From Thermoanaerobaculia bacterium (GTDB taxonomy: Bacteria > Acidobacteriota > Thermoanaerobaculia > Multivoradales > JAHEKO01), in the NCBI GenBank assembly GCA_945787635.1, contig CALZIK010000193.1:1-64000 (forward strand): a stretch of 64,000 nucleotides of DNA, given 5' to 3'. Shown one piece after another: positions 1 to 64,000 of the stretch. The notes below the pieces were generated by a model. It was not told the DNA's origin, searched no databases, and saw only the letters and a program-made list of their open reading frames with translations. Made by a program: the position numbers and the translations under genes. Numbering within the stretch: position 1 is the first letter of the stretch; the number at the start of each line of letters is the position of its first letter.

Positions 1-253
1 CCCGGTGCGCGGCGAAGGGGCGTTCGTCGCCCGATCCTGCGCCGCGTGCCACGGCGGCGGCCAGGCGTCGGCGCACGAAGGGCCCGATCTTGCCGGAACC
101 GCGGCCGTTCGCTCCGCTCCCGCCTTCATTGCGGCTTTGTGGAGCCATGCGCCGGTGATGAAGGAAGCGATCCTCGGGGAGGGCAAGCCCTGGCCCGAGT
201 TGTCGGGCGACGACTTGCGCAACCTGCTCGCGTACCTCCAGCTAGACCACTAG
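1..253 (+). CDS. C-terminal part of a c-type cytochrome (5' end outside window)
   Basis: The reading frame enters from the left edge and stops at 253, so only about 83 residues are visible. They contain one heme-attachment motif, CAACH, near the visible N-terminus, followed by a glycine-rich stretch, a possible distal Met (APVMKEA) and a C-terminal helix ending in LLAYLQLDH. This is the layout of a small class I cytochrome c domain, which would act as a periplasmic electron carrier. A GTG at position 5 could be read as a start, but it would leave no signal peptide, so truncation by the window edge is much more likely. It converges on the NrfD-type gene, whose operon also carries cytochromes. 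The short gap (254-361) holds a 6-bp hairpin at 272-286 without a T-run. Confidence 0.75.
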   Translation, partial: PVRGEGAFVARSCAACHGGGQASAHEGPDLAGTAAVRSAPAFIAALWSHAPVMKEAILGEGKPWPELSGDDLRNLLAYLQLDH

Positions 254-361
254 TCCGACCTCGAGCCAACGGTGTTCGGAGAACACTCTCTCGAAAACGC
301 TCGGGCCTCCAGAGTGGGCTAACGACCATGACTCTCGGGCCGAAGCGCGAGGTATGCAATG

Positions 362-1594
362 TCAGTCCGCAGTCGTTCCCGATGCCGCGGCGCTCTCCGA
401 AGCCGCAAGCGAAGCCTCCGGCCACGGAGGCAGCAGCTTGATCAAGATGTAGAGAATGAGGAACGGCAGAATGAGGAGGCCAATGGAGGTTAGCAAGCCC
501 TCGATGCCTCCCAACTCGAGCTTATAGACCGTCAACCCACGGAGACTCTTTGAGAAGAGTTGTCCTCCGATCACCACGTTCCAGCGCGTGCCGAAGATCC
601 CAACCTGCACCAGCAACGCGGCAATAAAATAGGCGACCCGCTTGAGCTCGGTCGGAAGCCGAGAAAAACGAGAATAGGCGAGCATCAGCAACGGAGAGAT
701 GGTTCCGATGAGAATCTGAACGATTGTAAGGCTGATGTAGAGCTTGCTGACAATCAACTCCGAGAGGATCCCGATCGACTCCTCTGACTCATACAGCCGA
801 TGAATGAAATCCAGAATCTCCAACGAGAAGTCCACGATCAGCGCGTAGAGCAGAAAGGAGGCCAGCTTGTCGAGACAGGCCATGTCCGGTTGCTTGCGGC
901 GAACCAGCGTCGTCACGTAATAGATCAGAAGAACCAACGAAATGCCTGAGACGATGGCCGAGAACAAGAACACGATGGGCATGAGCACGCTGCTCCACCA
1001 CGGATTCGCCTTGACCGATCCGAAAATAAAGCCGACGTAGCCGTGCAGCAAGAAGGCCGATGGGATGCCGATCAAGGTGATCGTGTGAACGGCCTTCTTG
1101 TCGAACTCAACGGCCTCCGGTGAGAGGTCCCGCGAGCCCAGCGTGATCACCCAGTAGAGGAGCTTCTTGAACGCTCCAGCCTTTTCGCCCCACTTGACCA
1201 GATCGGCCCGGTAGTCGAACCAAATCTCCAACAACAATACGAGCATCAAATACCAGGCATACACAAACCCGAACATGGCCATTGCCGATTTGAAGTGCGG
1301 GGTGAGGAAGATCTCGAACGAGCGCTCCGGGTGCCCGAGGTGGGCGAGCAGAGGCAGCGGTGCCACCAGCAGGAAGGCCAGAGCCGTCAGCAACGCCAGT
1401 CGGTAGGTGGGTTCGAGTTCTTTCACTTTGAAGACCTTCTCCAGCGAGGCCAGAATGAAGGCACCAGCTACCAACCCGGTGATGTATGGATAGAGCACCA
1501 CCAGCAGGCCCCAATGAAGCTCGATCTCATTGGGATAGATGAAGCCCGAGATCTGCTCGACGGCCGATTGCAGGCGCTCCAGATGCTGCTCCAC
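362..1594 (-). CDS. NrfD/PsrC-type membrane quinone-interacting subunit
   Basis: A 410-residue polytopic membrane protein with about nine or ten hydrophobic segments, starting at Tyr/Leu-rich GLLVVLYPYITGLVAGAF and including the family-like segment LALLTALAFLLVAPLPLLAHLGHPER. NrfD/PsrC proteins carry no heme of their own; they exchange electrons between the membrane quinone pool and a partner four-cluster ferredoxin on the periplasmic face. That partner ends only 4 bases upstream. The Pro/Leu-rich loop followed by HLGHPERSFEIF matches the quinone-site region of the family. The C-terminus is a low-complexity Ala/Ser tail. It is the last gene of the minus-strand electron-transfer operon. The family call is firm; the direction of electron flow cannot be read from sequence. 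Confidence 0.88.
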   Translation of the reverse strand: MEQHLERLQSAVEQISGFIYPNEIELHWGLLVVLYPYITGLVAGAFILASLEKVFKVKELEPTYRLALLTALAFLLVAPLPLLAHLGHPERSFEIFLTPHFKSAMAMFGFVYAWYLMLVLLLEIWFDYRADLVKWGEKAGAFKKLLYWVITLGSRDLSPEAVEFDKKAVHTITLIGIPSAFLLHGYVGFIFGSVKANPWWSSVLMPIVFLFSAIVSGISLVLLIYYVTTLVRRKQPDMACLDKLASFLLYALIVDFSLEILDFIHRLYESEESIGILSELIVSKLYISLTIVQILIGTISPLLMLAYSRFSRLPTELKRVAYFIAALLVQVGIFGTRWNVVIGGQLFSKSLRGLTVYKLELGGIEGLLTSIGLLILPFLILYILIKLLPPWPEASLAASESAAASGTTAD

Positions 1595-1598
1595 TCGA

Positions 1599-2384
1599 CT
1601 ACCTCACCTCTCCGTCCAACTCCGAATAGAAGACCTTCGGCTCGGTATTGAGAGCCGGCTTGAGCACCTGAAGCGAGCTTTTCCGCATCAACCGCCGCAA
1701 AGGGCTGGCCAATGCGTTGAGCTCGCCGAATATCCTGGCGCCCGTCGGACAGACCTCGACACAGGCTGGCAGCAGCCCCTGCGTGATTCGGTGATAGCAG
1801 AAGGTGCACTTGTCCGCGGTGTTGGTCCGTGGATCGAGGTAGCGGGCGCCATACGGACAGGCTTGGATGCAGTAGCGACAGCCGATGCAGTAATCGCTGT
1901 CTACCAGGACTACTCCATCGTCGGTTTTGAACGTCGCCCCCACCGGGCATACCTGGACGCATGGCGGGTTGTCGCACTGATTGCAGAGCTTGGGAACGAA
2001 GAAGGAGCGCAACACGTCACCCTCTCTCTCCTCTCGGGGAAAGCCCCGAATTCCTCCCTCGGGGCTGTCTACCGATACTTCACCGTCGTTGTGGATGACG
2101 TAGCGTTCTACCCAGGTGCGAAAGTAAAAGGGCTCTCGGGGGACATCGTTCTCCGCCTTGCAGGCTTCGACGCATTTGCCGCAGCCGATGCATTTGTCGA
2201 CCTGGATCCCCATGCCGAAGTACCGCTCCGCAGTCTTCGAGTCACCCTGACTGGCTTCGGCGGCATCGGAGCCAAGAGCCAGTGGCCCCAGGACGGTGAC
2301 CACCGCCGCCGAGCACGGAAGCTGAAGCGTTTTCACCAGGAACTCCCGCCGCGGGAACTGTCGCTCGTCGTGCTGTCCGGCCAT
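1599..2384 (-). CDS. Tat-exported 4x[4Fe-4S] ferredoxin subunit (PsrB/NrfC type)
   Basis: A 261-residue iron-sulfur protein. The start at 2384 was chosen because it directly precedes a twin-arginine signal, PRREFLVKT at residues 11-19, followed by a hydrophobic stretch; the open frame runs further upstream but there overlaps the octaheme gene. Sixteen cysteines form four cluster motifs: C65/68/71/75, C134/137/142/146, C166/169/172/176 and C193/196/208/212. This is the standard fold of PsrB, NrfC and DmsB, which pass electrons between NrfD/PsrC and other redox subunits. The gene lies 2 bases after the octaheme cytochrome and 4 bases before the NrfD gene. No molybdopterin catalytic subunit is encoded in the operon, so the cytochromes are its likely partners. 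Confidence 0.9.
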   Translation of the reverse strand: MAGQHDERQFPRREFLVKTLQLPCSAAVVTVLGPLALGSDAAEASQGDSKTAERYFGMGIQVDKCIGCGKCVEACKAENDVPREPFYFRTWVERYVIHNDGEVSVDSPEGGIRGFPREEREGDVLRSFFVPKLCNQCDNPPCVQVCPVGATFKTDDGVVLVDSDYCIGCRYCIQACPYGARYLDPRTNTADKCTFCYHRITQGLLPACVEVCPTGARIFGELNALASPLRRLMRKSSLQVLKPALNTEPKVFYSELDGEVR

Positions 2385-2386
2385 CT

Positions 2387-3079
2387 TCAGCTCTCCGGGT
2401 GATGGGGGTAGTGGCACTGCCAACACAGGTAGCGCTCGCCGTGATCGCGCAGATCGACGCGTGGGATGTCGGCCGGACTGTCGGCATTCTCCGAATGACA
2501 CCCGCCGCAGAACTCCCTCGCCGTTGGCTTTCGGGGTAGGAAGGAGCGCGGATTCTCGCGGTGCTCGGCCCGCGCGTCGTGGCAGGTCTCGCACTCGAGC
2601 GTCAGGTGATGAGACACCGCTTTGGTCCTGGCGATCTGCGCGTGGCACGCTGAGCAGGATTCCGGCACCTCCGGCGGCGTGGGATCGTGCGGGTCGTGAC
2701 AGCCGATGCAGGCCTGGAGAGGGTTGTGAAGGCGTTCGATGATCTGCGGGAAACCGGTAGGGCGCGGCGACAGGTATTCGTGACACGAAAGACACTCGGC
2801 ACCGCGCTCGCGGGGAATCAGGGGTGTCTGGGATTCAACATCCTCGGCGTGCGCTGCCGCGGGGCCGTGGCACACTTCGCACGACACGGTCCGGTGGAAG
2901 GACCGGCTCTTCATCGCCCCCTCGCTGTCGTGGCACTCGACGCATACCTGCCAGCCCGCATAGCGAAGCGGCTGCGCGGCAACCACATCGACCGCATCGG
3001 CTCTGTAGTGACCGGTTTCGCCAAACGACGCCGGAACGAAGCGGCCTCTCAACACCAGCAACACGGCCACCGCCGCCAC
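2387..3079 (-). CDS. Octaheme c-type cytochrome, membrane-anchored
   Basis: About 230 residues with eight CxxCH motifs: CVECH, CEVCH, CLSCH, CIGCH, CSACH, CETCH, CGGCH and CWQCH. Many extra histidines could serve as distal ligands. The N-terminus is hydrophobic (AAVAVLLVL) and looks like an uncleaved anchor. The listed start is a GTG at 3079, but the frame stays open to a stop at 3163, and the extra residues (LRIWRIPDQVIRLAVVL) look like the front of the same transmembrane helix; no ATG, GTG or TTG lies in that extension. The true start is therefore uncertain. The protein is too short for known octaheme nitrite or tetrathionate reductases and more likely wires electrons between the 11-heme cytochrome and the ferredoxin/NrfD pair. 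Confidence 0.82.
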   Translation of the reverse strand: MAAVAVLLVLRGRFVPASFGETGHYRADAVDVVAAQPLRYAGWQVCVECHDSEGAMKSRSFHRTVSCEVCHGPAAAHAEDVESQTPLIPRERGAECLSCHEYLSPRPTGFPQIIERLHNPLQACIGCHDPHDPTPPEVPESCSACHAQIARTKAVSHHLTLECETCHDARAEHRENPRSFLPRKPTAREFCGGCHSENADSPADIPRVDLRDHGERYLCWQCHYPHHPES

Positions 3080-3311
3080 CAGAACAACGGCTAGACGTAT
3101 TACCTGATCAGGTATTCGCCAGATACGCAGAACGAACTCCCGAGTAGGGGAAGTGCTCGATTACCACTGCATGATGCGACGAGACCTACGCCACCGCCAA
3201 CTACCGAGCGGGCGGGACACACGACTTTCCGAGCCACCCGTTGAGGTAGGTTCTCGGTTCTTGAAACGATGCCGAACTTACTCAGCGAGCCGGATAGGCA
3301 AAGGTGGATCC

Positions 3312-5084
3312 CTACCGGGTGCTCACTGTCGCTCGTGCCTCGCGCCGCGAGAGGTCTCGGATCTTGAGACCGAGCGCGATCAGGGTCGCGACGATAGCGA
3401 TCAGGGACAGCGCCAGCCAGCGTCGCCGAGCCTGAATCTCCTCCTGAGCCTCAAACCCCAGCGCGATCGCGGCTCTCGCGTGCTCGAGACCTCGGGCATG
3501 CGTTTCGAGAAAGCCGCTGCCTTCGGCCGCGGTGAAGCCGTGCACCTGAACCTCGAGTCCGATCTCGGCATCGACGGCCTGATCCACTTCCAATTGCGCG
3601 TCCCGGACCTCAACGCCGCCGCGATGCGCTCGCAGGACGACTCGTTCGGCACTGCCAATGAGACTGGTGAGCTCGCTCATGCGCGTCAGCAGATCGATGC
3701 CGGTGACCGCTCCCGGTGTCGAATCGCTGACCATCGCGCCGGTGACGTGGCAGCTGTTGCAGCGCGTAATCGGCGTCCGCACCTCCTCACCGGAGGTCGG
3801 ATCCGTATGGGTGTAGTAGGTCTTGCCGATCCGGAACTTCTGGAACAAGTTGCTGAACTCGGGCCGCATCAAGGGAAGGCCTGCTTCGTCGATCTCGCCC
3901 GATACCGAATGCTGGCTCAAGTCGCGTGCCTGGTCCACCAGCCAATCGAACCGAGTGCTGCCTTCGAGGCCCTCCGCGGTCGCCTCGGCGAAGAGGCGTT
4001 CGAGAACCTCCGAGTAGTTGCGCATCGAGGCGACAGGCTCCGACATCTCGTCGGCGACGCCGGCCGAACCTTCGTGACAGAACGCGCACGGCGTTTCCGG
4101 CAGCTGGCCGAACATGGCGACCGTGGGGCGCACGGTGCCATGATTGTTGTGGCACGACGTGCACTCACCGAAGTGCCGTATGCCGGTGACCCAGACCTGC
4201 GGCTCGGGCGGCTCGTGACAGGCGGGGCAGCCCTCGTCCCCGGCGTCGACCAAGTACTCATTATGCTCCTCGAAGCCGCTGTGCTTCGGGCTGGCGCGGA
4301 AGAGCTCGGCCTCGCGGCCGTGACATTGCCCACAGACAAAGGTGACCGAGTCCAGGCCGGGCGGGCTGGCGCCGTGGTTGCCATGGCAGTCGTTGCAGGT
4401 CGGAGCGGAAAGGTCGTCTCGATCGAACATCGCCGCGGCGTGGACGCTGCGCTGCCAGCGCGCGTGCTGATCGACCGGCAGCGGCCTGCCATCGGACAGG
4501 GTGTAGCCGGCCATCTTCTCGGCATCGGAGTGGCAGGTGGCACAGGTATCGGCGACGTTGGTGGGGTAGACCCTCGATTCGGGATCACCGATGCGGCGCA
4601 TTCCGTGCACACCATGGCAGCCGACACAGGTTGCGACGTTGGCGTCGCCCGCGGCCAGCGCGACACCGTGGTGACTGGTGGCATACTCGCGTTCCTGGTC
4701 GACTCGAGCGTCCGGGCGGAAGCGCCGCATGTAGGACGGGCTGGAATGGCAAGAGCCACAGAAGCCGGGGATCTCGGCTCGCTCGGGCACCCCCAGATAC
4801 GGATTGGGATTAAAGCCCTCGTCCTTGGCGGCGAACATGTCGTCGGCGACCGACAGCGCTGGGTTGCCGCCGTGGCAGTCGTGGCACGAGAGGCCGACCT
4901 CGGCGTGAACGTCGGCACGAAGGTACTCCAAGATCGCCAGGTCCTCGGCTTCGAACAAATCCGTGTCGCCATGGCAGGTCGTACACGAGGTAGGACGTAG
5001 CTCTACGCCTTGCGCAGGTGCTCCGGCGTAGACAAGACCTACGACCAGCAGCGTCTGCCACTTCTTCGTTGCAGCGCGAGTCAT
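3312..5084 (-). CDS. 11-heme c-type cytochrome with C-terminal membrane anchor
   Basis: A 590-residue secreted multiheme cytochrome. It begins with a signal peptide (residues 1-26) and carries eleven CxxCH motifs: CTTCH, CHDCH, CGSCH, CVGCH, CATCH, CNDCH, CGQCH, CPACH, CTSCH, CAFCH and CNSCH. Several are followed by His-Gly or Asn-His as in doubled-CxxCH proteins. After the last heme comes a heme-free, helical region of about 150 residues, then a hydrophobic anchor ([18 protein letters not shown]) and a basic tail, so the heme domain should face the periplasm. Its ATG overlaps the cytochrome b stop by four bases (ATGA), which predicts coupled translation and a stable complex with cytochrome b. 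It occupies the place that cytochrome c1 or f takes in classical complexes. A 230-base gap, including the uncertain start of the octaheme gene, follows. Confidence 0.88.
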
Positions 5085-6253
5085 GACTCAGACTCCGCCT
5101 TGACTCGCTGGGTGCCCCAGCGCAGAACGTAGACCAAGCCCACCGTGGCCAGCACCACCCAAACCGGTACCCAAGAGCGGTAGCCCCAAGCGGTCATGCC
5201 CACCATGTAGGCCAGCGCGACGACACCGATCACCGTGAACACAGGACTCCGCCCGGTGCGCTCGACGCCCTTGTCGATAAACGGCACCAACACCAGCAAC
5301 AGACCTCCCAGGGAAAAGAGCAGAATCGGGATCGCTTCGTATTCCACCCCGAAAATCTCGCCGCCCGGAACCAGCTTCAAGGTCTCGAACATGAACACGA
5401 AATACCATTCGGGTCGGATGTCCTTGTAGGCGGGTGCAAAGGGATCGGCTTTTTCACCCAGCTCCCAAGGGAACAGAGCCGCCAACGCGACCAGAACCCC
5501 TAGCGCCAGAAGCCAACCAAAGAGATCGCGCAAGGCGAAGTTCGGGAAGAATTTCATCGGCCGCCGTCTCTCGGCTTCTTCAGCGGCTCGCGGCGGCACG
5601 CTCATGCCCTGGATCTGGACCAGTAGAAGATGCACGACCAGCAGGACTGTGAGAAACGCCGGCAGGATGGCGACGTGCCAGCCGTAGAATCGCGACAGCG
5701 TCCCACCCGTGACTCTGTCCCCCCCGCGCAGAAAACGTAACGTCCACTCCCCGACAACCGGCAGGACGCCGGCGATGTCAGTGCCCACCTTGGTGGCAAA
5801 GAACGCCAGCTTGTTCCAGGGCAGGAGATAGCCGGAAAAGCCGAACGCCAGGGCCAGGAAAAGCAGGGCACAGCCGGTGATCCAGGTGATCTCGCGCGGC
5901 TTGCGATAACCCTTGGAAAAATAGACAGTCACCAGATGAAGAAAAGCGAAAAAGACCATCAGGTTGGCGGACCAGGAATGAAGCGAGCGGATCAGCCAGC
6001 CGAACGGCACGACCGTCATGATGAACTCGACCGACTCGAAGGCCTCGGCGGCCGACGGCCGGTAGTACAGCATCAGCATGATGCCGGTCAGAAGCTGAAC
6101 GATCAGGAAAAACAAGGTCATGCCACCGAAGTAGTAGATGACCGAGTAACGATGCAAGGGCACTGTCTTGTGCGACGCAAACTCCGTCGCCTTCGAAACC
6201 GGCACCCGGTTCTCGATCCATTCGCTGGCTGTGCGGAAGAGTCCAAGCATCAA
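5081..6253 (-). CDS. Cytochrome b (b6-type heme spacing, fused to C-terminal domain)
   Basis: A 390-residue diheme cytochrome b, the quinol-oxidising core of a Rieske/cytochrome b complex. The two helix pairs of heme ligands are visible: H92/H106 (13 residues between) and H193/H208 (14 between), the second spacing being typical of cytochrome b6. The Qo-site motif is PEWY at 281-284, within a C-terminal half that corresponds to b6f subunit IV, here fused into one chain. Eight or so transmembrane segments are evident. The start lies directly after the Rieske stop and the stop overlaps the start of the 11-heme cytochrome, so the three are expected to form one complex. Confidence 0.93.
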
Positions 6254-6739
6254 TCAGGTCCTCGACACCACAATCTGCTCGGGTTGACCGACAGCCTTGA
6301 CGACGAGGTCGACCTTGAAAGCTTCGAGTGGTCTGGGCGGTGGACCGGCCACCACTTGGCCGTTCAGATTGTATTCGCCGTTGTGACAGTTGCACCAGAT
6401 CCGCTTCTTGTCCCTGTGATACTCGACGATGCAGTCGAGATGCGTGCAGGTGGCCGCGAAGGCGCGAAAGTCGCCCTCACCGCTGCGGACCAGAATCACG
6501 GGATCAGCGCCGAAACGAAGAATCTTGTAGCCCTTGTCGAGCAGCTCGGGATCGTTGGTGGCGCCCGCCTCGACCTGATTCATCGAGGCTTCGGGAATCT
6601 CGGGCGGGCTCACGAACCGCAGTACCGGGTAGGCCACCGAAGCGAACATCGCGCCGACCGAGGTGCCCAGAAACCAGTTGATGAAGCCTCTGCGTCCCGG
6701 ATCGGGAGGCCCGCTCAAACGCTCTGCGCTGTCCGCCAT
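6254..6739 (-). CDS. Rieske [2Fe-2S] protein
   Basis: A 161-residue Rieske subunit. The start at 6739 is preceded by a GAGGG-type ribosome site and puts the Tat-like signal anchor, GRRGFINWFLGTS, at residues 15-27, as usual for this family; the longer open frame upstream adds only non-homologous sequence. Cluster-binding box 1 is CTHLDC (98-103) and box 2 is CNCHNGEY (116-123): C98, H100, C116 and H119 bind the cluster, while C103 and C118 can form the disulfide. Box 2 has Asn in place of the usual Pro and Asn-Gly for Gly-Ser, so the midpoint potential may be low, as in menaquinol-oxidising complexes (inference). It is the first gene of the operon. Confidence 0.93.
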   Translation of the reverse strand: MADSAERLSGPPDPGRRGFINWFLGTSVGAMFASVAYPVLRFVSPPEIPEASMNQVEAGATNDPELLDKGYKILRFGADPVILVRSGEGDFRAFAATCTHLDCIVEYHRDKKRIWCNCHNGEYNLNGQVVAGPPPRPLEAFKVDLVVKAVGQPEQIVVSRT

Positions 6740-6875
6740 TGGTTCTTGCCCTCTTTGTTTGCCGATGCTGTCAACACCTCGAGGCACTGTGGAGGCCGAT
6801 GCCCGCTGCATTGTCCGGGAAGCCCGGGTGCGCGGCACCACCCGAAGGGGTGGCAAGTGCTCTTGCTACTCTCTC

Positions 6876-6881
6876 ATTATA
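6876..6881 (-). promoter_or_regulatory. Candidate -10 box (TATAAT) for the Rieske/cytochrome operon
   Basis: On the minus strand the sequence reads TATAAT, a perfect -10 hexamer, about 137 bases upstream of the Rieske start. No good -35 hexamer is present 16-18 bases upstream (the best is TTCGAC), so an activator or an alternative promoter may be involved. Confidence 0.35.
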
Positions 6882-7018
6882 CTTTCCGCCACTCTCCGTC
6901 GAAGAGTCCAGAGAGCTGATCATGCCAGGATCCCCGTTATGCCGTGGCTGCCGGATAGTGAACTTGGCGCGGGCAGCGGAACGTGAAGGCAATACCCCGC
7001 TGGGTGGGTCATTTCACT

Positions 7019-7042
7019 ATTCGAACGGATAGGAGCTCGAAT
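7019..7042. promoter_or_regulatory. Inverted repeat upstream of the sigma-54-like promoter
   Basis: ATTCGA and TCGAAT flank a 12-base spacer, 20 bases upstream of the -24 element. The symmetry and position would suit a regulator-binding site, though enhancer sites for sigma-54 are usually further upstream. No consensus is recognised. Confidence 0.3.
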
Positions 7043-7061
7043 CGGAGTTTGTCGATACCAT

Positions 7062-7077
7062 TGGCACAAGTTTGGCA
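7062..7077 (+). promoter_or_regulatory. Sigma-54-type -24/-12 promoter
   Basis: The sequence TGGCACAAGTTTGGCA has the invariant GG (7063-7064) and GC (7075-7076) separated by exactly ten bases, with a full TGGCAC at -24. Compared with the TGGCACG-N4-TTGCA consensus it differs at two positions. Transcription would start near 7088, giving a leader of about 40 bases with a GAGAGGAGAAG ribosome site before the GTG start of the c554-like cytochrome at 7129. Confidence 0.6.
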
Positions 7078-7128
7078 TCTGCAAGCTTAGGCGCCTATCG
7101 TGCCCACCATGATCGAGAGGAGAAGAAA

Positions 7129-7725
7129 GTGAAATATCGAATCGCACTGCTTGGAGCCCTTCCCGCGGTTCTCGTGTTCGGAACCTTCCTGGCACTGATG
7201 ACGGCGCCCGCGACCGCGGAGGACTTTGCGTACATCGGCTCGAAGAACTGCAAGAAGTGCCACCTGAAGGAATACAAATCCTGGGAGGCCACGACCATGG
7301 CCACGACGTTCGACGCGCTCATGCCCGGAGAACGGAGCGAAGCCAAGCTGACGGCCGGTCTCGACCCGAACGTCGACTACACGAAGGACGAGGCCTGCGT
7401 GAAGTGTCACGTTACGGGCTACGGCATGACCGGCGGTTTCGTTGACATCGAGACCACGCCGGAGCTGGCGAATGTGGGCTGCGAAACCTGCCACGGCCCA
7501 GGCGGAACCTACGTCGCCGACGAGCTCATGAGCCTCAAGAACAAGGAGTACAAGCTCGCCGACGTGGTCGCCGCAGGGATGGTGGAGAAGGTGGGCGAGG
7601 CTCAGTGCACCGGCTGCCACAATGACGAGAGTCCATTTGTCGCGGAAGGCTACGTTTTCGACTTCGAGGCCAACAAGGACAACGGCACCCACGAGAAGTA
7701 CCCGCTCAAGTACAGCCACGACTAG
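7129..7725 (+). CDS. Cytochrome c554-like tetraheme protein
   Basis: A 198-residue secreted cytochrome with four CxxCH motifs: CKKCH, CVKCH, CETCH and CTGCH. The sequence after the signal peptide, AEDFAYIGSKNCKKC, and the segment with CHVTGYG and CETCHGPGG match the cytochrome c554 superfamily of periplasmic electron carriers. The GTG at 7129 was chosen because GAGAGGAGAAG lies just upstream and it begins a normal signal peptide (VKYRIALLGALPAVLV, cleavage near TAPATA-E); earlier in-frame starts would add a charged, non-signal leader. Its promoter appears to be sigma-54 dependent. It is divergent from the Rieske/multiheme operon and may act as its soluble partner (inference). A GC-rich repeat-like segment begins at its stop codon. 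Confidence 0.88.
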   Translation: MKYRIALLGALPAVLVFGTFLALMTAPATAEDFAYIGSKNCKKCHLKEYKSWEATTMATTFDALMPGERSEAKLTAGLDPNVDYTKDEACVKCHVTGYGMTGGFVDIETTPELANVGCETCHGPGGTYVADELMSLKNKEYKLADVVAAGMVEKVGEAQCTGCHNDESPFVAEGYVFDFEANKDNGTHEKYPLKYSHD

Positions 7726-7863
7726 TGCGCGGTGAGGCGCCAGCTGCGCAAGGCGCGACGAGCGAGAGTATCGGGCTACACGCGAACGAGGAGCAACGCC
7801 GCCCAGCGGGATGCTGCGCCGCGCGAATGTAGAGAAACCTGCTGCGCGGTACGCTAGTGCGCG
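7722..7863. repeat. Possible small inserted element bounded by 10-base direct repeats
   Basis: CTAGTGCGCG occurs at 7722-7731, where it contains the TAG stop of the c554-like gene, and again at 7854-7863. The 122 bases between them are GC-rich, contain no open frame of note and no clear terminal inverted repeats. The arrangement resembles a non-autonomous element or dispersed intergenic repeat with a target duplication, but only one copy is visible in this window. Confidence 0.4.
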
Positions 7864-7899
7864 AGGGGTGGCCCGGGATTGGCGCCGGGCCGCTACTGC

Positions 7900-8721
7900 C
7901 TACGTCGAGTCCGTGACCGCGCTCTCGGCGGCGCCGTAGATCCCAAGCGAATCCGTGCCCTGGAGAAACGCCACGACGCTCAATCGGTCACGCCGCCAGC
8001 CGCTCTCGAGAGCGATCTCGAGGGAGGTGCCGGCTCCGACGGGGCGACCGGATCCGCCTGCTTTCTCGAGGTGCCGGACCACGCGATCGTTGCGAAGGGT
8101 CTTCGAGGCGTTCTCGCCACGCCCAACCGCCGTCACGAGATCGTTTTCGACGATCGCGACCCACAAGCCGAGACTCTCGGGCCCGACTTCGGATTCCCGA
8201 AGGTGCGTGCCTACCGCCACCACGAGCCGGTCGGCCACCAGCTCGGCGGACACCACCAGCTCGGCCCGCGCGGCCTCTGATCGGGCCCGCTCCAGCAACT
8301 TCGAGATCTCGGCCCGGTTCGAGCCGACGCCCTCCCAGCGACCGTTGACCACCATCTGCGGCGTGTAGACACGGTTGCCGCCGAAGGTTCTGGCGTAGCG
8401 ACGCTGCCGGTCGCTCCAGGCCGAGGAAGAGAAGGGATCGGTCCAACCGATGTAGTTCCAGTAGTCGACATGAAACGACAAGGCGACGATCTCGAGGTCC
8501 GTGCTCGAGGCGAGCTCCGAGAGGAATCGGTCCGCCGGCGGACAGCTCGAGCAGCCCTGCGAGGTAAAGAGCTCGATCACGACCGGACTCTTCGCGGCCT
8601 TTCCGCTGGAGTTCTCCCTCTCGGCAGCGCCAAATCCCGGCGTCAGGTTCGCCCCCGCAGTCATCACGAGAACGACGGCCAGGCCGACCGTCCAGGCCTG
8701 GCTCGAAAAGGCCCGGCTCAC
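7900..8721 (-). CDS. DUF1223 family thioredoxin-like secreted protein
   Basis: Hallmark DUF1223 motifs are visible: VIELFTSQGCSSCPPAD near the N-terminus with a CxxC pair, FHVDYWNYIGWTDPF, and VYTPQMVVNGR. The family has a thioredoxin-like fold with a probable redox-active CSSC, but its role is unknown. The start chosen here is GTG at 8721, giving 273 residues with a signal-like segment (WTVGLAVVLVMTAGANL). It overlaps the stop of a possible 32-codon gene as GTGA, which suggests translational coupling. The frame is also open to a GTG at 8829 (309 residues), but that adds a charged leader unlike a signal peptide. It is convergent with the c554-like gene. Confidence 0.8.
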   Translation of the reverse strand: MSRAFSSQAWTVGLAVVLVMTAGANLTPGFGAAERENSSGKAAKSPVVIELFTSQGCSSCPPADRFLSELASSTDLEIVALSFHVDYWNYIGWTDPFSSSAWSDRQRRYARTFGGNRVYTPQMVVNGRWEGVGSNRAEISKLLERARSEAARAELVVSAELVADRLVVAVGTHLRESEVGPESLGLWVAIVENDLVTAVGRGENASKTLRNDRVVRHLEKAGGSGRPVGAGTSLEIALESGWRRDRLSVVAFLQGTDSLGIYGAAESAVTDST

Positions 8722-8816
8722 GGAACCGGACAGTCCCCGCGGGCGATCTGGGCCAGGAACGAGACCACGACCGCCAGCGTCGCGAGCAGTGAAACGAAGT
8801 AGGGGAGTTTTTTCAT
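8718..8816 (-). CDS. Possible 32-residue single-span membrane peptide
   Basis: An ATG at 8816 opens a 32-codon frame beginning MKKLPYFVSLLATLAVVVSF and ending GDCPVP. It has a short basic N-terminus, about 20 hydrophobic residues and one Cys near the end. Its TGA overlaps the GTG start of the DUF1223 gene (GTGA), the usual geometry of coupled genes. No strong ribosome site precedes it. It could be a real small membrane protein or a leader that feeds ribosomes to the next gene; alternatively the overlapping longer DUF1223 frame is the translated one. Confidence 0.45.
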   Translation of the reverse strand: MKKLPYFVSLLATLAVVVSFLAQIARGDCPVP

Positions 8817-8895
8817 CGGACGAAGCCACGCGGGCATTCTAACTACCGCTAGCTACGGACGCCCGCCCCGCCCGGATGCAGCCGAGATGGCCGAA

Positions 8896-10683
8896 TCAGA
8901 GCCTCTCGAGCTCGTCCACCAGGCCCTCGACGACGTCGAACCCGCCCTGCCAGAAACCGGGGTCGCCCATGTCGACGCCGGCCTCCGCGAGAATCTTCTC
9001 CGGCCGCGCCGCTCCGCCCCGAGCCAGCAGCCGAAGATAGCCGGGTACGAACGCGGGCCCTTCGTCGCCGTAGCGTCGATAGAGGGCCAGCACGAGAAGC
9101 TGACCGAAGCTGTAGGCATAGCAGTAGAAGGGGGTGTGGAAGATGTGCGGAATCGAGATCCATTCCCGGGCGAACTCCTCCGGCACATCGACAGCGTCGC
9201 CGAACTGCTCGGCGAGGAGGTCGCCATAGAGTCGGTCGAGATCGTCGGGCGTCTTGCCGTCGAGAATCACCTGGTGCGCGCGCTCCTCGAACCGCACGAA
9301 GTAGGCCTGCCTCATGACCGTGGCATAGATGTCGTCGAGCGACGACGCCAGCAGATCGCGTTTGACCGCCGGTTCGCCGTCGGCCAGCATCCGGTCCACC
9401 AGCAGTCGCTCCGCGAACACCGACGCGGTTTCGGCGAGCGGCAGGGAAGCGTGCTGCGTCAGGATCGAGTGGTCCGCGGCCAGCAGCGAGTGGATCGCGT
9501 GGCCGAGCTCGTGCGCCATCGTGGCGACGTCGCGCGCCTTGCCGGTGTAGTTGAGAAGCACCCATGGAGTCTGCGAGGGCAGGACCGTCGCGCAGAAGGC
9601 CCCACCCTTCTTGCCCCTGCGGGTCTCCGAGTCGATATGGTCGTCCTCGAAGACCTTTCTCGCCAGCTCACCGACCCTGGGCTCGAACCGGTCGAAAGTC
9701 TCGAGCACCATGCGAGCCGCGTCCGGGTACTCGATGCGCCGGTCGCTTCCTCCGATGGGCGCATAGAGATCGAAACGGCGGAGCTTCTCGACGCCGAGCT
9801 GCGCCGCCTTCCACTTGAAATAGCGCTGAAACACGGCGGCATTCCGGCCACAGACCTCGAGCAAGGTCTCGACCGCGGTGTCCGGGATGTCGTTGGCGAC
9901 ATTCCTGGCCGCGATGGGAGATGAAAAGCCTCGCAGCCCGACGTTCTCCGAGTGCCAGTCGAGAACGCGATTGACGTAGATCTGGCCGAGGATCCTGGCC
10001 TCAGCGCCGAACACCCGAAACGCCTCCAGATACGCGGCTTCCCTGAGCTCAGGGTTCGGCGAGTAGATGTTGGCCATCAGCCCGTCCCGGGTCAGGGTCT
10101 GCCTTTCCCCGTCAATCTCGAGAGTGAACTCGAGTCGATTGGTCAGCATCGAGTAGAGCGTCAATACCGCCGAGATGCCGTTGGTGTCCTTCAGGTTGAC
10201 AATCTGCTCAGCGCGCTCTTCGAGAGTGAACGGCTTCATCCGACGCAGATCGGCCAGGAAATGAGCAAAATCGGGCTCGTCGCTCGCAATGGGCGCCAGT
10301 GCCGCCGCGGTCTCGTCGTCGAGATCCTTCCACCAGAGCGTGAAAAAGAGGATGCGATTGTGCAGCTCGGTCAGTACACGATCGAGCTGGTTTCGGTAGG
10401 CCAGCGCGGCTTCGGACTGGGTGTCCTCGGAGAACCAGAGCGAACCGTAGGCGGAAAGGACGTGCGATCGCTCGGTTACCGTTTCGTAAAGCCGGAGAAG
10501 CTCGAGGAGGCGTCCTCGAGAGAGCTTCGGGCCGAGCTCGGCGCGGGCGGCTTCGAGCTCGGCGACGCACTTCTCGAGCTCAGCCAGTCGCGTGCTGACC
10601 CTGCTCTGCGAAGCGTCGTCGAGAAGTTCGGTCAGTGACCACGTGGTGGGCTCGTAGATTGACGTAGTCCCGGTTTCAGTCAT
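8896..10683 (-). CDS. pepF: M3 family oligoendopeptidase F
   Basis: A 595-residue cytoplasmic zinc metallopeptidase that trims short peptides. The zinc and catalytic motif HELGH is at 391-395, in the family context TMAHELGHAIHSLLA, and the full N-terminal helical region of M3B enzymes is present; no signal peptide is seen. The start at 10683 is preceded by GGAG and overlaps the end of the upstream glycosyltransferase gene by eight bases; a longer frame to 10749 lies entirely inside that gene. Length and motifs agree with the M3 family 3 / PepF group. The overlap suggests co-transcription but no shared function is evident. Confidence 0.9.
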   Translation of the reverse strand: MTETGTTSIYEPTTWSLTELLDDASQSRVSTRLAELEKCVAELEAARAELGPKLSRGRLLELLRLYETVTERSHVLSAYGSLWFSEDTQSEAALAYRNQLDRVLTELHNRILFFTLWWKDLDDETAAALAPIASDEPDFAHFLADLRRMKPFTLEERAEQIVNLKDTNGISAVLTLYSMLTNRLEFTLEIDGERQTLTRDGLMANIYSPNPELREAAYLEAFRVFGAEARILGQIYVNRVLDWHSENVGLRGFSSPIAARNVANDIPDTAVETLLEVCGRNAAVFQRYFKWKAAQLGVEKLRRFDLYAPIGGSDRRIEYPDAARMVLETFDRFEPRVGELARKVFEDDHIDSETRRGKKGGAFCATVLPSQTPWVLLNYTGKARDVATMAHELGHAIHSLLAADHSILTQHASLPLAETASVFAERLLVDRMLADGEPAVKRDLLASSLDDIYATVMRQAYFVRFEERAHQVILDGKTPDDLDRLYGDLLAEQFGDAVDVPEEFAREWISIPHIFHTPFYCYAYSFGQLLVLALYRRYGDEGPAFVPGYLRLLARGGAARPEKILAEAGVDMGDPGFWQGGFDVVEGLVDELERL

Positions 10684-12745
10684 TGGGACTCCGCTCCTGC
10701 TCGGTACTTGCGGACCGGGGCGTCGGCTCTTGATACCAACGACGCCCACGAGGTTTGGCCGCCCAGCGAACCGCTTCGAGGGAGGAGAGTCCGCTCACGA
10801 TCTGGCTCCCCTTCTCGCACCGCAACTGGACCGGGGCCCGATGCTTGTGGTGTTTGAACCGCTCGGTCATCCAGCGCTCCTCGACCTCTTCGACTTGATA
10901 CCAGAGAATCTTGACCGGTTCACCGGCGACGGTCAGTTCACACAGCTGATCGATCCGCGAGGGCGGCGTCAGGCCCTCGAACGCGAGGTCGAGCGAGATC
11001 GTCCGATTGAGTCCGAGCTTGGCCGGGAGTCTGCCGACGAAACGGGTTTCGGACCGGCGGCCGCTAGTCGCCCGCTCGACCGGAAGAGGCGGGCCGATCA
11101 AGTGCCAAAGATGGGTCAGGAGCACTTGGGGCGAGCCACGCACCCTGAACCGCTTGGGTCGGATGAAGGTCACCTGGGAAGGGTCGAGACGCTCGATTCG
11201 GGCGCGGTAGAAGTCGGCCTGCGGACCCAGCAGTCGCTGCTCCCCGAAAACCTCGTAGTCGGCTCGATCGAGGGCCGCAACTTCGACATCGCTGAGAGCG
11301 GGTTCCTCCCGCGTGGCGACGATCGTCCGGGACCGTGGACCCCGCGCGCGCTGCAACCGAACGGCCTCCTCGCCGGGTTCAAAAATCGCCACCCGGTGGT
11401 TGAAGAAAGGAGCCGTCGAGCCAATCAGCGAGACCGCCGCGCCCGTCGTGGTCACCGGAACGCCGCCCCAGTAGACATAGGTCCAGCCCTGCTGGCCCGC
11501 GAGCATGATGAGCCCGATAGCTGCGGGAACTGCGAGCCAACGTCGTGGACGGGCCGGAAGACGGCCCGCCGTCCAGAGCCAGACCCGGCTCAGAATCCAG
11601 CCGGCCGCAATCGACGTGAAGGGCAGTAACGGCAGAAGGTAGTTCCCCTTGGGAAGGTCGCTCAGGATTGCGACCACCGGCGGATAAAAGAGTGGCAGGC
11701 TCAAAAACATCGCCAGGCGAGTACGTTGCGCACGGTCCCGCCGCCGAAGATAAAGCTGCACTGCCAAGCCGGCCAGGCCTGCGAGAGCGACAACTCCCAG
11801 CACCGGACCGTAGAAGCTCCCGTCGCCGGTCGCGCGCAGAGCCCACACGAGCATCTCGGAGAAGCTCTTCTGGGTTGGCAGGTTGGTCAAGAACTCGTGT
11901 TCGCTGCGCGCGTAGCGCAGATAATAGAGTGGATACCCGTTGACTACGCTGAAGACCAGGGCCGCCGCGACCCCAGCCAACCCCAGTCGCAACCAGCGCG
12001 TTCGCTGGAGCGGCTCGAGTAGCGAAAGGGTGACGAGAGGGATGGAGGCGAACGCTCCCGGCGTCTTGGCGGAGGCTGCGAGCCCGACGCCGGCGCCGCA
12101 AAGCAGGTAGGTTCGCAGCGTCCCCTTCTCGATCACGGTCAGGCTCCAATAGAAAGTGAGCGACATCAGGAGAAGCAGGAGCGGGTCTGGCTTGAACACC
12201 GCGGCAGCGCGGATGTGCCACGGCGCCATCGAATGCAGCAACGCCGCCATGACGCCGATGCTCGGCGTGAACATGCGACGGCCGATAAGAAATGTGACGA
12301 CCAGGCAGCCCGCGCCGAAAAGAGTGTTCAACCAGCGACAGATCAGATAGGCCGTGGGACTGAAGCCCCCACGGGGATTGAAAACCGCTAGCGTCTCACT
12401 ACCGGTGGCGTCGCTCAGCGCCTGACTGAGCGCGAGGAGGGCGGTCTGCGGCAGGTAGGAAAGGCGTGGATACCAGCCGTTGACGGGCCGCAAACCCTGG
12501 CCCCGCAGCACCGGAGCAACGTTCTCGAAGACGTAGCGCTCGTCCCAGTTCTGTCCCGCGTGAAGCCCGGCGGTCGCAAACCAGCCCGCTCCGAGTAATC
12601 CCCAAAGCACGATCACACCCAAAAGAATCCAGGTCCACCGGTTGGATAGCTCTTCCGCCGGTCTCGGGGGGCCGTTTTGGAGGGCAGAGTTTTGCGGTTG
12701 ATGCGACGAGGTGCTCGGCACTGGGTCGGTTAGACTACCGCACAT
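10676..12745 (-). CDS. GT39/ArnT-like integral membrane glycosyltransferase
   Basis: About 689 residues with a Pro/Ser-rich cytoplasmic N-terminus, ten or more transmembrane helices in the first two thirds and a soluble C-terminal domain. The first loop after TM1 contains NWDERYVF, the acidic motif expected in GT-C enzymes of the PMT/ArnT type, which use polyprenyl-phosphate sugars and transfer them on the outer face of the inner membrane. The start is uncertain: ATG at 12745 overlaps the start codon of the divergent GT2 gene on the other strand, whereas an in-frame GTG at 12721 would leave a small gap. The neighbouring GT2 enzyme could supply its lipid-linked sugar donor. Confidence 0.8.
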   Translation of the reverse strand: MCGSLTDPVPSTSSHQPQNSALQNGPPRPAEELSNRWTWILLGVIVLWGLLGAGWFATAGLHAGQNWDERYVFENVAPVLRGQGLRPVNGWYPRLSYLPQTALLALSQALSDATGSETLAVFNPRGGFSPTAYLICRWLNTLFGAGCLVVTFLIGRRMFTPSIGVMAALLHSMAPWHIRAAAVFKPDPLLLLLMSLTFYWSLTVIEKGTLRTYLLCGAGVGLAASAKTPGAFASIPLVTLSLLEPLQRTRWLRLGLAGVAAALVFSVVNGYPLYYLRYARSEHEFLTNLPTQKSFSEMLVWALRATGDGSFYGPVLGVVALAGLAGLAVQLYLRRRDRAQRTRLAMFLSLPLFYPPVVAILSDLPKGNYLLPLLPFTSIAAGWILSRVWLWTAGRLPARPRRWLAVPAAIGLIMLAGQQGWTYVYWGGVPVTTTGAAVSLIGSTAPFFNHRVAIFEPGEEAVRLQRARGPRSRTIVATREEPALSDVEVAALDRADYEVFGEQRLLGPQADFYRARIERLDPSQVTFIRPKRFRVRGSPQVLLTHLWHLIGPPLPVERATSGRRSETRFVGRLPAKLGLNRTISLDLAFEGLTPPSRIDQLCELTVAGEPVKILWYQVEEVEERWMTERFKHHKHRAPVQLRCEKGSQIVSGLSSLEAVRWAAKPRGRRWYQEPTPRSASTEQERSPND

Positions 12746-13700
12746 GACGGGATCCGAAGGAGGGCGCCGGCTCTCGATTGTCATCCCCGTCTACAACGGA
12801 GCGGCCACCATCGGCAGTCTGGTCGAGACGCTCCTCGCGGTCCTCGCGGGAGAGAGTCTCGAAATCGTTCTGGTCAACGACTGTAGTCCGGACGAGAGCG
12901 ACCGGGTCTGCCGGGAGCTTCACGACAGATTCCCGGAATCGGTGTCCTATCTGCGGCTTTCCCGGAACTTCGGCGAGCACAACGCGGTCATGGCCGGCCT
13001 CAATCACACCACCGGCGACCACGTGGTCATTCTGGACGACGACTTCCAAAACCCGCCGGAAGAAGTCCTGCGGCTGGTGGAAGAGGCGCGGCAGGGAGAC
13101 TACGACGTGGTCTACAGCCGCTACGATGCCAAGCGACACTCGCTGGTCAGGAACCTCGGCAGCCGGTTCCACAACTGGCTCGCCAGCCAATTGTTGGACA
13201 AGCCCCGGGATCTCTATCTCTCCAGCTTCAAGTGTCTCAATCGCTTCGCGGTGGACGAAATCACCGGCTACTCGGGCCCGTTTCCGTATGTCGATGGTCT
13301 CGTGCTCCGGTCGACGCGCAACATCGGTGTGTTGACGGTACGACATGACGCACGCCGCCAGGGCAGGTCCGGCTATACCCCGCGCAAACTGATCCGGCTG
13401 TGGCTCAACATGCTGTTGAACTTCTCGGTCATGCCGTTGCGTCTGAGCTCATTCGTCGGCCTGGTGATGGTCGTGTTGGGCATGATCCTGGCCATCGCAG
13501 TCATTCTCGAAAAGTGGCTCCATCCGGAAACGCCCCTGGGCTGGTCGTCGCTCATCGTCACCGTGGTGACGTTCTCGGGGATGCAGCTCGTGGTTCTCGG
13601 CCTGGTCGGTGAGTACGTCGGGCACCTGTTCTTGGGCGCCAATGGAACTCCTCAGTTCGTCATCAGGGAAGCGCATCTTCGAACCGCCTCGGCCGACTGA
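12744..13700 (+). CDS. GT2 glycosyltransferase, polyprenyl-phosphate sugar synthase type
   Basis: A 318-residue enzyme with an N-terminal GT-A domain (LSIVIPVYNGAATIGSLVE; LVNDCSPDESD; metal-binding ILDDDFQNPPEE) and two C-terminal hydrophobic hairpins, the layout of GtrB, ArnC and DPM synthases. These move a sugar from a nucleotide donor to undecaprenyl phosphate at the cytoplasmic face. The ATG at 12744 has no obvious ribosome site and its first bases are shared with the opposite-strand start of the GT39-like gene. It heads a plus-strand group with two methyltransferases and a sugar aminotransferase. Product and donor sugar cannot be told from sequence. Confidence 0.85.
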   Translation: MTGSEGGRRLSIVIPVYNGAATIGSLVETLLAVLAGESLEIVLVNDCSPDESDRVCRELHDRFPESVSYLRLSRNFGEHNAVMAGLNHTTGDHVVILDDDFQNPPEEVLRLVEEARQGDYDVVYSRYDAKRHSLVRNLGSRFHNWLASQLLDKPRDLYLSSFKCLNRFAVDEITGYSGPFPYVDGLVLRSTRNIGVLTVRHDARRQGRSGYTPRKLIRLWLNMLLNFSVMPLRLSSFVGLVMVVLGMILAIAVILEKWLHPETPLGWSSLIVTVVTFSGMQLVVLGLVGEYVGHLFLGANGTPQFVIREAHLRTASAD

Positions 13701-13732
13701 AGCGGTACCGGAGACTTTTTAACCGAAAGCCC

Positions 13733-14335
13733 GTGCTGGACGCTCTCCTCCACCGGTTGGCCGGCAGTCCAAGCGCGTTTCACATCCTGCGCAAGCTGCC
13801 CGAATGGAACTTCCGCCAGACGAAGAACAGGATTCGCGAGGTCTGTGCGCGGCTCGGCAATCCGAGCGTTCTAGACATCGGTTGCGGCACCGGCGAGTAC
13901 GCGGGCCTGTTCGACCCGTCGAGCTATCTCGGAACCGATATCAATGCCCGCTATCTGGACTTTGCCCGTCGCCGATCGCCGGTACACCGGTTCGAGGAGG
14001 CGGACATGACGCAGTGGTCGAGCCCGGCTCGATTCGACCTTGTCCTCGTCAACGGCGTGTTGCACCATCTCTCGGACGATCTAGCCGATGCCGTGCTGAG
14101 TGTCGCCGCGGAACACCTCGTTTCCGAGGGGCGGCTGCTGGTTATCGAGGACGTCCGCGACGACGACGATCCGCTCCTCACCCGGATGCTCCACCGAATG
14201 GACGAGGGCCACTACATCCGTGATGTCACGGCATGGCGGAAGTTCTTTTCCGAGCGCATTGATTCCGAGCGAAGCGAGAGATATTTTTCGGGCATCTGCC
14301 CGTACTATCTGGTCGAAGGGCGACCCAAGAGATGA
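13733..14335 (+). CDS. Class I SAM-dependent methyltransferase
   Basis: About 200 residues with the SAM-binding motif VLDIGCGTGEYAGLF (motif I), an acidic second motif (YLGTDIN) and a motif IV-like LVLVNGVLHHL. It belongs to the Methyltransf_11/25 type. The GTG at 13733 is the first standard start; the frame is open back to the end of the preceding gene, and a CTG there could give a basic extension (KRYRRLFNRKP). It sits 32 bases after the GT2 gene and before a DegT aminotransferase, so a sugar or lipid-linked intermediate is a likely substrate, but nothing in the sequence specifies it. Confidence 0.78.
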   Translation: MLDALLHRLAGSPSAFHILRKLPEWNFRQTKNRIREVCARLGNPSVLDIGCGTGEYAGLFDPSSYLGTDINARYLDFARRRSPVHRFEEADMTQWSSPARFDLVLVNGVLHHLSDDLADAVLSVAAEHLVSEGRLLVIEDVRDDDDPLLTRMLHRMDEGHYIRDVTAWRKFFSERIDSERSERYFSGICPYYLVEGRPKR

Positions 14336-14405
14336 GATCCGAAAAAAGAGAGGACCTCTCCGACGCCCGGCTCAACCGGGAGCACTATTGGTAGCTGCGA
14401 GGCAG

Positions 14406-15512
14406 GTGCCGTTCATCGATCTCGCGGCGCAATACCGGAGCCTCCAACCGCGGATGGACGAAGCGGTTCGCGAGGTTCTCGAAGGGGGCTGGTACATCCT
14501 GGGCGAGCGCGGCGAGCGTCTCGAAGGCGCCATCGCCGGAAGCTGTGGAGCTCTGCACGGAATCGGAGTCAACTCGGGCACCGATGCCCTCCAGCTGGCT
14601 CTGCTCGCGTGCGGGGTCGCCTGCGGAGACGTGGTAATCACGGTTCCAAACACCGCGGTGCCGACAGTCTGTGCGATCGCGGCCACCGGCGCCGAGGTCG
14701 CCTTTGTCGATATCGAACCGGAGACCTTCACTCTCGATCCACGCTGCCTGGCGGACTATCTGGAGCGAGCCGAGCGGCCGGAACGGGTCAAGGCGGTGGT
14801 GCCGGTTCACCTTTACGGCCAAGCGGCCGCAATGGAGCCGATCCTCCAGTTAGCTGGCACCCACGGTTTGCGCGTGGTGGAGGACGTCGCGCAAGCACAG
14901 GGAGCCGCCTACCGTGGACAGCCGGTGGGCTCATTCGGTGACACCGGATGCTTGAGCTTCTACCCGACCAAGACCTTGGGTGCCTACGGCGACGGCGGCA
15001 TGGTGGTCACCTCTGACGGCCAGATCGCGGAAACCCTCCGCCGCCTGCGCAACTACGGTGAGGCGGAGAAGAACCGCAACGTCATGCTCGGGTTCAACAG
15101 CCGCCTCGATGAGCTGCAGGCCGCGATCCTGTCGGTCAAGCTCGACCACCTCGAGAGCTGGAACAATCGTCGCCGCGAGCTCGCTCTCCTCTACGACCGA
15201 CTACTCGCCGACAGCTCCGTCGAGACGCCCCGCGAGGCGGACGGCAACCGCCACGTCTACCATCTCTACGTCGTGCGCTCGTCACGCCGCGACGACCTGC
15301 GACGTCATCTGAGCCACGCGGGCATTCAAACCGCGGTCCATTACCCGACGCCCATCCACCATCAAGAGGCCTACAAGAGTCTCGGTTACCCGAGAGACGC
15401 CTTTCCGGAATCGGTCCGCGCTACCCGCGAAGTCCTGTCTCTTCCGCTCTATCCCGAGCTTTCCGAGGACGCCGTTCACTACGTCTGCGAGACGCTTCGT
15501 AACTTCCGCTAA
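14406..15512 (+). CDS. DegT/DnrJ/EryC1/StrS family sugar aminotransferase
   Basis: A 368-residue PLP enzyme. The GTG at 14406 begins VPFIDLAAQYRSLQPRM, which is where members of this family normally begin, and has GAGG upstream; a TTG at 14388 is an alternative. The catalytic lysine lies in SFYPTKTLGAYGDGG, the cofactor-binding asparagine/threonine region is VNSGTDALQLAL, and VVEDVAQAQGA supplies the conserved Asp and Gln. Such enzymes aminate keto-sugars bound to nucleotides, producing 3- or 4-amino sugars for surface glycans. The surrounding glycosyltransferases and methyltransferases support that role. Small hairpins lie in the gap upstream (14345-14380). Confidence 0.9.
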   Translation: MPFIDLAAQYRSLQPRMDEAVREVLEGGWYILGERGERLEGAIAGSCGALHGIGVNSGTDALQLALLACGVACGDVVITVPNTAVPTVCAIAATGAEVAFVDIEPETFTLDPRCLADYLERAERPERVKAVVPVHLYGQAAAMEPILQLAGTHGLRVVEDVAQAQGAAYRGQPVGSFGDTGCLSFYPTKTLGAYGDGGMVVTSDGQIAETLRRLRNYGEAEKNRNVMLGFNSRLDELQAAILSVKLDHLESWNNRRRELALLYDRLLADSSVETPREADGNRHVYHLYVVRSSRRDDLRRHLSHAGIQTAVHYPTPIHHQEAYKSLGYPRDAFPESVRATREVLSLPLYPELSEDAVHYVCETLRNFR

Positions 15513-15520
15513 CCCGAGCC

Positions 15521-16255
15521 GTGGATTCCAGCGAGTACTCCAACATCGCGCGCCTGGAGGACGGGCACTGGTGGTACGTCGGCTTGCGAGAGCTGGTCGG
15601 CGCGCATGTCGAAGAGGTCGCGAAAGGACGACAACTGAGCATTCTCGACGCCGGCTGCGGGACCGGGCGCACGCTGGCAGACCATATCGAGCATCGCATC
15701 GTCGGCCTCGATCACGCGAGTGAAGCTCTCCTCTTCGCCCGAAGCAGGAATCGAGCGGTCCTGCGAGCGGGCGTGTGTGAGATGCCGTTTCCCGACTTCA
15801 GCTTCGACCTCGTGGTCTCGCTGGACGTGCTCTACCATCTGGACGTCCATGACGATTCGCTGGCACTGAGAGAAATGCACCGTGTGATTCGGCTGGGTGG
15901 GGTGCTTCTGCTTCAGCTGCCCGCCTTCGAGAGCCTGCGCGGCGGTCACGACCAGACAGTGCACACCCGTCATCGGTATCGTCGCGCGGAGGTCGAGGCC
16001 AAGCTCCTCGATGCGGGCTTCGAGATTCGCACTCTCTCCTATCGGAATTTCGTTCTCTTTCCGGTGGCCGCCGCGATGCGCCTGGCCGGGCGGCTGGTGC
16101 GAAGTCCCTCGAAAGGCGCGAGCGACGTGCGTGGTCTACCCGCAACGACAAACCGCTGGCTCACCGGCTTTCTGCGCTGGGAGAACCGGCGACTTTTACG
16201 CCAGCGCTCGCTTCCCTGGGGGCTCTCGATCTTCGCGGTGGCGGCCCGCGTCTAG
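15521..16255 (+). CDS. Class I SAM-dependent methyltransferase
   Basis: A 244-residue protein starting at a GTG eight bases after the aminotransferase stop. The N-terminus has the motif ARLEDGHWWYVGLRELV, common in bacterial Methyltransf_11 proteins of polysaccharide clusters. Motif I is ILDAGCGTGRTL, and SLDVLYHLDVHDDSLAL resembles the post-II/IV region. The C-terminal third is basic and mildly hydrophobic, which could allow membrane association. It is likely the last gene of the sugar-related group; the next gene, sufU, converges on it with a ten-base gap. Substrate unknown. Confidence 0.8.
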   Translation: MDSSEYSNIARLEDGHWWYVGLRELVGAHVEEVAKGRQLSILDAGCGTGRTLADHIEHRIVGLDHASEALLFARSRNRAVLRAGVCEMPFPDFSFDLVVSLDVLYHLDVHDDSLALREMHRVIRLGGVLLLQLPAFESLRGGHDQTVHTRHRYRRAEVEAKLLDAGFEIRTLSYRNFVLFPVAAAMRLAGRLVRSPSKGASDVRGLPATTNRWLTGFLRWENRRLLRQRSLPWGLSIFAVAARV

Positions 16256-16264
16256 GGCTTCGCC

Positions 16265-16741
16265 CTACTCGGTCGTCGCCGGCTCTTCGCCGCCCGCCAG
16301 GGCGGCCTGAAGAGTGTGCCAGGCCAGCGTCGCGCACTTCACCCGCACGGGAAACTCGCGTACGCCCTCGAACACCGCGAGCTTGCCGAGCTCGGCTCCG
16401 GCTTTGCCCCTGACGCTGGGGTCCCCGGTCAAAAGCTCGTGAAAGCCACGGTAAAGCTTTTCGGACTCCGCGAGCGGCTTGCCCTTGACGGCCTCGGTCA
16501 TGAGCGAGGCTGAGGCCTTCGAGATCGCGCAGCCCGAGCCCTCGAACCTGATGTCCCGAATCGTCTCGCCGTCCGTGTCCACGTAGAGCGTCAAGCGGTC
16601 GCCGCAGAGGGGATTGTGGCCATCCGCATGGAGGACGCGCCCGCCCTCTCGCGGCCCGTTCCCTTCCAACCTCCCGAAATTCCTGGGCTTCTTGTTGTGA
16701 TCCAGGATGACCTCCTGATAGAGGTCCTGAAGCTCGGACAT
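16265..16741 (-). CDS. sufU: SufU, iron-sulfur scaffold / sulfur-transfer protein
   Basis: A 158-residue IscU-like protein. The zinc or cluster ligands are C46, D48 (PLCGDRL), C71 (GSGCAISKAS) and C136 (VKCATLAWHT), and an insertion of about 20 residues before the last Cys (SEKLYRGFHELLTGDPSVRG) marks the SufU rather than IscU branch. SufU accepts sulfur from SufS for delivery to SufBCD. Its ATG overlaps the sufS stop (TGATG), so the two are translated together. It closes the suf operon. Confidence 0.93.
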   Translation of the reverse strand: MSELQDLYQEVILDHNKKPRNFGRLEGNGPREGGRVLHADGHNPLCGDRLTLYVDTDGETIRDIRFEGSGCAISKASASLMTEAVKGKPLAESEKLYRGFHELLTGDPSVRGKAGAELGKLAVFEGVREFPVRVKCATLAWHTLQAALAGGEEPATTE

Positions 16742-17991
16742 CAGCCGAAGACCTCGCGCACCTTGCCGAGCGCCTCGACCAGGCGGTCGATGTCGCTCCG
16801 AGTGTTGTAGAGGGCCAGAGACGCCCGGGCTGTCGCAGGAACCCCGTAGCGGTCCATCACCGGCTGGGCGCAGTGATGACCGGTGCGAATGGCGACTCCC
16901 TCGCGATCGAGGATGGTTCCGATGTCGTGCGGATGGACGCCGTCGAGAACGAAGGAGAGCACGCTCGCCTTGTGACGCGCTGTACCGATCAGGCGCAATC
17001 CGGAGACCGATTCGAGCGCTTCGGTTCCGTAGGCCAGAAGTTCCCGCTCGTAGGCCTCGACCCGGTGCATTCCGAGGGCCTCGAGGTAGTCGACGGTGGC
17101 GCCCAGGGCGATTGCCCCGACGATATTGGGCGTACCCGCCTCAAACTTCGCCGGCGACGGCGCGAACTCGCTCTTCTCGAACGTCACCGTGCGAATCATC
17201 TCGCCACCGCCTTGATAGGGCGGCATCGCGTCGAGCAGCTCTTTGCGGCCGTAAAGGGCGCCGATTCCGGACGGCCCGAAGGCCTTGTGGCCCGACATGG
17301 TGTAGAAGTCGCAGCCGAGGGCCGCCACAGCGAGCGGCATGTGGGGCGCCGCTTGGGCGCCGTCCAGAAGCACGGGAATACCGCGAGCGTGCGCCAGCTC
17401 GACGATCCGTTCGACCGGATTGACGGTTCCCAGAGCATTCGAGACGTGGACCGTCGCGACCAATTTGGTCCGTTCCGACAGGAGTGCCTCCATCTCCTCC
17501 AGGATGACGTCGCCGCGATCATCGATCGGCGCGACCTTGAGCTTAGCGCCTTTCTCTTCGCACAAAAGCTGCCAGGGAACGATGTTGGAATGGTGCTCCA
17601 TCGTGGTGACGAGCACTTCGTCGCCCTCGCCGACGTGGCGCCGGCCGTAGCTCGAGGCCACCAGATTGATGGCCTCGGTGGTACCCCGCACGAACACGAT
17701 CTCGTTGGGGTCCGCGGCGCCCAAGAAACCCGCGACCTTGCGCCGTGCCTCTTCGTAGGCAACGGTCGCCTTTGCCGAAAGATAGTGGACGCCCCGATGA
17801 ACGTTGGCGTAGCTCTCCCGGTAGCAGCGCGCCTCGGCCTTGATCATGACCTCCGGCTTTTGCGCCGAAGCCGCGCTGTCGAGATAGACCAGCGGCTTGC
17901 CGTAGGGCTCGAGCCGCAGCGCGGGGAAATCCCTGCGGACGGAGTCGACGTCGAAACCCGACTTGACTGTCTTCTGTTGGGCTAGAACCAT
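16741..17991 (-). CDS. sufS: SufS, group II cysteine desulfurase
   Basis: A 416-residue PLP enzyme that removes sulfur from cysteine as a persulfide. The PLP lysine is K236 in SGHKAFGP and the active-site cysteine is C374 in RTGHHCAQP, the short-loop arrangement of group II (SufS) enzymes. TTMEHHSNIVPWQ is the conserved cofactor region. ATG at 17991 was taken as the start; a TTG at 18009 is also in frame. The stop overlaps the sufU start. Its neighbours sufD upstream and sufU downstream make the function secure. Confidence 0.95.
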   Translation of the reverse strand: MVLAQQKTVKSGFDVDSVRRDFPALRLEPYGKPLVYLDSAASAQKPEVMIKAEARCYRESYANVHRGVHYLSAKATVAYEEARRKVAGFLGAADPNEIVFVRGTTEAINLVASSYGRRHVGEGDEVLVTTMEHHSNIVPWQLLCEEKGAKLKVAPIDDRGDVILEEMEALLSERTKLVATVHVSNALGTVNPVERIVELAHARGIPVLLDGAQAAPHMPLAVAALGCDFYTMSGHKAFGPSGIGALYGRKELLDAMPPYQGGGEMIRTVTFEKSEFAPSPAKFEAGTPNIVGAIALGATVDYLEALGMHRVEAYERELLAYGTEALESVSGLRLIGTARHKASVLSFVLDGVHPHDIGTILDREGVAIRTGHHCAQPVMDRYGVPATARASLALYNTRSDIDRLVEALGKVREVFG

Positions 17992-18012
17992 GGCGCTCGG
18001 AACAACCAACCT

Positions 18013-19389
18013 TTACACGGCCTGCCGCACGACCTCCCCCCGCGGCAACCGACGGAAGAGAAACTCCTCCAGATCCCGCCGCACCGATTTGTCCTTGATG
18101 CGTTGCACGATGTCGGCGGCGAAGGCATAGGTCAGCAGGCTTTTGGCGGCTTCTTCACCGATTCCGCGAGAGCGAAGGTAAAAGACCGCAAGCTCGTCGA
18201 GCTGGCCGACGGTCGACCCGTGGGTGCAGCGCACGTCGTCGGCGAAAATCTCGAGCTGCGGGTTCGAGTTGACCAGAGCCGTTGGCGAGAGCAGGAGGTT
18301 TCTGTTGGTCTGCTTGGCATCGGTCTTTTGAGCGCCCTTGTGAACGAAGATGCGGCCACTGAAGATCGCCCGCGCGTGCCCCTCGAGGATGCCCTTGAAA
18401 AGCTCGTGGCTGTCGCAATGCGCCGCCACGTGATCGACCCGCATGTGGTTGTCGACGAGTTGCCTGCCCTCAACCATGTAGAGGCCGTTCAGGGTCGCCT
18501 CGCAGCCTTCCCCCGCGAGAACCGCGTTGACATCGTTGCGCACCAGGCCGCCCCCCCACGAAATCGACTGCGAGGTGAAATTGCTGGCGCGTTCGAGGTA
18601 GATCTGAAAGGTAGCCATGTGGAAGGCGTCGGTCGACTCGCGCTGGAGCTTGTAGTGATCGACCACCGCGCTGGGTGCGAGGATGATCTCGGTGACCGGT
18701 GCCACGAAGGTGCTGCCGGCGGTTTGGCTCGCCTCGGCCGTCGCGTATTGCTCGATCACCCGACACTGCGAGCTTTCTTCCGCGACGAAAAGGTTGCGCG
18801 GAAACGAAGCCACCGCTTGGGCGGCGCCTCGGCCGATGTGAAGCACGTGAATCGGGGTCTCGACCACGACGCCCCGCGGAACGAATACGAACACTCCGTT
18901 TTCGTGCAGCGCCGTGTTAAGCGCCACGAAAGCGTGGCTCTCGAACTTGGCATGGCAGCCCAGATGCGGCTCGACCAGGTCCGGATGCTCGCTCCAGGCC
19001 TCGACGAGGCTCGAAACGACCACGCCCTCGGGCAGGTCTGCTAGTCGCGAGAGCTCCGGGCGGTAAACACCGTTGACGAGCACCAGCTCGCAAGTATCTG
19101 GGTAGCGATAGTCCGCGACGTCGCTTTCGGTCACCAGGCCGGCTGAGGCCTCAAACGTAATCGATGACTGTGCGATCGGGCGCACGTCGGTCGATCGCCA
19201 CTCTTCCAGCCTCTTGGTCGGGAATCCGAGCTCCTCGAAGCGGCCGATCGCCTCACTGCGCAGCGAGCCGATCCGGCCGGGCTCGTGCTCCGCGCGGCTG
19301 CAACTGACTCGCTCGAAGGCTTCCCGGTAGGGGGCGCGCGGGTCCACGGCCGGTCTCTTTGTGGACACGGACGAAGCTACCTCAGGCAT
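18013..19389 (-). CDS. sufD: SufD, Fe-S assembly scaffold subunit
   Basis: A 458-residue protein of the SufB/SufD beta-helix family. The hallmark C-terminal block (SNPQLEIFADDVRCTHGSTVGQLD) is present, broken here for length as NSNPQLEIF and CTHGSTVGQLDE, as are RNLFVAEESSQC and the helical C-terminal region. SufD pairs with SufB and the ATPase SufC to build [4Fe-4S] clusters. The ATG at 19389 overlaps the sufC stop, and the longer open frame upstream of it lies within sufC, so that start is preferred. Confidence 0.93.
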   Translation of the reverse strand: MPEVASSVSTKRPAVDPRAPYREAFERVSCSRAEHEPGRIGSLRSEAIGRFEELGFPTKRLEEWRSTDVRPIAQSSITFEASAGLVTESDVADYRYPDTCELVLVNGVYRPELSRLADLPEGVVVSSLVEAWSEHPDLVEPHLGCHAKFESHAFVALNTALHENGVFVFVPRGVVVETPIHVLHIGRGAAQAVASFPRNLFVAEESSQCRVIEQYATAEASQTAGSTFVAPVTEIILAPSAVVDHYKLQRESTDAFHMATFQIYLERASNFTSQSISWGGGLVRNDVNAVLAGEGCEATLNGLYMVEGRQLVDNHMRVDHVAAHCDSHELFKGILEGHARAIFSGRIFVHKGAQKTDAKQTNRNLLLSPTALVNSNPQLEIFADDVRCTHGSTVGQLDELAVFYLRSRGIGEEAAKSLLTYAFAADIVQRIKDKSVRRDLEEFLFRRLPRGEVVRQAV

Positions 19390-20158
19390 GCGCGGCCACC
19401 TGTTCTTTGGCTTTGCCCTCGAGCCACCCGTAGCCCTTGTCCTCGAGCTCCAGGGCCAGCTCTTTGCCTCCGCTTCGAACGATCTTGCCATCGACCAAAA
19501 CATGCACCACGTCGGGCACGATGTAGTTTAGTAGTCGCTGGTAATGGGTGATCACGAGGAACGCCCGACCTTCGGACCTGAGCGAGTTGACGCCGTCGGC
19601 GACGATCTTCAAGGCGTCGATGTCGAGACCTGAATCGGTTTCGTCGAGAACCGCGAGAACCGGGTCCAGCACTGCCATGTGAAAGATCTCGTTGCGCTTC
19701 TTCTCGCCGCCGGAAAAGCCTTCGTTGACCGGGCGATTGAGCAAGGCCTCGTCCATCTTGACGAGAGACATCTTCTCGCGCACATAGTTGAGAAAATCCA
19801 TCGCGTCCATCTCTTCCTGGCCGCGATGCTTGCGAATCGCGTTGAGCGCCGCCTTGAGGAAGTAGACGTTCGAGACGCCCGGGATCTCGACCGGGTACTG
19901 AAAGGCCAGAAACAGGCCCTCCCGGGCGCGCTCCTCGGGCGCAGCTTCCGCAAGGTCTTCGCCTTTGAACAGAATCTCGCCCTGGGTGACCTCGTAGGTG
20001 TCCCGTCCGGCCAGAACCTGGGCCAGGGTGGACTTACCGGAGCCGTTCGGCCCCATGATCGCGTGTACCTGGCCCTTCTCGACCGTCAGGTCCACACCAT
20101 TCAGAATCTCGGCATCCTCCACGCTGACGTGAAGGTTTTTGATTTCTAGCAAACTCAT
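19382..20158 (-). CDS. sufC: SufC, ABC-type ATPase of Fe-S assembly
   Basis: A 258-residue soluble ABC ATPase. Walker A is GPNGSGKST at 36-44, the signature is FSGGEKKRNEI, and the Walker B region DETDSGLDIDAL has the Asp-Ser-Gly-Leu form typical of SufC rather than transporters. It binds SufB and SufD and drives the shape change that opens the scaffold. The gap of 79 bases after sufB is the longest inside the operon. Confidence 0.95.
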   Translation of the reverse strand: MSLLEIKNLHVSVEDAEILNGVDLTVEKGQVHAIMGPNGSGKSTLAQVLAGRDTYEVTQGEILFKGEDLAEAAPEERAREGLFLAFQYPVEIPGVSNVYFLKAALNAIRKHRGQEEMDAMDFLNYVREKMSLVKMDEALLNRPVNEGFSGGEKKRNEIFHMAVLDPVLAVLDETDSGLDIDALKIVADGVNSLRSEGRAFLVITHYQRLLNYIVPDVVHVLVDGKIVRSGGKELALELEDKGYGWLEGKAKEQVAAHA

Positions 20159-20237
20159 CCGCTGTCTCTCCTCGGTTGTCTCGAACTGTAAGAAGGGAAC
20201 AAGGATCCTTGCCCCTCGACTGGTTTCGTTTCCGGTC

Positions 20238-21713
<1,476 letters not shown>

Positions 21714-21739
21714 GTGGTTCTCCTAGTGCTCTGCCCGTT

Positions 21740-22213
21740 TCAGCCGGTGGGCCGCTCGGACACCTTCGCGCTCTCGAGCGCGCCACCCAGGGTCACGAGC
21801 TCGGCACTCAATGGATGGGTCATCTCGGCGAGAGTGATGTTCTCGAGTGCGTGGCGGATTGCGTGATTGATTCGTTGCCAGTTCGCGCGCACCCCGCAGA
21901 AAGACTCCTGCGAACACTCACCGGGCGTGTCGTCGATACATTCGGTAATGGCGATCGGGCCGTCGAGAGCGGTAATGATTTCGGCCACGGTGATCCTCTC
22001 GGCCTCGAGAGCGAGGCAGTAGCCGCCCTTGACCCCACGGTGGGACTCGAGCAGGCCGGCGCGGCCCAGGAGCTTCAAGATCTTCGAGACCGTCGGCAGC
22101 GGGAGCTGAACCTCCGCGGCGAGCTCCGAAGCGTTGACCTGACGCTCGGGGTAGCGAGCCATTCTGGTCATCATCACGATGCCGTAGTCGGCCTGTTTGG
22201 TCATGCGGATCAC
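21740..22213 (-). CDS. Rrf2-family Fe-S-sensing regulator of the suf operon
   Basis: A 157-residue winged-helix regulator of the Rrf2/IscR family. It begins with MTKQADYGIVMMTRMA, followed by the recognition helix region LPTVSKILKLLGRAGLL and SHRGVKGGYCLA. Three cysteines at 92, 100 and 106 (ECIDDTPGEC..ESFC) match the cluster-binding pattern, so it probably senses Fe-S status and represses suf when clusters are plentiful. GTG at 22213 is preceded by AGAGGAAGAC; an in-frame ATG at 22204 is possible. An IscR-like palindrome lies 73 bases upstream, consistent with autoregulation. Confidence 0.92.
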   Translation of the reverse strand: MIRMTKQADYGIVMMTRMARYPERQVNASELAAEVQLPLPTVSKILKLLGRAGLLESHRGVKGGYCLALEAERITVAEIITALDGPIAITECIDDTPGECSQESFCGVRANWQRINHAIRHALENITLAEMTHPLSAELVTLGGALESAKVSERPTG

Positions 22214-22285
22214 GGTGGGTCTTCCTCTCGCCCCTTTGACTCGCCCAGAATTGGAAACGGAATGGAAAGGGGCTGGTCGAAATGT

Positions 22286-22300
22286 GGACTAAAATAGTCC
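22286..22300 (-). promoter_or_regulatory. IscR type-1-like operator upstream of the suf operon
   Basis: GGACTAAAATAGTCC is a perfect palindrome (GGACTA-AAA-TAGTCC). Its core fits the IscR type-1 consensus GACTRWWWYAGTC at every position. It lies between the AI-2E-type permease gene and the Rrf2-family regulator, in the leader or promoter of the suf operon. A TTGACA at 22341-22336 on the minus strand lies upstream but has no clear -10 partner. Confidence 0.65.
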
Positions 22301-22373
22301 TAATTCCTCTCGGATGGTAGCAAATACGCCCCTCTTGTCAAGACCCGGGCGGTCTCGACGACGCCCGTTGCGC

Positions 22374-23459
22374 CTAGTTCTTCTCGACGTGGCGGGCCGC
22401 CGCGGCCGCGGCCATGGGCGCGGCCGGGCCCATCAGAACGGCAAGCCAGCGAAGCTCGCGCGACTGCTCGAGGACGATCTTGATGATCATGGTCAGCGGC
22501 ACCGACAAGATCATTCCCACCGGGCCCCAGATCCAGCCCCAGAACACCATCGCCATGAACACGACAAGGGTGGAGAGCCCGAACTGGCGCCCCAAAAGGG
22601 CGGGCTCGACGAGGTTTCCAAGCAGGAAATTGACCGCCAGATAGAGAACCGCGACCGCAAGCGCCACTCCCCAGCCTTGCTGGACCAGGGCCACCAGCAC
22701 CGCCGGAATCGCCGCGATGATCGAGCCGATCGCCGGGATGTAGTTGAGCAGAAACGCCAGAACCGCCCAGAACAGAGGCACCGGCAGATCCAGAACCCAG
22801 ACCCCGAGTGCGACCAGGATCCCGGTCGCGAGACTGACCAGCGTCTTGACGCCCAGATACCTCTGGATGTCGGCCATCACACCCTGAACATTGCGCGCGA
22901 TGACCTCGCCGTGACGGGTTCGCTTGAGTTTCTCGGGCAACGCGACCACTTCGAACATCGCCGTGATCAGAATCACGAACACCAGCAGCACGTACGAGAC
23001 GAACGACGCGACGCCTCGCACGGTACCGCGCAGGATTCCTCCGGCCAGATCCATGATCGTGCTGGCGTCCAGGCGCTCCGGCGAGATCCATGTCGACAGG
23101 TCGATTCCGCGCTCCTGAAGGGTCAGGACGAGCACCCGAATCTTGTCCACCAGGCCGTTCAGATAGGCCGGCGCAGCCCTGGCGAACTCGTTGAACGTGC
23201 TCGAGATCAAGTACCCGAGAATCGACAGAGCCCCGCATTCGAGCAGCACCGTCACCAAGACCGCGAGCCGCAGCCGCACTCCCCGCCGGCACAACCATTC
23301 GACGATCGGAACGCCCGCCAGGGCCAGAAAGATCGCGAACATGAACGGTATCAAGACCGCACCCGCCGCCCTCAGGCCGGCGACGACAATGATCCCGGCG
23401 GCCACCAGTAGGAGCGCGCGGCCGAGCTGGACTTCGCTGTCGGGAGAGTCGGCTGCCAC
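22374..23459 (-). CDS. AI-2E family (PF01594-type) permease
   Basis: A 361-residue membrane protein with an N-terminal pair of helices, a soluble loop of about 100 residues, and five or more C-terminal helices. The conserved blocks of the family are present: FLLNYIPAIGSIIAAIPAVL, GNLVEPALLGRQFGLSTLVV and WGWIWGPVGMILSVPL. Members have been linked to autoinducer-2 export, sodium-proton exchange and other transport, so the substrate here is open. GTG start at 23459. No quorum-sensing gene is nearby. The gap between it and the regulator is the suf control region. Confidence 0.88.
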   Translation of the reverse strand: MAADSPDSEVQLGRALLLVAAGIIVVAGLRAAGAVLIPFMFAIFLALAGVPIVEWLCRRGVRLRLAVLVTVLLECGALSILGYLISSTFNEFARAAPAYLNGLVDKIRVLVLTLQERGIDLSTWISPERLDASTIMDLAGGILRGTVRGVASFVSYVLLVFVILITAMFEVVALPEKLKRTRHGEVIARNVQGVMADIQRYLGVKTLVSLATGILVALGVWVLDLPVPLFWAVLAFLLNYIPAIGSIIAAIPAVLVALVQQGWGVALAVAVLYLAVNFLLGNLVEPALLGRQFGLSTLVVFMAMVFWGWIWGPVGMILSVPLTMIIKIVLEQSRELRWLAVLMGPAAPMAAAAAARHVEKN

Positions 23460-23536
23460 GGTGGTGTAACGGTATCAGGAGGCCAGCCCGCCCGGCACCC
23501 GCCGCTCCTTCGCCACTACGATCGACGCGCGACCCG

Positions 23537-24247
23537 TTAGAGCCTCACGCCCAGGTCCTCGAGATCCCGCTCGGCTCGCTCCGCCCAGCCGCGGTTCGCG
23601 AGCGGGCTCGCCGGAGAGGGGTGGAGAACCCGCCCGATTCGAACGTCGAGGCCCGCAAGCGCCCGCCGAGCGCGCTCCTCTGCCCACTTGCCGACACCGA
23701 TGACGAGCGCGGGCTCGAGCGCCTCGGTCGTCGCCACCAGCGCCCGGTCGCAGAGAACAAGCAGAGCCTCGCGCTCGGCCGCCGGGAGCTTGTCAGGCGT
23801 GCGGTTTCGACCGCTCGCCTCCATAAACGACAGGGGACAGTAGTTGGCGACAAAAAAGCGCGAAAAGAAGGTCTCGGGCGTCTTGAAACGGTCCCTGGCC
23901 CAGCCCCACAGGCGCCGGCCGCTGACTTCGCTGCGCCGGCAGGCGAATCCCTCGACCGGCCGCTTGGGGTGCTCGGGTTCCGGCCGTCCGACTTGCGTTT
24001 CGAGCGCGAGCCAGTCACGCACCAACGACACCTCGCCGAACGGCACGCCGGTCTGCGCCATGCCCCACGGCCCCGGGTTCATGCCGACGAAAACCACCTG
24101 CTTGGGCGAAGCGCCGTAGCGTTCGAGGTAGAGCCGGTGCGTCTCCCAGGCATAGTCGAGGGGGTTGTAGACGTGGGTCACCGGCTCTCCGAACGAGAGC
24201 CCCGAAACTCCGGCCGCCAGCCGCCGGGCGACCCGCACCAGTTTCAC
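23537..24247 (-). CDS. SMUG1-like uracil-DNA glycosylase
   Basis: A 236-residue protein matching the bacterial SMUG1 branch of uracil-DNA glycosylases. Motif 1 is FVGMNPGPWGMAQTGVPFGE, which includes the catalytic Asn and the uracil-pocket loop; HPKRPVEGFACRRSEVSGRR and FVANYCPLSFME follow, and motif 2 is HPSPASP near the C-terminus. It should remove uracil and oxidised pyrimidines from DNA. GTG start at 24247. The gene stands alone between the permease and a PLP enzyme gene. Confidence 0.9.
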   Translation of the reverse strand: MKLVRVARRLAAGVSGLSFGEPVTHVYNPLDYAWETHRLYLERYGASPKQVVFVGMNPGPWGMAQTGVPFGEVSLVRDWLALETQVGRPEPEHPKRPVEGFACRRSEVSGRRLWGWARDRFKTPETFFSRFFVANYCPLSFMEASGRNRTPDKLPAAEREALLVLCDRALVATTEALEPALVIGVGKWAEERARRALAGLDVRIGRVLHPSPASPLANRGWAERAERDLEDLGVRL

Positions 24248-24307
24248 GGTGCTCCGCTCAGAGGGCTCCGATTCGGACCTCCCCCCGATTGCAGGTCCCG
24301 GTTGGCC

Positions 24308-25468
24308 TCAGAACAGCTCAGCGAGCGCCGCCATGCAGGCATCGATCTCGTCCTCGGTGTTGTAGAAATGCGCCGAGATCCGCAATCGCCCCTGGCGGTG
24401 TGCCACCTCGATGTCCCGCTTGGCGAGCTCGGCGCAAAGATCGGAGGCCGACCGGTCGGGATGCTCGGCGGAGACGATGCCAGACTCCGTGCCGGGGATG
24501 CGTTCGACCACCCGTTCGAAGCCCAGGCGATCGAGCCCGAGATCGGCCCGCCGGGCGAGGCTCAAAACCCGTTTGCCGATGCGGTGGGGACCGACTTCGA
24601 GAAGCCAATCGATCGCCGCCCCGAGGCCATAGGTCCCGGCAACGTTGCTGGTACCGCATTCGAACCGGGCAGCGCCGGCGACGTAGTCGGGAGGGTCAAC
24701 GACTGGACCGAACGGTTCGTTCACCGAAAGCCAACCGCGGATCGCGGGCCGAATTTGGTCGAGGACCCGATCCGACACGTACAGCAGGCCGATACCCTCT
24801 CCGCCGAGCAGCCACTTGTGGGCTCCGGATACGCAAACGTCCACGCCGGCATCCGAGACCGACAGCGGCAGAGCGCCCAGTCCCTGGACAGCATCGACCA
24901 CGAGAAGCGCGTCGCGTGACCAACATAGCCGGGCGATGGCGGCGAGATCGACTCGATATCCGGTTGAATACTGCACCCAGGAAAGCGCCACCACCCGGGT
25001 GCGTGAGCTCATCGCGCGCTCGATCGCTTCAACCCGGACCTGCCCTTCGACCTCGGGCACTCGGCGCACGTCAACGCCTCGGTCGGCCAGGCCAAGCCAG
25101 GGGTAGATGTTTGCCGGAAACTCGCTCTCGGCGGTCACGACATTGTCGCCATCCTCCCAGACGAGTCCTTCCGCGATGAAGGACAGGCCGGTCGAGGTGT
25201 TGGGAACGAAGGCAACCTCGTGGGGATGACGCGCGCCGAGTAGACGAGCCGCGGACGCCCTGACCCGATCGCAAGCGGCCAGGCGCTCCTCCCAGATCCG
25301 ATCCGAGCCCGCAGCGGCCTCGCGAAGCGCCCGATCGACCGCCGAGATGACCCGGAAGGGCAGCGGCGAAACCGAGGCGTGATTGAGATAGACAACATAG
25401 GCGGGGAGCGAAAACTCGCTTCGCCAGCGTTCGATCTCCCGCGTCTCCAAGAGGCTCTCCGACTGCAT
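24308..25468 (-). CDS. Class V aminotransferase-fold PLP enzyme
   Basis: A 386-residue fold-type I PLP enzyme of the cysteine desulfurase/isopenicillin epimerase-like group. Visible features are YLNHASVSPLPFRV at the N-terminus, the Asp of DAVQGLGALPL, and the probable PLP lysine in SGAHKWLLGGEGIG. No cysteine occurs in the position used by desulfurases for persulfide formation, so an aminotransferase, lyase or epimerase activity is more likely than sulfur transfer. The ATG at 25468 is divergent from dodecin. Specific substrate not assignable. Confidence 0.82.
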   Translation of the reverse strand: MQSESLLETREIERWRSEFSLPAYVVYLNHASVSPLPFRVISAVDRALREAAAGSDRIWEERLAACDRVRASAARLLGARHPHEVAFVPNTSTGLSFIAEGLVWEDGDNVVTAESEFPANIYPWLGLADRGVDVRRVPEVEGQVRVEAIERAMSSRTRVVALSWVQYSTGYRVDLAAIARLCWSRDALLVVDAVQGLGALPLSVSDAGVDVCVSGAHKWLLGGEGIGLLYVSDRVLDQIRPAIRGWLSVNEPFGPVVDPPDYVAGAARFECGTSNVAGTYGLGAAIDWLLEVGPHRIGKRVLSLARRADLGLDRLGFERVVERIPGTESGIVSAEHPDRSASDLCAELAKRDIEVAHRQGRLRISAHFYNTEDEIDACMAALAELF

Positions 25469-25516
25469 TACTCCTCGAGTCCCTATGCTATATTCGCTAG
25501 CCCCGTTGGGAATTCC

Positions 25517-25543
25517 CTTCGAGCCGAGTTCTTTGGCTCGAAG
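25517..25543 (+). promoter_or_regulatory. Perfect 9-bp hairpin in the dodecin leader
   Basis: CTTCGAGCC and GGCTCGAAG form a 9-bp stem around a 9-base loop, 41 bases before the dodecin start, followed by a moderately T-rich stretch. It could protect the mRNA or act as an attenuator. It lies in the divergent gap with the class V aminotransferase. Confidence 0.45.
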
Positions 25544-25583
25544 CCGTCTTTCAGTATCTTTTCACCCCAAAAAGGAGACAACC

Positions 25584-25787
25584 ATGTCCGTAGCCAAGGT
25601 AACAGAGATCTCATCCAGCTCGTCGAAGAGCTTCGAGGACGCCATCGAGCAGGGTATCTTGCGTGCCAACAAAACCCTCGACAAGATCAAGGGCGCTTGG
25701 ATCAACGAAATGAAGGTCAATGTCGACGACGGCAAGGTCACCGAGTACTGCGTCAACATGAAGGTCACATTCGTCCTCAAGGGCTAG
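25584..25787 (+). CDS. Dodecin family flavin-binding protein
   Basis: A 67-residue protein, the usual dodecin size, with the family sequence SVAKVTEISSSSSKSFEDAI at the start, the conserved GAWINEMKV core carrying the flavin-stacking Trp, and KVTFVLKG at the end. Dodecins form hollow 12-mers that store riboflavin or FMN. ATG at 25584 has AAAGGAG seven bases upstream; an in-frame ATG at 25485 would add an unrelated leader. A strong terminator follows 27 bases after the stop, so it is a single-gene transcript. Confidence 0.93.
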   Translation: MSVAKVTEISSSSSKSFEDAIEQGILRANKTLDKIKGAWINEMKVNVDDGKVTEYCVNMKVTFVLKG

Positions 25788-25814
25788 AACGAGGCGACAG
25801 CTTTCGATCGCAGG

Positions 25815-25844
25815 GGGAGGCCGAGGGGCCTCCCTTTGTTCTTT
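25815..25844 (+). terminator. Rho-independent terminator of the dodecin gene
   Basis: GGGAGGCC and GGCCTCCC form a perfect 8-bp stem around GAGG, followed at once by TTTGTTCTTT. Confidence 0.85.
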
Positions 25845-25887
25845 GGTACTCGAGAACCGAGGCTTCGAAAACCGGTCGGGAGAGGAC

Positions 25888-27504
25888 CTAGGAAGGGTGC
25901 CCCCGAGGCGCAGCCACGCGCACGTTCTCGGACACACCGTCGGCGTAGTCCTTGAAATTCTCGATGAACATGCGCGCTAGACCGGCGGCCTTGGCATCGT
26001 AGTCGTCCCCATCGGCCCAGGTCGAACGTGGATCGAGCAGCTCGCTCGGAACGCCTTCGATCGACAGGGGCACCTCCATTCCGAAAACCGGATCGCGGCG
26101 ATACTCGGCTTCCGAAAGCTCGCCGCGAAGGGCGGCGCGCACCATCCGGCGAGTGTAGCGAAGCTTGATGCGCTCACCGACTCCATAGGGGCCACCGCTC
26201 CAACCGGTGTTGACCAGCCAGACCGCAGCCTCGTGTCGCTCGCTCTTCTCGGCCAGCATCTTCGAATAGACGCCGGGATGCCTGGGCATGAACGGAGCAC
26301 CAAAACAGGCGCTGAAGGTCGCCTTGGGCTCGGTCACGCCCCGTTCGGTGCCGGCCACTTTGGCGGTGTAGCCCGAGAGAAAGTGGTACTGGGCCTGCGC
26401 CGCGGTCAGGCGGCTGATCGGCGGCAGCACGCCGAAGGCGTCGGCGGTCAAGAAGACCACGTTCTTCGGGTGCCCGCAAAGGCCGTCGAGATCGACGTTG
26501 TCCAGATGCGACAGAGGGTAGCTGCCACGGGTGTTCTCGGTGTGACTCGCGTCGTCCAGGTCCAGGACGCCCGTGACCGGATCGACCACGACATTCTCGA
26601 GCACGGTCCCAAACCTGCGCGTGGTCGCGTAGATCTCGGGCTCACCCTCGGCCGAGAGGCAAATCATCTTGGCGTAACAACCGCCCTCCATGTTGAACAC
26701 GCCTCGGTCACTCCAGCCGTGCTCGTCATCGCCGATCAGGGTTCGCTCGGTGTCGGCGGAAATCGTGGTCTTGCCGGTGCCGCTCAAGCCGAAGAAAAGA
26801 GCCACATCGTCCCGGTCCACACCGTAGTTGCACGAGCAGTGCATCGGCAGCACACCCTGCTTCGGCAAGAGGTAATTCATGGTCGAGAAGATACTTTTCT
26901 TCATCTCGCCGGCATACGCAGATCCTCCTATCAGGACCTGTCGCTCGCTCAAACCGACAACGATGAAGGCGCCGCTGCGGGTCCCGTGCCGCTCCGGACT
27001 GGCCTCGAAGCCGGGCGCCGCAACCACGGTGAACTCGGGCGAGAAGCTCCCCAGGATGGCAGCCTCGTGCTCGCGCACGAACATGTTCCGCGCAAAGAGA
27101 TTGTGCCAGGCAAGCTCGTTGATCACCCGTACCTTGAGGCGAAACTCAGGATCCGCTCCGGCGTAGCCGTTGAAGACGTAAAGGTCCTTGTCTGCAAGGT
27201 GTGAAAACAGGTCGCGACGAAGCTGGTCAAAGTGCTTCGCCTCGAACGGAACATTGACCTTGCCCCACCAGATCTCACCCTCGCTGCTCGGCTCGCGAAC
27301 CACGAAGCGATCGTTGGGCGAGCGCCCGGTGTGTTGGCCGGTACGGGCGACGATGGGTCCGTCGATAGCGAGCACCGCTTCACCTCGCCGAATGGAGTGC
27401 TCGTAGAGCTTCGCCGGCGAAAGATTCCAGTAGGCCGTTCCGGAGGTCTCGAGCCCGTGGTCGGCAAGAGTGTGGCTGCTGACGTCGAGACCCGCGTTTT
27501 TCAT
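25888..27504 (-). CDS. pckA: ATP-dependent phosphoenolpyruvate carboxykinase
   Basis: A 538-residue enzyme that converts oxaloacetate and ATP to phosphoenolpyruvate, CO2 and ADP, the entry step of gluconeogenesis. ARTGQHTGRSPNDRF near the N-terminus, the kinase-1a P-loop GLSGTGKTT and the following HGWSDRGVFNMEGGCYAK region identify the ATP-using family; NTGWSGGPYGVGERIKL is the C-terminal signature. ATG at 27504 has GAGG upstream and begins MKNAGLD; a TTG two codons earlier is also in frame. It is convergent with the dodecin terminator. Confidence 0.96.
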   Translation of the reverse strand: MKNAGLDVSSHTLADHGLETSGTAYWNLSPAKLYEHSIRRGEAVLAIDGPIVARTGQHTGRSPNDRFVVREPSSEGEIWWGKVNVPFEAKHFDQLRRDLFSHLADKDLYVFNGYAGADPEFRLKVRVINELAWHNLFARNMFVREHEAAILGSFSPEFTVVAAPGFEASPERHGTRSGAFIVVGLSERQVLIGGSAYAGEMKKSIFSTMNYLLPKQGVLPMHCSCNYGVDRDDVALFFGLSGTGKTTISADTERTLIGDDEHGWSDRGVFNMEGGCYAKMICLSAEGEPEIYATTRRFGTVLENVVVDPVTGVLDLDDASHTENTRGSYPLSHLDNVDLDGLCGHPKNVVFLTADAFGVLPPISRLTAAQAQYHFLSGYTAKVAGTERGVTEPKATFSACFGAPFMPRHPGVYSKMLAEKSERHEAAVWLVNTGWSGGPYGVGERIKLRYTRRMVRAALRGELSEAEYRRDPVFGMEVPLSIEGVPSELLDPRSTWADGDDYDAKAAGLARMFIENFKDYADGVSENVRVAAPRGHPS

Positions 27505-27620
27505 GAACAACCTCGTGTCTTGATGCTGAAAGAAACAGGCGCTCCCGCTCTCAACCGGAGAAAAACAGTCTAGCGCCGACCGCGGGGTGGCTCAACCACA
27601 GGGACCCGAGGCCGACCTGC

Positions 27621-28916
27621 TCACTCGGCGCTAAGGTAGTCCAGCACCACGTTCGCCATGGCGCGGATGCCGACTTCGAGGGCCGAATCGTCAGCGCGAA
27701 AGTCGGGGGTGTGGAGGCCTCCCGAGACCGTTCCGGGCGCAACCACTCCCAACCGGAAGTAGAACCCCGGAACCTCGTTGGCGAAGAACGCGAAATCCTC
27801 TCCGCCCATGGTGGGATCGGCGTCGAGGACCCGATCGGCTCCCGCCACCCTCACCAGGCTCGGCCGAACCCGGCGAGCGAGCTCGGGATCGTTGATCGTC
27901 GCCGGCGCGTTGTTGCGGTACTGCACGATCTCGTAGGACCCACCGCCCGCACGGGTGACGCCGTCGAGGATTTCTTCCATCCGGCGCTTGACCTCTTCGC
28001 GAGTCTCGCCGCTGAAGGTGCGCACCGTGCCTTCGAGGTGCACCTCTCCGGGAATGATGTTGAAGCGCTCGCCGCCGCGAAGAATCCCCACCGTCACCAC
28101 ACTGGGTTCGAGCGGCGAGAGGTTGCGTGACCGGATGGTCTGAAAGGCCTCGACCGCTTGTGCCGCCATCACGATCGGATCGCGTCCCAGGTGCGGATAG
28201 GCGCCATGGGACTGCTTGCCGCGAACCTTGACCACGAAGTGATCGACCGAAGCCATCGTCGGGCCCGCCGCCCAGCCCACCGTTCCGACCTCGAGCGGCC
28301 AGGCGTGGAGACCGAAGATCGCCTCGGGAGTCGGCGCCTCGAAGGCGCCTTCGCGGAGCATGAGGCTGGCGCCGCCCTCCTCGCCGGGCGGCGGCCCCTC
28401 CTCGGCTGGCTGAAAGATAAACTTCACGGTACCCGGAAGCTGCTCGCGCAATCCGGCGAGGGCCTTGGCGACGCCCAGCACCACCGACATGTGGATGTCG
28501 TGGCCGCATGCGTGCGCCACGCCGACTTGCTTGCCGAGGAATTCGGTTCGGCGGGTCGACTTGAAGGACAAGTTCGTCTCCTCGACCACCGGCAGCGCGT
28601 CCATGTCGGCTCGCACTGCCACGATCGGCCCGGGTCTGCCTCCCACCAGTGTGGCGATAACGCCGGTGATCGCGACCTCCTCCCGGACCTCGAGCCCGAG
28701 CTCCCTGAGCTGCCCCGCCAGAAACGCCGCCGTCTCGAACTCCTGATTGCCAAGCTCTGGATTGCGATGAAGATGATGCCTGATCTCTACTATGCCCGGC
28801 AGGAGATCGGCGATCCGTGCGTCCAGGCCGTCGGAAGCTGTCGCGGCCGAAACCGCCGGAGGCACGGTCGCCGCGAGAAGGCAGACGAAAGCGAATCGGA
28901 AGGACTTCATCGACAT
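27621..28916 (-). CDS. Secreted M20 family amidohydrolase (IAA-amino acid/N-acyl hydrolase-like)
   Basis: A 431-residue peptidase-like protein with a clear signal peptide (FRFAFVCLLAATVPPAVSAA). Family motifs are IRHHLHRNPELGNQEFETA, the metal-binding AVRADMDALPV, HACGHDIHMSV and QPAEEGPPPGEEGGA; GGEDFAFFANEVPGFYF lies near the C-terminus. This is the M20D amidohydrolase group, which removes acyl groups from amino acids. Export to the periplasm suggests nutrient scavenging. The start at 28916 has GGAG nine bases upstream. It is divergent from the Rossmann-fold gene. Confidence 0.9.
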   Translation of the reverse strand: MSMKSFRFAFVCLLAATVPPAVSAATASDGLDARIADLLPGIVEIRHHLHRNPELGNQEFETAAFLAGQLRELGLEVREEVAITGVIATLVGGRPGPIVAVRADMDALPVVEETNLSFKSTRRTEFLGKQVGVAHACGHDIHMSVVLGVAKALAGLREQLPGTVKFIFQPAEEGPPPGEEGGASLMLREGAFEAPTPEAIFGLHAWPLEVGTVGWAAGPTMASVDHFVVKVRGKQSHGAYPHLGRDPIVMAAQAVEAFQTIRSRNLSPLEPSVVTVGILRGGERFNIIPGEVHLEGTVRTFSGETREEVKRRMEEILDGVTRAGGGSYEIVQYRNNAPATINDPELARRVRPSLVRVAGADRVLDADPTMGGEDFAFFANEVPGFYFRLGVVAPGTVSGGLHTPDFRADDSALEVGIRAMANVVLDYLSAE

Positions 28917-29044
28917 GGCGATCTCCAGTTTCTCGATCGTTGGGAACGCCAGAGTCTACATGCCGGCACCTCCAACGGCGCCCGATCGAACCACCCCTGC
29001 GGGTATGAAGTTCGGCGCCGCTTCGCTGCTAAGCTGTCTTGACC

Positions 29045-30673
29045 ATGAACATCGAAGGACGCAAGACTCTCGTTCTGGGCGGTTACGGCCTGGTCGGTCT
29101 CGCCGTCTGCCGTGAGCTCCTGGTACGGCGACCGCATGAGATTCAGATTCACAGTCTCTCCGCGGAGGAAGCGGAAGAGGCGAGGCAGAGCCTCCTGGCG
29201 GAGGCCGGAGAGACCACGATCTCGACATCCAGCGGTGACATCTTCGGCCCCTCCGAGGTCGGCTCCAGAACCAACGAGCTCGAAGCGCAGCTCGGTCAAC
29301 TGCGAGACGAGAGCCTGCCTAGTTACTTGCTCTACCAGCTTCTGGCAGAGAGCCGACCCGACATCGTGATCGACTGCGTCAACACCGCGACCGGAATCGC
29401 CTACCGGGACGTCTACACCGCCGCCCGAACCGTCCTCGATCAGCGCGACGCCGGCGATCTCACCGACGACGCCGTCGTCGGGCTCTTGGAGTCCCTGTAC
29501 ATCCCTCGCCTGATCCGGCACATCCAGATCCTCTACCGCGGCATGCAAGATGCGGCGACGTCGGTCTACATCAAAGTCGGGACCAGCGGTACCGGCGGCA
29601 TGGGCTTGAACGTTCCCTACACTCACAGCGAAGAGAAACCCAGCCGGGTTCTACTCTCGAAGAGCGCTGTCGCCGGTGCGCACTCCCTCCTGCTTTTCCT
29701 GATGGCACGCACCCCGGAAGCCCCGATCACCAAGGAAATCAAGCCGGCGGCGGCGATCGCCTGGAAGACGATCGCCCGCGGCCCGATCGCCCGCAAGCGT
29801 GAACCTATTCGCATGGTCAAACCGTCGGTCCGCCCTCTCGGTGACACTTTCTCGACCCTCGACCCCAGCGCCGCCGAACTCACCGACGAGGTTTTGCAGA
29901 CCGCCTACATCGACACCGGGGAAAACGGCATCTTCAGCCTCGAGGAGTTCGCCCTCCTGACCACGGCCGAGCAGATGGAGTTCGTGACACCCGAGGAGAT
30001 CGCTCAGTACCTGGTCTTCGAGATCGAGGGCGGCAACACCGGCCACGACATCATCAATGCACTCGACAACGCCGTGCTCGGACCCTCGTACCGCGCCGGT
30101 CTGATGCGCCACTGGGCCTTGGAGCGGATGGCCGAGCTCGAAGCTAAGGGTGAAACTCGCAGCGTGGCGTTCGAAATGCTCGGGCCGCCGCGCAATTCCA
30201 AGCTCCTGTTCGAGGCCCACCTCCTGCGCGAGGCCTTCGGCAACATGCTCGCGGTGCGCGACGCGACCGGCGAGGAAGTCGCGGAGACTCTCGATCGCAT
30301 GGTCAGGGACCAACCCCGAATCGCCAGCGAGGTGATCTCGGTCGGCCTTCCGATCATTCTGCGCTCCGGCGAGATCATGCGCAGCCCCAAGGTCATCGTT
30401 CCTTCGAACGCGGACAACGTTCTGCTCACCCCCGCTCTCATAGAGCGATGGGCCAACGAAGGCTGGATCGACCTGCGCCTGCCCAACTGCGAGCGCTGGA
30501 TCGCCCGCTTTCACGCGATTCACAACGAGCTCGCCTCGATTCCCGAAGCGGACACTTCGAGCCGCTATCTGCGCAACCACCGGTTCTGGGACGAGCAAAA
30601 GGGAATCCAGCCCGGCAAAATCGTCGGCTGGATCCTCTCAGGCGAAGAAAAGGGCGATCGGGTCAAGCACTAG
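29045..30673 (+). CDS. NAD(P)-binding Rossmann-fold protein of unknown function
   Basis: A 542-residue cytoplasmic protein. The N-terminus has a beta-alpha-beta nucleotide-binding start, TLVLGGYGLVGLAV, with the glycine motif at 12-18, and RPDIVIDCVNTATG resembles the strand-4 region of SDR or saccharopine dehydrogenase-like folds. The remaining 350 residues match nothing I recognise; they include GTSGTGGMGLNVPYTHSEEK, which could be an active-site loop. No Tyr-x-x-x-Lys SDR pair is obvious. The start at ATG 29045 is preceded by a weak ribosome site; TTG at 29039 is alternative. A glutamate dehydrogenase-family gene follows after 64 bases on the same strand. Confidence 0.7.
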   Translation: MNIEGRKTLVLGGYGLVGLAVCRELLVRRPHEIQIHSLSAEEAEEARQSLLAEAGETTISTSSGDIFGPSEVGSRTNELEAQLGQLRDESLPSYLLYQLLAESRPDIVIDCVNTATGIAYRDVYTAARTVLDQRDAGDLTDDAVVGLLESLYIPRLIRHIQILYRGMQDAATSVYIKVGTSGTGGMGLNVPYTHSEEKPSRVLLSKSAVAGAHSLLLFLMARTPEAPITKEIKPAAAIAWKTIARGPIARKREPIRMVKPSVRPLGDTFSTLDPSAAELTDEVLQTAYIDTGENGIFSLEEFALLTTAEQMEFVTPEEIAQYLVFEIEGGNTGHDIINALDNAVLGPSYRAGLMRHWALERMAELEAKGETRSVAFEMLGPPRNSKLLFEAHLLREAFGNMLAVRDATGEEVAETLDRMVRDQPRIASEVISVGLPIILRSGEIMRSPKVIVPSNADNVLLTPALIERWANEGWIDLRLPNCERWIARFHAIHNELASIPEADTSSRYLRNHRFWDEQKGIQPGKIVGWILSGEEKGDRVKH

Positions 30674-30737
30674 TGGCCTGTAACTAGTAGAGCTGGAACG
30701 CTGTAAACTGCACCCTCTCGACCAGAGGAGGCTCGTC

Positions 30738-32153
30738 TTGAGCAAGCAGTTTCGCTTCTTCGAACAAGTCAACCGCAGCTTCGATCGGGCAGCCGCTCTC
30801 ACCAAGCACGATCCGCGCATGCTGGCGCAGATCCGTGAGTGCAACGCGGTCTATCACTTCACTTTCCCGGTCAAGCGCGACGACGGCTCGATCGAGGTGG
30901 TGCACGGATGGCGCGCTGAGCACAGCCATCACAAGCTTCCGACCAAGGGAGGCATTCGCTACAGCTACATGGTGAGCGAAGACGAGGTCAAGGCTCTGGC
31001 CGCGCTGATGACCTACAAGTGCGCGATCGTCGACGCGCCGTTCGGCGGCGCCAAGGGCGGCATCAAGATCACCCGTCACGAGTACTCGAACGGAGAGCTC
31101 GAGCGCATCACCCGTCGATACACCTACGAGCTCAAGAAGAAGAACTTCATCGGTCCGGGCGTCGACGTCCCAGCGCCCGACTACGGAACCGGAGCCCAGG
31201 AGATGGCCTGGATGGCCGACACCTACCAGTCGCTCTCGGCCGGCGAGCTCAACGCTCTGGCCTGCGTCACCGGCAAGCCCATCGCGCAGGGGGGTATCAG
31301 GGGTCGCGAGCAGGCGACCGGCCGCGGCGTCTATTTCGGCATTCGCGAGCTCTGCAACGACGCCGAGGTGATGAAGCGACTCGGCCTCGAACAAGGCATC
31401 GCCGGCAAGCGGGTCGTGGTGCAGGGGCTCGGCAACGTCGGCTTCTACGTCTCCAAGTACATGCAGGAAGCGGGGGCGGTCTTGGTCGGCCTCGCCGAGT
31501 ACGAAGGCGCGATCGGCAATCCGGACGGGCTCGATCTCGATTCCGTCGTCAAGCACCGCAAAGACTCGGGTTCGATCTTGAACTTCCCCGGCGCGACAGA
31601 CCTCGAGACTTCGAGCAAGGCGCTCGAGCTCGACTGCGACATCCTGGTGCCGGCGGCTCTGGAAAACCAGGTCACCCGTGACAATGCACCCGACGTCAAG
31701 GCCAAGATCATCGCCGAGGCCGCTAACGGACCGACCACCGCCGGTGCGGACGAGATCCTCTCCGAGAAGGGCGCTCTGGTGCTGCCCGACACCTACCTCA
31801 ACGCCGGCGGCGTTACGGTCTCCTATTTCGAATGGGTCAAGAACCTCTCCCATGTTCGCTTCGGGCGCATGCAGAAGCGGTTCGAAGAGGGAGCGTTTCA
31901 TCGAATCGTCGGCGCGATGGAATCGCACACCGGCCGTCTTCTCCCCCTGGAGGAGCGCGCGGAGCTCACCCGCGGCGCGAGCGAGGAAGATCTGGTCAAC
32001 TCAGGGCTCGAGGAGACCATGGCCCTTGCCTACCAAACGGTTCGCACGACTCAGAACAGCTACGACGGCAAGGCCAACTTGCGCGCCGCAGCCTTCATCA
32101 CCGCGATCAACAAAATCGCGTTGTGTTACGAGGACCTGGGATTCTTTCCTTAA
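30738..32153 (+). CDS. Glu/Leu/Phe/Val dehydrogenase family enzyme, probably glutamate dehydrogenase
   Basis: A 471-residue enzyme interconverting an amino acid, usually glutamate, with its 2-oxo acid and ammonia using NAD(P). The substrate lysine lies in LPTKGGIRY and the catalytic lysine and glycines in VDAPFGGAKGGIKI. The cofactor domain begins VVVQGLGNVGFYVSKY. C-terminal NAGGVTVSYFEWVKN is also diagnostic. The start is a TTG at 30738, supported by AGAGGAGG at normal spacing. The family member cannot be fixed with certainty, but glutamate is most likely. A short G/C stem and T-run lies just downstream. Confidence 0.92.
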   Translation: MSKQFRFFEQVNRSFDRAAALTKHDPRMLAQIRECNAVYHFTFPVKRDDGSIEVVHGWRAEHSHHKLPTKGGIRYSYMVSEDEVKALAALMTYKCAIVDAPFGGAKGGIKITRHEYSNGELERITRRYTYELKKKNFIGPGVDVPAPDYGTGAQEMAWMADTYQSLSAGELNALACVTGKPIAQGGIRGREQATGRGVYFGIRELCNDAEVMKRLGLEQGIAGKRVVVQGLGNVGFYVSKYMQEAGAVLVGLAEYEGAIGNPDGLDLDSVVKHRKDSGSILNFPGATDLETSSKALELDCDILVPAALENQVTRDNAPDVKAKIIAEAANGPTTAGADEILSEKGALVLPDTYLNAGGVTVSYFEWVKNLSHVRFGRMQKRFEEGAFHRIVGAMESHTGRLLPLEERAELTRGASEEDLVNSGLEETMALAYQTVRTTQNSYDGKANLRAAAFITAINKIALCYEDLGFFP

Positions 32154-32198
32154 ACTCGTGGCGGGTCGAACGCCTCGTTTTTCCTCGTGGCGTTGTAG

Positions 32199-32220
32199 CG
32201 GTCGACGTCTCTGTCGACCG
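32199..32220. repeat. Perfect inverted repeat in the gap after the glutamate dehydrogenase gene
   Basis: CGGTCGAC and GTCGACCG flank GTCTCT, a perfect 8-bp stem. The 226-base gap (32154-32379) between two convergent genes has no open frame of note; it also holds a weak GGCG/CGCC stem with a T-run at 32161-32182, which could end the upstream transcript. The hairpin itself has no T-run and resembles dispersed intergenic palindromes. Confidence 0.5.
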
Positions 32221-32379
32221 TCTGGCGATCGAAGCTCTGGGGTTCTCGCTCGGCGGACCTCGCTCGTAAGAGGCACACGGCCGGCCTTTCAGGCACAGCA
32301 CCGCCTCGTCGACCGGTCTACTTGAGGCAGCAGGAAAGAAACCCGAGTCCTCTGAGGGTGGGTACTCGAGGGAGGTGGG

Positions 32380-33483
32380 CTACGCCGCCCAGTCCTTGAG
32401 GCGAACAGGTTGCCGTTTCGCGCCCCACGAGCCCGGAGTCGCTTCGAATCGACCCGGCAACAGCGTCGAGCATTCGGCGCAGCGGCCCTCGTCGTCCAGG
32501 TTCCAGGCGGTCATGACGTACCAGTCGCGGCCGATCACGAGAGCGCCGCAGGCGTGGCAGTAGGTCGAACCGCCCTTCTGGTCGTGAACGTTGCCGGTGT
32601 AGACGTATCGCAAGCCGTTCGCGAGCGCTATCTCCCGGGCGCGCGCCAAAGTCGCCGGGGGTGTCGGTGGCCGGTCCATCATCTTGAAGTCGGGGTGAAA
32701 CGCGGTGAAATGATGGGGAACGTCGGGGCCGAGCTCGTGAGCTACCCAGCGGGTCATTTCTCCGATCTCGGAGTCGGAGTCGTTCTCACCAGGGATCAGG
32801 AGCGTCGTGATCTCGAACCACACGTCGGTCTCGTGCTTGAGATAGACCAAGGTTTCGAGCACGGTTTCGAGCTCGCCGCCGCAGACGTTGCGGTAGAAGC
32901 GGTCCGTGAACGCCTTGAGATCGACGTTCGCAGCGTCCATTCCGGCGTAGAACTCCCGCCGCGGCTCCGGGCAGATCTCTCCGGCGGTCACCGCGACGGT
33001 CTTGACTCCTTGCGCTCGGCACGCGGCCGCCACGTCGAGCGCGTACTCCATGAAGATCACCGGATCGTTGTAGGTGAACGCGACGCTCCGGCAGCCCAGG
33101 CCCTCGGCGGCTCTCGCAATCGTCTCCGGCGACGCCTGATCGGCCAACGTGTCGATCTCGCGTGACTTCGAGATGTCCCAGTTCTGGCAGAACTTGCAGA
33201 AGAGGTTGCAGCCCGCGGTCCCGAAAGAGAGCACGGGCGTACCAGGCAGGAAATGATTGAGTGGCTTCTTTTCGATCGGATCGACGCAAAAGCCGCTCGA
33301 CCGGCCGTAGGTCGCCAGTACGATGCGGTCGTCCTGCCTGCCGCGCACAAAGCAGAGTCCGCGCTGCCCCTCGCGGAGCTTGCAGAACCGCGGGCACAGG
33401 TCGCACTGGACGCGGCCGTCGTCGAGCGCGTGCCAGTATTTGGTCGCAACGACGCTGGGATCGCGCGGAATCGGTACGTCCAT
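32380..33483 (-). CDS. amrS: AmmeMemoRadiSam-system radical SAM enzyme
   Basis: A 367-residue radical SAM protein. The cluster motif is CNLFCKFCQNWD (CxxxCxxC) within TAGCNLFCKFC, preceded by an N-terminal Cys group (CDLCPRFCKLREGQRGLC). The phrases ATYGRSSGFCVDPIEKKPL and NVDLKAFTDRFYRNVCGG are typical of AmrS proteins, usually found near MEMO1 and AMMECR1 homologues; neither is in this window. A C-terminal CHAC/CAEC pair may bind zinc or another cluster. The modification it carries out is unknown. Confidence 0.9.
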   Translation of the reverse strand: MDVPIPRDPSVVATKYWHALDDGRVQCDLCPRFCKLREGQRGLCFVRGRQDDRIVLATYGRSSGFCVDPIEKKPLNHFLPGTPVLSFGTAGCNLFCKFCQNWDISKSREIDTLADQASPETIARAAEGLGCRSVAFTYNDPVIFMEYALDVAAACRAQGVKTVAVTAGEICPEPRREFYAGMDAANVDLKAFTDRFYRNVCGGELETVLETLVYLKHETDVWFEITTLLIPGENDSDSEIGEMTRWVAHELGPDVPHHFTAFHPDFKMMDRPPTPPATLARAREIALANGLRYVYTGNVHDQKGGSTYCHACGALVIGRDWYVMTAWNLDDEGRCAECSTLLPGRFEATPGSWGAKRQPVRLKDWAA

Positions 33484-33522
33484 GGAGCCTCCGCCGAATG
33501 AAGCTTACACCCACACGAGAAG

Positions 33523-33548
33523 ACGGCGGTGGCCGCGGCCACCGCCGT
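33523..33548. terminator. 26-base perfect palindrome after the secreted nuclease gene
   Basis: The sequence is fully self-complementary, with half-site ACGGCGGTGGCCG. It lies in the 91-base gap after the minus-strand nuclease gene and before amrS. It can form a very stable stem, probably a transcription stop, although no clear T-run follows on either strand. Confidence 0.5.
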
Positions 33549-33574
33549 TTCGAGGTTATTGAGAAATCAGGTAG

Positions 33575-36500
33575 CTAATCGCTGTCAGAATCCAAATCCG
33601 AGTCGGAATCGTCGTCGCCGGGAAAGTCACCGCTTTCGACGATCTCGACCCACTCCCGCATGACGCCGAGGCTGCAGCCGTGCTTGGTGTGGCCGTTGCC
33701 CAGATCCAGCGCGTCGATGATCTGCTCGCACGAGCAGCCACCGGTATCGGCGATGGTGAAAACGGTCTGGCTCGAATCCGAGTCAGAGTCCGAATCTGAG
33801 TCTGAATCCGAGTCATCGTCGATCGTGTCGAACACGAAGTCGTCATCCACCAGTGCGTAACGGTTCTTCTTGAGGCCCTTGGTCGGCACTCCCTCTGGAA
33901 TCACCGTACCCGAACACACGTCGATGTCATCGGTCACTCCATCCTGGTCGCTGTCCTTCACCAGGAACAGTACGAAGCCGTCGTGGTCGGAAGAGCGCAC
34001 GGCCGTGGTGCCGTCATCGAATAGAGCGTCCGGGGAATCGGCGTTCCCGCGCCCAAACTCGAAACCGCGAACGAACGGGTCCGTGGCTACCGAGGTCAAG
34101 GCATGATCGAGGGTCTGCGAGTTGCCCTCGAAGTTGAACGAATACCGCTCTTCGGCGGGAATGCCCAGGACCTGGTTGGTCAGGTCGGGATCGACCAGAT
34201 CGTTGCAAGGCTCGGAGTCGCAAACCAGATTGTCAGCCGGGTCGAAGACGCCGCGGATGTGCCCGACGGCGTCGACGTAGCTGTCGCTGAACTCGAAGGC
34301 GTTGAAGTCGCCGACGATCACCAGGGGCGCATCAGAATCCGTCTGGAGCTCGCTCGCCTTGGCGGCGATCGACTCGGCCTGAAGTAGCCGCTTCAGGCGA
34401 ACCCGCTCGCCGTCGTCCGGATCGTCGATGTTGCCAAGCGACCGGTTGTGAACGACCATGACGCGTACCGGCGAAGCGCCGCCGCTGGCCGTGCAGCTGC
34501 CTTCGAGCAGGAGCGGTGGGCGATCGTGAAGCACATTGAGGTCTCCAGTCACGGGGTTGACGAACGTGGCCATGGGCTCGACCTGGGCAACGGAATCGAC
34601 CTGGATGGTGTCGCGCACCAGAAAACCGACGTCGATCGTGCCTTGATCGTTGCCTTCGATGAGGTACGGGACGTAGATGACCGTCGAATCGACGGCCGCA
34701 ATGTCCGCGGCGAGAGCAGCCAGCACGCTCTCCTTCTCGACTTCCTGCACCGCCAGGATGTCCGGGGCGTCCAGAACGTCGAGAATGTACAGCACCAACT
34801 TCGCACGTCGGCTCAGGTACTGCGCCGTCGAAACCACCGTGTCGTTTCGCGTCTGACCCAGGAAGTTGGTGTCCGAAGGATCGTTCACGTCATCGAACAG
34901 CCGGAACATATTGAGCGAGCCGACCGTGAACTCACCGAAGTCGCGAAGACGCACTCCGATCGGCAGCACCGGTTCCGGGCCAAGCACCAGGCTTGTCGGC
35001 AGGATCTGATAGTCGCCGAACGTGAAAAAGAGCGGCCCTTCGGCCGAGATCGTCTGTTCGACGAAGATATCGGCGTCGGGCAGACCCAGCCCGTCCGGGT
35101 CGATCTCGAAAACTTCGGGATTGCCGTCCCACACCGGAAACGGCGCCACGCCCGGAAACTCGATCCCGGGCTCGCGGAAGGTGCGCTCGGTGCCGGCCAC
35201 GACGGCGGTCTCGCCGAACCGGTTGGTCGGTCCCGTCGCGATGCCGTCGAAGCTCACCAGCATCCCCTCGAACCGTTCCAGATCGGGAATCGGACTCGGC
35301 GCCGGGGACGGGGTCGTGGCGTCGAAGACCACGACCGCGGGCAAGGTGTTGCCGGCGCTGCCGATCGACAGCACGCGCAGGTCGCCCAGCTCGGTCATGC
35401 CGAAGAACTCCTGCACCTGGGCCACCACGTCGACCTGATCGCCTAGCGCGACCGCCGGCGCGCCGCCGGTGAAGACGAAGATTCCGTCTGAAGTCAGGCC
35501 GTCACCATCGGAGCGGACCTCGGGTGTCTGCATGAAGAAACCGTTGGTATCGAGCGCGGTGACCGTGTTGTCGCTGGTCGCCACGTAGAGATCCTCCAGA
35601 GGCGAGGCGAGCCCTGCCCCCTGGATCTCGAAGATCTCGGCGTCGACGACGTTGCTGGCTCCAGGTGTAGGAGCCTGCTGCACGTAGCTCGTGGTCACGA
35701 GCTGGGTGCCGCCATTGGGAACGCGGGCGTTCGCGTGGAAGTCCTTGTCGTCATTGCCGTCTTCGTTCTGCTGTGGCTGACCTGGCGTCAAGACGTCGAT
35801 CAAACCACTGTCGTCGCCGTCGTTGGTGTCATAGACCAGGGCATCCACGAGACCGCTGCCGCTGACCGGCGTGTCATTGGGGTAGTCCGCTGCGTCACCG
35901 ACATGGACGGCGACGGCGTCGGCGCCGTTCTGGAGGCCATTGCCGGGGAAGACAATCGACGGCGTCGGTACCACGGCGGCATTGCCGAGGAGAAAGTAGC
36001 CGTCCGCATCGGTCGAAAAGCCATCCAGGTCGAACGCCTCATAGGAGGCGTCATCGCTGCCGTTGTAGAAAACCACGACCAGTCCGTCGAGGGGCGTGCT
36101 ACCGACGCCACCGTCGTAGAGCTCGACGAACTCGAGGGCATCCGAACCCGCGGTGTCGGCATCCACCTCGTTGATGACAATCGGTGAGTCGATCGCGGTC
36201 GAGAAGCTGAAGACGACGTCGCCTGCCATGTTGTCGGGCGGGTCGTCGGCATCGGCATCGCTCACCTCGGCGGCAAAGATAGTCACCGTGCACTCCTCGC
36301 CGTTGACGAAATCGGTGTCGGGATCCAGCGTGTAGGCCTGGGGACCTCCGGCGGTCGCCGCCGTGTGCGCGCCACTGATGGTGCAACTGACATCGAACCA
36401 GGCGGCGCCCAGGGTCACGTCCTCACTGAAGATGACCTCGATGTCGGTGTCGAGGGCGATGCCTCCGCTGTTGTCGGCCGGGTTCGTGCTGACCACGGTC

Positions 36501-37093
36501 GGCGCGGCCTCGGAAGAAGCGCAACTGGTGAAGGTCTGCCCCGTATTGATGGTGTCGAACGTGTTCGGGCTGCTGCCCTGCCAGGTGAAGTCGGCGGCAG
36601 TGGAACCGATCCCGGAGAGCTGCAGGGAGTCCCCGACCGCGGAGCCCGAAGCCTCGGAAACCCCGATATCGGTACTTCCCATGCCGTCGGCAGGACCGCC
36701 GACCGCTACGAAGTTACCCTCGTAGCTCAAGAACTGAATCACCGAGCTACCTGGATCGATCAGGGCGATTCCGTCGGGAGAGCCGTTCTGGATTCCCGCC
36801 TGGAAGAAGGCGAGAGTTCCGCAGCCCGACTGTTGATTGGGCAGCGTGCCGGCGAGATTGATCGTATTGTAGACCGCTCCGCCGTTGCCGTTATAGAGCA
36901 CCAGGCTCCAACCGGCCAGGTTGGTTCCGCCGGGGCCGGCGATCTCGATGGCTTCACCGGTGTCGCCGCCGGTGTTGTCGTAGTGGATCTCATTGATGAA
37001 CACCGCTTGCGCCGAGACCGTCGTAGCGGCAAACAAAAGACAAAGCACGACAGCGACAGCCAAAAAACCCTCTCTTCGATAAGTCCTCAACAC
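33575..37093 (-). CDS. Large secreted nuclease-like protein: lamin-tail, Ig-like and endonuclease/exonuclease/phosphatase domains
   Basis: A 1172-residue exported protein. A signal peptide (1-28, ending VSAQA) is followed by a lamin-tail-like domain (about 30-190: VFINEIHYDNTGGDTGEAIE), an SbsA-type Ig-like domain (about 195-300: PTVVSTNPADNSGGIALDTD), a second lamin-tail-like domain (about 305-480) and an EEP nuclease domain (about 740-1065) with DILAVQEVE, GDFNAFEFSDS and SSDHDGF, the metal and catalytic residues. The tail has a calcium-site-like DSDQDGVTDD, an Asp-Ser run, a Cys block (GGCSCEQIIDALDLGNGH and HGCSLGVMREWV) and a second acidic Asp-Ser end. It resembles ExeM-like extracellular nucleases. 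Start is GTG at 37093 or TTG at 37090 after AGGAGG; the TTG has the better spacing. Confidence 0.85.
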   Translation of the reverse strand: MLRTYRREGFLAVAVVLCLLFAATTVSAQAVFINEIHYDNTGGDTGEAIEIAGPGGTNLAGWSLVLYNGNGGAVYNTINLAGTLPNQQSGCGTLAFFQAGIQNGSPDGIALIDPGSSVIQFLSYEGNFVAVGGPADGMGSTDIGVSEASGSAVGDSLQLSGIGSTAADFTWQGSSPNTFDTINTGQTFTSCASSEAAPTVVSTNPADNSGGIALDTDIEVIFSEDVTLGAAWFDVSCTISGAHTAATAGGPQAYTLDPDTDFVNGEECTVTIFAAEVSDADADDPPDNMAGDVVFSFSTAIDSPIVINEVDADTAGSDALEFVELYDGGVGSTPLDGLVVVFYNGSDDASYEAFDLDGFSTDADGYFLLGNAAVVPTPSIVFPGNGLQNGADAVAVHVGDAADYPNDTPVSGSGLVDALVYDTNDGDDSGLIDVLTPGQPQQNEDGNDDKDFHANARVPNGGTQLVTTSYVQQAPTPGASNVVDAEIFEIQGAGLASPLEDLYVATSDNTVTALDTNGFFMQTPEVRSDGDGLTSDGIFVFTGGAPAVALGDQVDVVAQVQEFFGMTELGDLRVLSIGSAGNTLPAVVVFDATTPSPAPSPIPDLERFEGMLVSFDGIATGPTNRFGETAVVAGTERTFREPGIEFPGVAPFPVWDGNPEVFEIDPDGLGLPDADIFVEQTISAEGPLFFTFGDYQILPTSLVLGPEPVLPIGVRLRDFGEFTVGSLNMFRLFDDVNDPSDTNFLGQTRNDTVVSTAQYLSRRAKLVLYILDVLDAPDILAVQEVEKESVLAALAADIAAVDSTVIYVPYLIEGNDQGTIDVGFLVRDTIQVDSVAQVEPMATFVNPVTGDLNVLHDRPPLLLEGSCTASGGASPVRVMVVHNRSLGNIDDPDDGERVRLKRLLQAESIAAKASELQTDSDAPLVIVGDFNAFEFSDSYVDAVGHIRGVFDPADNLVCDSEPCNDLVDPDLTNQVLGIPAEERYSFNFEGNSQTLDHALTSVATDPFVRGFEFGRGNADSPDALFDDGTTAVRSSDHDGFVLFLVKDSDQDGVTDDIDVCSGTVIPEGVPTKGLKKNRYALVDDDFVFDTIDDDSDSDSDSDSDSDSSQTVFTIADTGGCSCEQIIDALDLGNGHTKHGCSLGVMREWVEIVESGDFPGDDDSDSDLDSDSD

Positions 37094-37168
37094 GCATCCT
37101 CCTTATAACAACAAACCCCGGGTTGTAGCCGGACCTCGCGGCCGCGCATGGCGCCAGCGAGCAGTGTG

Positions 37169-37186
37169 CGTTACAAACCCGTAACG
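37169..37186. promoter_or_regulatory. Inverted repeat upstream of the secreted nuclease gene
   Basis: CGTTAC and GTAACG flank a 6-base spacer 76 bases upstream of the nuclease start. The symmetry suits a dimeric regulator. The rest of this 189-base gap (37094-37282) shows only the nuclease ribosome site. Confidence 0.4.
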
Positions 37187-37282
37187 ATGGCTCTTGGGCC
37201 TAGCAAGACAACACTCTAACGCCGTCGGATCGGGGTGGGCAAATAGCCGCCCATCTATGGGCTCGCGGGCGGCCTCACGCCT

Positions 37283-38047
37283 CTAGCTACCGGTCTTTTT
37301 CGCAGCCAGCCGCTCGACCATTTCATGCAACGCCGCCTGGGTTTCCGCACTGAACCATCGATCGACAAGCGCCTCGAGATCGTTTTCGGGGACCTCCTGG
37401 AAGCTATCGATCAGGTCTCGCCGCGCGTAGGCCCGGGTCGTCAACATGGCGTCGCTGGGCAGGCTCAAGATCGATCGGCACCATTCGAGCGCCCGCGGCA
37501 CGACCCTCTCGACCGGCACCAGCTCGTCGACAAGGTCGATGGCGCGCGCCTCCCCCGCATCGATCATCAGGCCACTCATCCCGATCCTTATCGCATGCCG
37601 GCGCCCCACCAGGCGAGCCACCGCGTTCTGAAAGATCGGCGGCAGGACGATGCCCACCTGGACTTCGTTGAAGCCGATCTTGAACGGGCCCTCGGCCATG
37701 ACCCGGTAGTCGAAGAACATCGACATCACCGCGCCGCCAGCGGGGCTGTGGCCGGTCAAAGCGCCGGCGATGGGAATCGGGCAGACGGCCAGGGTGCCGA
37801 GAAGGCTCAAGAACCTCCGCCAGGCGTCGGTAAGACCGTCCCGGTCGAGGGTCAGGAGGTACGGCACGTCCAGACCGGCCGAGAACATGCCCGGGAGTCC
37901 GGAGACCACCAGCGCCTGAGCGCCCTCGGAGGCGGCCGATTCGACCGCCCCCCGGAGGGCGTCGATCAGATCGGGCGAGAGAGCGTTGGCAGGTGGGCGG
38001 GCGAGTTGAAGCTCCCGGACCGGACCGTGTTCCCGAATCTCCAACAT
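37283..38047 (-). CDS. Enoyl-CoA hydratase/isomerase family protein
   Basis: A 254-residue crotonase-fold protein. The two oxyanion-hole regions are visible as GLPGMFSAGLDVPYLLTLD and ALTGHSPAGGAVMSMFFDYR. Position two of the usual catalytic pair is not a clear Glu, and the sequence FFDYRVMAEGPFKIGFNEVQVGIVLPP follows the enoyl-CoA isomerase (ECI-like) pattern, so isomerase activity is as likely as hydratase. It lies between the nuclease gene and the tRNA-Asn terminator and seems to be transcribed on its own. Confidence 0.85.
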   Translation of the reverse strand: MLEIREHGPVRELQLARPPANALSPDLIDALRGAVESAASEGAQALVVSGLPGMFSAGLDVPYLLTLDRDGLTDAWRRFLSLLGTLAVCPIPIAGALTGHSPAGGAVMSMFFDYRVMAEGPFKIGFNEVQVGIVLPPIFQNAVARLVGRRHAIRIGMSGLMIDAGEARAIDLVDELVPVERVVPRALEWCRSILSLPSDAMLTTRAYARRDLIDSFQEVPENDLEALVDRWFSAETQAALHEMVERLAAKKTGS

Positions 38048-38075
38048 CGACGTGCTCCGTTTCCGTTTGCGCTTG

Positions 38076-38103
38076 AAAAAAAGGCCGCCCTCATCGGGCG
38101 GCC
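38076..38103 (-). terminator. Rho-independent terminator of tRNA-Asn
   Basis: On the minus strand GGCCGCCC and GGGCGGCC form an 8-bp stem around GATGA, followed by seven T residues. It starts 14 bases after the tRNA CCA end. Confidence 0.9.
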
Positions 38104-38116
38104 GCTTGCTGGAAGA

Positions 38117-38191
38117 TGGCTCCTGGGGAGGGACTCGAACCCCCGACCAGTCGGTTAACAGCCGACCGCTCTACCACTGAGCTACCCAGGA
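38117..38191 (-). tRNA. tRNA-Asn (GTT)
   Basis: A complete cloverleaf of 72 bases plus an encoded CCA. Acceptor arms are TCCTGGG and CCCAGGA with discriminator G; the D arm reads GCTCAGTGGTAGAGC; the anticodon stem GTCGG/CCGAC encloses CTGTTAA with anticodon GTT; the T arm contains GTTCGAGTC. It has its own promoter and terminator. Confidence 0.97.
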
Positions 38192-38226
38192 TCGTGGCCA
38201 AGAAAATGGCACGTACGCGGCGTCAA

Positions 38227-38256
38227 ATACTAGGCGCCGCCTGGTCGGATTGTCAA
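38227..38256 (-). promoter_or_regulatory. Sigma-70 promoter of tRNA-Asn
   Basis: On the minus strand a perfect TTGACA (38256-38251) is followed after 18 bases by TAGTAT (38232-38227). Transcription would begin about 28 bases before the tRNA. Confidence 0.75.
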
Positions 38257-38266
38257 ACGAGGGCTG

Positions 38267-39976
38267 CTAGGCCGAGCTATCCAGAAACGGCTTCAACTGC
38301 GCCGACCGGCTCGGATGGCGCAGCTTTCGCAGCGCCTTGGATTCGATCTGTCGAATCCGCTCGCGGGTGACGTTGAACGACTTGCCGACCTCTTCGAGAG
38401 TGTGCTCGGAGCCCTCTCCGACGCCGAAGCGCATCCGCAGAACCAACTCTTCGCGCGGGGTCAGACTCTGCAGCACCGAGGCGGTTTGGTCGGTCAGGTT
38501 GTTCGAGATCACCGAGTCCACCGGCGAAAGAGCCGACTTGTCCTCGATGAAGTCACCCAGATGTGAGTCTTCCTCCTCGCCGATCGGCGTCTCGAGCGAG
38601 ATCGGCTCCTGCGCGATCTTCATGATCTTGCGGACCTTGGAGGCCGGCAGGTCCATGCGCTCGCCGATCTCGGCGGCGGTGGGCTCGCGGCCGAGCTCCT
38701 GAACCAGAGACCGGCTCGTACGCGTCAGCTTGTTGATCGTCTCGATCATGTGGACCGGAATTCGAATGGTCCGCGCCTGGTCGGCAATCGCGCGCGTGAT
38801 CGCCTGCCGGATCCACCAGGTGGCATAGGTCGAGAACTTGTAGCCGCGCCGGTATTCGAACTTCTCGACCGCCTTCATGAGCCCGATGTTGCCTTCCTGG
38901 ATCAGATCCAGGAACTGCAGTCCCCGGTTGGTGTATTTCTTGGCGATCGAGACGACCAGGCGCAAGTTCGCGACGATGAGCTCGTCTTTGGCGCGCTCGC
39001 AGGTCGCCTCGCCCAGCCGGATCTTCTTGATGGTCGCCGCCACCTGGGCGTGTGTCGTGCCGTAGTGCTCTTCGAGCTCCTTGACCTTGCGACGATATTT
39101 TTCGATCCGCCGCCGGTGAAGTGAGCGCAGCTCCTTGTTGGACTCCTTGTCAAGCGCCATCTTGGCCCGCCGGATGTCCTGCTCGAAGCGCGAAAACCGG
39201 TGATCCAGGCTCTTCAAGAACTCGACCAGGCGATTCTGGGTCTGCAGGGAGAAGTCCACCGACCGGATGCGCTTAGCGATCTTGGCGACCATGCGATCGA
39301 TCTCGCGGTCCATCTCCTGATGGCGATCACCGCCCACCTTGTAGCGCTTTTGGCGCTTGCGAAGAGACTGGACCTTCTTGTCGAGCTTGGCGATCTCGCT
39401 GAACACCTTCATGGTCGCCTTGATGCGCTGGTTGGCGCGAGCATCGAGCACCGCATCCTGATCGGCGATCAGGTTCTGGACCACCTTCGGGTCCGTCTGG
39501 CCCACCTCGTTGAGGCGAAGCAGCTCCTTGAGCACCACCGCGTTCTCCGACAGGGCTTCGTAGATGAGCCATTCACCTTTTTCGATCCGCTGAGCGATCT
39601 CGACCTCGCCCTCGCGATCCAGAAGCGGGACCGTGCCCATCTCGCGCAAATACATGCGCACCGGGTCGTTGGTCTTCTCTTGCTCGTGAAGCCGGAAAGG
39701 CGTCGCCTCCGCCGCCTCGGCCTTCTCGAAGTCGCCGGCGTGGGTCTCGGTATCGGACCGATTCTGATAGCGCTCCGGGCGATCGAGAACCTCGATGCCC
39801 AGCTCGCGAAACCGCGAGTAGATCTCGTCGAGATCCTCCGCCATGCTGATAATCTCGTCCGGCAAGATCTCGTAGATCTCGTCGTACAGCAGATAGCCCT
39901 TCGAGCGCCCGAGCTCGACCAGTTGCTTGACGGTTGGGTGCTTGTCTTCCGCTGTCTTCAGTTTAGGGGCAGTCAA
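38267..39976 (-). CDS. rpoD: Primary sigma factor RpoD (sigma-70)
   Basis: A 569-residue housekeeping sigma factor with all regions present: region 1.1 ([20 protein letters not shown]), 1.2 ([18 protein letters not shown]), a charged non-conserved segment, 2.1-2.4 ([37 protein letters not shown]), 3 and 4.2 ([19 protein letters not shown]). The start is TTG at 39976 with GGGAG upstream. It lies 43 bases after dnaG on the same strand, as in the classical macromolecular synthesis operon, and directly upstream of the tRNA-Asn promoter. Confidence 0.97.
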
Positions 39977-40019
39977 ATTTTGTTCTCCCGGGATCCTGCG
40001 GCCGACGACCGCGCAGCCG

Positions 40020-41798
40020 CTAGCGCTCGGGCTGGTCGCTTCGATCGTGCAGACGGCGGCTGAGAGCCGCCTTTTCAGTCATGAGTTCTTCGAGTCGTTG
40101 TCGATCTCCGGCACGCTGCGCCTTTGTGATCTGGGCTGCCAGCTCGCGTGACCGCTGCTGCCGCCAGCGCCGTTCCAACTGGCGCACCGAAGCCTTGAGC
40201 TCCTCGGAGTCGGAGCCGACCGATATTTCTAACAAAAGCCGCGCCATCCGGTCAACTGCCGGACCTTGATCCGGCAACCGAGCCAAGAGCTCCCGCGCCG
40301 CGGGCGGGCTCTTCGACCCGTCCTTATGTAAAGCACGAAAAGCACGGTAAATATTCCTGCACGAGGGGTCTAGAAACGCATCTTCGGGCGGCAGGTCGGC
40401 GCTCGGCGGAACCACCGCGTCTTTGGCCAGAAGAAGCTGCAGGGTTTTTTCTTCCAGGCTCCTCACCAGACCCTCGGAATCCCTTTGTTTCTCTTGCTTT
40501 TTCTCGCCACGGCGGCCGCGAAGACGGTCCAGAAGAAGCTCGGCCGGAATGCCCAGACGGCCGGCCGCTTGGCGGGCATAGCCGTAGCGCAGAACCGAGT
40601 CGGGCACCGCGCCCAGGAGCTCGACCACGAACCTGGCGGCTTGGGACTGCCGTCGGGGCTCGTTCTCGATCCCCTCCGGCGACACTCTCTCGATCTCCAG
40701 TACGACCGCGTCCGGAGCGTCCTCAACCAGGCGGCGGAGCACCTCGTCCCCCTGGTCCAACCGCACGGAATCGGGATCCGCCCCCTCGCCGAGTGAAACG
40801 CGCAGCACGCCCAGCCCGGTACCGAGCAAGAGAGGTATCGAGCGGCGGTAGGCCTGCTCGCCCGCGTTGTCTCCGTCGTAACCGACCACCACCTCATCCG
40901 CGAACCGCGCGAGAAGGCGGGCCTGCTCGACGGTCAAGGCCGTACCCATTGTCGCCACCGCGTTGTCCACACCGGCTGCCACTGAACCGATCACGTCGAA
41001 ATAGCCTTCGACCATGACTGCCCGGCGAGACTCGCGAATCGAGCGCTTGGCGAGATCGAGACCGTAGAGAAGCCGGCCCTTTCTAAAGCTCGCGGTTTCG
41101 CTGGTGTTGACGTATTTGATCTTGTCGTCATCGAGCGCCCGCCCGCCGAAACCCACCAGACGGCCGGCGGTGTTGCGAATGGGGAAGATGAGTCGCTCCC
41201 GAAACCGGTCGTAGCGCTCGCCGGGCTTCTTTCTCGACTCGGCGATCAGCCCGGCGCGCTCGAGCAATCGCTCCGGATGCTTGCTGCCGAGCGCGGTGAG
41301 CAGGTTGCGCCAGCCCGGCGGCGCATAGCCGAGCCCGAAGCGATCGATCAACTCCGGCGCAATCCGGCGGCGCTCGAGGTAGGCCCGCGGAGTGGAGTGG
41401 GCGCCGAGCTGGTTTTGGTAGTACTCGAGAGCCGCCTCGAGCACCGGTTCGATGTCCTGCTCGGGCTTTTTGCCCCTGGCCCCGGCAGGCGCCTTCGGCA
41501 GGGGAATGTTGTATCTGCGCGCCAGCGATTCGATCGCGGTAGGAAAGTCGTCGCCAGAGGTCAGCATGTGGAGCCGGATGGCGTCACCGCCCTGCGAGCA
41601 GCCGAAGCAGTAGAACAGGCCTTGATCGGGATCTACGCTGAAGGAAGGCGTTTTCTCTTTGTGCAGCGGGCAGAGCCCCTTGTACCGACGACCGGCCTTG
41701 TTCAAGCGGGTGTGGTCTGATGCGATGTCGACAATATCGATCGTGTCCCGGACCGACTGCACAAGCTCGTCGGTCAGGTGGATGTGGCCGAATGACAT
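40020..41798 (-). CDS. dnaG: DNA primase DnaG
   Basis: A 592-residue primase. The N-terminal zinc ribbon has C43, H46, C64 and C67 ([22 protein letters not shown]); the RNA polymerase/TOPRIM core has [31 protein letters not shown] and [11 protein letters not shown], which holds the metal-binding acidic residues. The C-terminal helicase-binding region is shorter and Arg/Glu-rich. The ATG at 41798 is 32 bases from a divergent membrane-protein gene, so promoters for both lie in that gap or within the neighbouring coding regions. It precedes rpoD. Confidence 0.96.
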
Positions 41799-41830
41799 CG
41801 CGATAAACTCGATCCCAGAACCGAAATCCT

Positions 41831-42880
41831 ATGACAACGACCGCCCAGGCCCTAGAGAACCCGCGCGGCTGGCTGCGCGACCCTGGCTTCGACGGCGCCT
41901 TGATCTTCGGCGTCGCCGCACTGGCTCTCGCCTCGGGAGCGATCGTCGTCGCCCAGCCAGATCTCTTTCTCGTGGTGCTGGTGCTGGATCTCTGGTTTCT
42001 GGGATATCACCACGTCGTTTCCACCTTCACCCGGCTGGCTTTCGACACCGACAGCTTCCGCGAGCACCGATTCCTGGTGATCTGGCTGCCGCTGCTGGTT
42101 TTGGCCGGCGCGACCGGATTGGTCCTGGTTCTGGGTGGCTGGATCCTCTCGACGACCTATCTCTACTGGCAGTGGTTCCACTACACCCGGCAGAGCTACG
42201 GCATCGAGCGAGTGTATCGGCGCAAGTCCGGTGACGAAGTCGTCGGCAGCGAAAGGCTGACCCGCTGGGCTCTCTATCTGGTCCCCCTGTGGGGCATCCT
42301 CTACCGCTCGTACCAGGCGCCGGAGACCTTTCTCGGCGTCGAAGTACGGGTCCTCCCGGTACCGTGGGAGCTGGTCGTCGGCTCCGGCGTCGCAGCCGCC
42401 GCCGCGATGGCCTGGTGGCTCTTCGAGCTGGGCGCGCAGCTCCTGCGCGGTGGAAGGCTCCAGGGGCACAGCCTCTATCTACTGTCGCACACCGTGGTCT
42501 TCGCGGTCGGATATGTGGTGATCCGCAACTTGGACCACGGCTGGTTGGTCATCAACGTCTGGCACAACGCCCAGTACATCCTGTTCGTCTGGATGTTCAA
42601 CCAGAACCGGTTTCGCCAGGGCGTCGATCCCGAACATCGCTTCCTGTCGCGGCTGAGTCAACCGTCCAACTGGCCCTACTACTTCTTGACCTGCCTGCTG
42701 ATCTCGACCCTGCTCTACTTCGGCCTCGACCAGGGCCTCGATACCCTGGCGCCGTACTCGACCCTGCCGCTCTTTCTGGTCGCCTACCAGACCATCAACT
42801 TCCATCACTACATTGTCGACGGGTTGATCTGGAAGGTGCGCAAGAAGCCCCTGCGCGAGAATCTCGGACTCGAGTCCTAG
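41831..42880 (+). CDS. Polytopic membrane protein with conserved-looking histidine pairs, function unknown
   Basis: A 349-residue protein with about eight transmembrane segments. Histidines sit next to membrane helices at H60-H61 (FLGYHHVVSTFTRL), H117 (WQWFHYTRQSYG), H236 and H245 (NVWHNAQYILFVWMFN) and H325-H326 (NFHHYIVDGLIWK). This spacing is reminiscent of membrane di-metal enzymes such as hydroxylases, desaturases and Brp/Blh-type carotene oxygenases, but it does not match any of their motifs closely enough for assignment. The protein has no signal peptide and ends in a basic cytoplasmic tail. A GT-C-like membrane protein gene follows after 36 bases, suggesting a joint role in lipid or glycolipid modification (inference). 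Confidence 0.75.
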   Translation: MTTTAQALENPRGWLRDPGFDGALIFGVAALALASGAIVVAQPDLFLVVLVLDLWFLGYHHVVSTFTRLAFDTDSFREHRFLVIWLPLLVLAGATGLVLVLGGWILSTTYLYWQWFHYTRQSYGIERVYRRKSGDEVVGSERLTRWALYLVPLWGILYRSYQAPETFLGVEVRVLPVPWELVVGSGVAAAAAMAWWLFELGAQLLRGGRLQGHSLYLLSHTVVFAVGYVVIRNLDHGWLVINVWHNAQYILFVWMFNQNRFRQGVDPEHRFLSRLSQPSNWPYYFLTCLLISTLLYFGLDQGLDTLAPYSTLPLFLVAYQTINFHHYIVDGLIWKVRKKPLRENLGLES

Positions 42881-42916
42881 GAGCTCGGCTCGTCGGCCAA
42901 CGTTTCACCGGCTCAG

Positions 42917-44446
42917 ATGCCCGAGACCCGACGCAGCCGATCGATCGCGGTCGGATTCCTCGTCTTGACCGCGGCATGGACGGGCGCAATCGCCTGGCTC
43001 GTGCGCGACTACTTTGTGGACGACGCCTACATCACGTTTCGGTTTGTCGAGAATCTCTGGCTCGGCAACGGCTTCGTCTTCAATCCTCCGGAGCGCGTCG
43101 AAGGTTTGACCAACCTTGGCTGGGCGCTGCTACTTGTCCCTTTCGGGGGGTTCATCGCAGTCCCGGCGGCGGCCAAGGTGATCGGGCTGCTGGCTTTCAC
43201 GCTGGGACTCTGGCTGGTGTGGCGGATCGGCCGGCGCCTGTTCGAGCTCGATCCCCTGCTTGCGCCGGTGGTCCTGCTCGCCACTGCGGCAAGCGTCGAG
43301 TACCTCTATTTCTCACTCTCCGGTATGGAGACCGGCTTGGCAGCGCTTCTCGGGCTGGTTGCGATCGGCTATCTGCAACGCCGGCCCGACGGCCTTGCTG
43401 TGGTCGCATGGCTCGCGGCGGGGCTGTTTCTGGTCAGACCCGAGTACCTGGTCGTATTCCCCCTGTACCTGGGGCTTCGCCTGCTCGACCGGCGTAGGCG
43501 CGGCACCGGATCGGCGTTTCTCGTCTACCTGGGCCTGGTGATCGCGGCCACTCTCGCGCGCCTTGCCTACTTCGGAAGTCCCCTTCCGGTCACGGCGTCG
43601 AGCAAATCGACTCGGTTGGCGGAGATCGCCGGCCGAGCCCTCGACTCCCTGACCCAAGCCAATCCCAATCTACCGCCGCCGTTCACCGGAGTGCTCGCGG
43701 TGGCGCTGATGGCCCTGGGGGCCGCCGCCTGGCACCGGAGACAGCCGGAGCCGGCGCGCTTTGCCGCCGCCCTGGTCTCAGCCGCGCTGCTCTTCGCTAC
43801 CTACGCGCCCTCCGACTGGACTCACCTGGGCAGGTACTTCGCCCCCGCAGTACCGGTCGCGATGCTGCTACTCGCCACGGGTTGCCGTACTGCGGTGCTC
43901 CGGATTCTGCCCGCGAAAACCGAGATCCAGGCCACCGTCGCCTTCGGCCTGATCCTCGCTCTCGCCATCGGCGGCCTACAGCGAACCCTCCGAGTGCTTT
44001 CACCGGAGCAGCTCGACCGGTTTCCCGGTTTGGTCATGACAAGCGAATCGCTAATCGAGCCCTCTCGTTGGATTGCCTCGCACGTTTCGGAATCGAGCGT
44101 GATCGCGACCCGACGCATCGGCGCACTCGGTTTCATCGCCCGCCGGCACATCTACGACTACAAGTTCGGCCTGACCGACGCGACCGTCGCCCGAATCGTA
44201 GCCCGCCACGGCCCGTTGGATGATCCCCGTCATCCCGCGCTCGAGGAAAGTTGGCTCGCGCACTCGCCCGACTTCATTCTGGAAGATGTCTCGACCCTGG
44301 CCACCTGGGCGGGTCCCAGGGGCGAGCCCTCCGAGATCCTGGTGCACGGAACCCTCTACCGGGAGCTACGCAGGTTTCCAATCGGCGAGGAGACCGAATG
44401 GAGCCTCCTCGAAGCCGTGCCCCAAGCGGACCCCGGCGACGGCTAA
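42917..44446 (+). CDS. GT-C-type membrane glycosyltransferase-like protein
   Basis: A 509-residue membrane protein with about ten helices and a soluble C-terminus. The first periplasmic loop has VDDAYITFRFVENLWLGNG, followed by FNPPERVEGLTNLGW. This DDAYITFRF ... RVEG-TN-W pattern is typical of polyprenyl-phosphate-sugar-dependent transferases related to mycobacterial AftB, so transfer of a sugar to a surface polymer or lipid is likely. It follows the His-rich membrane protein gene on the same strand. Its stop overlaps the mutS2 stop on the other strand by four bases. The acceptor is unknown. Confidence 0.75.
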   Translation: MPETRRSRSIAVGFLVLTAAWTGAIAWLVRDYFVDDAYITFRFVENLWLGNGFVFNPPERVEGLTNLGWALLLVPFGGFIAVPAAAKVIGLLAFTLGLWLVWRIGRRLFELDPLLAPVVLLATAASVEYLYFSLSGMETGLAALLGLVAIGYLQRRPDGLAVVAWLAAGLFLVRPEYLVVFPLYLGLRLLDRRRRGTGSAFLVYLGLVIAATLARLAYFGSPLPVTASSKSTRLAEIAGRALDSLTQANPNLPPPFTGVLAVALMALGAAAWHRRQPEPARFAAALVSAALLFATYAPSDWTHLGRYFAPAVPVAMLLLATGCRTAVLRILPAKTEIQATVAFGLILALAIGGLQRTLRVLSPEQLDRFPGLVMTSESLIEPSRWIASHVSESSVIATRRIGALGFIARRHIYDYKFGLTDATVARIVARHGPLDDPRHPALEESWLAHSPDFILEDVSTLATWAGPRGEPSEILVHGTLYRELRRFPIGEETEWSLLEAVPQADPGDG

Positions 44447-46830
44447 TCGGCCAGGCGGACGACGGTCGCGCCATCGCCTCCGTCCGACTCACCCGCCGGG
44501 CTCCAACTCGCGACCGCGGGATGCCGATCGAGCCGCTTGCGGATCGCCGAGCGAAGCCGCCCGGTTCCGTGGCCGTGGACGATCCGCACGACCTCCTCGG
44601 ATCCCAGCAGAGCGCGGTCCAGGAACCTCTCCAGATCCTCCAGCGCGGGCTCGACCCGCTTTCCGATCAGCATCAGCTCGACCCCGGTGGCCGAGCTCCC
44701 CTGGGTTCGCCGGTCTACCGGAGAGACCGGCAGCCGCGACTCCGCTGGTGGCACAGTGACGACCTCGGCCCGCACCAGCTCGGCGGCACCGCAGCTGACT
44801 CGCTTGCCGTGCACCAGGACGGTTGCTTTAGAGCCGTCGAGTAGAACCAGCTTGCCCTTCCATCCGAGCGCCGCATGTTCGACGCCATCTCCCACCACTG
44901 GCGCCTCCGCCTGCTCGCCGCTCGGCGCTGCCCACGTCGGCACCTCGTCGAACAGACGCTCGACCGCCTTGCCGGCGGCGCTTCGCCGGTGACCGTTCTC
45001 CAGCTCTTTCGAAAGGCGCTCGACCTCGAGGCTTAGCTTGCGTTGCACTTGATCGCGAAACTCCCGATACTCGCGCTTCAGGCGTTTCGCGGTCAGCGCT
45101 TTCTCCCGACCGGCTTCGGTGAGCAGATCCGCGGCCTCCCGTCGGTCGCGTACCGCCTGCGAGCGGGCCTGCCGCAGCTCGTCGCGGTCCCGTTCGAGGT
45201 TGCGCTTCGCGCTCTCGACCTCCTGAAGCAACCGGCGCAGTCGCCGCTCTTCGGGTCCCAGGATCTCCTCCGCCCGCGAAAGCCACGCATCCGCAAGCCC
45301 CAGCCGGCGCCCTAGAGCCAATGCTTCGCTTCCACCGGGAGGGCCCGGCACCAACCGGTAGGTCGGACGTCCGCTCTCGGAGTCGAACTCCATTGCCGCG
45401 CAGGAAGCGTTGTCGAGCTCGAGAGCCGCCGCTGCAATCGCCGTCAAATGAGTCGTGATCACTGTCCACGGGCGCTTTTCCGAGAGCGCTTCGAGTAGTG
45501 CGATGCCGAGTGCCGAGCCCTCGGTGGGATCGGTCCCGGACCCGAGCTCATCGATCAGCAGCAGGCTGTCGGCTCGAGCCGCCTCCCAGGCTTCCTGCAA
45601 CCGGAGCAGACGGCCACTGAAGGTCGACCGCTCCTCCAGCAGGTCCTGCTCGTCGCCAATCACCGCCACGACCTGCGAAACGAACGGCAGGCGCGAGTGC
45701 AGACCAACCGGAAGCGGGAAGCCGCTGTGGGCGGCAAGGGTCAACAGTCCGACCGTCTTGAGGGCGACCGTCTTGCCGCCGGCGTTAGGTCCGGTCACGA
45801 CCTGAATCCGTTCACTCTCGCCGAGGCCCAGAGCCAGTGGCACGACTGCATCCCGATGACCGGCATGACCCAACGCCCGCTCTCGATACTCGGCCAGCTG
45901 GGGATCGAGCAAGGGATGTCGAGCATCGACCAGCTGGAGAGGGTCGCCGGCGCGGGGCTCCGCGAAATGGCCGTCCATTCGCTTCTTCAGCCGAACCAAT
46001 GCCTGCCGCGCATCCAGGTCGGCGAGAAGCTCCCAATACACCCGAATGCCCGGCCGGTGATCGCGCACCCGATCCAGAAGATCGCTCAGGATCCGCTGCC
46101 GCTCCGCTTCCTCGTCCCGCTGGCTTTCCGTCAGCTGGTTGTTCTCCTCGACAAAGTCGAGGGGTTCGAAGTAGAAGCTCTTGCCGGTGGACGAGCGCCC
46201 TTGCACCACACCCGGCAACCGGCCCTTCGAACCCGCCCGCAGCATGAGCACCAGTCGTCCGTCCTGCACCGAGATGGTCTCTTCGGCGAGATTCGCGCGC
46301 TGTTCGGTGACGAAGCCGCCGAGCCGGGAGTAGAGATCGCGGCGCGCCTTCCGACTCTTCCTGGTGAGGCTCTCGAGCCGCCGGCTCGCGCTATCTCGCA
46401 CCCTCCCCCGCTCGTCGATGGTGCGGTCGATCTCATCGGCGAGCGGCCCGAGGTCCGGAACTTCACTCCAAGCCGCTTGCAGCGACTCGGAGTCTGAGTC
46501 CGCTCGGATCCGCTCCAATGCTCCGCGGCACTCATTCAAGACAACGGAAAGCAGCAGCAGGTCGCGGCCGTCTAACTCGCCATGATCTTTGGCTATTCTT
46601 CCGGCCAGCGGCCCGATCTCGTCTTCGAAGCTACCCACCAATGGAGCCGCTTCCAACAAGCGCTCGACGTTGGCGGTCAGCTCCAGCGAACGACGAAGCT
46701 CGGCTGGATTTCCGAAGGGCAGGGCCGTGAGCAGCACTCGCCGGCCCAGATCACTGGCCGCGAATTCGGCGGCGACCGCGCGCAAGGAGTCAAACTCCAG
46801 AGCTTCCAGACTGGCCTCAGAGACGCGCAT
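44443..46830 (-). CDS. mutS2: MutS2 with C-terminal Smr domain
   Basis: A 795-residue ATPase of the MutS2 family, which acts in recombination control or rescue of collided ribosomes rather than mismatch repair. The N-terminal helical core is followed by Walker A (VTGPNAGGKTVALKTVGLL) and Walker B/signature (LLLIDELGSGTDPTEGSALG; ITTHLTAIA), a long coiled coil (RRLRRLLQEVESAKRNLERD) and a C-terminal Smr domain containing VRIVHGHGTGRLRSAIRKRL. There is no N-terminal mismatch-binding domain, as expected. ATG at 46830 is used; a TTG at 46851 is possible. It follows the rpsU terminator on the same strand. Confidence 0.95.
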   Translation of the reverse strand: MRVSEASLEALEFDSLRAVAAEFAASDLGRRVLLTALPFGNPAELRRSLELTANVERLLEAAPLVGSFEDEIGPLAGRIAKDHGELDGRDLLLLSVVLNECRGALERIRADSDSESLQAAWSEVPDLGPLADEIDRTIDERGRVRDSASRRLESLTRKSRKARRDLYSRLGGFVTEQRANLAEETISVQDGRLVLMLRAGSKGRLPGVVQGRSSTGKSFYFEPLDFVEENNQLTESQRDEEAERQRILSDLLDRVRDHRPGIRVYWELLADLDARQALVRLKKRMDGHFAEPRAGDPLQLVDARHPLLDPQLAEYRERALGHAGHRDAVVPLALGLGESERIQVVTGPNAGGKTVALKTVGLLTLAAHSGFPLPVGLHSRLPFVSQVVAVIGDEQDLLEERSTFSGRLLRLQEAWEAARADSLLLIDELGSGTDPTEGSALGIALLEALSEKRPWTVITTHLTAIAAAALELDNASCAAMEFDSESGRPTYRLVPGPPGGSEALALGRRLGLADAWLSRAEEILGPEERRLRRLLQEVESAKRNLERDRDELRQARSQAVRDRREAADLLTEAGREKALTAKRLKREYREFRDQVQRKLSLEVERLSKELENGHRRSAAGKAVERLFDEVPTWAAPSGEQAEAPVVGDGVEHAALGWKGKLVLLDGSKATVLVHGKRVSCGAAELVRAEVVTVPPAESRLPVSPVDRRTQGSSATGVELMLIGKRVEPALEDLERFLDRALLGSEEVVRIVHGHGTGRLRSAIRKRLDRHPAVASWSPAGESDGGDGATVVRLAD

Positions 46831-46847
46831 GCGGTGGGTCCTCGGTG

Positions 46848-46883
46848 CCAAACAGAAAGAGGCGGGGTGTTCAACCCCGCCTC
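46848..46883 (-). terminator. Rho-independent terminator of rpsU
   Basis: A perfect 10-bp stem (46859-46868 paired with 46874-46883, core GGCGGGGT/ACCCCGCC) around a 5-base loop, followed on the minus strand by TTTCTGTTTGG. It lies 28 bases after rpsU and just before the mutS2 start, so mutS2 needs read-through or its own promoter. Confidence 0.75.
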
Positions 46884-46910
46884 CGCTTCGATTCCGATCG
46901 AACGACGTTT

Positions 46911-47120
46911 CTAGCGCAAGCCCAGGCGGCGTTCCTCGGCCATCCTACGCAGCTCCTTCTTGCGAGCCTGCATGGCCTTGCGCTTGCGCTTGACGGAGGG
47001 CTTCTCGAAATACTGACGCTTTTTCAGCTCCGTCAGGATCCCCGACTTTTCGCATTTGCGCTTGAACCGCCGGAGGGCGTTTTCGAAGCTCTCTTCATCT
47101 CGTACTTGTACTGCTGGCAA
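46911..47120 (-). CDS. rpsU: 30S ribosomal protein S21
   Basis: A 69-residue basic protein with the S21 pattern: acidic start ([19 protein letters not shown]), then [20 protein letters not shown] and a long basic helix ending [13 protein letters not shown]21 is a component of the small subunit involved in initiation. In many bacteria it heads the rpsU-dnaG-rpoD operon; here dnaG-rpoD lies about 5 kb downstream on the same strand, with mutS2 and two opposite-strand genes in between. Confidence 0.96.
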
Positions 47121-47167
47121 TCGATATCACCTCCCGTTGGTCCGCTCCTTCAAAGAGGTGGGGACCG

Positions 47168-47184
47168 CCCGGCCTCGGGCCGGG
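47168..47184 (-). terminator. Possible terminator hairpin after the BamE-like lipoprotein gene
   Basis: CCCGGCC and GGCCGGG form a 7-bp GC stem with a 3-base loop in the 100-base gap before rpsU. No T-run follows, so it may be only a weak or factor-dependent stop. Confidence 0.35.
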
Positions 47185-47220
47185 GAGGGAAGTGTCTCCG
47201 AAACCTCGGCTTTCGTCAAG

Positions 47221-48045
47221 CTACTCGACGTCGCCGCCGGCGCCCTCGACGGCCTCATACTTGAGCTGGTAGGCCTCGTATTCGCCGGTCTTGCTGTTTT
47301 CCCGGAACCAGACGGCCGCCGCAGCGCCGCCTTCGGCTGTGGCGTAGAACCAGGCCACGACCTTGCGATCGGGGTACTCACGGATGTTTCTCAGGTTGAC
47401 CTGACCCAGGACGTCGCGGACCTGCTCCTGCGTCATTCCCTTCTCGGCGCCCGCGAAGCGCTCTTCCGACATGTAGCGATTCTCTTCGGCGTTCGCGAGC
47501 GCCGCCTGCACAGCGGGGTTGTCAGGATCGAGAGAATTGGCCATGGTCAGGATGTCGATCGCTCGACGGTAGTCGCCGCCCTTGCTGATGTACTCGGCCG
47601 CCAACTCGGTGTCTTCGCTGCTTTTCATGCGAATCGCCGCCTGCTGGCGCTCGGTAAGGGGCTCACCTTCGATGATCTGATTTCTCGGGTCATTGAGAAA
47701 TGAAGCCAGGTTGCCGCTGAACTCATCGGCAAGCTCGGTGATCTTGCTGTCGAGCTCGGCGGCTTTGGCCGACAGCTCCTCTGCGGAGGGCATCGGCTCC
47801 CCTTCGGTCGCCTCTCCCTCGGTCGCCTCGGATTCAGACCCTGCGGACGCCGAGGCCCTCATCTTGGCCCTGACTTCGGTTAGCTCGGCGCGCAGGCCGG
47901 AGAGCGTTTCCTGGTTCTCGGTAAGCCAGGTCCACGCGGCCTCGACCTCCGGATCGACCGTGGGCCCGCCTGGGCCACACGCCGAAACCAGCGACACCAG
48001 GGCGAGCACGGCTACAGCAACGACAAAGGTACGATCGAGACGCAT
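47221..48045 (-). CDS. Lipoprotein with C-terminal SmpA/OmlA (BamE)-like domain
   Basis: A 274-residue exported lipoprotein: hydrophobic signal (TFVVAVAVLALVSLVSAC) with lipobox LVSAC and acylated C23. The middle is helical and acidic with a short repeat (ATEGEATEGE). A TPR-like stretch (DYRRAIDILTMANSLDPDNP) follows, and the C-terminus has GMTQEQVRDVLGQV and KVVAWFYAT, the pattern of the SmpA/OmlA fold of outer-membrane assembly factor BamE. ATG at 48045 is preceded by GGAGGGA; the longer open frame is rejected because it hides the signal peptide. A role in the outer membrane is plausible but unproven. Confidence 0.78.
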   Translation of the reverse strand: MRLDRTFVVAVAVLALVSLVSACGPGGPTVDPEVEAAWTWLTENQETLSGLRAELTEVRAKMRASASAGSESEATEGEATEGEPMPSAEELSAKAAELDSKITELADEFSGNLASFLNDPRNQIIEGEPLTERQQAAIRMKSSEDTELAAEYISKGGDYRRAIDILTMANSLDPDNPAVQAALANAEENRYMSEERFAGAEKGMTQEQVRDVLGQVNLRNIREYPDRKVVAWFYATAEGGAAAAVWFRENSKTGEYEAYQLKYEAVEGAGGDVE

Positions 48046-48204
48046 TTGATCCCTCCGTTTTCTCAGGGCGTGGAACGCTTCCTTTAGAAGACGACGAAGG
48101 TACCACACGCATCTCGCGGGCGACAAGACGGCGCGATCGGACGCCGGTGGACGCCTTTTTGTAACCGCGCATAAATAAACGACTTTTGCGCGTCGCCCGT
48201 TCCC

Positions 48205-48233
48205 TTGACAGCTTCTTGACCCTCAAGAATAAT
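48205..48233 (+). promoter_or_regulatory. Sigma-70 promoter of the GAF-like gene
   Basis: A perfect TTGACA (48205-48210), a 17-base spacer and AATAAT (48228-48233), giving a leader of about 40 bases before the ATG at 48279. It lies in the 233-base divergent gap (48046-48278), which shows no gene. Confidence 0.75.
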
Positions 48234-48278
48234 CGATCGGTTCGCACGACCTTGACTCCTCTTATCCGGGAGAGACCC

Positions 48279-49688
48279 ATGAAACTGGCGCAGTACCTCG
48301 AAGAACTCGACCCCGAACTGGCGGGCAAACTAGAAAAGGCGGTCAACGCTGTTCGGGAGGATTTCGAAGAGAAGCTGACCGGAGCTGTTCAGACCGCGGT
48401 GTCGGAGGCCGCCGAACAGGCCGCGGAGCGAGCGGCGGCCGAGGCCGCGCAACAGCCGCCCGAGGTCATCGCGAGACCGACCCTCTCGCTGGACGCATCG
48501 GACGAGCTGCGGATGGCCGCGCTCGACATCGATGTGGCTACTTCCCAGGCAGAGATCCTGGCGGCGCTCTCCAGAGGCGTGCTGCGATTCGCCTCGCGCG
48601 TGGCCATCTTCGTCAATCGCGGCGAAGAGGCCCATGGCTGGAGCTCCTCGGGATTCGGCAGCTCCGACTCGAGAATCAAGGAAGTCGTCTTGGCGAAGGA
48701 CAAGCTCTTCCCGGCGACCAACGACCCGAAAGAGGGTTCGGTCGCTCTCGCCCCGGCGCAATGTGCCGCCATCTGTGACGCGATGGGCGCCGATCACCCC
48801 TCGATGGGTCTGGTCATGCCCTTCGTGCTGGGCAGCCAGGCGGTTGGGACGGTCTATTGTGATCGCGTAGGGGAAGAGCCGTTTTCGGTATCGGCCATGC
48901 AACTCGTGACCTACATCGCCGGCCAGACGCTCGAGACGCTGCCGGTGCGAAAGCGCGAGTCCACCGCCACCCTGAGCCTCGCCGCAAACCCGGTCGCGGC
49001 CGAAAGCATGCCGACCGCCACGGCCGAGGTCGAAATCGAGCCAGCGGCCGAACTCGAGCCGGCGCCCACCGAGCCGATTGCGTCACCCGAACCGCCGCCA
49101 GTGTCCGACTACGAGTCTGAGCCCTCCGAGCCCGTCGAGATGCCGACCGTCCATCTGGTCGAAGAGCCCGAGGTCTCGGTTGAACCCACCAGCTATCCGC
49201 CGTCTTCGGCGCCCGAAATAGCCACCGAGTCTCCCGAAGCCGACGAAGATGAGGAAGCGACGCGGCCGGGCTTTGCGACTCGCGCGCCCATCGAGCCATC
49301 CGCCAGCCCACCATCGGCGCTCGGTCCCATGGAGCCGCCGGTCGAGCTCGGCAGCACTGCGGTAAGCCCTCCGGACGATGTCCAGGGCCCGGGTTGGGCC
49401 TTCACGGCTCCCGCGGCGCCCTCCGAAGGCGATTCGGAATCGGACCACGAAGAGGCCCAGCGCCTGGCCAGGCTGTTGGTCACGGAAATCAAGCTTTACA
49501 ACGAAGAGGCCGTCGAAGAGGGCCGGCGCAGCTCGAACATCTACTCGCGCCTGCGCGAAGACATCGACCGATCGCGCCAGATCTTCGAGGACCGAATCGA
49601 CGAGAGCGTGCGGACTGAAACCGACTACTTCAAGAAGGCCCTGGTCAGAATCCTGGCGGGCGGAGATCCGGCCCTACTGGGGGGCTGA
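48279..49688 (+). CDS. GAF-like domain protein with Pro/Glu-rich linker and conserved-looking C-terminal helical domain
   Basis: A 469-residue cytoplasmic protein. Residues 1-55 are Ala/Glu-rich coiled coil; about 75-225 resemble a GAF sensor domain (ILAALSRGVLRFASRVAIFV; GLVMPFVLGSQAVGTVYCDR); 240-395 is a Pro/Glu/Ser-rich disordered linker; and 400-469 is a helical domain (AQRLARLLVTEIKLYNEEAV ... RLREDIDRSRQIFEDRI) ending LVRILAGGDPALLGG. The last domain looks like a fused module, but no named family is recalled. ATG at 48279 has GGGAGAG upstream and a strong promoter. The lytic transglycosylase gene follows 15 bases later, suggesting co-transcription. Confidence 0.75.
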   Translation: MKLAQYLEELDPELAGKLEKAVNAVREDFEEKLTGAVQTAVSEAAEQAAERAAAEAAQQPPEVIARPTLSLDASDELRMAALDIDVATSQAEILAALSRGVLRFASRVAIFVNRGEEAHGWSSSGFGSSDSRIKEVVLAKDKLFPATNDPKEGSVALAPAQCAAICDAMGADHPSMGLVMPFVLGSQAVGTVYCDRVGEEPFSVSAMQLVTYIAGQTLETLPVRKRESTATLSLAANPVAAESMPTATAEVEIEPAAELEPAPTEPIASPEPPPVSDYESEPSEPVEMPTVHLVEEPEVSVEPTSYPPSSAPEIATESPEADEDEEATRPGFATRAPIEPSASPPSALGPMEPPVELGSTAVSPPDDVQGPGWAFTAPAAPSEGDSESDHEEAQRLARLLVTEIKLYNEEAVEEGRRSSNIYSRLREDIDRSRQIFEDRIDESVRTETDYFKKALVRILAGGDPALLGG

Positions 49689-49703
49689 GCAAGCGGTGCG
49701 AGC

Positions 49704-51938
49704 ATGCGGCGCAACCGACTCAGCTTGTTGCCGGCACTCGCGACGGCGACTCTGCTGATCGGACTCAGCGTACTCGAGCCTCTCGCCCGCGGCAAAGAAT
49801 CGCTTCCCCGGACGGACACCGCACCCGAGCTCGAGCAACCTGACCTTGGCCCGCTCGCGGGCGCGCTCCGCGCTTGCGACCTGGAAACGGCGCAAGCCGC
49901 GGTCGCGGCGCTGGGTCCCGATCGCGACGAGCGCGGCCTGATCCTCGGGCTCGGCGCAGCACGGTGCGGCCAGCATGCGGCAGGCTTGAACTGGTTGCTG
50001 GCGACGCCGCCCGGATCGGATCTCGAGGACTGGCGCCTTTTCGGCATCGCACGAACCTCGATCGAGCTCGGCCAGTATCCCGCCGCCAAGGCGGCACTCG
50101 ACACCCTGCGCCGCGCGCATCCGAAGTCTCCCCTGTTCGCGAGCGCAACTCTGGCGGCGGCCGAGGTCGCACGCGAACGCGGAGACCTCGAGGGCGTGGT
50201 CGAGATCAGCCGGCGCAGCACCGGCTGGCTACTCGATCGGGAGCATGCCGAGGGCCTCGACGTGGCAGCCTGGCACGCCTCCGTGGAGCTCGGTGACGCG
50301 GGGCTACGGCGCGAAGCCGCGGCCCGCCTGCTGGTCGAGCACCCTGTAATCGCTTCCAAACTCAAGGTGATCGAGGACTTCCGCGCCGAGGACGGCTCGA
50401 TTGAATGGCGTGACTTCCTGTCCACTGAGGAAATTGTCGAGCGCGCGGATAGCCTGTTCCAAGCCGGTCTGCACGACTCGGCAATGGAAACACTCACCCT
50501 CCTCGAAGCCGTCGACCGGACCGTGCGTTGGCATCTGGTCTCGGCCGACGCACTGACCTCTTCCGGCAGAGGAGAGGAAGCTCTCAAAACGCTGGAAGCC
50601 CTACTGCCCCGAAACCGCCTCGAGGAGCTCGAAGTCGAGTGGCGGCGGGCCTTCGCGGCGCTCGACGCCTCGGAACCCAGGTCGGGACGTCAGCTCACTT
50701 CGCTGCAGCGGCGGATGATGCGCGAACGAGCGCACACGCACCTTGAGCGAGTGATCGAGATCGGGCTCGATCCCGAGCGCTCAAAACGGGCGCTCAGGGT
50801 GCTGTTCGAGAACGCCCTCGACGACGACCTGTTCGACGACGCGATGGCGACTCTGCGCCGGCTGAAAGCGCTGGACCCTGAAGATCGAAGCGGCGCGCGC
50901 CACCTGTGGCAGTACGGCTGGAAACAGCATCAAGAACGCAACTTCAGCGGCGCCATCGGCTACTGGACCGAGCTGTCGGCGCTCTATCCGACCAGCAGCT
51001 ATAACCGAAGCGGGCTCTATTGGTCTGCTCGTGCGCACGAGGTCCTCGGCAATCGGCCGAGATCCCTCGAGCTTCTGAACGAAGTGGCCAACGTGCCGTT
51101 CACCGACTTTTACCGCCGCCAGGCCCTTCGTCGACTCGGCCATACCGGCGAATCCGAGAGCGGCCCGGCGGCTCCCACCGAACCCTGGCCGCAAGACCCC
51201 CGCCTCGGCCGCGCCGAGCGACTGCTTGGCTGGGGGCTCGACAGTGACGCGCTCATCGAGGTCAGCGCGCTCGCCGCGCGGTCCGACCCGCGAGCAACGG
51301 GAGCTCTCAAATCGCTGATCTTGGGAGAGCTCGGCGAGCGCCGCAGGAGCATCATCGAGATCAAGGGTGTGTTTTCCCTGCTCGGCACCCCGTTTCAGGG
51401 CGTGGCTCCCAACCGGGCTCGGCTTCTCTACTATCCGTTGGCCTTCGACCGAATCGTCGAGCAGAACGCCGAGCGCAACGGCCTCGACCGGAACCTGATC
51501 CTGGCCATGATCCGGCAGGAAAGCGCCTTCGATCCCCAGGCGCGCAGCTGGGCAGGCGCGAGCGGGCTGATGCAAGTAATGCCGGCAACCGGCCGCGAGA
51601 TCGCTCAGCGCCTCGGCCTGAGCTACAACCGCGAGCGCTTGAGCGATCCGGCGTTCAGCATCCGGCTGGGCACAACCTACTACAAGCAGGTTCGCTCGAT
51701 GTTCGGTGAAAATGACGAACTGGCGCTCGCCGGCTACAACGCAGGGCCCTACCGGATCAAGCGCCTCTGGCGCCAGGCGGGAGAGAACGCAGAGTTCGAT
51801 CGATTTCTCGAAGGCCTCGAGTTGGAAGAGACCAGATGGTACGTCAAGCGGGTGCTGCTTTTCGCCGACAGCTACCGCCGCCTGTATCCCGGCGAGAGCC
51901 CACCGCCCGGTGCCGAGCTCCAGCCCGCCGCCGGCTGA
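49704..51938 (+). CDS. Soluble lytic murein transglycosylase (SLT family)
   Basis: A 744-residue periplasmic enzyme that cleaves the glycan strand of peptidoglycan. After a signal peptide (LLPALATATLLIGLSVL) comes a long helical superhelix with TPR-like repeats, and the catalytic SLT domain is at the C-terminus (about 590-720). Catalytic Glu lies in LILAMIRQESAFDPQARSWA, followed by GASGLMQVMPATGREIA and LALAGYNAGPYRIKRLW, the standard signatures. It resembles E. coli Slt70 in layout. The gene starts 15 bases after the GAF-like gene and is followed by a tRNA gene. Confidence 0.92.
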   Translation: MRRNRLSLLPALATATLLIGLSVLEPLARGKESLPRTDTAPELEQPDLGPLAGALRACDLETAQAAVAALGPDRDERGLILGLGAARCGQHAAGLNWLLATPPGSDLEDWRLFGIARTSIELGQYPAAKAALDTLRRAHPKSPLFASATLAAAEVARERGDLEGVVEISRRSTGWLLDREHAEGLDVAAWHASVELGDAGLRREAAARLLVEHPVIASKLKVIEDFRAEDGSIEWRDFLSTEEIVERADSLFQAGLHDSAMETLTLLEAVDRTVRWHLVSADALTSSGRGEEALKTLEALLPRNRLEELEVEWRRAFAALDASEPRSGRQLTSLQRRMMRERAHTHLERVIEIGLDPERSKRALRVLFENALDDDLFDDAMATLRRLKALDPEDRSGARHLWQYGWKQHQERNFSGAIGYWTELSALYPTSSYNRSGLYWSARAHEVLGNRPRSLELLNEVANVPFTDFYRRQALRRLGHTGESESGPAAPTEPWPQDPRLGRAERLLGWGLDSDALIEVSALAARSDPRATGALKSLILGELGERRRSIIEIKGVFSLLGTPFQGVAPNRARLLYYPLAFDRIVEQNAERNGLDRNLILAMIRQESAFDPQARSWAGASGLMQVMPATGREIAQRLGLSYNRERLSDPAFSIRLGTTYYKQVRSMFGENDELALAGYNAGPYRIKRLWRQAGENAEFDRFLEGLELEETRWYVKRVLLFADSYRRLYPGESPPPGAELQPAAG

Positions 51939-51998
51939 AAGCCCGCCACGACCGCCTTAAATTGGTTATACTCTTCGCTCCCCGGGCTCGGGGAATCT

Positions 51999-52071
51999 GG
52001 GTCCATAGCTCAGCGGTTAGAGCATCCGGCTCATAACCGGCAGGTCCCTGGTTCGAATCCAGGTGGACCCA
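51999..52071 (+). tRNA. tRNA with CAT anticodon (elongator Met, or Ile2)
   Basis: A complete 73-base cloverleaf without encoded CCA. Acceptor arms are GGGTCCA and TGGACCC with discriminator A; the D arm is AGCTCAGCGGTTAGAGC; the anticodon stem CCGG/CCGG encloses CTCATAA; and the T arm contains GGTTCGAATCC. The anticodon CAT fits elongator tRNA-Met or a lysidine-modified tRNA-Ile. The paired first base of the acceptor stem argues against initiator tRNA. A -10-like TATACT lies at 51967-51972. Confidence 0.93.
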
Positions 52072-52182
52072 AGATCCACGGGCTCATGAGGCCACTGAAT
52101 GTACTTGAGAGTATCGGGAGCTAGAAAGAAATCAGTTCGGAAAAGGGATTCGGCCAGAGGGACGGGTCCATTCCAGTTCGCG

Positions 52183-52207
52183 AGGGGTGTCGATTTACGA
52201 CACCCCT
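52183..52207 (+). terminator. 10-bp hairpin after the tRNA
   Basis: A perfect 10-bp stem around ATTTA (core GGGGTGTCG/CGACACCCC), 112 bases after the tRNA and 41 before the next gene. The tract after it is not T-rich, so it may end the tRNA transcript only partly. The remaining gap (52072-52247) holds no gene. Confidence 0.5.
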
Positions 52208-52247
52208 TCGGTCGTTCAGGCGAGCGATCGTCGCGATCGGAGGGCGC

Positions 52248-52994
52248 ATGAAAAGCCAACTGGGGCTGGTCACACGACTTCAACAGGCTCTCACCGAGGC
52301 TGCCGATCTCCACGCGTTACTTTCCGGCATCCCGGATTGGATGCAGGAGCTCCACGACGAGCACAGCGGCCGCAAAACAGAGATCGAGACCCTTGAAGAA
52401 TCCCTCGCTGCCGCCGCCACCGACCGTCGAACCGCCGAGGCCACCGAAGCAGACTGTCAAGAGAAACTCAAGGCGTATCAGGATCAGATCAGCCAGGTTC
52501 GCAACCAGCGCGAATACGGAGCTCTGCTGCAGGAGATCGACACCGTCAAGAACCAAATCCGCGACTGCGAAGAGCAGGCGCTCGCCGCTCTCGAAGAGTA
52601 CGAAGCCGCCGAGAAGCTGCGCAATGAAGCCACCGAGGCCTTCGCCGACCTCGACCAGCGCTATTCCGAGTCGTTGAAAAAATGGGAAGCCGAAAAGCCC
52701 GACATCGCCCAGCAAGCCGAAGCGGTGAAGAAGGAGATCCAGGAGCTCGAGCAGGCTTTGCCCCAGAGGATCCTCATCCACTTCCGCAGGGTCTTCGAGC
52801 GTCATCATGGCAACGCCATGGCTGCAGTCCAGGAAGTCCAGCAGACCGGCAAGAAAGCCGCACACATCTGGCACTGTGGAGCCTGCAACTACCGGGTTCG
52901 GCCCCAGGCGGTCGTCGAGATCACCAACAAGGGCAGCCTGGTCCTGTGCGACAGCTGTAAGCGGATTCTCTACCTCGCCGAGGCATCGGCTTGA
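52248..52994 (+). CDS. Coiled-coil protein with C4-type zinc ribbon
   Basis: A 248-residue protein of the CT398-like/zf-RING_7 family. Residues 1-175 form a long coiled-coil hairpin (heptads around LEESLAAAATDRRTAEATEA and LRNEATEAFADLDQRYSES), with the family-typical NQREYGALLQEIDTVKNQI in the first turn. The C-terminal zinc ribbon has CGACNYRVRP and LVLCDSCKRILYL, four cysteines as CxxC pairs. The exact role is unknown; related proteins have been linked to sigma-54, flagellar or type III export factors in chlamydiae. It is followed closely by yggS and hutI-like genes. Confidence 0.88.
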   Translation: MKSQLGLVTRLQQALTEAADLHALLSGIPDWMQELHDEHSGRKTEIETLEESLAAAATDRRTAEATEADCQEKLKAYQDQISQVRNQREYGALLQEIDTVKNQIRDCEEQALAALEEYEAAEKLRNEATEAFADLDQRYSESLKKWEAEKPDIAQQAEAVKKEIQELEQALPQRILIHFRRVFERHHGNAMAAVQEVQQTGKKAAHIWHCGACNYRVRPQAVVEITNKGSLVLCDSCKRILYLAEASA

Positions 52995-53028
52995 TCAGGC
53001 CGGGAAACCGGCTCTCCTTCGCGGCGAC

Positions 53029-53727
53029 ATGACCGCCGGCGTGCCCGCGCGGCTCGCATCGATCCGGGATCGAATCGACCGGGCCTGCGCTCGAGCCGGG
53101 CGCCAACCCGACGAGATTACCTTGATCGGAGCCGCCAAGCGTCAGCCCGCCGAGCGCATTCGGGCGGCTGCCGAAGCCGGTCTCGTCGATTTTGGCGAGA
53201 ATCTGGTTCAGGAAGCCGAAGCCCACCACGGCCTGCTTGCGGGTCGCGATCTCCGGTGGCACCTCATCGGACCGCTGCAGTCCAACAAGGCGCGCAGAGC
53301 GGCGGGCCTTTTCGACTGGATACACTCAGTCGATCGTCTAAAGATCGCAAGGGCTCTCGATCGCGAGGCCAAGGGCGTGGACAGGTCCATCTTCGGCCTG
53401 ATCGAAGTCAATCTCGGCGCCGAGCCCTCCAAGCACGGTTTTGCGCCCGAGGAGCTCACCGCCGCTGCCGATGAGCTTCTCGGCTTGGGAAGCCTCGAAA
53501 TCGTGGGCCTCATGGCCATACCCCCGCAATCGACCGACGAGACCGAAGTACGCAGGTGGTTTCGCCACCTGCGCGAGCTTCGCGACGGCTTCTTCCCAGC
53601 CTCTCCCAAGAGAAAGGGCCTCCTCTCGATGGGGATGAGCGCCGATTTCGAGATAGCCATCGAGGAGGGCGCGACCCACGTGCGGGTGGGCACCGACCTC
53701 TTCGGTCTTCGCCAACCTCGACCCTGA
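53029..53727 (+). CDS. YggS family PLP-binding protein (PLP homeostasis)
   Basis: A 232-residue single-domain PLP protein of the YggS/PROSC family, which keeps cellular vitamin B6 balanced and has no known enzymatic reaction. The PLP lysine is in LIGAAKRQPAERI, then DFGENLVQEA, WHLIGPLQSNK and the C-terminal LSMGMSADFEIAIEEGATHV with VRVGTDLFG. ATG at 53029 begins MTAGVPARLASIRDRID; the longer open frame lies inside the preceding gene. It is between the zinc-ribbon gene (34 bases upstream) and the imidazolonepropionase gene (11 bases downstream). Confidence 0.93.
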   Translation: MTAGVPARLASIRDRIDRACARAGRQPDEITLIGAAKRQPAERIRAAAEAGLVDFGENLVQEAEAHHGLLAGRDLRWHLIGPLQSNKARRAAGLFDWIHSVDRLKIARALDREAKGVDRSIFGLIEVNLGAEPSKHGFAPEELTAAADELLGLGSLEIVGLMAIPPQSTDETEVRRWFRHLRELRDGFFPASPKRKGLLSMGMSADFEIAIEEGATHVRVGTDLFGLRQPRP

Positions 53728-53738
53728 GGGCCTTTCTG

Positions 53739-55067
53739 ATGAGCGACCTGTTGATCACCAATCTCGCCGAGGTCGCGACCCCGATCGGAAGCAGTCCCCG
53801 GCGAGGCAACGACCAAGGCGCGATCCAAAGGTACGCAAACGCCGCGGTGCTGTGCCGAGACGGGCACATCGCTTTCGTCGGAAGCGAGAGCGAGCTCGGC
53901 GAGCGCTTCGGCGAGCTCGCGGAGGTCTCCCGCCTCGATGGCCGACGGGGCACGCTGATTCCCGGGTTCGTCGATGCCCACACCCACCTGCCCTGGGCCG
54001 GCAGCCGCGAACACGAGTTCGCGCAGCGCCTGGCAGGTGCGACTTACCAGGAAATCTCGGCGGCCGGAGGCGGCATCCTCTCCACGGTTCGCTCCACGCG
54101 GGCGGCAGCTGAGGACGACCTCGTCAAACAGGTCTTGGTGCGAATGGACCGGATGCTCGATCTGGGCACTACGACTGCGGAGGCCAAGAGCGGTTACGGA
54201 CTCAACCTCGACGACGAGCTCAAGCAGCTGCGGGCGATTCGACGGGCCGGCGAGAGCCACCCGGTCGATCTCAAGGCGACCCTGCTCGCGGCGCATGAAA
54301 CGCCCCCCGAGTACCGGAACCAGCGAGAACGCTACCTCGACATCATCTGCCAAGACATCGTGCCCCGCGTGGCGGAGGAGAAACTGGCCGGTTTCTCGGA
54401 CGTCTTCTGTGAGCACGGGGTGTTCTCCGCCGACGAGTCCCGGCGGGTGTTGGCAGCCGGTAAGCGGCACGGTCTACTCCCCCGGCTCCACGCGGACGAA
54501 TTCGTCGATTCCGGCGGCGCCGAGCTGGCGGCCGAGCTCGGGGCTCTTTCGGCAGACCACTTGATCGCGATCTCGGAGACCGGTATCGAGGCCTTGTCAC
54601 GAAGCGGCGTCACCGCCGTCTTGCTTCCGGGAACCAGCTTCTTCCTCATGAAACATACCTATGCTCCGGCGCGGCGCCTGATCGACGCCGGGGTCGCGGT
54701 CGCGCTGGCCACCGACTGCAATCCCGGCTCTTCACACACCGAGTCGATGCCCATGGTGGTCGTCCTCGCGGTCTTCGAGCTCGGCCTTTCGGTGGAAGAG
54801 GCGCTCACCGCCGCGACCCTCAACTCGGCCTGCTCGCTGGGCCTCGGCGACGAGATCGGCTCGATCGAGCCCGGCAAGCGCGCGGATCTCGTGCTGCTCG
54901 ACGTACCCAACGCCCTTCACCTGGCCTACCACTACGGAATCAATCCGGTCTCGGCGGTGGTCAAGAACGGTCAAGTGGTGCGACGCGAGCGGACCCCTTG
55001 CATGCCCGGTTCGCCGTCCAACGACTCTGGGCGACGGCAGCCCCCTGAGCGCCACAACTCCGGTTAG
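53739..55067 (+). CDS. hutI: Imidazolonepropionase
   Basis: A 442-residue amidohydrolase that opens imidazolone-5-propionate to formiminoglutamate in histidine breakdown. Metal ligands H81 and H83 are in GFVDAHTHLPWAGSR; TTTAEAKSGYGLNLDDELK is the HutI-specific stretch; further ligands occur in LHADEF and LATDCNPGSSHTESM. ATG at 53739 begins MSDLLITNLAEV; upstream open frame overlaps yggS. Other hut genes (hutH, hutU) are not in the window. The C-terminus has about 25 extra polar residues. Its stop overlaps the stop of the convergent DUF3467 gene by four bases. Confidence 0.92.
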   Translation: MSDLLITNLAEVATPIGSSPRRGNDQGAIQRYANAAVLCRDGHIAFVGSESELGERFGELAEVSRLDGRRGTLIPGFVDAHTHLPWAGSREHEFAQRLAGATYQEISAAGGGILSTVRSTRAAAEDDLVKQVLVRMDRMLDLGTTTAEAKSGYGLNLDDELKQLRAIRRAGESHPVDLKATLLAAHETPPEYRNQRERYLDIICQDIVPRVAEEKLAGFSDVFCEHGVFSADESRRVLAAGKRHGLLPRLHADEFVDSGGAELAAELGALSADHLIAISETGIEALSRSGVTAVLLPGTSFFLMKHTYAPARRLIDAGVAVALATDCNPGSSHTESMPMVVVLAVFELGLSVEEALTAATLNSACSLGLGDEIGSIEPGKRADLVLLDVPNALHLAYHYGINPVSAVVKNGQVVRRERTPCMPGSPSNDSGRRQPPERHNSG

Positions 55068-55345
55068 TTGACCGAGGAATCCCGGGAGGGCTCCGGCGCT
55101 TCCACCAGCGGCCCGAAGTTCTTCTCGTAGCGCTCCAGGTTCTCGGTCAGTGCGCGCACGATCCTCTTGAGATGGCCCGGGCTCGCCACCAGCCTGGCGG
55201 TCACGATCGCCTGCGGCGGTACCGCGTTGATGAAATCGAGGATGAACTCTTCGCGGGTATGGGTCACGCGAAGGAGGTTCGAATAACGCCCCTTGAGCTC
55301 TTCATCACCCACTTTTACATTGAGACCCTTGGCTTTTTCGGACAT
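55064..55345 (-). CDS. DUF3467 family protein
   Basis: A 93-residue protein with the DUF3467 pattern: YSNLLRVTHTREEFILDFIN, then PPQAIVTARLVASPGHLKRI and ALTENLERYEKNFG. The family is widespread, small and soluble, of unknown function. The start at 55345 lies 21 bases after the Wzt-like gene, so it may be co-transcribed as the tail of that operon. Confidence 0.9.
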   Translation of the reverse strand: MSEKAKGLNVKVGDEELKGRYSNLLRVTHTREEFILDFINAVPPQAIVTARLVASPGHLKRIVRALTENLERYEKNFGPLVEAPEPSRDSSVN

Positions 55346-55366
55346 TGATTTCTCCCGAAGAGAGGG

Positions 55367-56713
55367 TTACGCGTCGCGCGGAACCCTCGACCACTTTACG
55401 CCGCCCTCGAATCTCCACTCGTGGCGGGGGAAGTAGACACCTACTCCCTGCTCGCGCGCGGTCATGGTGAAGGTCAGAATCTTGCGCTGGTAGTCGTAAG
55501 CGTAGCCGTCGCGCGCGTGGACCGCCGCATCCAACGAATACTCGCCGGGAGCCAGACGGAGCGACGGGCAGACCAGGCGCACGACTACGTCGCCGCGCAA
55601 AGCGTCCGACTCGAAACCCGCGAGGGTGGTGTTCGTACCCCAGCACTCGAGCCCGCGAAAGGTGAACACGCCGATCCCGAACACGAAATCCTCGAGTTCC
55701 TCATGCGCCCGCACCTGTAGCTCGAAAACGACCTGGTCGCCGGTCGAGAAGTTGTAGCGCTCGGTGCCATCCGCAGCCAGAAGGCGCGCGCTCATGACCT
55801 CGGCTTCGCGTGTTCCCCAACGCAACACCTCGCCGCCTTCCCCTTCGTCGCCGGTCGCCTCGGCGGCGGCCCCCGATTCATCGCCTGCATCGCCAGCGCG
55901 TTCCGGCTCGCCTTGAACGGCCGACTGACGCTGCTCCTTGGCCTCCTGGTGGCCGCGCCCCTCGGCTTCGGCTACCGCCTGCCGGTAGGCGTCGACGACG
56001 CGCCTGGGCTCACCCACCAGCCGCACCCGGCCGTTTTCCATCCACAGGCAACGATCCGCGAATTCCTCCACGAGCCCGAGCGAATGACTCACCAGCAGTA
56101 CCGTATTGCCCCGCGCCAAAAACTCCTCGATTCGCCGGATACATCGATGCGCGAAAGCCTCGTCGCCGACCGCGAGGACCTCGTCGACCAGCAAGACATC
56201 GGGGTCCGTGTGAATCGCCACCGAGAAACCGAGCCGCACGTACATGCCGGACGAGTAGTTTTTGACCGGCTCGTCCATGAACTCCTCTAGGCCGGAGAAC
56301 TCGACGATCTCCCGATAGCGCCGGTCGATCTCGCGCTTGGACAGGCCAAGCACGGCTCCGTTGATGAAGACGTTCTCGCGGCCCGAAATCTCGGGGTGAA
56401 AGCCCGCGCCCAGCTCGATGAGCGCCGCCACCCGCCCGTTGACCAGAATCTCGCCAGCGGTCGGCTTGAGGATTCCCGCCACCATTTTCAGAAGCGTCGA
56501 CTTGCCCGAACCGTTCGCCCCGATAACGGCGAAGGCCTCGCCCGGACTGACCGCGAAGTTGAGATCGCGCACCGCGGGAATCAGCTCGCTCTGCTTGAGT
56601 CCGTCGGTCAAGCTGCGATCGAGCAGCGCGCTCTTCAAGGTCCTGAGCTTGTAGCCGGCAGCCATGCGCCGGTAATCCTTGCCGAGCCCTCGAGCTTCGA
56701 TCGCGGCGCTCAT
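55367..56713 (-). CDS. Polysaccharide ABC exporter ATPase (Wzt-like) with C-terminal sugar-binding domain
   Basis: A 448-residue ATPase. Walker A is VIGANGSGKSTLLKMVAG, the signature region YSSGMYVRLGFSVAIHTDP with DVLLVDEVLAVGDEAF is typical of Wzt/RfbE/TagH, and the Q-loop region is AALIELGAGFHPEISGRENV. After a linker rich in Glu, Ala and Gly (about 255-310) comes a Wzt_C-like beta domain (FGIGVFTFRGLECWGTNT) that recognises the terminal group of the polysaccharide. ATG at 56713 overlaps the permease stop (ATGA); the longer frame upstream lies within the permease gene. No O-antigen cluster adjoins it. Confidence 0.92.
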   Translation of the reverse strand: MSAAIEARGLGKDYRRMAAGYKLRTLKSALLDRSLTDGLKQSELIPAVRDLNFAVSPGEAFAVIGANGSGKSTLLKMVAGILKPTAGEILVNGRVAALIELGAGFHPEISGRENVFINGAVLGLSKREIDRRYREIVEFSGLEEFMDEPVKNYSSGMYVRLGFSVAIHTDPDVLLVDEVLAVGDEAFAHRCIRRIEEFLARGNTVLLVSHSLGLVEEFADRCLWMENGRVRLVGEPRRVVDAYRQAVAEAEGRGHQEAKEQRQSAVQGEPERAGDAGDESGAAAEATGDEGEGGEVLRWGTREAEVMSARLLAADGTERYNFSTGDQVVFELQVRAHEELEDFVFGIGVFTFRGLECWGTNTTLAGFESDALRGDVVVRLVCPSLRLAPGEYSLDAAVHARDGYAYDYQRKILTFTMTAREQGVGVYFPRHEWRFEGGVKWSRVPRDA

Positions 56714-57516
56714 ACAGCCTCCACCAGGCTGTCCGCGAGACGCGAGAAGAGCCAGCTGCCGAGCATCCAGGAGACCAACGCCCAGCCGGCCATCTGCGCG
56801 AGCAGCACCGGTTCCGGCTGCAGCCCATTGAAGAGCACCTCCTGGAACGCCGTCGAGAAGGGCGCGAACGGATTCAGCCAGCGGATCGCCCAGTGCCCCC
56901 AGGCCACCTTGATGAACGACAGCGGAAACAACACCGGCGTCAGATAGAGCAGCACGGACAGGACGTTGGTCAGGATGTCCTTGACGTCTTTGAAGTGGAC
57001 GTTGAGCGCCGCCAGCCCAAGAGTTAGCCCGCCGACCACCAGAAACTCCAGACCGATGATCAGCGGCAGCCACACGGCCCCCCAGCCCCCCACCGGAAAA
57101 CCGGACAGGTGGCCCCAGAGCAGCCCCGCGGCGAGCACCGGCAGCGCGAACAGGAAATGAACCAGATTCGAAAGCACGAACACCATGGGCAGGATCTCTG
57201 CCGGAAACACCGCCTTGCGGATCAAGCCGGCGCCGGACAGCAGCGAGTCGGTTCCCTCGAGCAATGACGTCGAAACCCAGATCCACGGGAACAGCCCGCA
57301 CATCAGAAACAGGGGATATGGATTCGCCTCGTCGGCGAACTTGGGCGTGAAGATGTAGGTGAACACAAAGGAGTACACGGCCAAGAGCAGCAACGGGTTG
57401 ACCAGCGACCAGAAGTAACCCAGAAACGAGCCTCGGTAGCGCGCTTTGAGCTCGCGCACCACCAACGTGGAAAGCAGACTGCGGTATCGCAGCAGGCGAC
57501 GGCTTACATCCAACAT
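56710..57516 (-). CDS. Polysaccharide ABC exporter permease (Wzm-like)
   Basis: A 268-residue ABC-2 type permease with six transmembrane helices. The N-terminal RRLLRYRSLLSTLVVRELKARYRGSFLG is characteristic, as are LWSLVNPLLLL-like GYFWSLVNPLLLLAVYSFVF and the glycine-rich GLFPWIWVSTSLLEG. It forms the membrane channel that moves lipid-linked polysaccharide (O-antigen, teichoic acid-like or capsule polymers) to the outer face, powered by the Wzt-like ATPase downstream. The two overlap by four bases. Confidence 0.92.
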   Translation of the reverse strand: MLDVSRRLLRYRSLLSTLVVRELKARYRGSFLGYFWSLVNPLLLLAVYSFVFTYIFTPKFADEANPYPLFLMCGLFPWIWVSTSLLEGTDSLLSGAGLIRKAVFPAEILPMVFVLSNLVHFLFALPVLAAGLLWGHLSGFPVGGWGAVWLPLIIGLEFLVVGGLTLGLAALNVHFKDVKDILTNVLSVLLYLTPVLFPLSFIKVAWGHWAIRWLNPFAPFSTAFQEVLFNGLQPEPVLLAQMAGWALVSWMLGSWLFSRLADSLVEAV

Positions 57517-57568
57517 CTGGGGATCGGATATCCCGGTCGACCAGCTCGAGCTTCGGCGGTCTTGGGAT

Positions 57569-58744
57569 CTATCCGCTGTTGCGACGGCGCTGCGCCTCTT
57601 CGAGCCGGCGCAACCGCTCGAGAAGCTCGCGGCGCCGTTGCTCGATGTCTTTCTCGTAGTCCTTCAAACTACCGTCTTCCACGACGTAGACCCGCGGGAA
57701 CTTCTGGACATCTCCGCGCTCGTCGAACTGAATGGTTCCGGTGACTCCGGTGAAGTCACGCAGACCGCGGACATCCTTCCAGAGCTCGGTCGCGACCGTT
57801 TGACCTCCCTTGAGCGCCTCGATCAACACCATCAGCGCATCGTACCCGTGCGCGGCGTAGAGGTCCGGATTGAAGCCGTACTTGTCATGAAACGTCGTGA
57901 CGAAGGCTTGAACCTTGGGGTCGTCGCTGGTGGCGTCAAACGCCGCCTGGGTCAGAAACACGCCTTCTCCGGCATCGCCGGTCTGCTCGATCGCCGCCGG
58001 AGCGGCGAACGCCGACGTCGTCAGGATGCGCCCCTTGAAACCCTTGGCGCGCAGTTCCACGATCATGAGACCGATGTCCTCTGCAAACGCCGCCAGATAG
58101 ACACCCGACGGCTCGAGCGACACCACCCGGTCGATCAGCCCGGAGAAATCCGCGCCCGCCGGGTATTCGATCACCTCGATCACCTCGCCATCGTTGCGCT
58201 CGAACTCCGCCTGAAAAACCTCCTTGATTCCACGGGCGTAGGTGTCCGACTTGGCCACAATGACCACTGTCTCCATTTCCAGCTTCTGGGAAGCAAAGTT
58301 GCCCATCTTGGTTCCCTCGCGGGAATCGGACGGAAACACCCGGTAGAAGTTCTTCGAGATGCCGGTCAACTGCGGGTTCGAAGCCGACGGAGAGATCAGA
58401 ACGCGATCATAGCGATCCGCGACCGCGACCATTTCGAGGGCCTCATCGGACATGACGCCTCCGATCACCGCCATCGCACCCGCATCGATCTCTTCTTTGA
58501 GCTTCGCCGCCGCGGTTTTCGGGTCGCCCATCGAATCGACGATCGACACCTCGAGCTTGAACGGCAGGTTGACGTCCGCCTGAAGCTCGTCTAAGGCGAG
58601 TTCGACGCCCTTCTTGACCGCCTGGCCGTAGATCTCGAAACTCCCGGTCGCCGGAACGATCGCCGAGAATTTGACCACCTCGTCCCTCTCACAGCTTGCG
58701 AAGGCCAGGACAATTGCAAGGCAGGCCAGGTTTTTTCGAGTCAT
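57569..58744 (-). CDS. Leu/Ile/Val-type periplasmic-binding lipoprotein, orphan
   Basis: A 391-residue lipoprotein of the Peripla_BP_6 (LivJ/LivK) fold. The signal ends in lipobox AFASC with C18 as the acylated residue. Conserved parts include FSAIVPATGSFEIYGQAVKKG, AVIGGVMSDEALEMVAVADR and SPSASNPQLTGISKNFYRVF. The C-terminal 30 residues are a charged helix (YEKDIEQRRRELLERLRRLE), absent from ordinary binding proteins. No Liv permease or ATPase lies nearby. The protein may feed a transporter encoded elsewhere, or act as a penicillin-binding-protein activator-like or regulatory lipoprotein. ATG at 58744 has GGGAG upstream. Confidence 0.85.
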   Translation of the reverse strand: MTRKNLACLAIVLAFASCERDEVVKFSAIVPATGSFEIYGQAVKKGVELALDELQADVNLPFKLEVSIVDSMGDPKTAAAKLKEEIDAGAMAVIGGVMSDEALEMVAVADRYDRVLISPSASNPQLTGISKNFYRVFPSDSREGTKMGNFASQKLEMETVVIVAKSDTYARGIKEVFQAEFERNDGEVIEVIEYPAGADFSGLIDRVVSLEPSGVYLAAFAEDIGLMIVELRAKGFKGRILTTSAFAAPAAIEQTGDAGEGVFLTQAAFDATSDDPKVQAFVTTFHDKYGFNPDLYAAHGYDALMVLIEALKGGQTVATELWKDVRGLRDFTGVTGTIQFDERGDVQKFPRVYVVEDGSLKDYEKDIEQRRRELLERLRRLEEAQRRRNSG

Positions 58745-58872
58745 GAGCAAACTCCCACTGAGACTTAGGTTGCAACAACAGGATATCAACCTTTTACTCA
58801 AAGATCCCCTTGTCTCATTTCGACGTCACCGAGCGGCCACTGGTTCCAGGCAGACGGCGCTAGAATGGGCTC

Positions 58873-59181
58873 ATGACGGATTCTTCGAAGCTCACGCTCC
58901 GCTGTCCGGAATGCCAGAGCCATCTGGTCGTTGACGTCCGAACCGGCGAGATTCTGTTTCACAAGCCACACAGGTCCAGACCTGCGGGTGGCAAGGATTT
59001 CGATGAGCTTCTGAGTGACCTCGACAAAGACAAGGGGCACGCCGAAGAGGTGTTCAACCGCGAGATCTCGGCCCTCGAGGATCGCGACAGGCTTCTCGAG
59101 GACAAGTTCCGCGAAGCGCTCAAAAACGCCGAGGAATCTCCCGAAGACGAACCGCCTCCCAGACCCTTCGACCTCGACTGA
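58873..59181 (+). CDS. Small acidic protein with CxxC motif, function unknown
   Basis: A 102-residue protein. It begins with LTLRCPECQSHLVVDVRTGE, a zinc-ribbon-like start, but only one CxxC pair is visible, so metal binding would need a dimer. The middle (KDFDELLSDLDKDKGHAEEV) and end are acidic and helical. It looks real: ATG start, coding bias and position between two minus-strand genes without overlap. No named family is recognised. Confidence 0.7.
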   Translation: MTDSSKLTLRCPECQSHLVVDVRTGEILFHKPHRSRPAGGKDFDELLSDLDKDKGHAEEVFNREISALEDRDRLLEDKFREALKNAEESPEDEPPPRPFDLD

Positions 59182-59202
59182 AGAGCTCGACGGAAACGCG
59201 AC

Positions 59203-60501
59203 CTAGAGGCGGAAGCTCAAGTAGTACGAGCGTCTGCCACGTCTCACCACCAATAGAAGGCCGCCCCGATCGAGCGCCCGGAGCACCTCTCGCGCCAAAT
59301 GCTCCACGGTCTCGACAGGCTGCCCGTTCGCCGCGAGGATCAGGTCTCCGCGCCCGAGCCCCTTCCGATCCGCGGCCGAGCCGCGACGCACTCCGACGAT
59401 CGTCAAACGGCCTCTCAGCTCCTCCACGAACAAACCGACCTGCGATTGCAGGTGGTTGACCCCGAGATCCGTGGGCGGCCGCTCGACGGGCAGATCGAGC
59501 CTTTGCTCGGCTCCGTCTCGCCAGATCTTCATCGGTACCCGGCTTCCCACCGCCACCGAGTAGACCGCGGTCATGACGTCGTCCCGAGATGTGACATGCC
59601 GCTCTCCGACTTCGAGCACTACGTCACCAGGGCGAAAGCCCGATCGCGCCGAGGGCGAACCCGGATGGACCCGCTCGACCAAGGCGCCCCGATCGAGCGG
59701 GAGGTCGTAACGTCGGGCCACCTCGCGGTCGAGACTCAACAACCGCAACCCGGTCCAGATCGGCTGAAGTGAGCCATAGCGCAGAAGATCGTCAACGATC
59801 CGCCGGGCTCGATCGGCCGGAATGGCAAAACCGATCCCCTCAGCGCCGGCCACGATAGCGGTATTGATTCCGATCACCTCACCGTCGAGGTTGACCAGAG
59901 GACCACCGGAGTTCCCCGGGTTGATCGAAGCATCGGTTTGAAGAAAGTCCGTGAACAGCCTTTCTCCGGTGTCCGCAGGAACCGTTCGGCCTCGGGCGGA
60001 AAGCACGCCGGTGGTCACCGAGTTCGAAAGGCCGAGCGGGTTGCCCAGCGCGATCACGGTCTCGCCGATCATCAGATCCGAGCTCGAGCCGAGCTCGACC
60101 GACGCCAGACTCGTGCCTTCGACCTTGAGCACTGCGAGGTCCGAGTCCCGATCGAAACCCAGGACCTCCGCCTCCAACTCGATGCCGTCGCCGAAGGTCA
60201 CCAGAATGCGCGCCGCCCCATCGATTACGTGAGCGTTTGTAACGACCGTTCCGTTGGCGGCCACTACGAAGCCCGACCCCAGCGACTGCACCCGGCGCTG
60301 CCGGCCGAAATGTTGACCGAAGAAGGGATCCGCCTGCCGAACGATGGCCTCGGCCGAAATGTTGACCACCGCCGGCGCAACCCGGTCGACGATCTCGACC
60401 ACGCGGGTGCGCCGGGATTCACTCGGTTGCGGCCTCGGGCTGGCTCCCAAAGGCGCCAGCGCCGAAGCCACGAAAAGCAGCGCGGCGATCCCTACTTTCA
60501 T
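59203..60501 (-). CDS. HtrA/DegP-type periplasmic serine protease
   Basis: A 432-residue exported trypsin-like protease. After a signal peptide (VGIAALLFVASALAPLGAS) the catalytic triad is H91 (VTNAHVID), D121 (FDRDSDLAVLKV) and S198 (NPGNSGGPLVNL). Two PDZ-like domains follow (about 260-340 and 350-432; GALVERVHPGSPSARSGFRP and GSAADRKGLGRGDLILAANG). Such enzymes remove misfolded envelope proteins. The start at 60501 overlaps the stop of the acyl-CoA dehydrogenase gene (ATGA); the longer frame upstream lies within that gene. It is the last gene of a cupin-dehydrogenase-protease string. Confidence 0.92.
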   Translation of the reverse strand: MKVGIAALLFVASALAPLGASPRPQPSESRRTRVVEIVDRVAPAVVNISAEAIVRQADPFFGQHFGRQRRVQSLGSGFVVAANGTVVTNAHVIDGAARILVTFGDGIELEAEVLGFDRDSDLAVLKVEGTSLASVELGSSSDLMIGETVIALGNPLGLSNSVTTGVLSARGRTVPADTGERLFTDFLQTDASINPGNSGGPLVNLDGEVIGINTAIVAGAEGIGFAIPADRARRIVDDLLRYGSLQPIWTGLRLLSLDREVARRYDLPLDRGALVERVHPGSPSARSGFRPGDVVLEVGERHVTSRDDVMTAVYSVAVGSRVPMKIWRDGAEQRLDLPVERPPTDLGVNHLQSQVGLFVEELRGRLTIVGVRRGSAADRKGLGRGDLILAANGQPVETVEHLAREVLRALDRGGLLLVVRRGRRSYYLSFRL

Positions 60502-62864
60502 GCTTCCGGTCGCTCGGCCGGATCTGAGACCGCGATCGGAGCGGCCAGGATCTCGTCTGGAATCCCGAAACTTTCGACCAGTGACTCGGCCTCGGGGCGC
60601 AGCTCGGCCGAGACACGCAACACCAGGTTCCGAACCGCCCGCGCCTTGGAGCTTTCGAAGTAGCCACTGCGCAGAAACCAGCCGCTTCGGTGCTCCAGCC
60701 GCCACAGGCAGAACAAACTCGCCAGCCGATCGAGGATGTGGCCGAGCTCCTCGCCGCGCTGCTCGACGGCCTGCATCAGGATGCTCTCGGCAACCACGCG
60801 CTCAATATGCGCTTCCGCGAGCTTCAGGGCGTGATCCTGGCAGTTGTTGAACGCCTCGAAGGTGCCCATGCCGCCCTCGATCCGCCGCCGTAGCCGGTCA
60901 GCCAGCGAAGCCAGCAAACGGTCTTCGCGATAGCGAAAGGCCGAGCTCAGAAAGTCCCCGTTCTGGAGATGCTCGTCCTCGGTGTTGCGCGTGACCACCG
61001 GATTCAGCTCGGCCACCGCGGTCGCGGCCCTGGACGCCACGAGCTTGATCAGGCCCGCGACTCGGAGGTCCGCGAACTGGTGACGGTACTCGGTCAGGCG
61101 GGCCTTGGCGACGAGCAGCATCAAGACCGTGTTGTCGCCCTCGAAGGTCGTGAACACATCGGTGTCGTCCCGGAGCCGACAGATCCGGTTGACGGCAAGG
61201 TACCCCTGCCCGCCGCACGCTTCCCGACACACCTGCTGCGCCTCGACGTTGAAGGCCGAGGCGTAGGCCTTGAGTCCCGCGGCGAAGGTCTCCACCTTGC
61301 GGGCGTCTCTTTCCGGATCCAGAAACCGCTCGACCAGCCGCTTGTGGGCGAAGTCGATCGCATACACCGTGGCCAGGCGCGGCATGAGCTTCTTCTGATG
61401 AGCCTTGTAGTCGAGAAGCGGGGTCTCGGCTCGGCCCGGCGGCCCGAACTGCCGGCGCCGGGCCGCGTAGCGCACCGCGATGGCCAGAGAGGTCTTGGCG
61501 GCGGCCACCGAGGCGCCCGCGACGCTGATCCGCCCGCCCACCAAGGTACCCAACATGGTGAAGAAGCGCTTCGACGAGCTCACGATCTCGCTCGAGTACT
61601 CGCCCTCCGGGCTCACCGAAGCGAAGCGGTCGAGGAGGTTCTCGCGCGGTATGCGTACTTCTTCGAATGTGATCCGTCCGTTGTCGACGCCGTTGAGCCC
61701 TTCCTTGAGCCCGCAGTCCTCGATCCGGATGCCCGGCAGCGGCGACCCCAGCTGGTCTCTGATCGGCACCAGAAACGCATGCACACCGAAGGTGTCCTCG
61801 CCGATCTCGAGCTGCGCGAAGACGGTGGCCATGCGCCCGTCCACGGCGGCGTTCCCGATCCAGTCCTTGCGATCGTGTGGCTCGGGCGTCGTGATCACGA
61901 ACTCCTCGGACTCGGATTGATAGCGGGCGACGGTGGCGAGCTCCTGGACGTTCGAGCCGTGCCCGGTCTCCGACATCGCGAAGCAGCCCGGCAGCTCCAT
62001 GGTGCCGATCTCGGGCAGATAGGCCCGGTGATGCCGTTCGGTGCCGAGCTGGAGAACACTGCCTCCGAAGAGGCCGAACTGGACGCCGAACTTGACCAGC
62101 AGGCTCGAATCGTGGTGCGCCAGGGTTTCGAACACCGCGATGAACGCTCCCAGATCCCCGGCGCCGCCGACGGCGGTCGGAAAGCTCAACGCGCCCAGCC
62201 CCTCCTCGGCGAGCCGCCGGCACCACTTGGTGACCTTCTTGCGATAGCTCGTCCGGTCCAGCTCGAGCTCGTAGCCGAACTCCGGGCGGCTCAAAAGAGC
62301 CCGCACCCGCGCACGAACTTCACCGTAAGGACGGTCCAAGAGCTCTTGAAGCGCCTGCGGCGCAAAGGTCGCCTCCCTCTGAGGTTGCGCGGCGGCGGCC
62401 GGTCGCGCGGCGCTCAGAAGCTCTCGCGACGCTTCGGACCCCGCCACACTCAAGGCGGCCTCGAGCTTGGCAAGCGCCGCCTCCACCGCCGGATCCGCTG
62501 ATTGCGCTTCGCCGCCCGACTCGGCCGAGCCCAGCACAGCCAGCCGACAACCGAGCTCTGCCAGAGACTCTCTGGCGTCGCCCCCGAGCGCGGGGGCGAT
62601 CGTGCGAATCGTGCGCAGAATCGCGCCGAGCTCCCGTGGCGACGGCGGGTCGTGTGGATTGAGCCAACCCGCCAACCGACGCCGGCACTCCGGGTCGAGC
62701 CCGCCCTGCGCCGCGACCTGGCCTGCCACGGCCGCGATCTCGTCGGCGCTCAGCTCGCCGTCCGCCCAGGCAACATAGATGAGCGGCAAGAAAGGCAGGA
62801 GGGGCCGGTCGCGAGCCAGCTGCTCGATCGAGGTCGTCCGCACCGAGTCTTCCGTGCGACTCAA
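60498..62864 (-). CDS. Acyl-CoA dehydrogenase fused to an N-terminal TerB-like domain
   Basis: A 788-residue protein. The first 115 residues resemble a TerB/tellurite-resistance-like helical domain (PLIYVAWADGELSADEIAAV), then a variable linker, then a full acyl-CoA dehydrogenase/oxidase domain: GCFAMSETGHGSNVQELAT, DWIGNAAVDGRMATVFAQL, LLDYKAHQKKLMPRLATVYA and CREACGGQGYLAVNRI. The C-terminal helices (ADRLRRRIEGGMGTFEAFNN and beyond) are of acyl-CoA oxidase type. Start is TTG at 62864: it overlaps the cupin stop as TTGA and has AGAAGGAG upstream. Cofactor should be FAD; substrate chain length unknown. Catalytic base not assigned with confidence. Confidence 0.88.
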   Translation of the reverse strand: MSRTEDSVRTTSIEQLARDRPLLPFLPLIYVAWADGELSADEIAAVAGQVAAQGGLDPECRRRLAGWLNPHDPPSPRELGAILRTIRTIAPALGGDARESLAELGCRLAVLGSAESGGEAQSADPAVEAALAKLEAALSVAGSEASRELLSAARPAAAAQPQREATFAPQALQELLDRPYGEVRARVRALLSRPEFGYELELDRTSYRKKVTKWCRRLAEEGLGALSFPTAVGGAGDLGAFIAVFETLAHHDSSLLVKFGVQFGLFGGSVLQLGTERHHRAYLPEIGTMELPGCFAMSETGHGSNVQELATVARYQSESEEFVITTPEPHDRKDWIGNAAVDGRMATVFAQLEIGEDTFGVHAFLVPIRDQLGSPLPGIRIEDCGLKEGLNGVDNGRITFEEVRIPRENLLDRFASVSPEGEYSSEIVSSSKRFFTMLGTLVGGRISVAGASVAAAKTSLAIAVRYAARRRQFGPPGRAETPLLDYKAHQKKLMPRLATVYAIDFAHKRLVERFLDPERDARKVETFAAGLKAYASAFNVEAQQVCREACGGQGYLAVNRICRLRDDTDVFTTFEGDNTVLMLLVAKARLTEYRHQFADLRVAGLIKLVASRAATAVAELNPVVTRNTEDEHLQNGDFLSSAFRYREDRLLASLADRLRRRIEGGMGTFEAFNNCQDHALKLAEAHIERVVAESILMQAVEQRGEELGHILDRLASLFCLWRLEHRSGWFLRSGYFESSKARAVRNLVLRVSAELRPEAESLVESFGIPDEILAAPIAVSDPAERPEA

Positions 62865-63235
62865 GGGGTCTCCTTCTCGGGCGGTCCATCCGGCGCCGGC
62901 GGCGGGCATACGCCGAAGTAGAGGAGCACGAGGTCGCTCTCGGAATCGTTGTAAATCTCGTGTGTCTCGCCGGGCTCGATCACCCAGCATTCGTCGGCGA
63001 GTAACTCACTCTCGGTGTCGTCGACTCGAATCACGCCGCGACCGGAGCGCACAAAGAACACTTCCCACATGTCATCGTGCCGGTGTCCCGGGGCGCGGTC
63101 TCCGGGGCGGAACACTGCTTGCGAGAAGTTCATCAGCGCCGGTAGCTCACCCGGACCCACGAGCACTTTCTTGAGGATCGTCGGCTGGTGCGTGACCGGC
63201 AGGTTGTCACGCTCGGATAGCACTCGATGAATCAT
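62861..63235 (-). CDS. Small cupin-domain protein
   Basis: A 124-residue single cupin. Motif 1 is visible as PGDRAPGHRHDDMWEVFFVRSG with the metal-binding His pair and Glu, and motif 2 as PGETHEIYNDSESDL with the last His. Such proteins may be dioxygenases, isomerases or metal-dependent sensors; length alone does not decide. It is translated just ahead of the acyl-CoA dehydrogenase through a TTGA overlap, which suggests shared regulation. The C-terminus is Pro-rich. Confidence 0.88.
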   Translation of the reverse strand: MIHRVLSERDNLPVTHQPTILKKVLVGPGELPALMNFSQAVFRPGDRAPGHRHDDMWEVFFVRSGRGVIRVDDTESELLADECWVIEPGETHEIYNDSESDLVLLYFGVCPPPAPDGPPEKETP

Positions 63236-63279
63236 ACCCAGAGGCGCTGCTGCGCAAAGAGTCGCGTCAACGGTGGCCC

Positions 63280-64000
63280 CTATCTCCGAACCCCACCGGT
63301 GGGCCGACGTTCGCGATCCGCCTGCCGCGCCAGGACCTCGAGCTGCGCTTCCATCTGCAACCGTACCTCGGCGTCGCCGGTGTAGGTGATCGCCTGATCG
63401 AAATACGACAACCCGTCATCCCAGCGACCCTCGGCGAGCGCTTCCCTGGCCGCGATCAGAAGCTCGGCCCGACGCACTTCGTCTCTCACCCTTGCTTGGC
63501 TCTCTCGATCCGCGAGCAACCGGAAGGAACCGTCGACGAGCCGGTTGGCGCGATCGATGGCCCCGAGCTTGAGATGCAGCCGAATCAGCGTGTGAACGAC
63601 ATCCGCGCGGGTGGGCAGAAGCTCGCGGGCGCGCTCTCCGAAGCCGAGCCCGTCCTCGGCCTCGAGCCCGTCGAAAAGGTGCACCAGTGCGAGCATCGCG
63701 TACGTCTCGGCGAAGGACGGATCAAGAGCCATGGCCGCCAGAAACGAGGTCTTCGCCTCGATCGCCAGTCGCTGCGAAGCCTCCCGCTCCAGCATTCGAT
63801 TCGCTTCGATCCTCCGCAGCAGGTGCCGGCCGTGACGCAGAAAGGTCCCGGCGGATCGTGGACCCGCGGCGAAAGCGTCGGCGTAGAGCACCGACGCTTC
63901 CTCGGCTCTCGCCTGGTCGTCCCGCAAGCCGGCGAGGCCCGCGATCGCCTCGGCGTTGGTGGGATCGTATGCGAAAGCCAGATTGAAGAGCTCCTCGGCG
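63280..64000 (-). CDS. TPR-repeat protein (5' end outside window)
   Basis: The frame stays open to the right edge, so about 240 C-terminal residues are seen. They contain helical pairs with TPR-type spacing, for example AYDPTNAEAIAGLAGL beyond an internal TTG at 63927, AAMALDPSFAETYAMLALVH, and GRWDDGLSYFDQAITYTGD near the end. TPR proteins bind partners; nothing further can be said without the N-terminus. It lies 44 bases upstream of the cupin gene on the same strand. Confidence 0.75.
   Translation of the reverse strand, partial: AEELFNLAFAYDPTNAEAIAGLAGLRDDQARAEEASVLYADAFAAGPRSAGTFLRHGRHLLRRIEANRMLEREASQRLAIEAKTSFLAAMALDPSFAETYAMLALVHLFDGLEAEDGLGFGERARELLPTRADVVHTLIRLHLKLGAIDRANRLVDGSFRLLADRESQARVRDEVRRAELLIAAREALAEGRWDDGLSYFDQAITYTGDAEVRLQMEAQLEVLARQADRERRPTGGVRR

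Follow-up and report, generated by a model that had tools for sequence, protein, structure and literature searches.

The window, a stretch of 64,000 nucleotides (contig CALZIK010000193.1, positions 1 to 64,000) from a Thermoanaerobaculia bacterium, encodes on its minus strand a secreted nuclease-like protein ending in a module with four cysteines. The features are as follows.

33575..37093 (-): secreted LTD/Big_5/ExeM-type nuclease-like protein, 1172 aa, the module carrier (ORF, Pfam, NCBIfam)
37004..37093 (-): likely Sec signal peptide MLRTYRREGFLAVAVVLCLLFAATTVSAQA (translation, by eye)
36827..37012 (-): lamin tail domain (LTD), top-scoring stretch (Pfam, residues 28-89)
36197..36511 (-): Big_5 (bacterial Ig-like) domain (Pfam, residues 195-299)
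34088..34795 (-): endonuclease/exonuclease/phosphatase domain (Pfam, residues 767-1002)
33635..33955 (-): portable module, TSP3-type calcium loop plus four-Cys domain (profile match to model positions 1-97, alignments, AF2 pLDDT 82.6)
33905..33955 (-): TSP3-type calcium loop DSDQDGVTDDIDVC and the residues after it (TSP_3 13.6 bits, cut-off 25; Asp columns)
33914..33916 (-): Cys 1 (C1) of the module (sequence, profile column 14)
33770..33820 (-): Asp-Ser run inserted within the module (translation, alignment, AF2 model)
33734..33736 (-): Cys 2 (C2), first of CSC, predicted partner of C1 (sequence, profile)
33728..33730 (-): Cys 3 (C3), second of CSC, predicted partner of C4 (sequence, profile)
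33674..33676 (-): Cys 4 (C4), in GCS (sequence, profile)
33578..33646 (-): acidic Asp-Ser tail past the module, up to the stop (translation)

Pfam LTD, Big_5 and Exo_endo_phos all score over their cut-offs in the 1172-aa protein, which in Pfam terms has the LTD and EEP nuclease domain that characterize ExeM/NucH. NCBIfam ExeM_NucH_DNase (NF033681) gives the whole protein 113 bits over two stretches, below the curated cut-off of 300, and the protein is similar to the ExeM/NucH nucleases though under that cut-off. The Cys-containing C-terminal residues quoted by an earlier, sequence-only reading are the actual end of this ORF, where the order is DSDQDGVTDDIDVC, GTVIPEGVPTKGLKKNRYAL, the Ser-Asp run, GGCSCEQIIDALDLGNGH, HGCSLGVMREWV, the acidic tail and the stop. 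The module consists of one TSP3 calcium loop and about 80 more residues, with four cysteines in all. The Asp-Ser run is variable or missing in relatives and is the least confident stretch of the AlphaFold2 model, and the acidic tail is missing from most relatives. Models of the MSCRAMM Clf/Sdr Ser-Asp stalks match the run weakly; this likeness is one of low complexity only, and no LPXTG anchor was seen in the window protein, nor any hydrophobic helix past its module.

Family searches and predicted fold

The DxDxDGxxDxxDxC calcium-loop pattern of the TSP3 repeat (PF02412) and the bacterial TSP3 (PF18884) is also present in the first ~20 residues of the module, whereas the next ~80 residues with CSC...GC lie outside TSP3. 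Against TSP_3 (PF02412) the window module alone scored 13.6 bits, under the gathering cut-off of 25, and 20 of 26 members matched at E<=10 (best member E 3.6e-6). Scans of 26 members found no Pfam or NCBIfam model over the CSC...GC part; families that recurred among the members were TSP3-type or other low-scoring ones, and the window member had its matches at the Asp-Ser run and the TSP3 loop. AlphaFold2 predicted a compact fold with confidence, with two short strands and three helices (for the window copy pLDDT 82.6 and pTM 0.72, the Asp-Ser insert and the extreme end being weakest; for the Woeseiaceae copy L038 pLDDT 95.0 and pTM 0.86). Foldseek searches of both models against the PDB gave no match at E<=0.001, structural re-alignment to 38 and 15 chains gave none with Z>=2, BFVD gave no match for the window model, and by sequence the TSP3 part alone matched a solved protein (OmpA-family 5wtl). 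The letters CSCEQI, CSCEQII and GCSCEQ were not found in the non-subscription literature searched, and no description of the module was recognised in broader searches judged from listings. What is new here is a well-bounded domain that lacks annotation: neither Pfam nor NCBIfam models the CSC...GC part, the PDB gave no match, the literature searched has no record of its motif, and its fold is predicted confidently with no close solved structure. One family model would provide labels for the ends of many 'hypothetical' secreted proteins.

Recurrence, partners and likely transfer of the module

In the own genome, a degenerate DNA pattern of the CSCEQI core matched one additional site and its reversed control matched none; the additional site closes a protein of 524 residues that has a GDSL/AlgX-like domain. 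In other genomes, profile matches went down to E = 1.9e-46. A two-sequence profile matched 24 of 98 related genomes, own genome counted (G026 with only the TSP3 part at a contig end), and named genomes scanned with an alignment of 26 rows gave 87 confirmed relatives among 105 candidates, with 79 loci kept. According to record titles and NCBI ranks, the carriers belong to eight bacterial phyla and one archaeal MAG (groups: Acidobacteriota, Pseudomonadota, Myxococcota, Bacteroidota, Rhodothermota, Chloroflexota, Tectomicrobia, Peregrinibacteria, and a Pacearchaeota MAG). The distribution is patchy: the module was present in 4/297 genomes of the own phylum sample, 1/99 of one family of that phylum, 14/235 of the phylum of Sorangium, 3/247 of the phylum of Neolewinella and 8/239 of the phylum of a Peribacteraceae MAG, and 5/274 of the class of Alteromonas (Gammaproteobacteria) matched, two full-length and three with the TSP3 part only. 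Carriers have up to six copies (Granulosicoccus). The Pacearchaeota genome has two, on two contigs, and CARDB was the sole informative Pfam match among the neighbours of one of them; contamination stands as a formal alternative source for these archaeal copies. By eye, the Pacearchaeota locus L109 (4341-5687) and the Patescibacteria locus L214 have in common an additional domain past the module, which suggests an exchange between the two groups. Viral contigs, plasmids and phages gave no module relatives in a few queries of modest sensitivity, and we rejected carriage of the module by any of them.

Clustering of the carriers by their N-terminal parts placed 45 in one nuclease group, 15 in a second one, TSP3-rich proteins of Polyangium and Granulosicoccus among them, and the others in small groups or as singletons. 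The Pfam partners, on different carriers, were LTD with nuclease, GDSL/AlgX, VWA, GH16 with CBM6/35, PKD, DUF7933/DUF11, DUF7507, DUF1559, the MopE copper motif, BNR with P-domain, laminin-G and a PD40 propeller, and prepilin-like proteins were also among the carriers. The earlier proposal that CSCEQI-type tails recur on unrelated secreted proteins is therefore borne out, by a different kind of protein within the own genome and by other genomes, and the N-terminal domains joined are of unrelated kinds, not those of orthologues of one protein.

In a tree of 123 modules over 96 columns (49 of the 120 inner branches open), in which modules were labelled nuclease-borne by an SDH[DE] motif upstream instead of a domain search, parsimony counted 14 changes between nuclease-borne and other-borne modules against a shuffled mean of ~40. 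Well-supported branches force only 2 of these changes, and we therefore consider repeated transfer of the module between protein kinds likely rather than proven.

We also observed that four loci of Peregrinibacteria (L107, L110, L111 and L112) encode proteins of ~1000 residues with a type IV prepilin-like start and the module at the end, and that in these modules a long insert separates Cys 3 from Cys 4.

Position in the chain and export routes

Among 128 distinct copies with the stop in view, the stop follows within 10 residues of the module in 101 and within 30 in 112; of the other 16 copies, seven have a T9SS tail, two a second module, four acidic tails and three other extensions after the module. 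This mostly C-terminal position would suit a signal for sorting or anchoring that a dedicated machine recognises, such as type II secretion or a sortase-like protease, as would the slot itself, which on the same nuclease of relatives is taken by IPTL-CTERM (PF18203) and on Shewanella ExeM by GlyGly-CTERM (PMC6085458). The GlyGly-CTERM/rhombosortase signal is, like the module, a C-terminal element on an ExeM-type nuclease (PMC6085458), but the module has no GG-hydrophobic helix-basic end and in its place a predicted folded four-Cys domain; IPTL-CTERM likewise consists of a short motif, then a hydrophobic helix and a basic end, and the module has none of the three. Indeed, neither these two arrangements nor MYXO-CTERM (motif, hydrophobic helix, basic end) was recognised in the module, and the 101 copies that end within 10 residues leave no room for a helix and basic end. 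The T9SS type A sorting domain (PF18962) is C-terminal, portable and extracellular as the module is, yet it is a separate element: its matches lie downstream of the module in the same proteins, none inside it, and a T9SS tail follows the module in 7/7 Bacteroidota/Rhodothermota copies.

Several kinds of N-terminal export signal were found among the carriers, which also include Peregrinibacteria and an archaeal MAG. Lipobox-like starts were present in ten Polyangium ORFs (of 14 regex matches overall, the remaining four of which look incidental), prepilin-like starts in 4/4 peregrinibacterial ORFs from the named-genome scan, and an export-like N-terminus, by a crude hydrophobicity rule, in 78 of the 96 ORFs whose upstream stop was visible. 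The T9SS tails and the varied N-termini make a single-pathway sorting signal unlikely, and so a signal for one export machine. The TIGR02517 secretin (GspD) had some match in 98/98 genomes and exceeded its cut-off in G005 alone, one of the 24 module-bearing genomes, and the module itself is patchy among these relatives (24/98). We rejected type II secretion as the module's partner in so far as a canonical GspD is not needed, the association test being otherwise almost powerless. Of the anchoring, sorting or calcium-dependent folding module proposed by the sequence-only reading, portability held and a calcium-dependent fold is plausible from the conserved Asp columns (130-131 of 132 copies) and the confident model, while a sorting or anchoring role is unsupported in view of the T9SS tails, the mixture of lipobox-like, prepilin-like and Sec-type carriers and the single GspD above the cut-off; we consider such a signal very improbable.

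The same nuclease also ends in other ways. Its domain is present in 72/98 genomes (own genome counted), and among the 30 nuclease loci retrieved (L175-L204) the end is the module in 14, a TSP3 array with an IPTL-type end in four (L178, L179, L180, L182; Pfam IPTL-CTERM over cut-off in two), an F[AS]D[DG]FE-type tail in four, a short acidic tail in three and another short end in two, and three run off the locus. Shewanella ExeM ends in a GlyGly-CTERM arrangement and loses ~20% of its extracellular activity without the C-terminal membrane anchor (PMC6085458). The varied ends and this deletion indicate that such nucleases tolerate different ends, and the module is dispensable to them since orthologous nucleases in relatives are without it. 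The natural swap (module, IPTL-CTERM, short GFESGD-type tail or nothing) offers a ready comparison for the roles of C-terminal ends in secreted enzymes. In L188, L190, L192 and L193 the nuclease ends in a short F[AS]D[DG]FE[ST][GN]D...W motif, which may be another portable tail.

Predicted cysteine pairing and possible roles of the module

The alignments were A2 (26 of 28 regex matches, two partial ones left out; the 28 came from 30 loci, L003-L032), A3 (83 of 90 instances and the window copy) and A4 (A3 re-ordered, minus L097, the copy without Cys 1). A3 excludes L040 and L046 because of their long Ser-Asp inserts, L059 for its disrupted frame, L098 for divergence beyond Cys 4, L100 as partial and, since they took in an extra TSP3, one copy from each of L083 and L084.

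Of 132 distinct copies of near-full length, 130-131 have Asp at columns 1, 3, 5 and 12 (profile alignment), the TSP3 pattern DxDxDG...D..D.C being present in the module family; every copy has Gly 63, Cys 64 and Gly 83, and 131 have Thr 61. All four cysteines are present in 128 copies; the named-genome scan demanded T[AGR]GCSCEQ and was biased to four-Cys copies, and 42 of 45 copies from outside that scan also have four. Three of the 132 copies, in two lineages (the paralogues L146 and L148 of one own-phylum genome, and L214 of a Patescibacteria genome), lack exactly C3 and C4 and retain C1 and C2. This coupled loss in two lineages, against one copy lacking C1 alone, predicts a C3-C4 bridge and, by exclusion, a C1-C2 bridge. 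The latter copy (L019/L097) retains C2 and is a misfit with obligate C1-C2 pairing. The nearly invariant CSC-plus-Cys arrangement would also be expected of a redox- or metal-responsive switch, in which CSC and the last Cys bind metal or react with oxidants, but the joint replacement of C3 and C4 by Gly and Ile/Leu with C1 and C2 persisting points to a structural bridge more than to a metal site, and we give such a switch hardly any probability.

The best-supported statement is structural, that the module is an autonomous extracellular domain with a calcium loop and a predicted double disulfide, used as an end piece. For its role, we tentatively propose, with confidence somewhat short of even, that it caps the end of exported proteins and is locked by calcium and disulfides. 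The computations show the recurrence, the C-terminal position, the lack of an annotated family outside the TSP3 loop, the confident predicted fold and the coupled loss of cysteines; we infer that calcium is bound, that disulfides form and that the module caps the chain. The module would be a separately folding extracellular domain of ~100 residues, in which the single TSP3-type loop would bind calcium and be continued by a small unit of two strands and three helices, held by the disulfides C1-C2 and C3-C4. It would form only after export, in an oxidising, calcium-containing space, and would have been appended to many kinds of exported protein, mostly as the final element, where a rigid cap would finish the chain and shield it from unfolding and exoproteases. 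Counting for the cap are the unrelated partners in the own genome and elsewhere, the kept cysteines and Asp columns, the confident fold without a PDB match, the closeness to the stop, the lipobox-like, prepilin-like and Sec-type carriers and the position upstream of T9SS tails. Counting against it, one copy has lost C1 alone, an additional DxDxD-type motif lies within 40 residues upstream in only 49 of 136 distinct copies, so that there is often no TSP3 stalk to cap, the orthologous nucleases of relatives do without the module, and the partly conserved GxGHxKFGC loop is left unexplained by a pure stability cap.

In that loop K-[FYH]-G-C is widely kept, as would suit a contact or retention domain, namely a knob of lectin-like or matrix-binding type, exposed at the tip of surface and secreted proteins, that would hold them on polysaccharide, DNA or neighbour cells. 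Its partners often resemble adhesins or act on polymers (VWA, laminin-G, PKD, DUF11, GH16 with CBMs, nuclease), the peregrinibacterial carriers resemble very large prepilins whose far end is the module, and tandem copies exist (L088, L090). However, the loop residues vary apart from the Gly-Cys pair, and Foldseek against the PDB gave no likeness to a solved binding domain; we regard a contact domain as the main rival, somewhat less likely than the cap. More broadly, though we think it rather unlikely, the module may represent an undescribed extracellular domain family, possibly with a new small fold, that many bacterial phyla and DPANN archaea share and that provides surface contact in general, as an adhesive tip for proteins of any kind that has moved among nucleases, glycosidases, lipoproteins and pilus-like proteins.

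As a separate observation, three adjoining genes of Polyangium (L083, L084, L087; ~4000-8600) each encode TSP3 loops with the module at the end, and most starts in these gene trios are lipobox-like.
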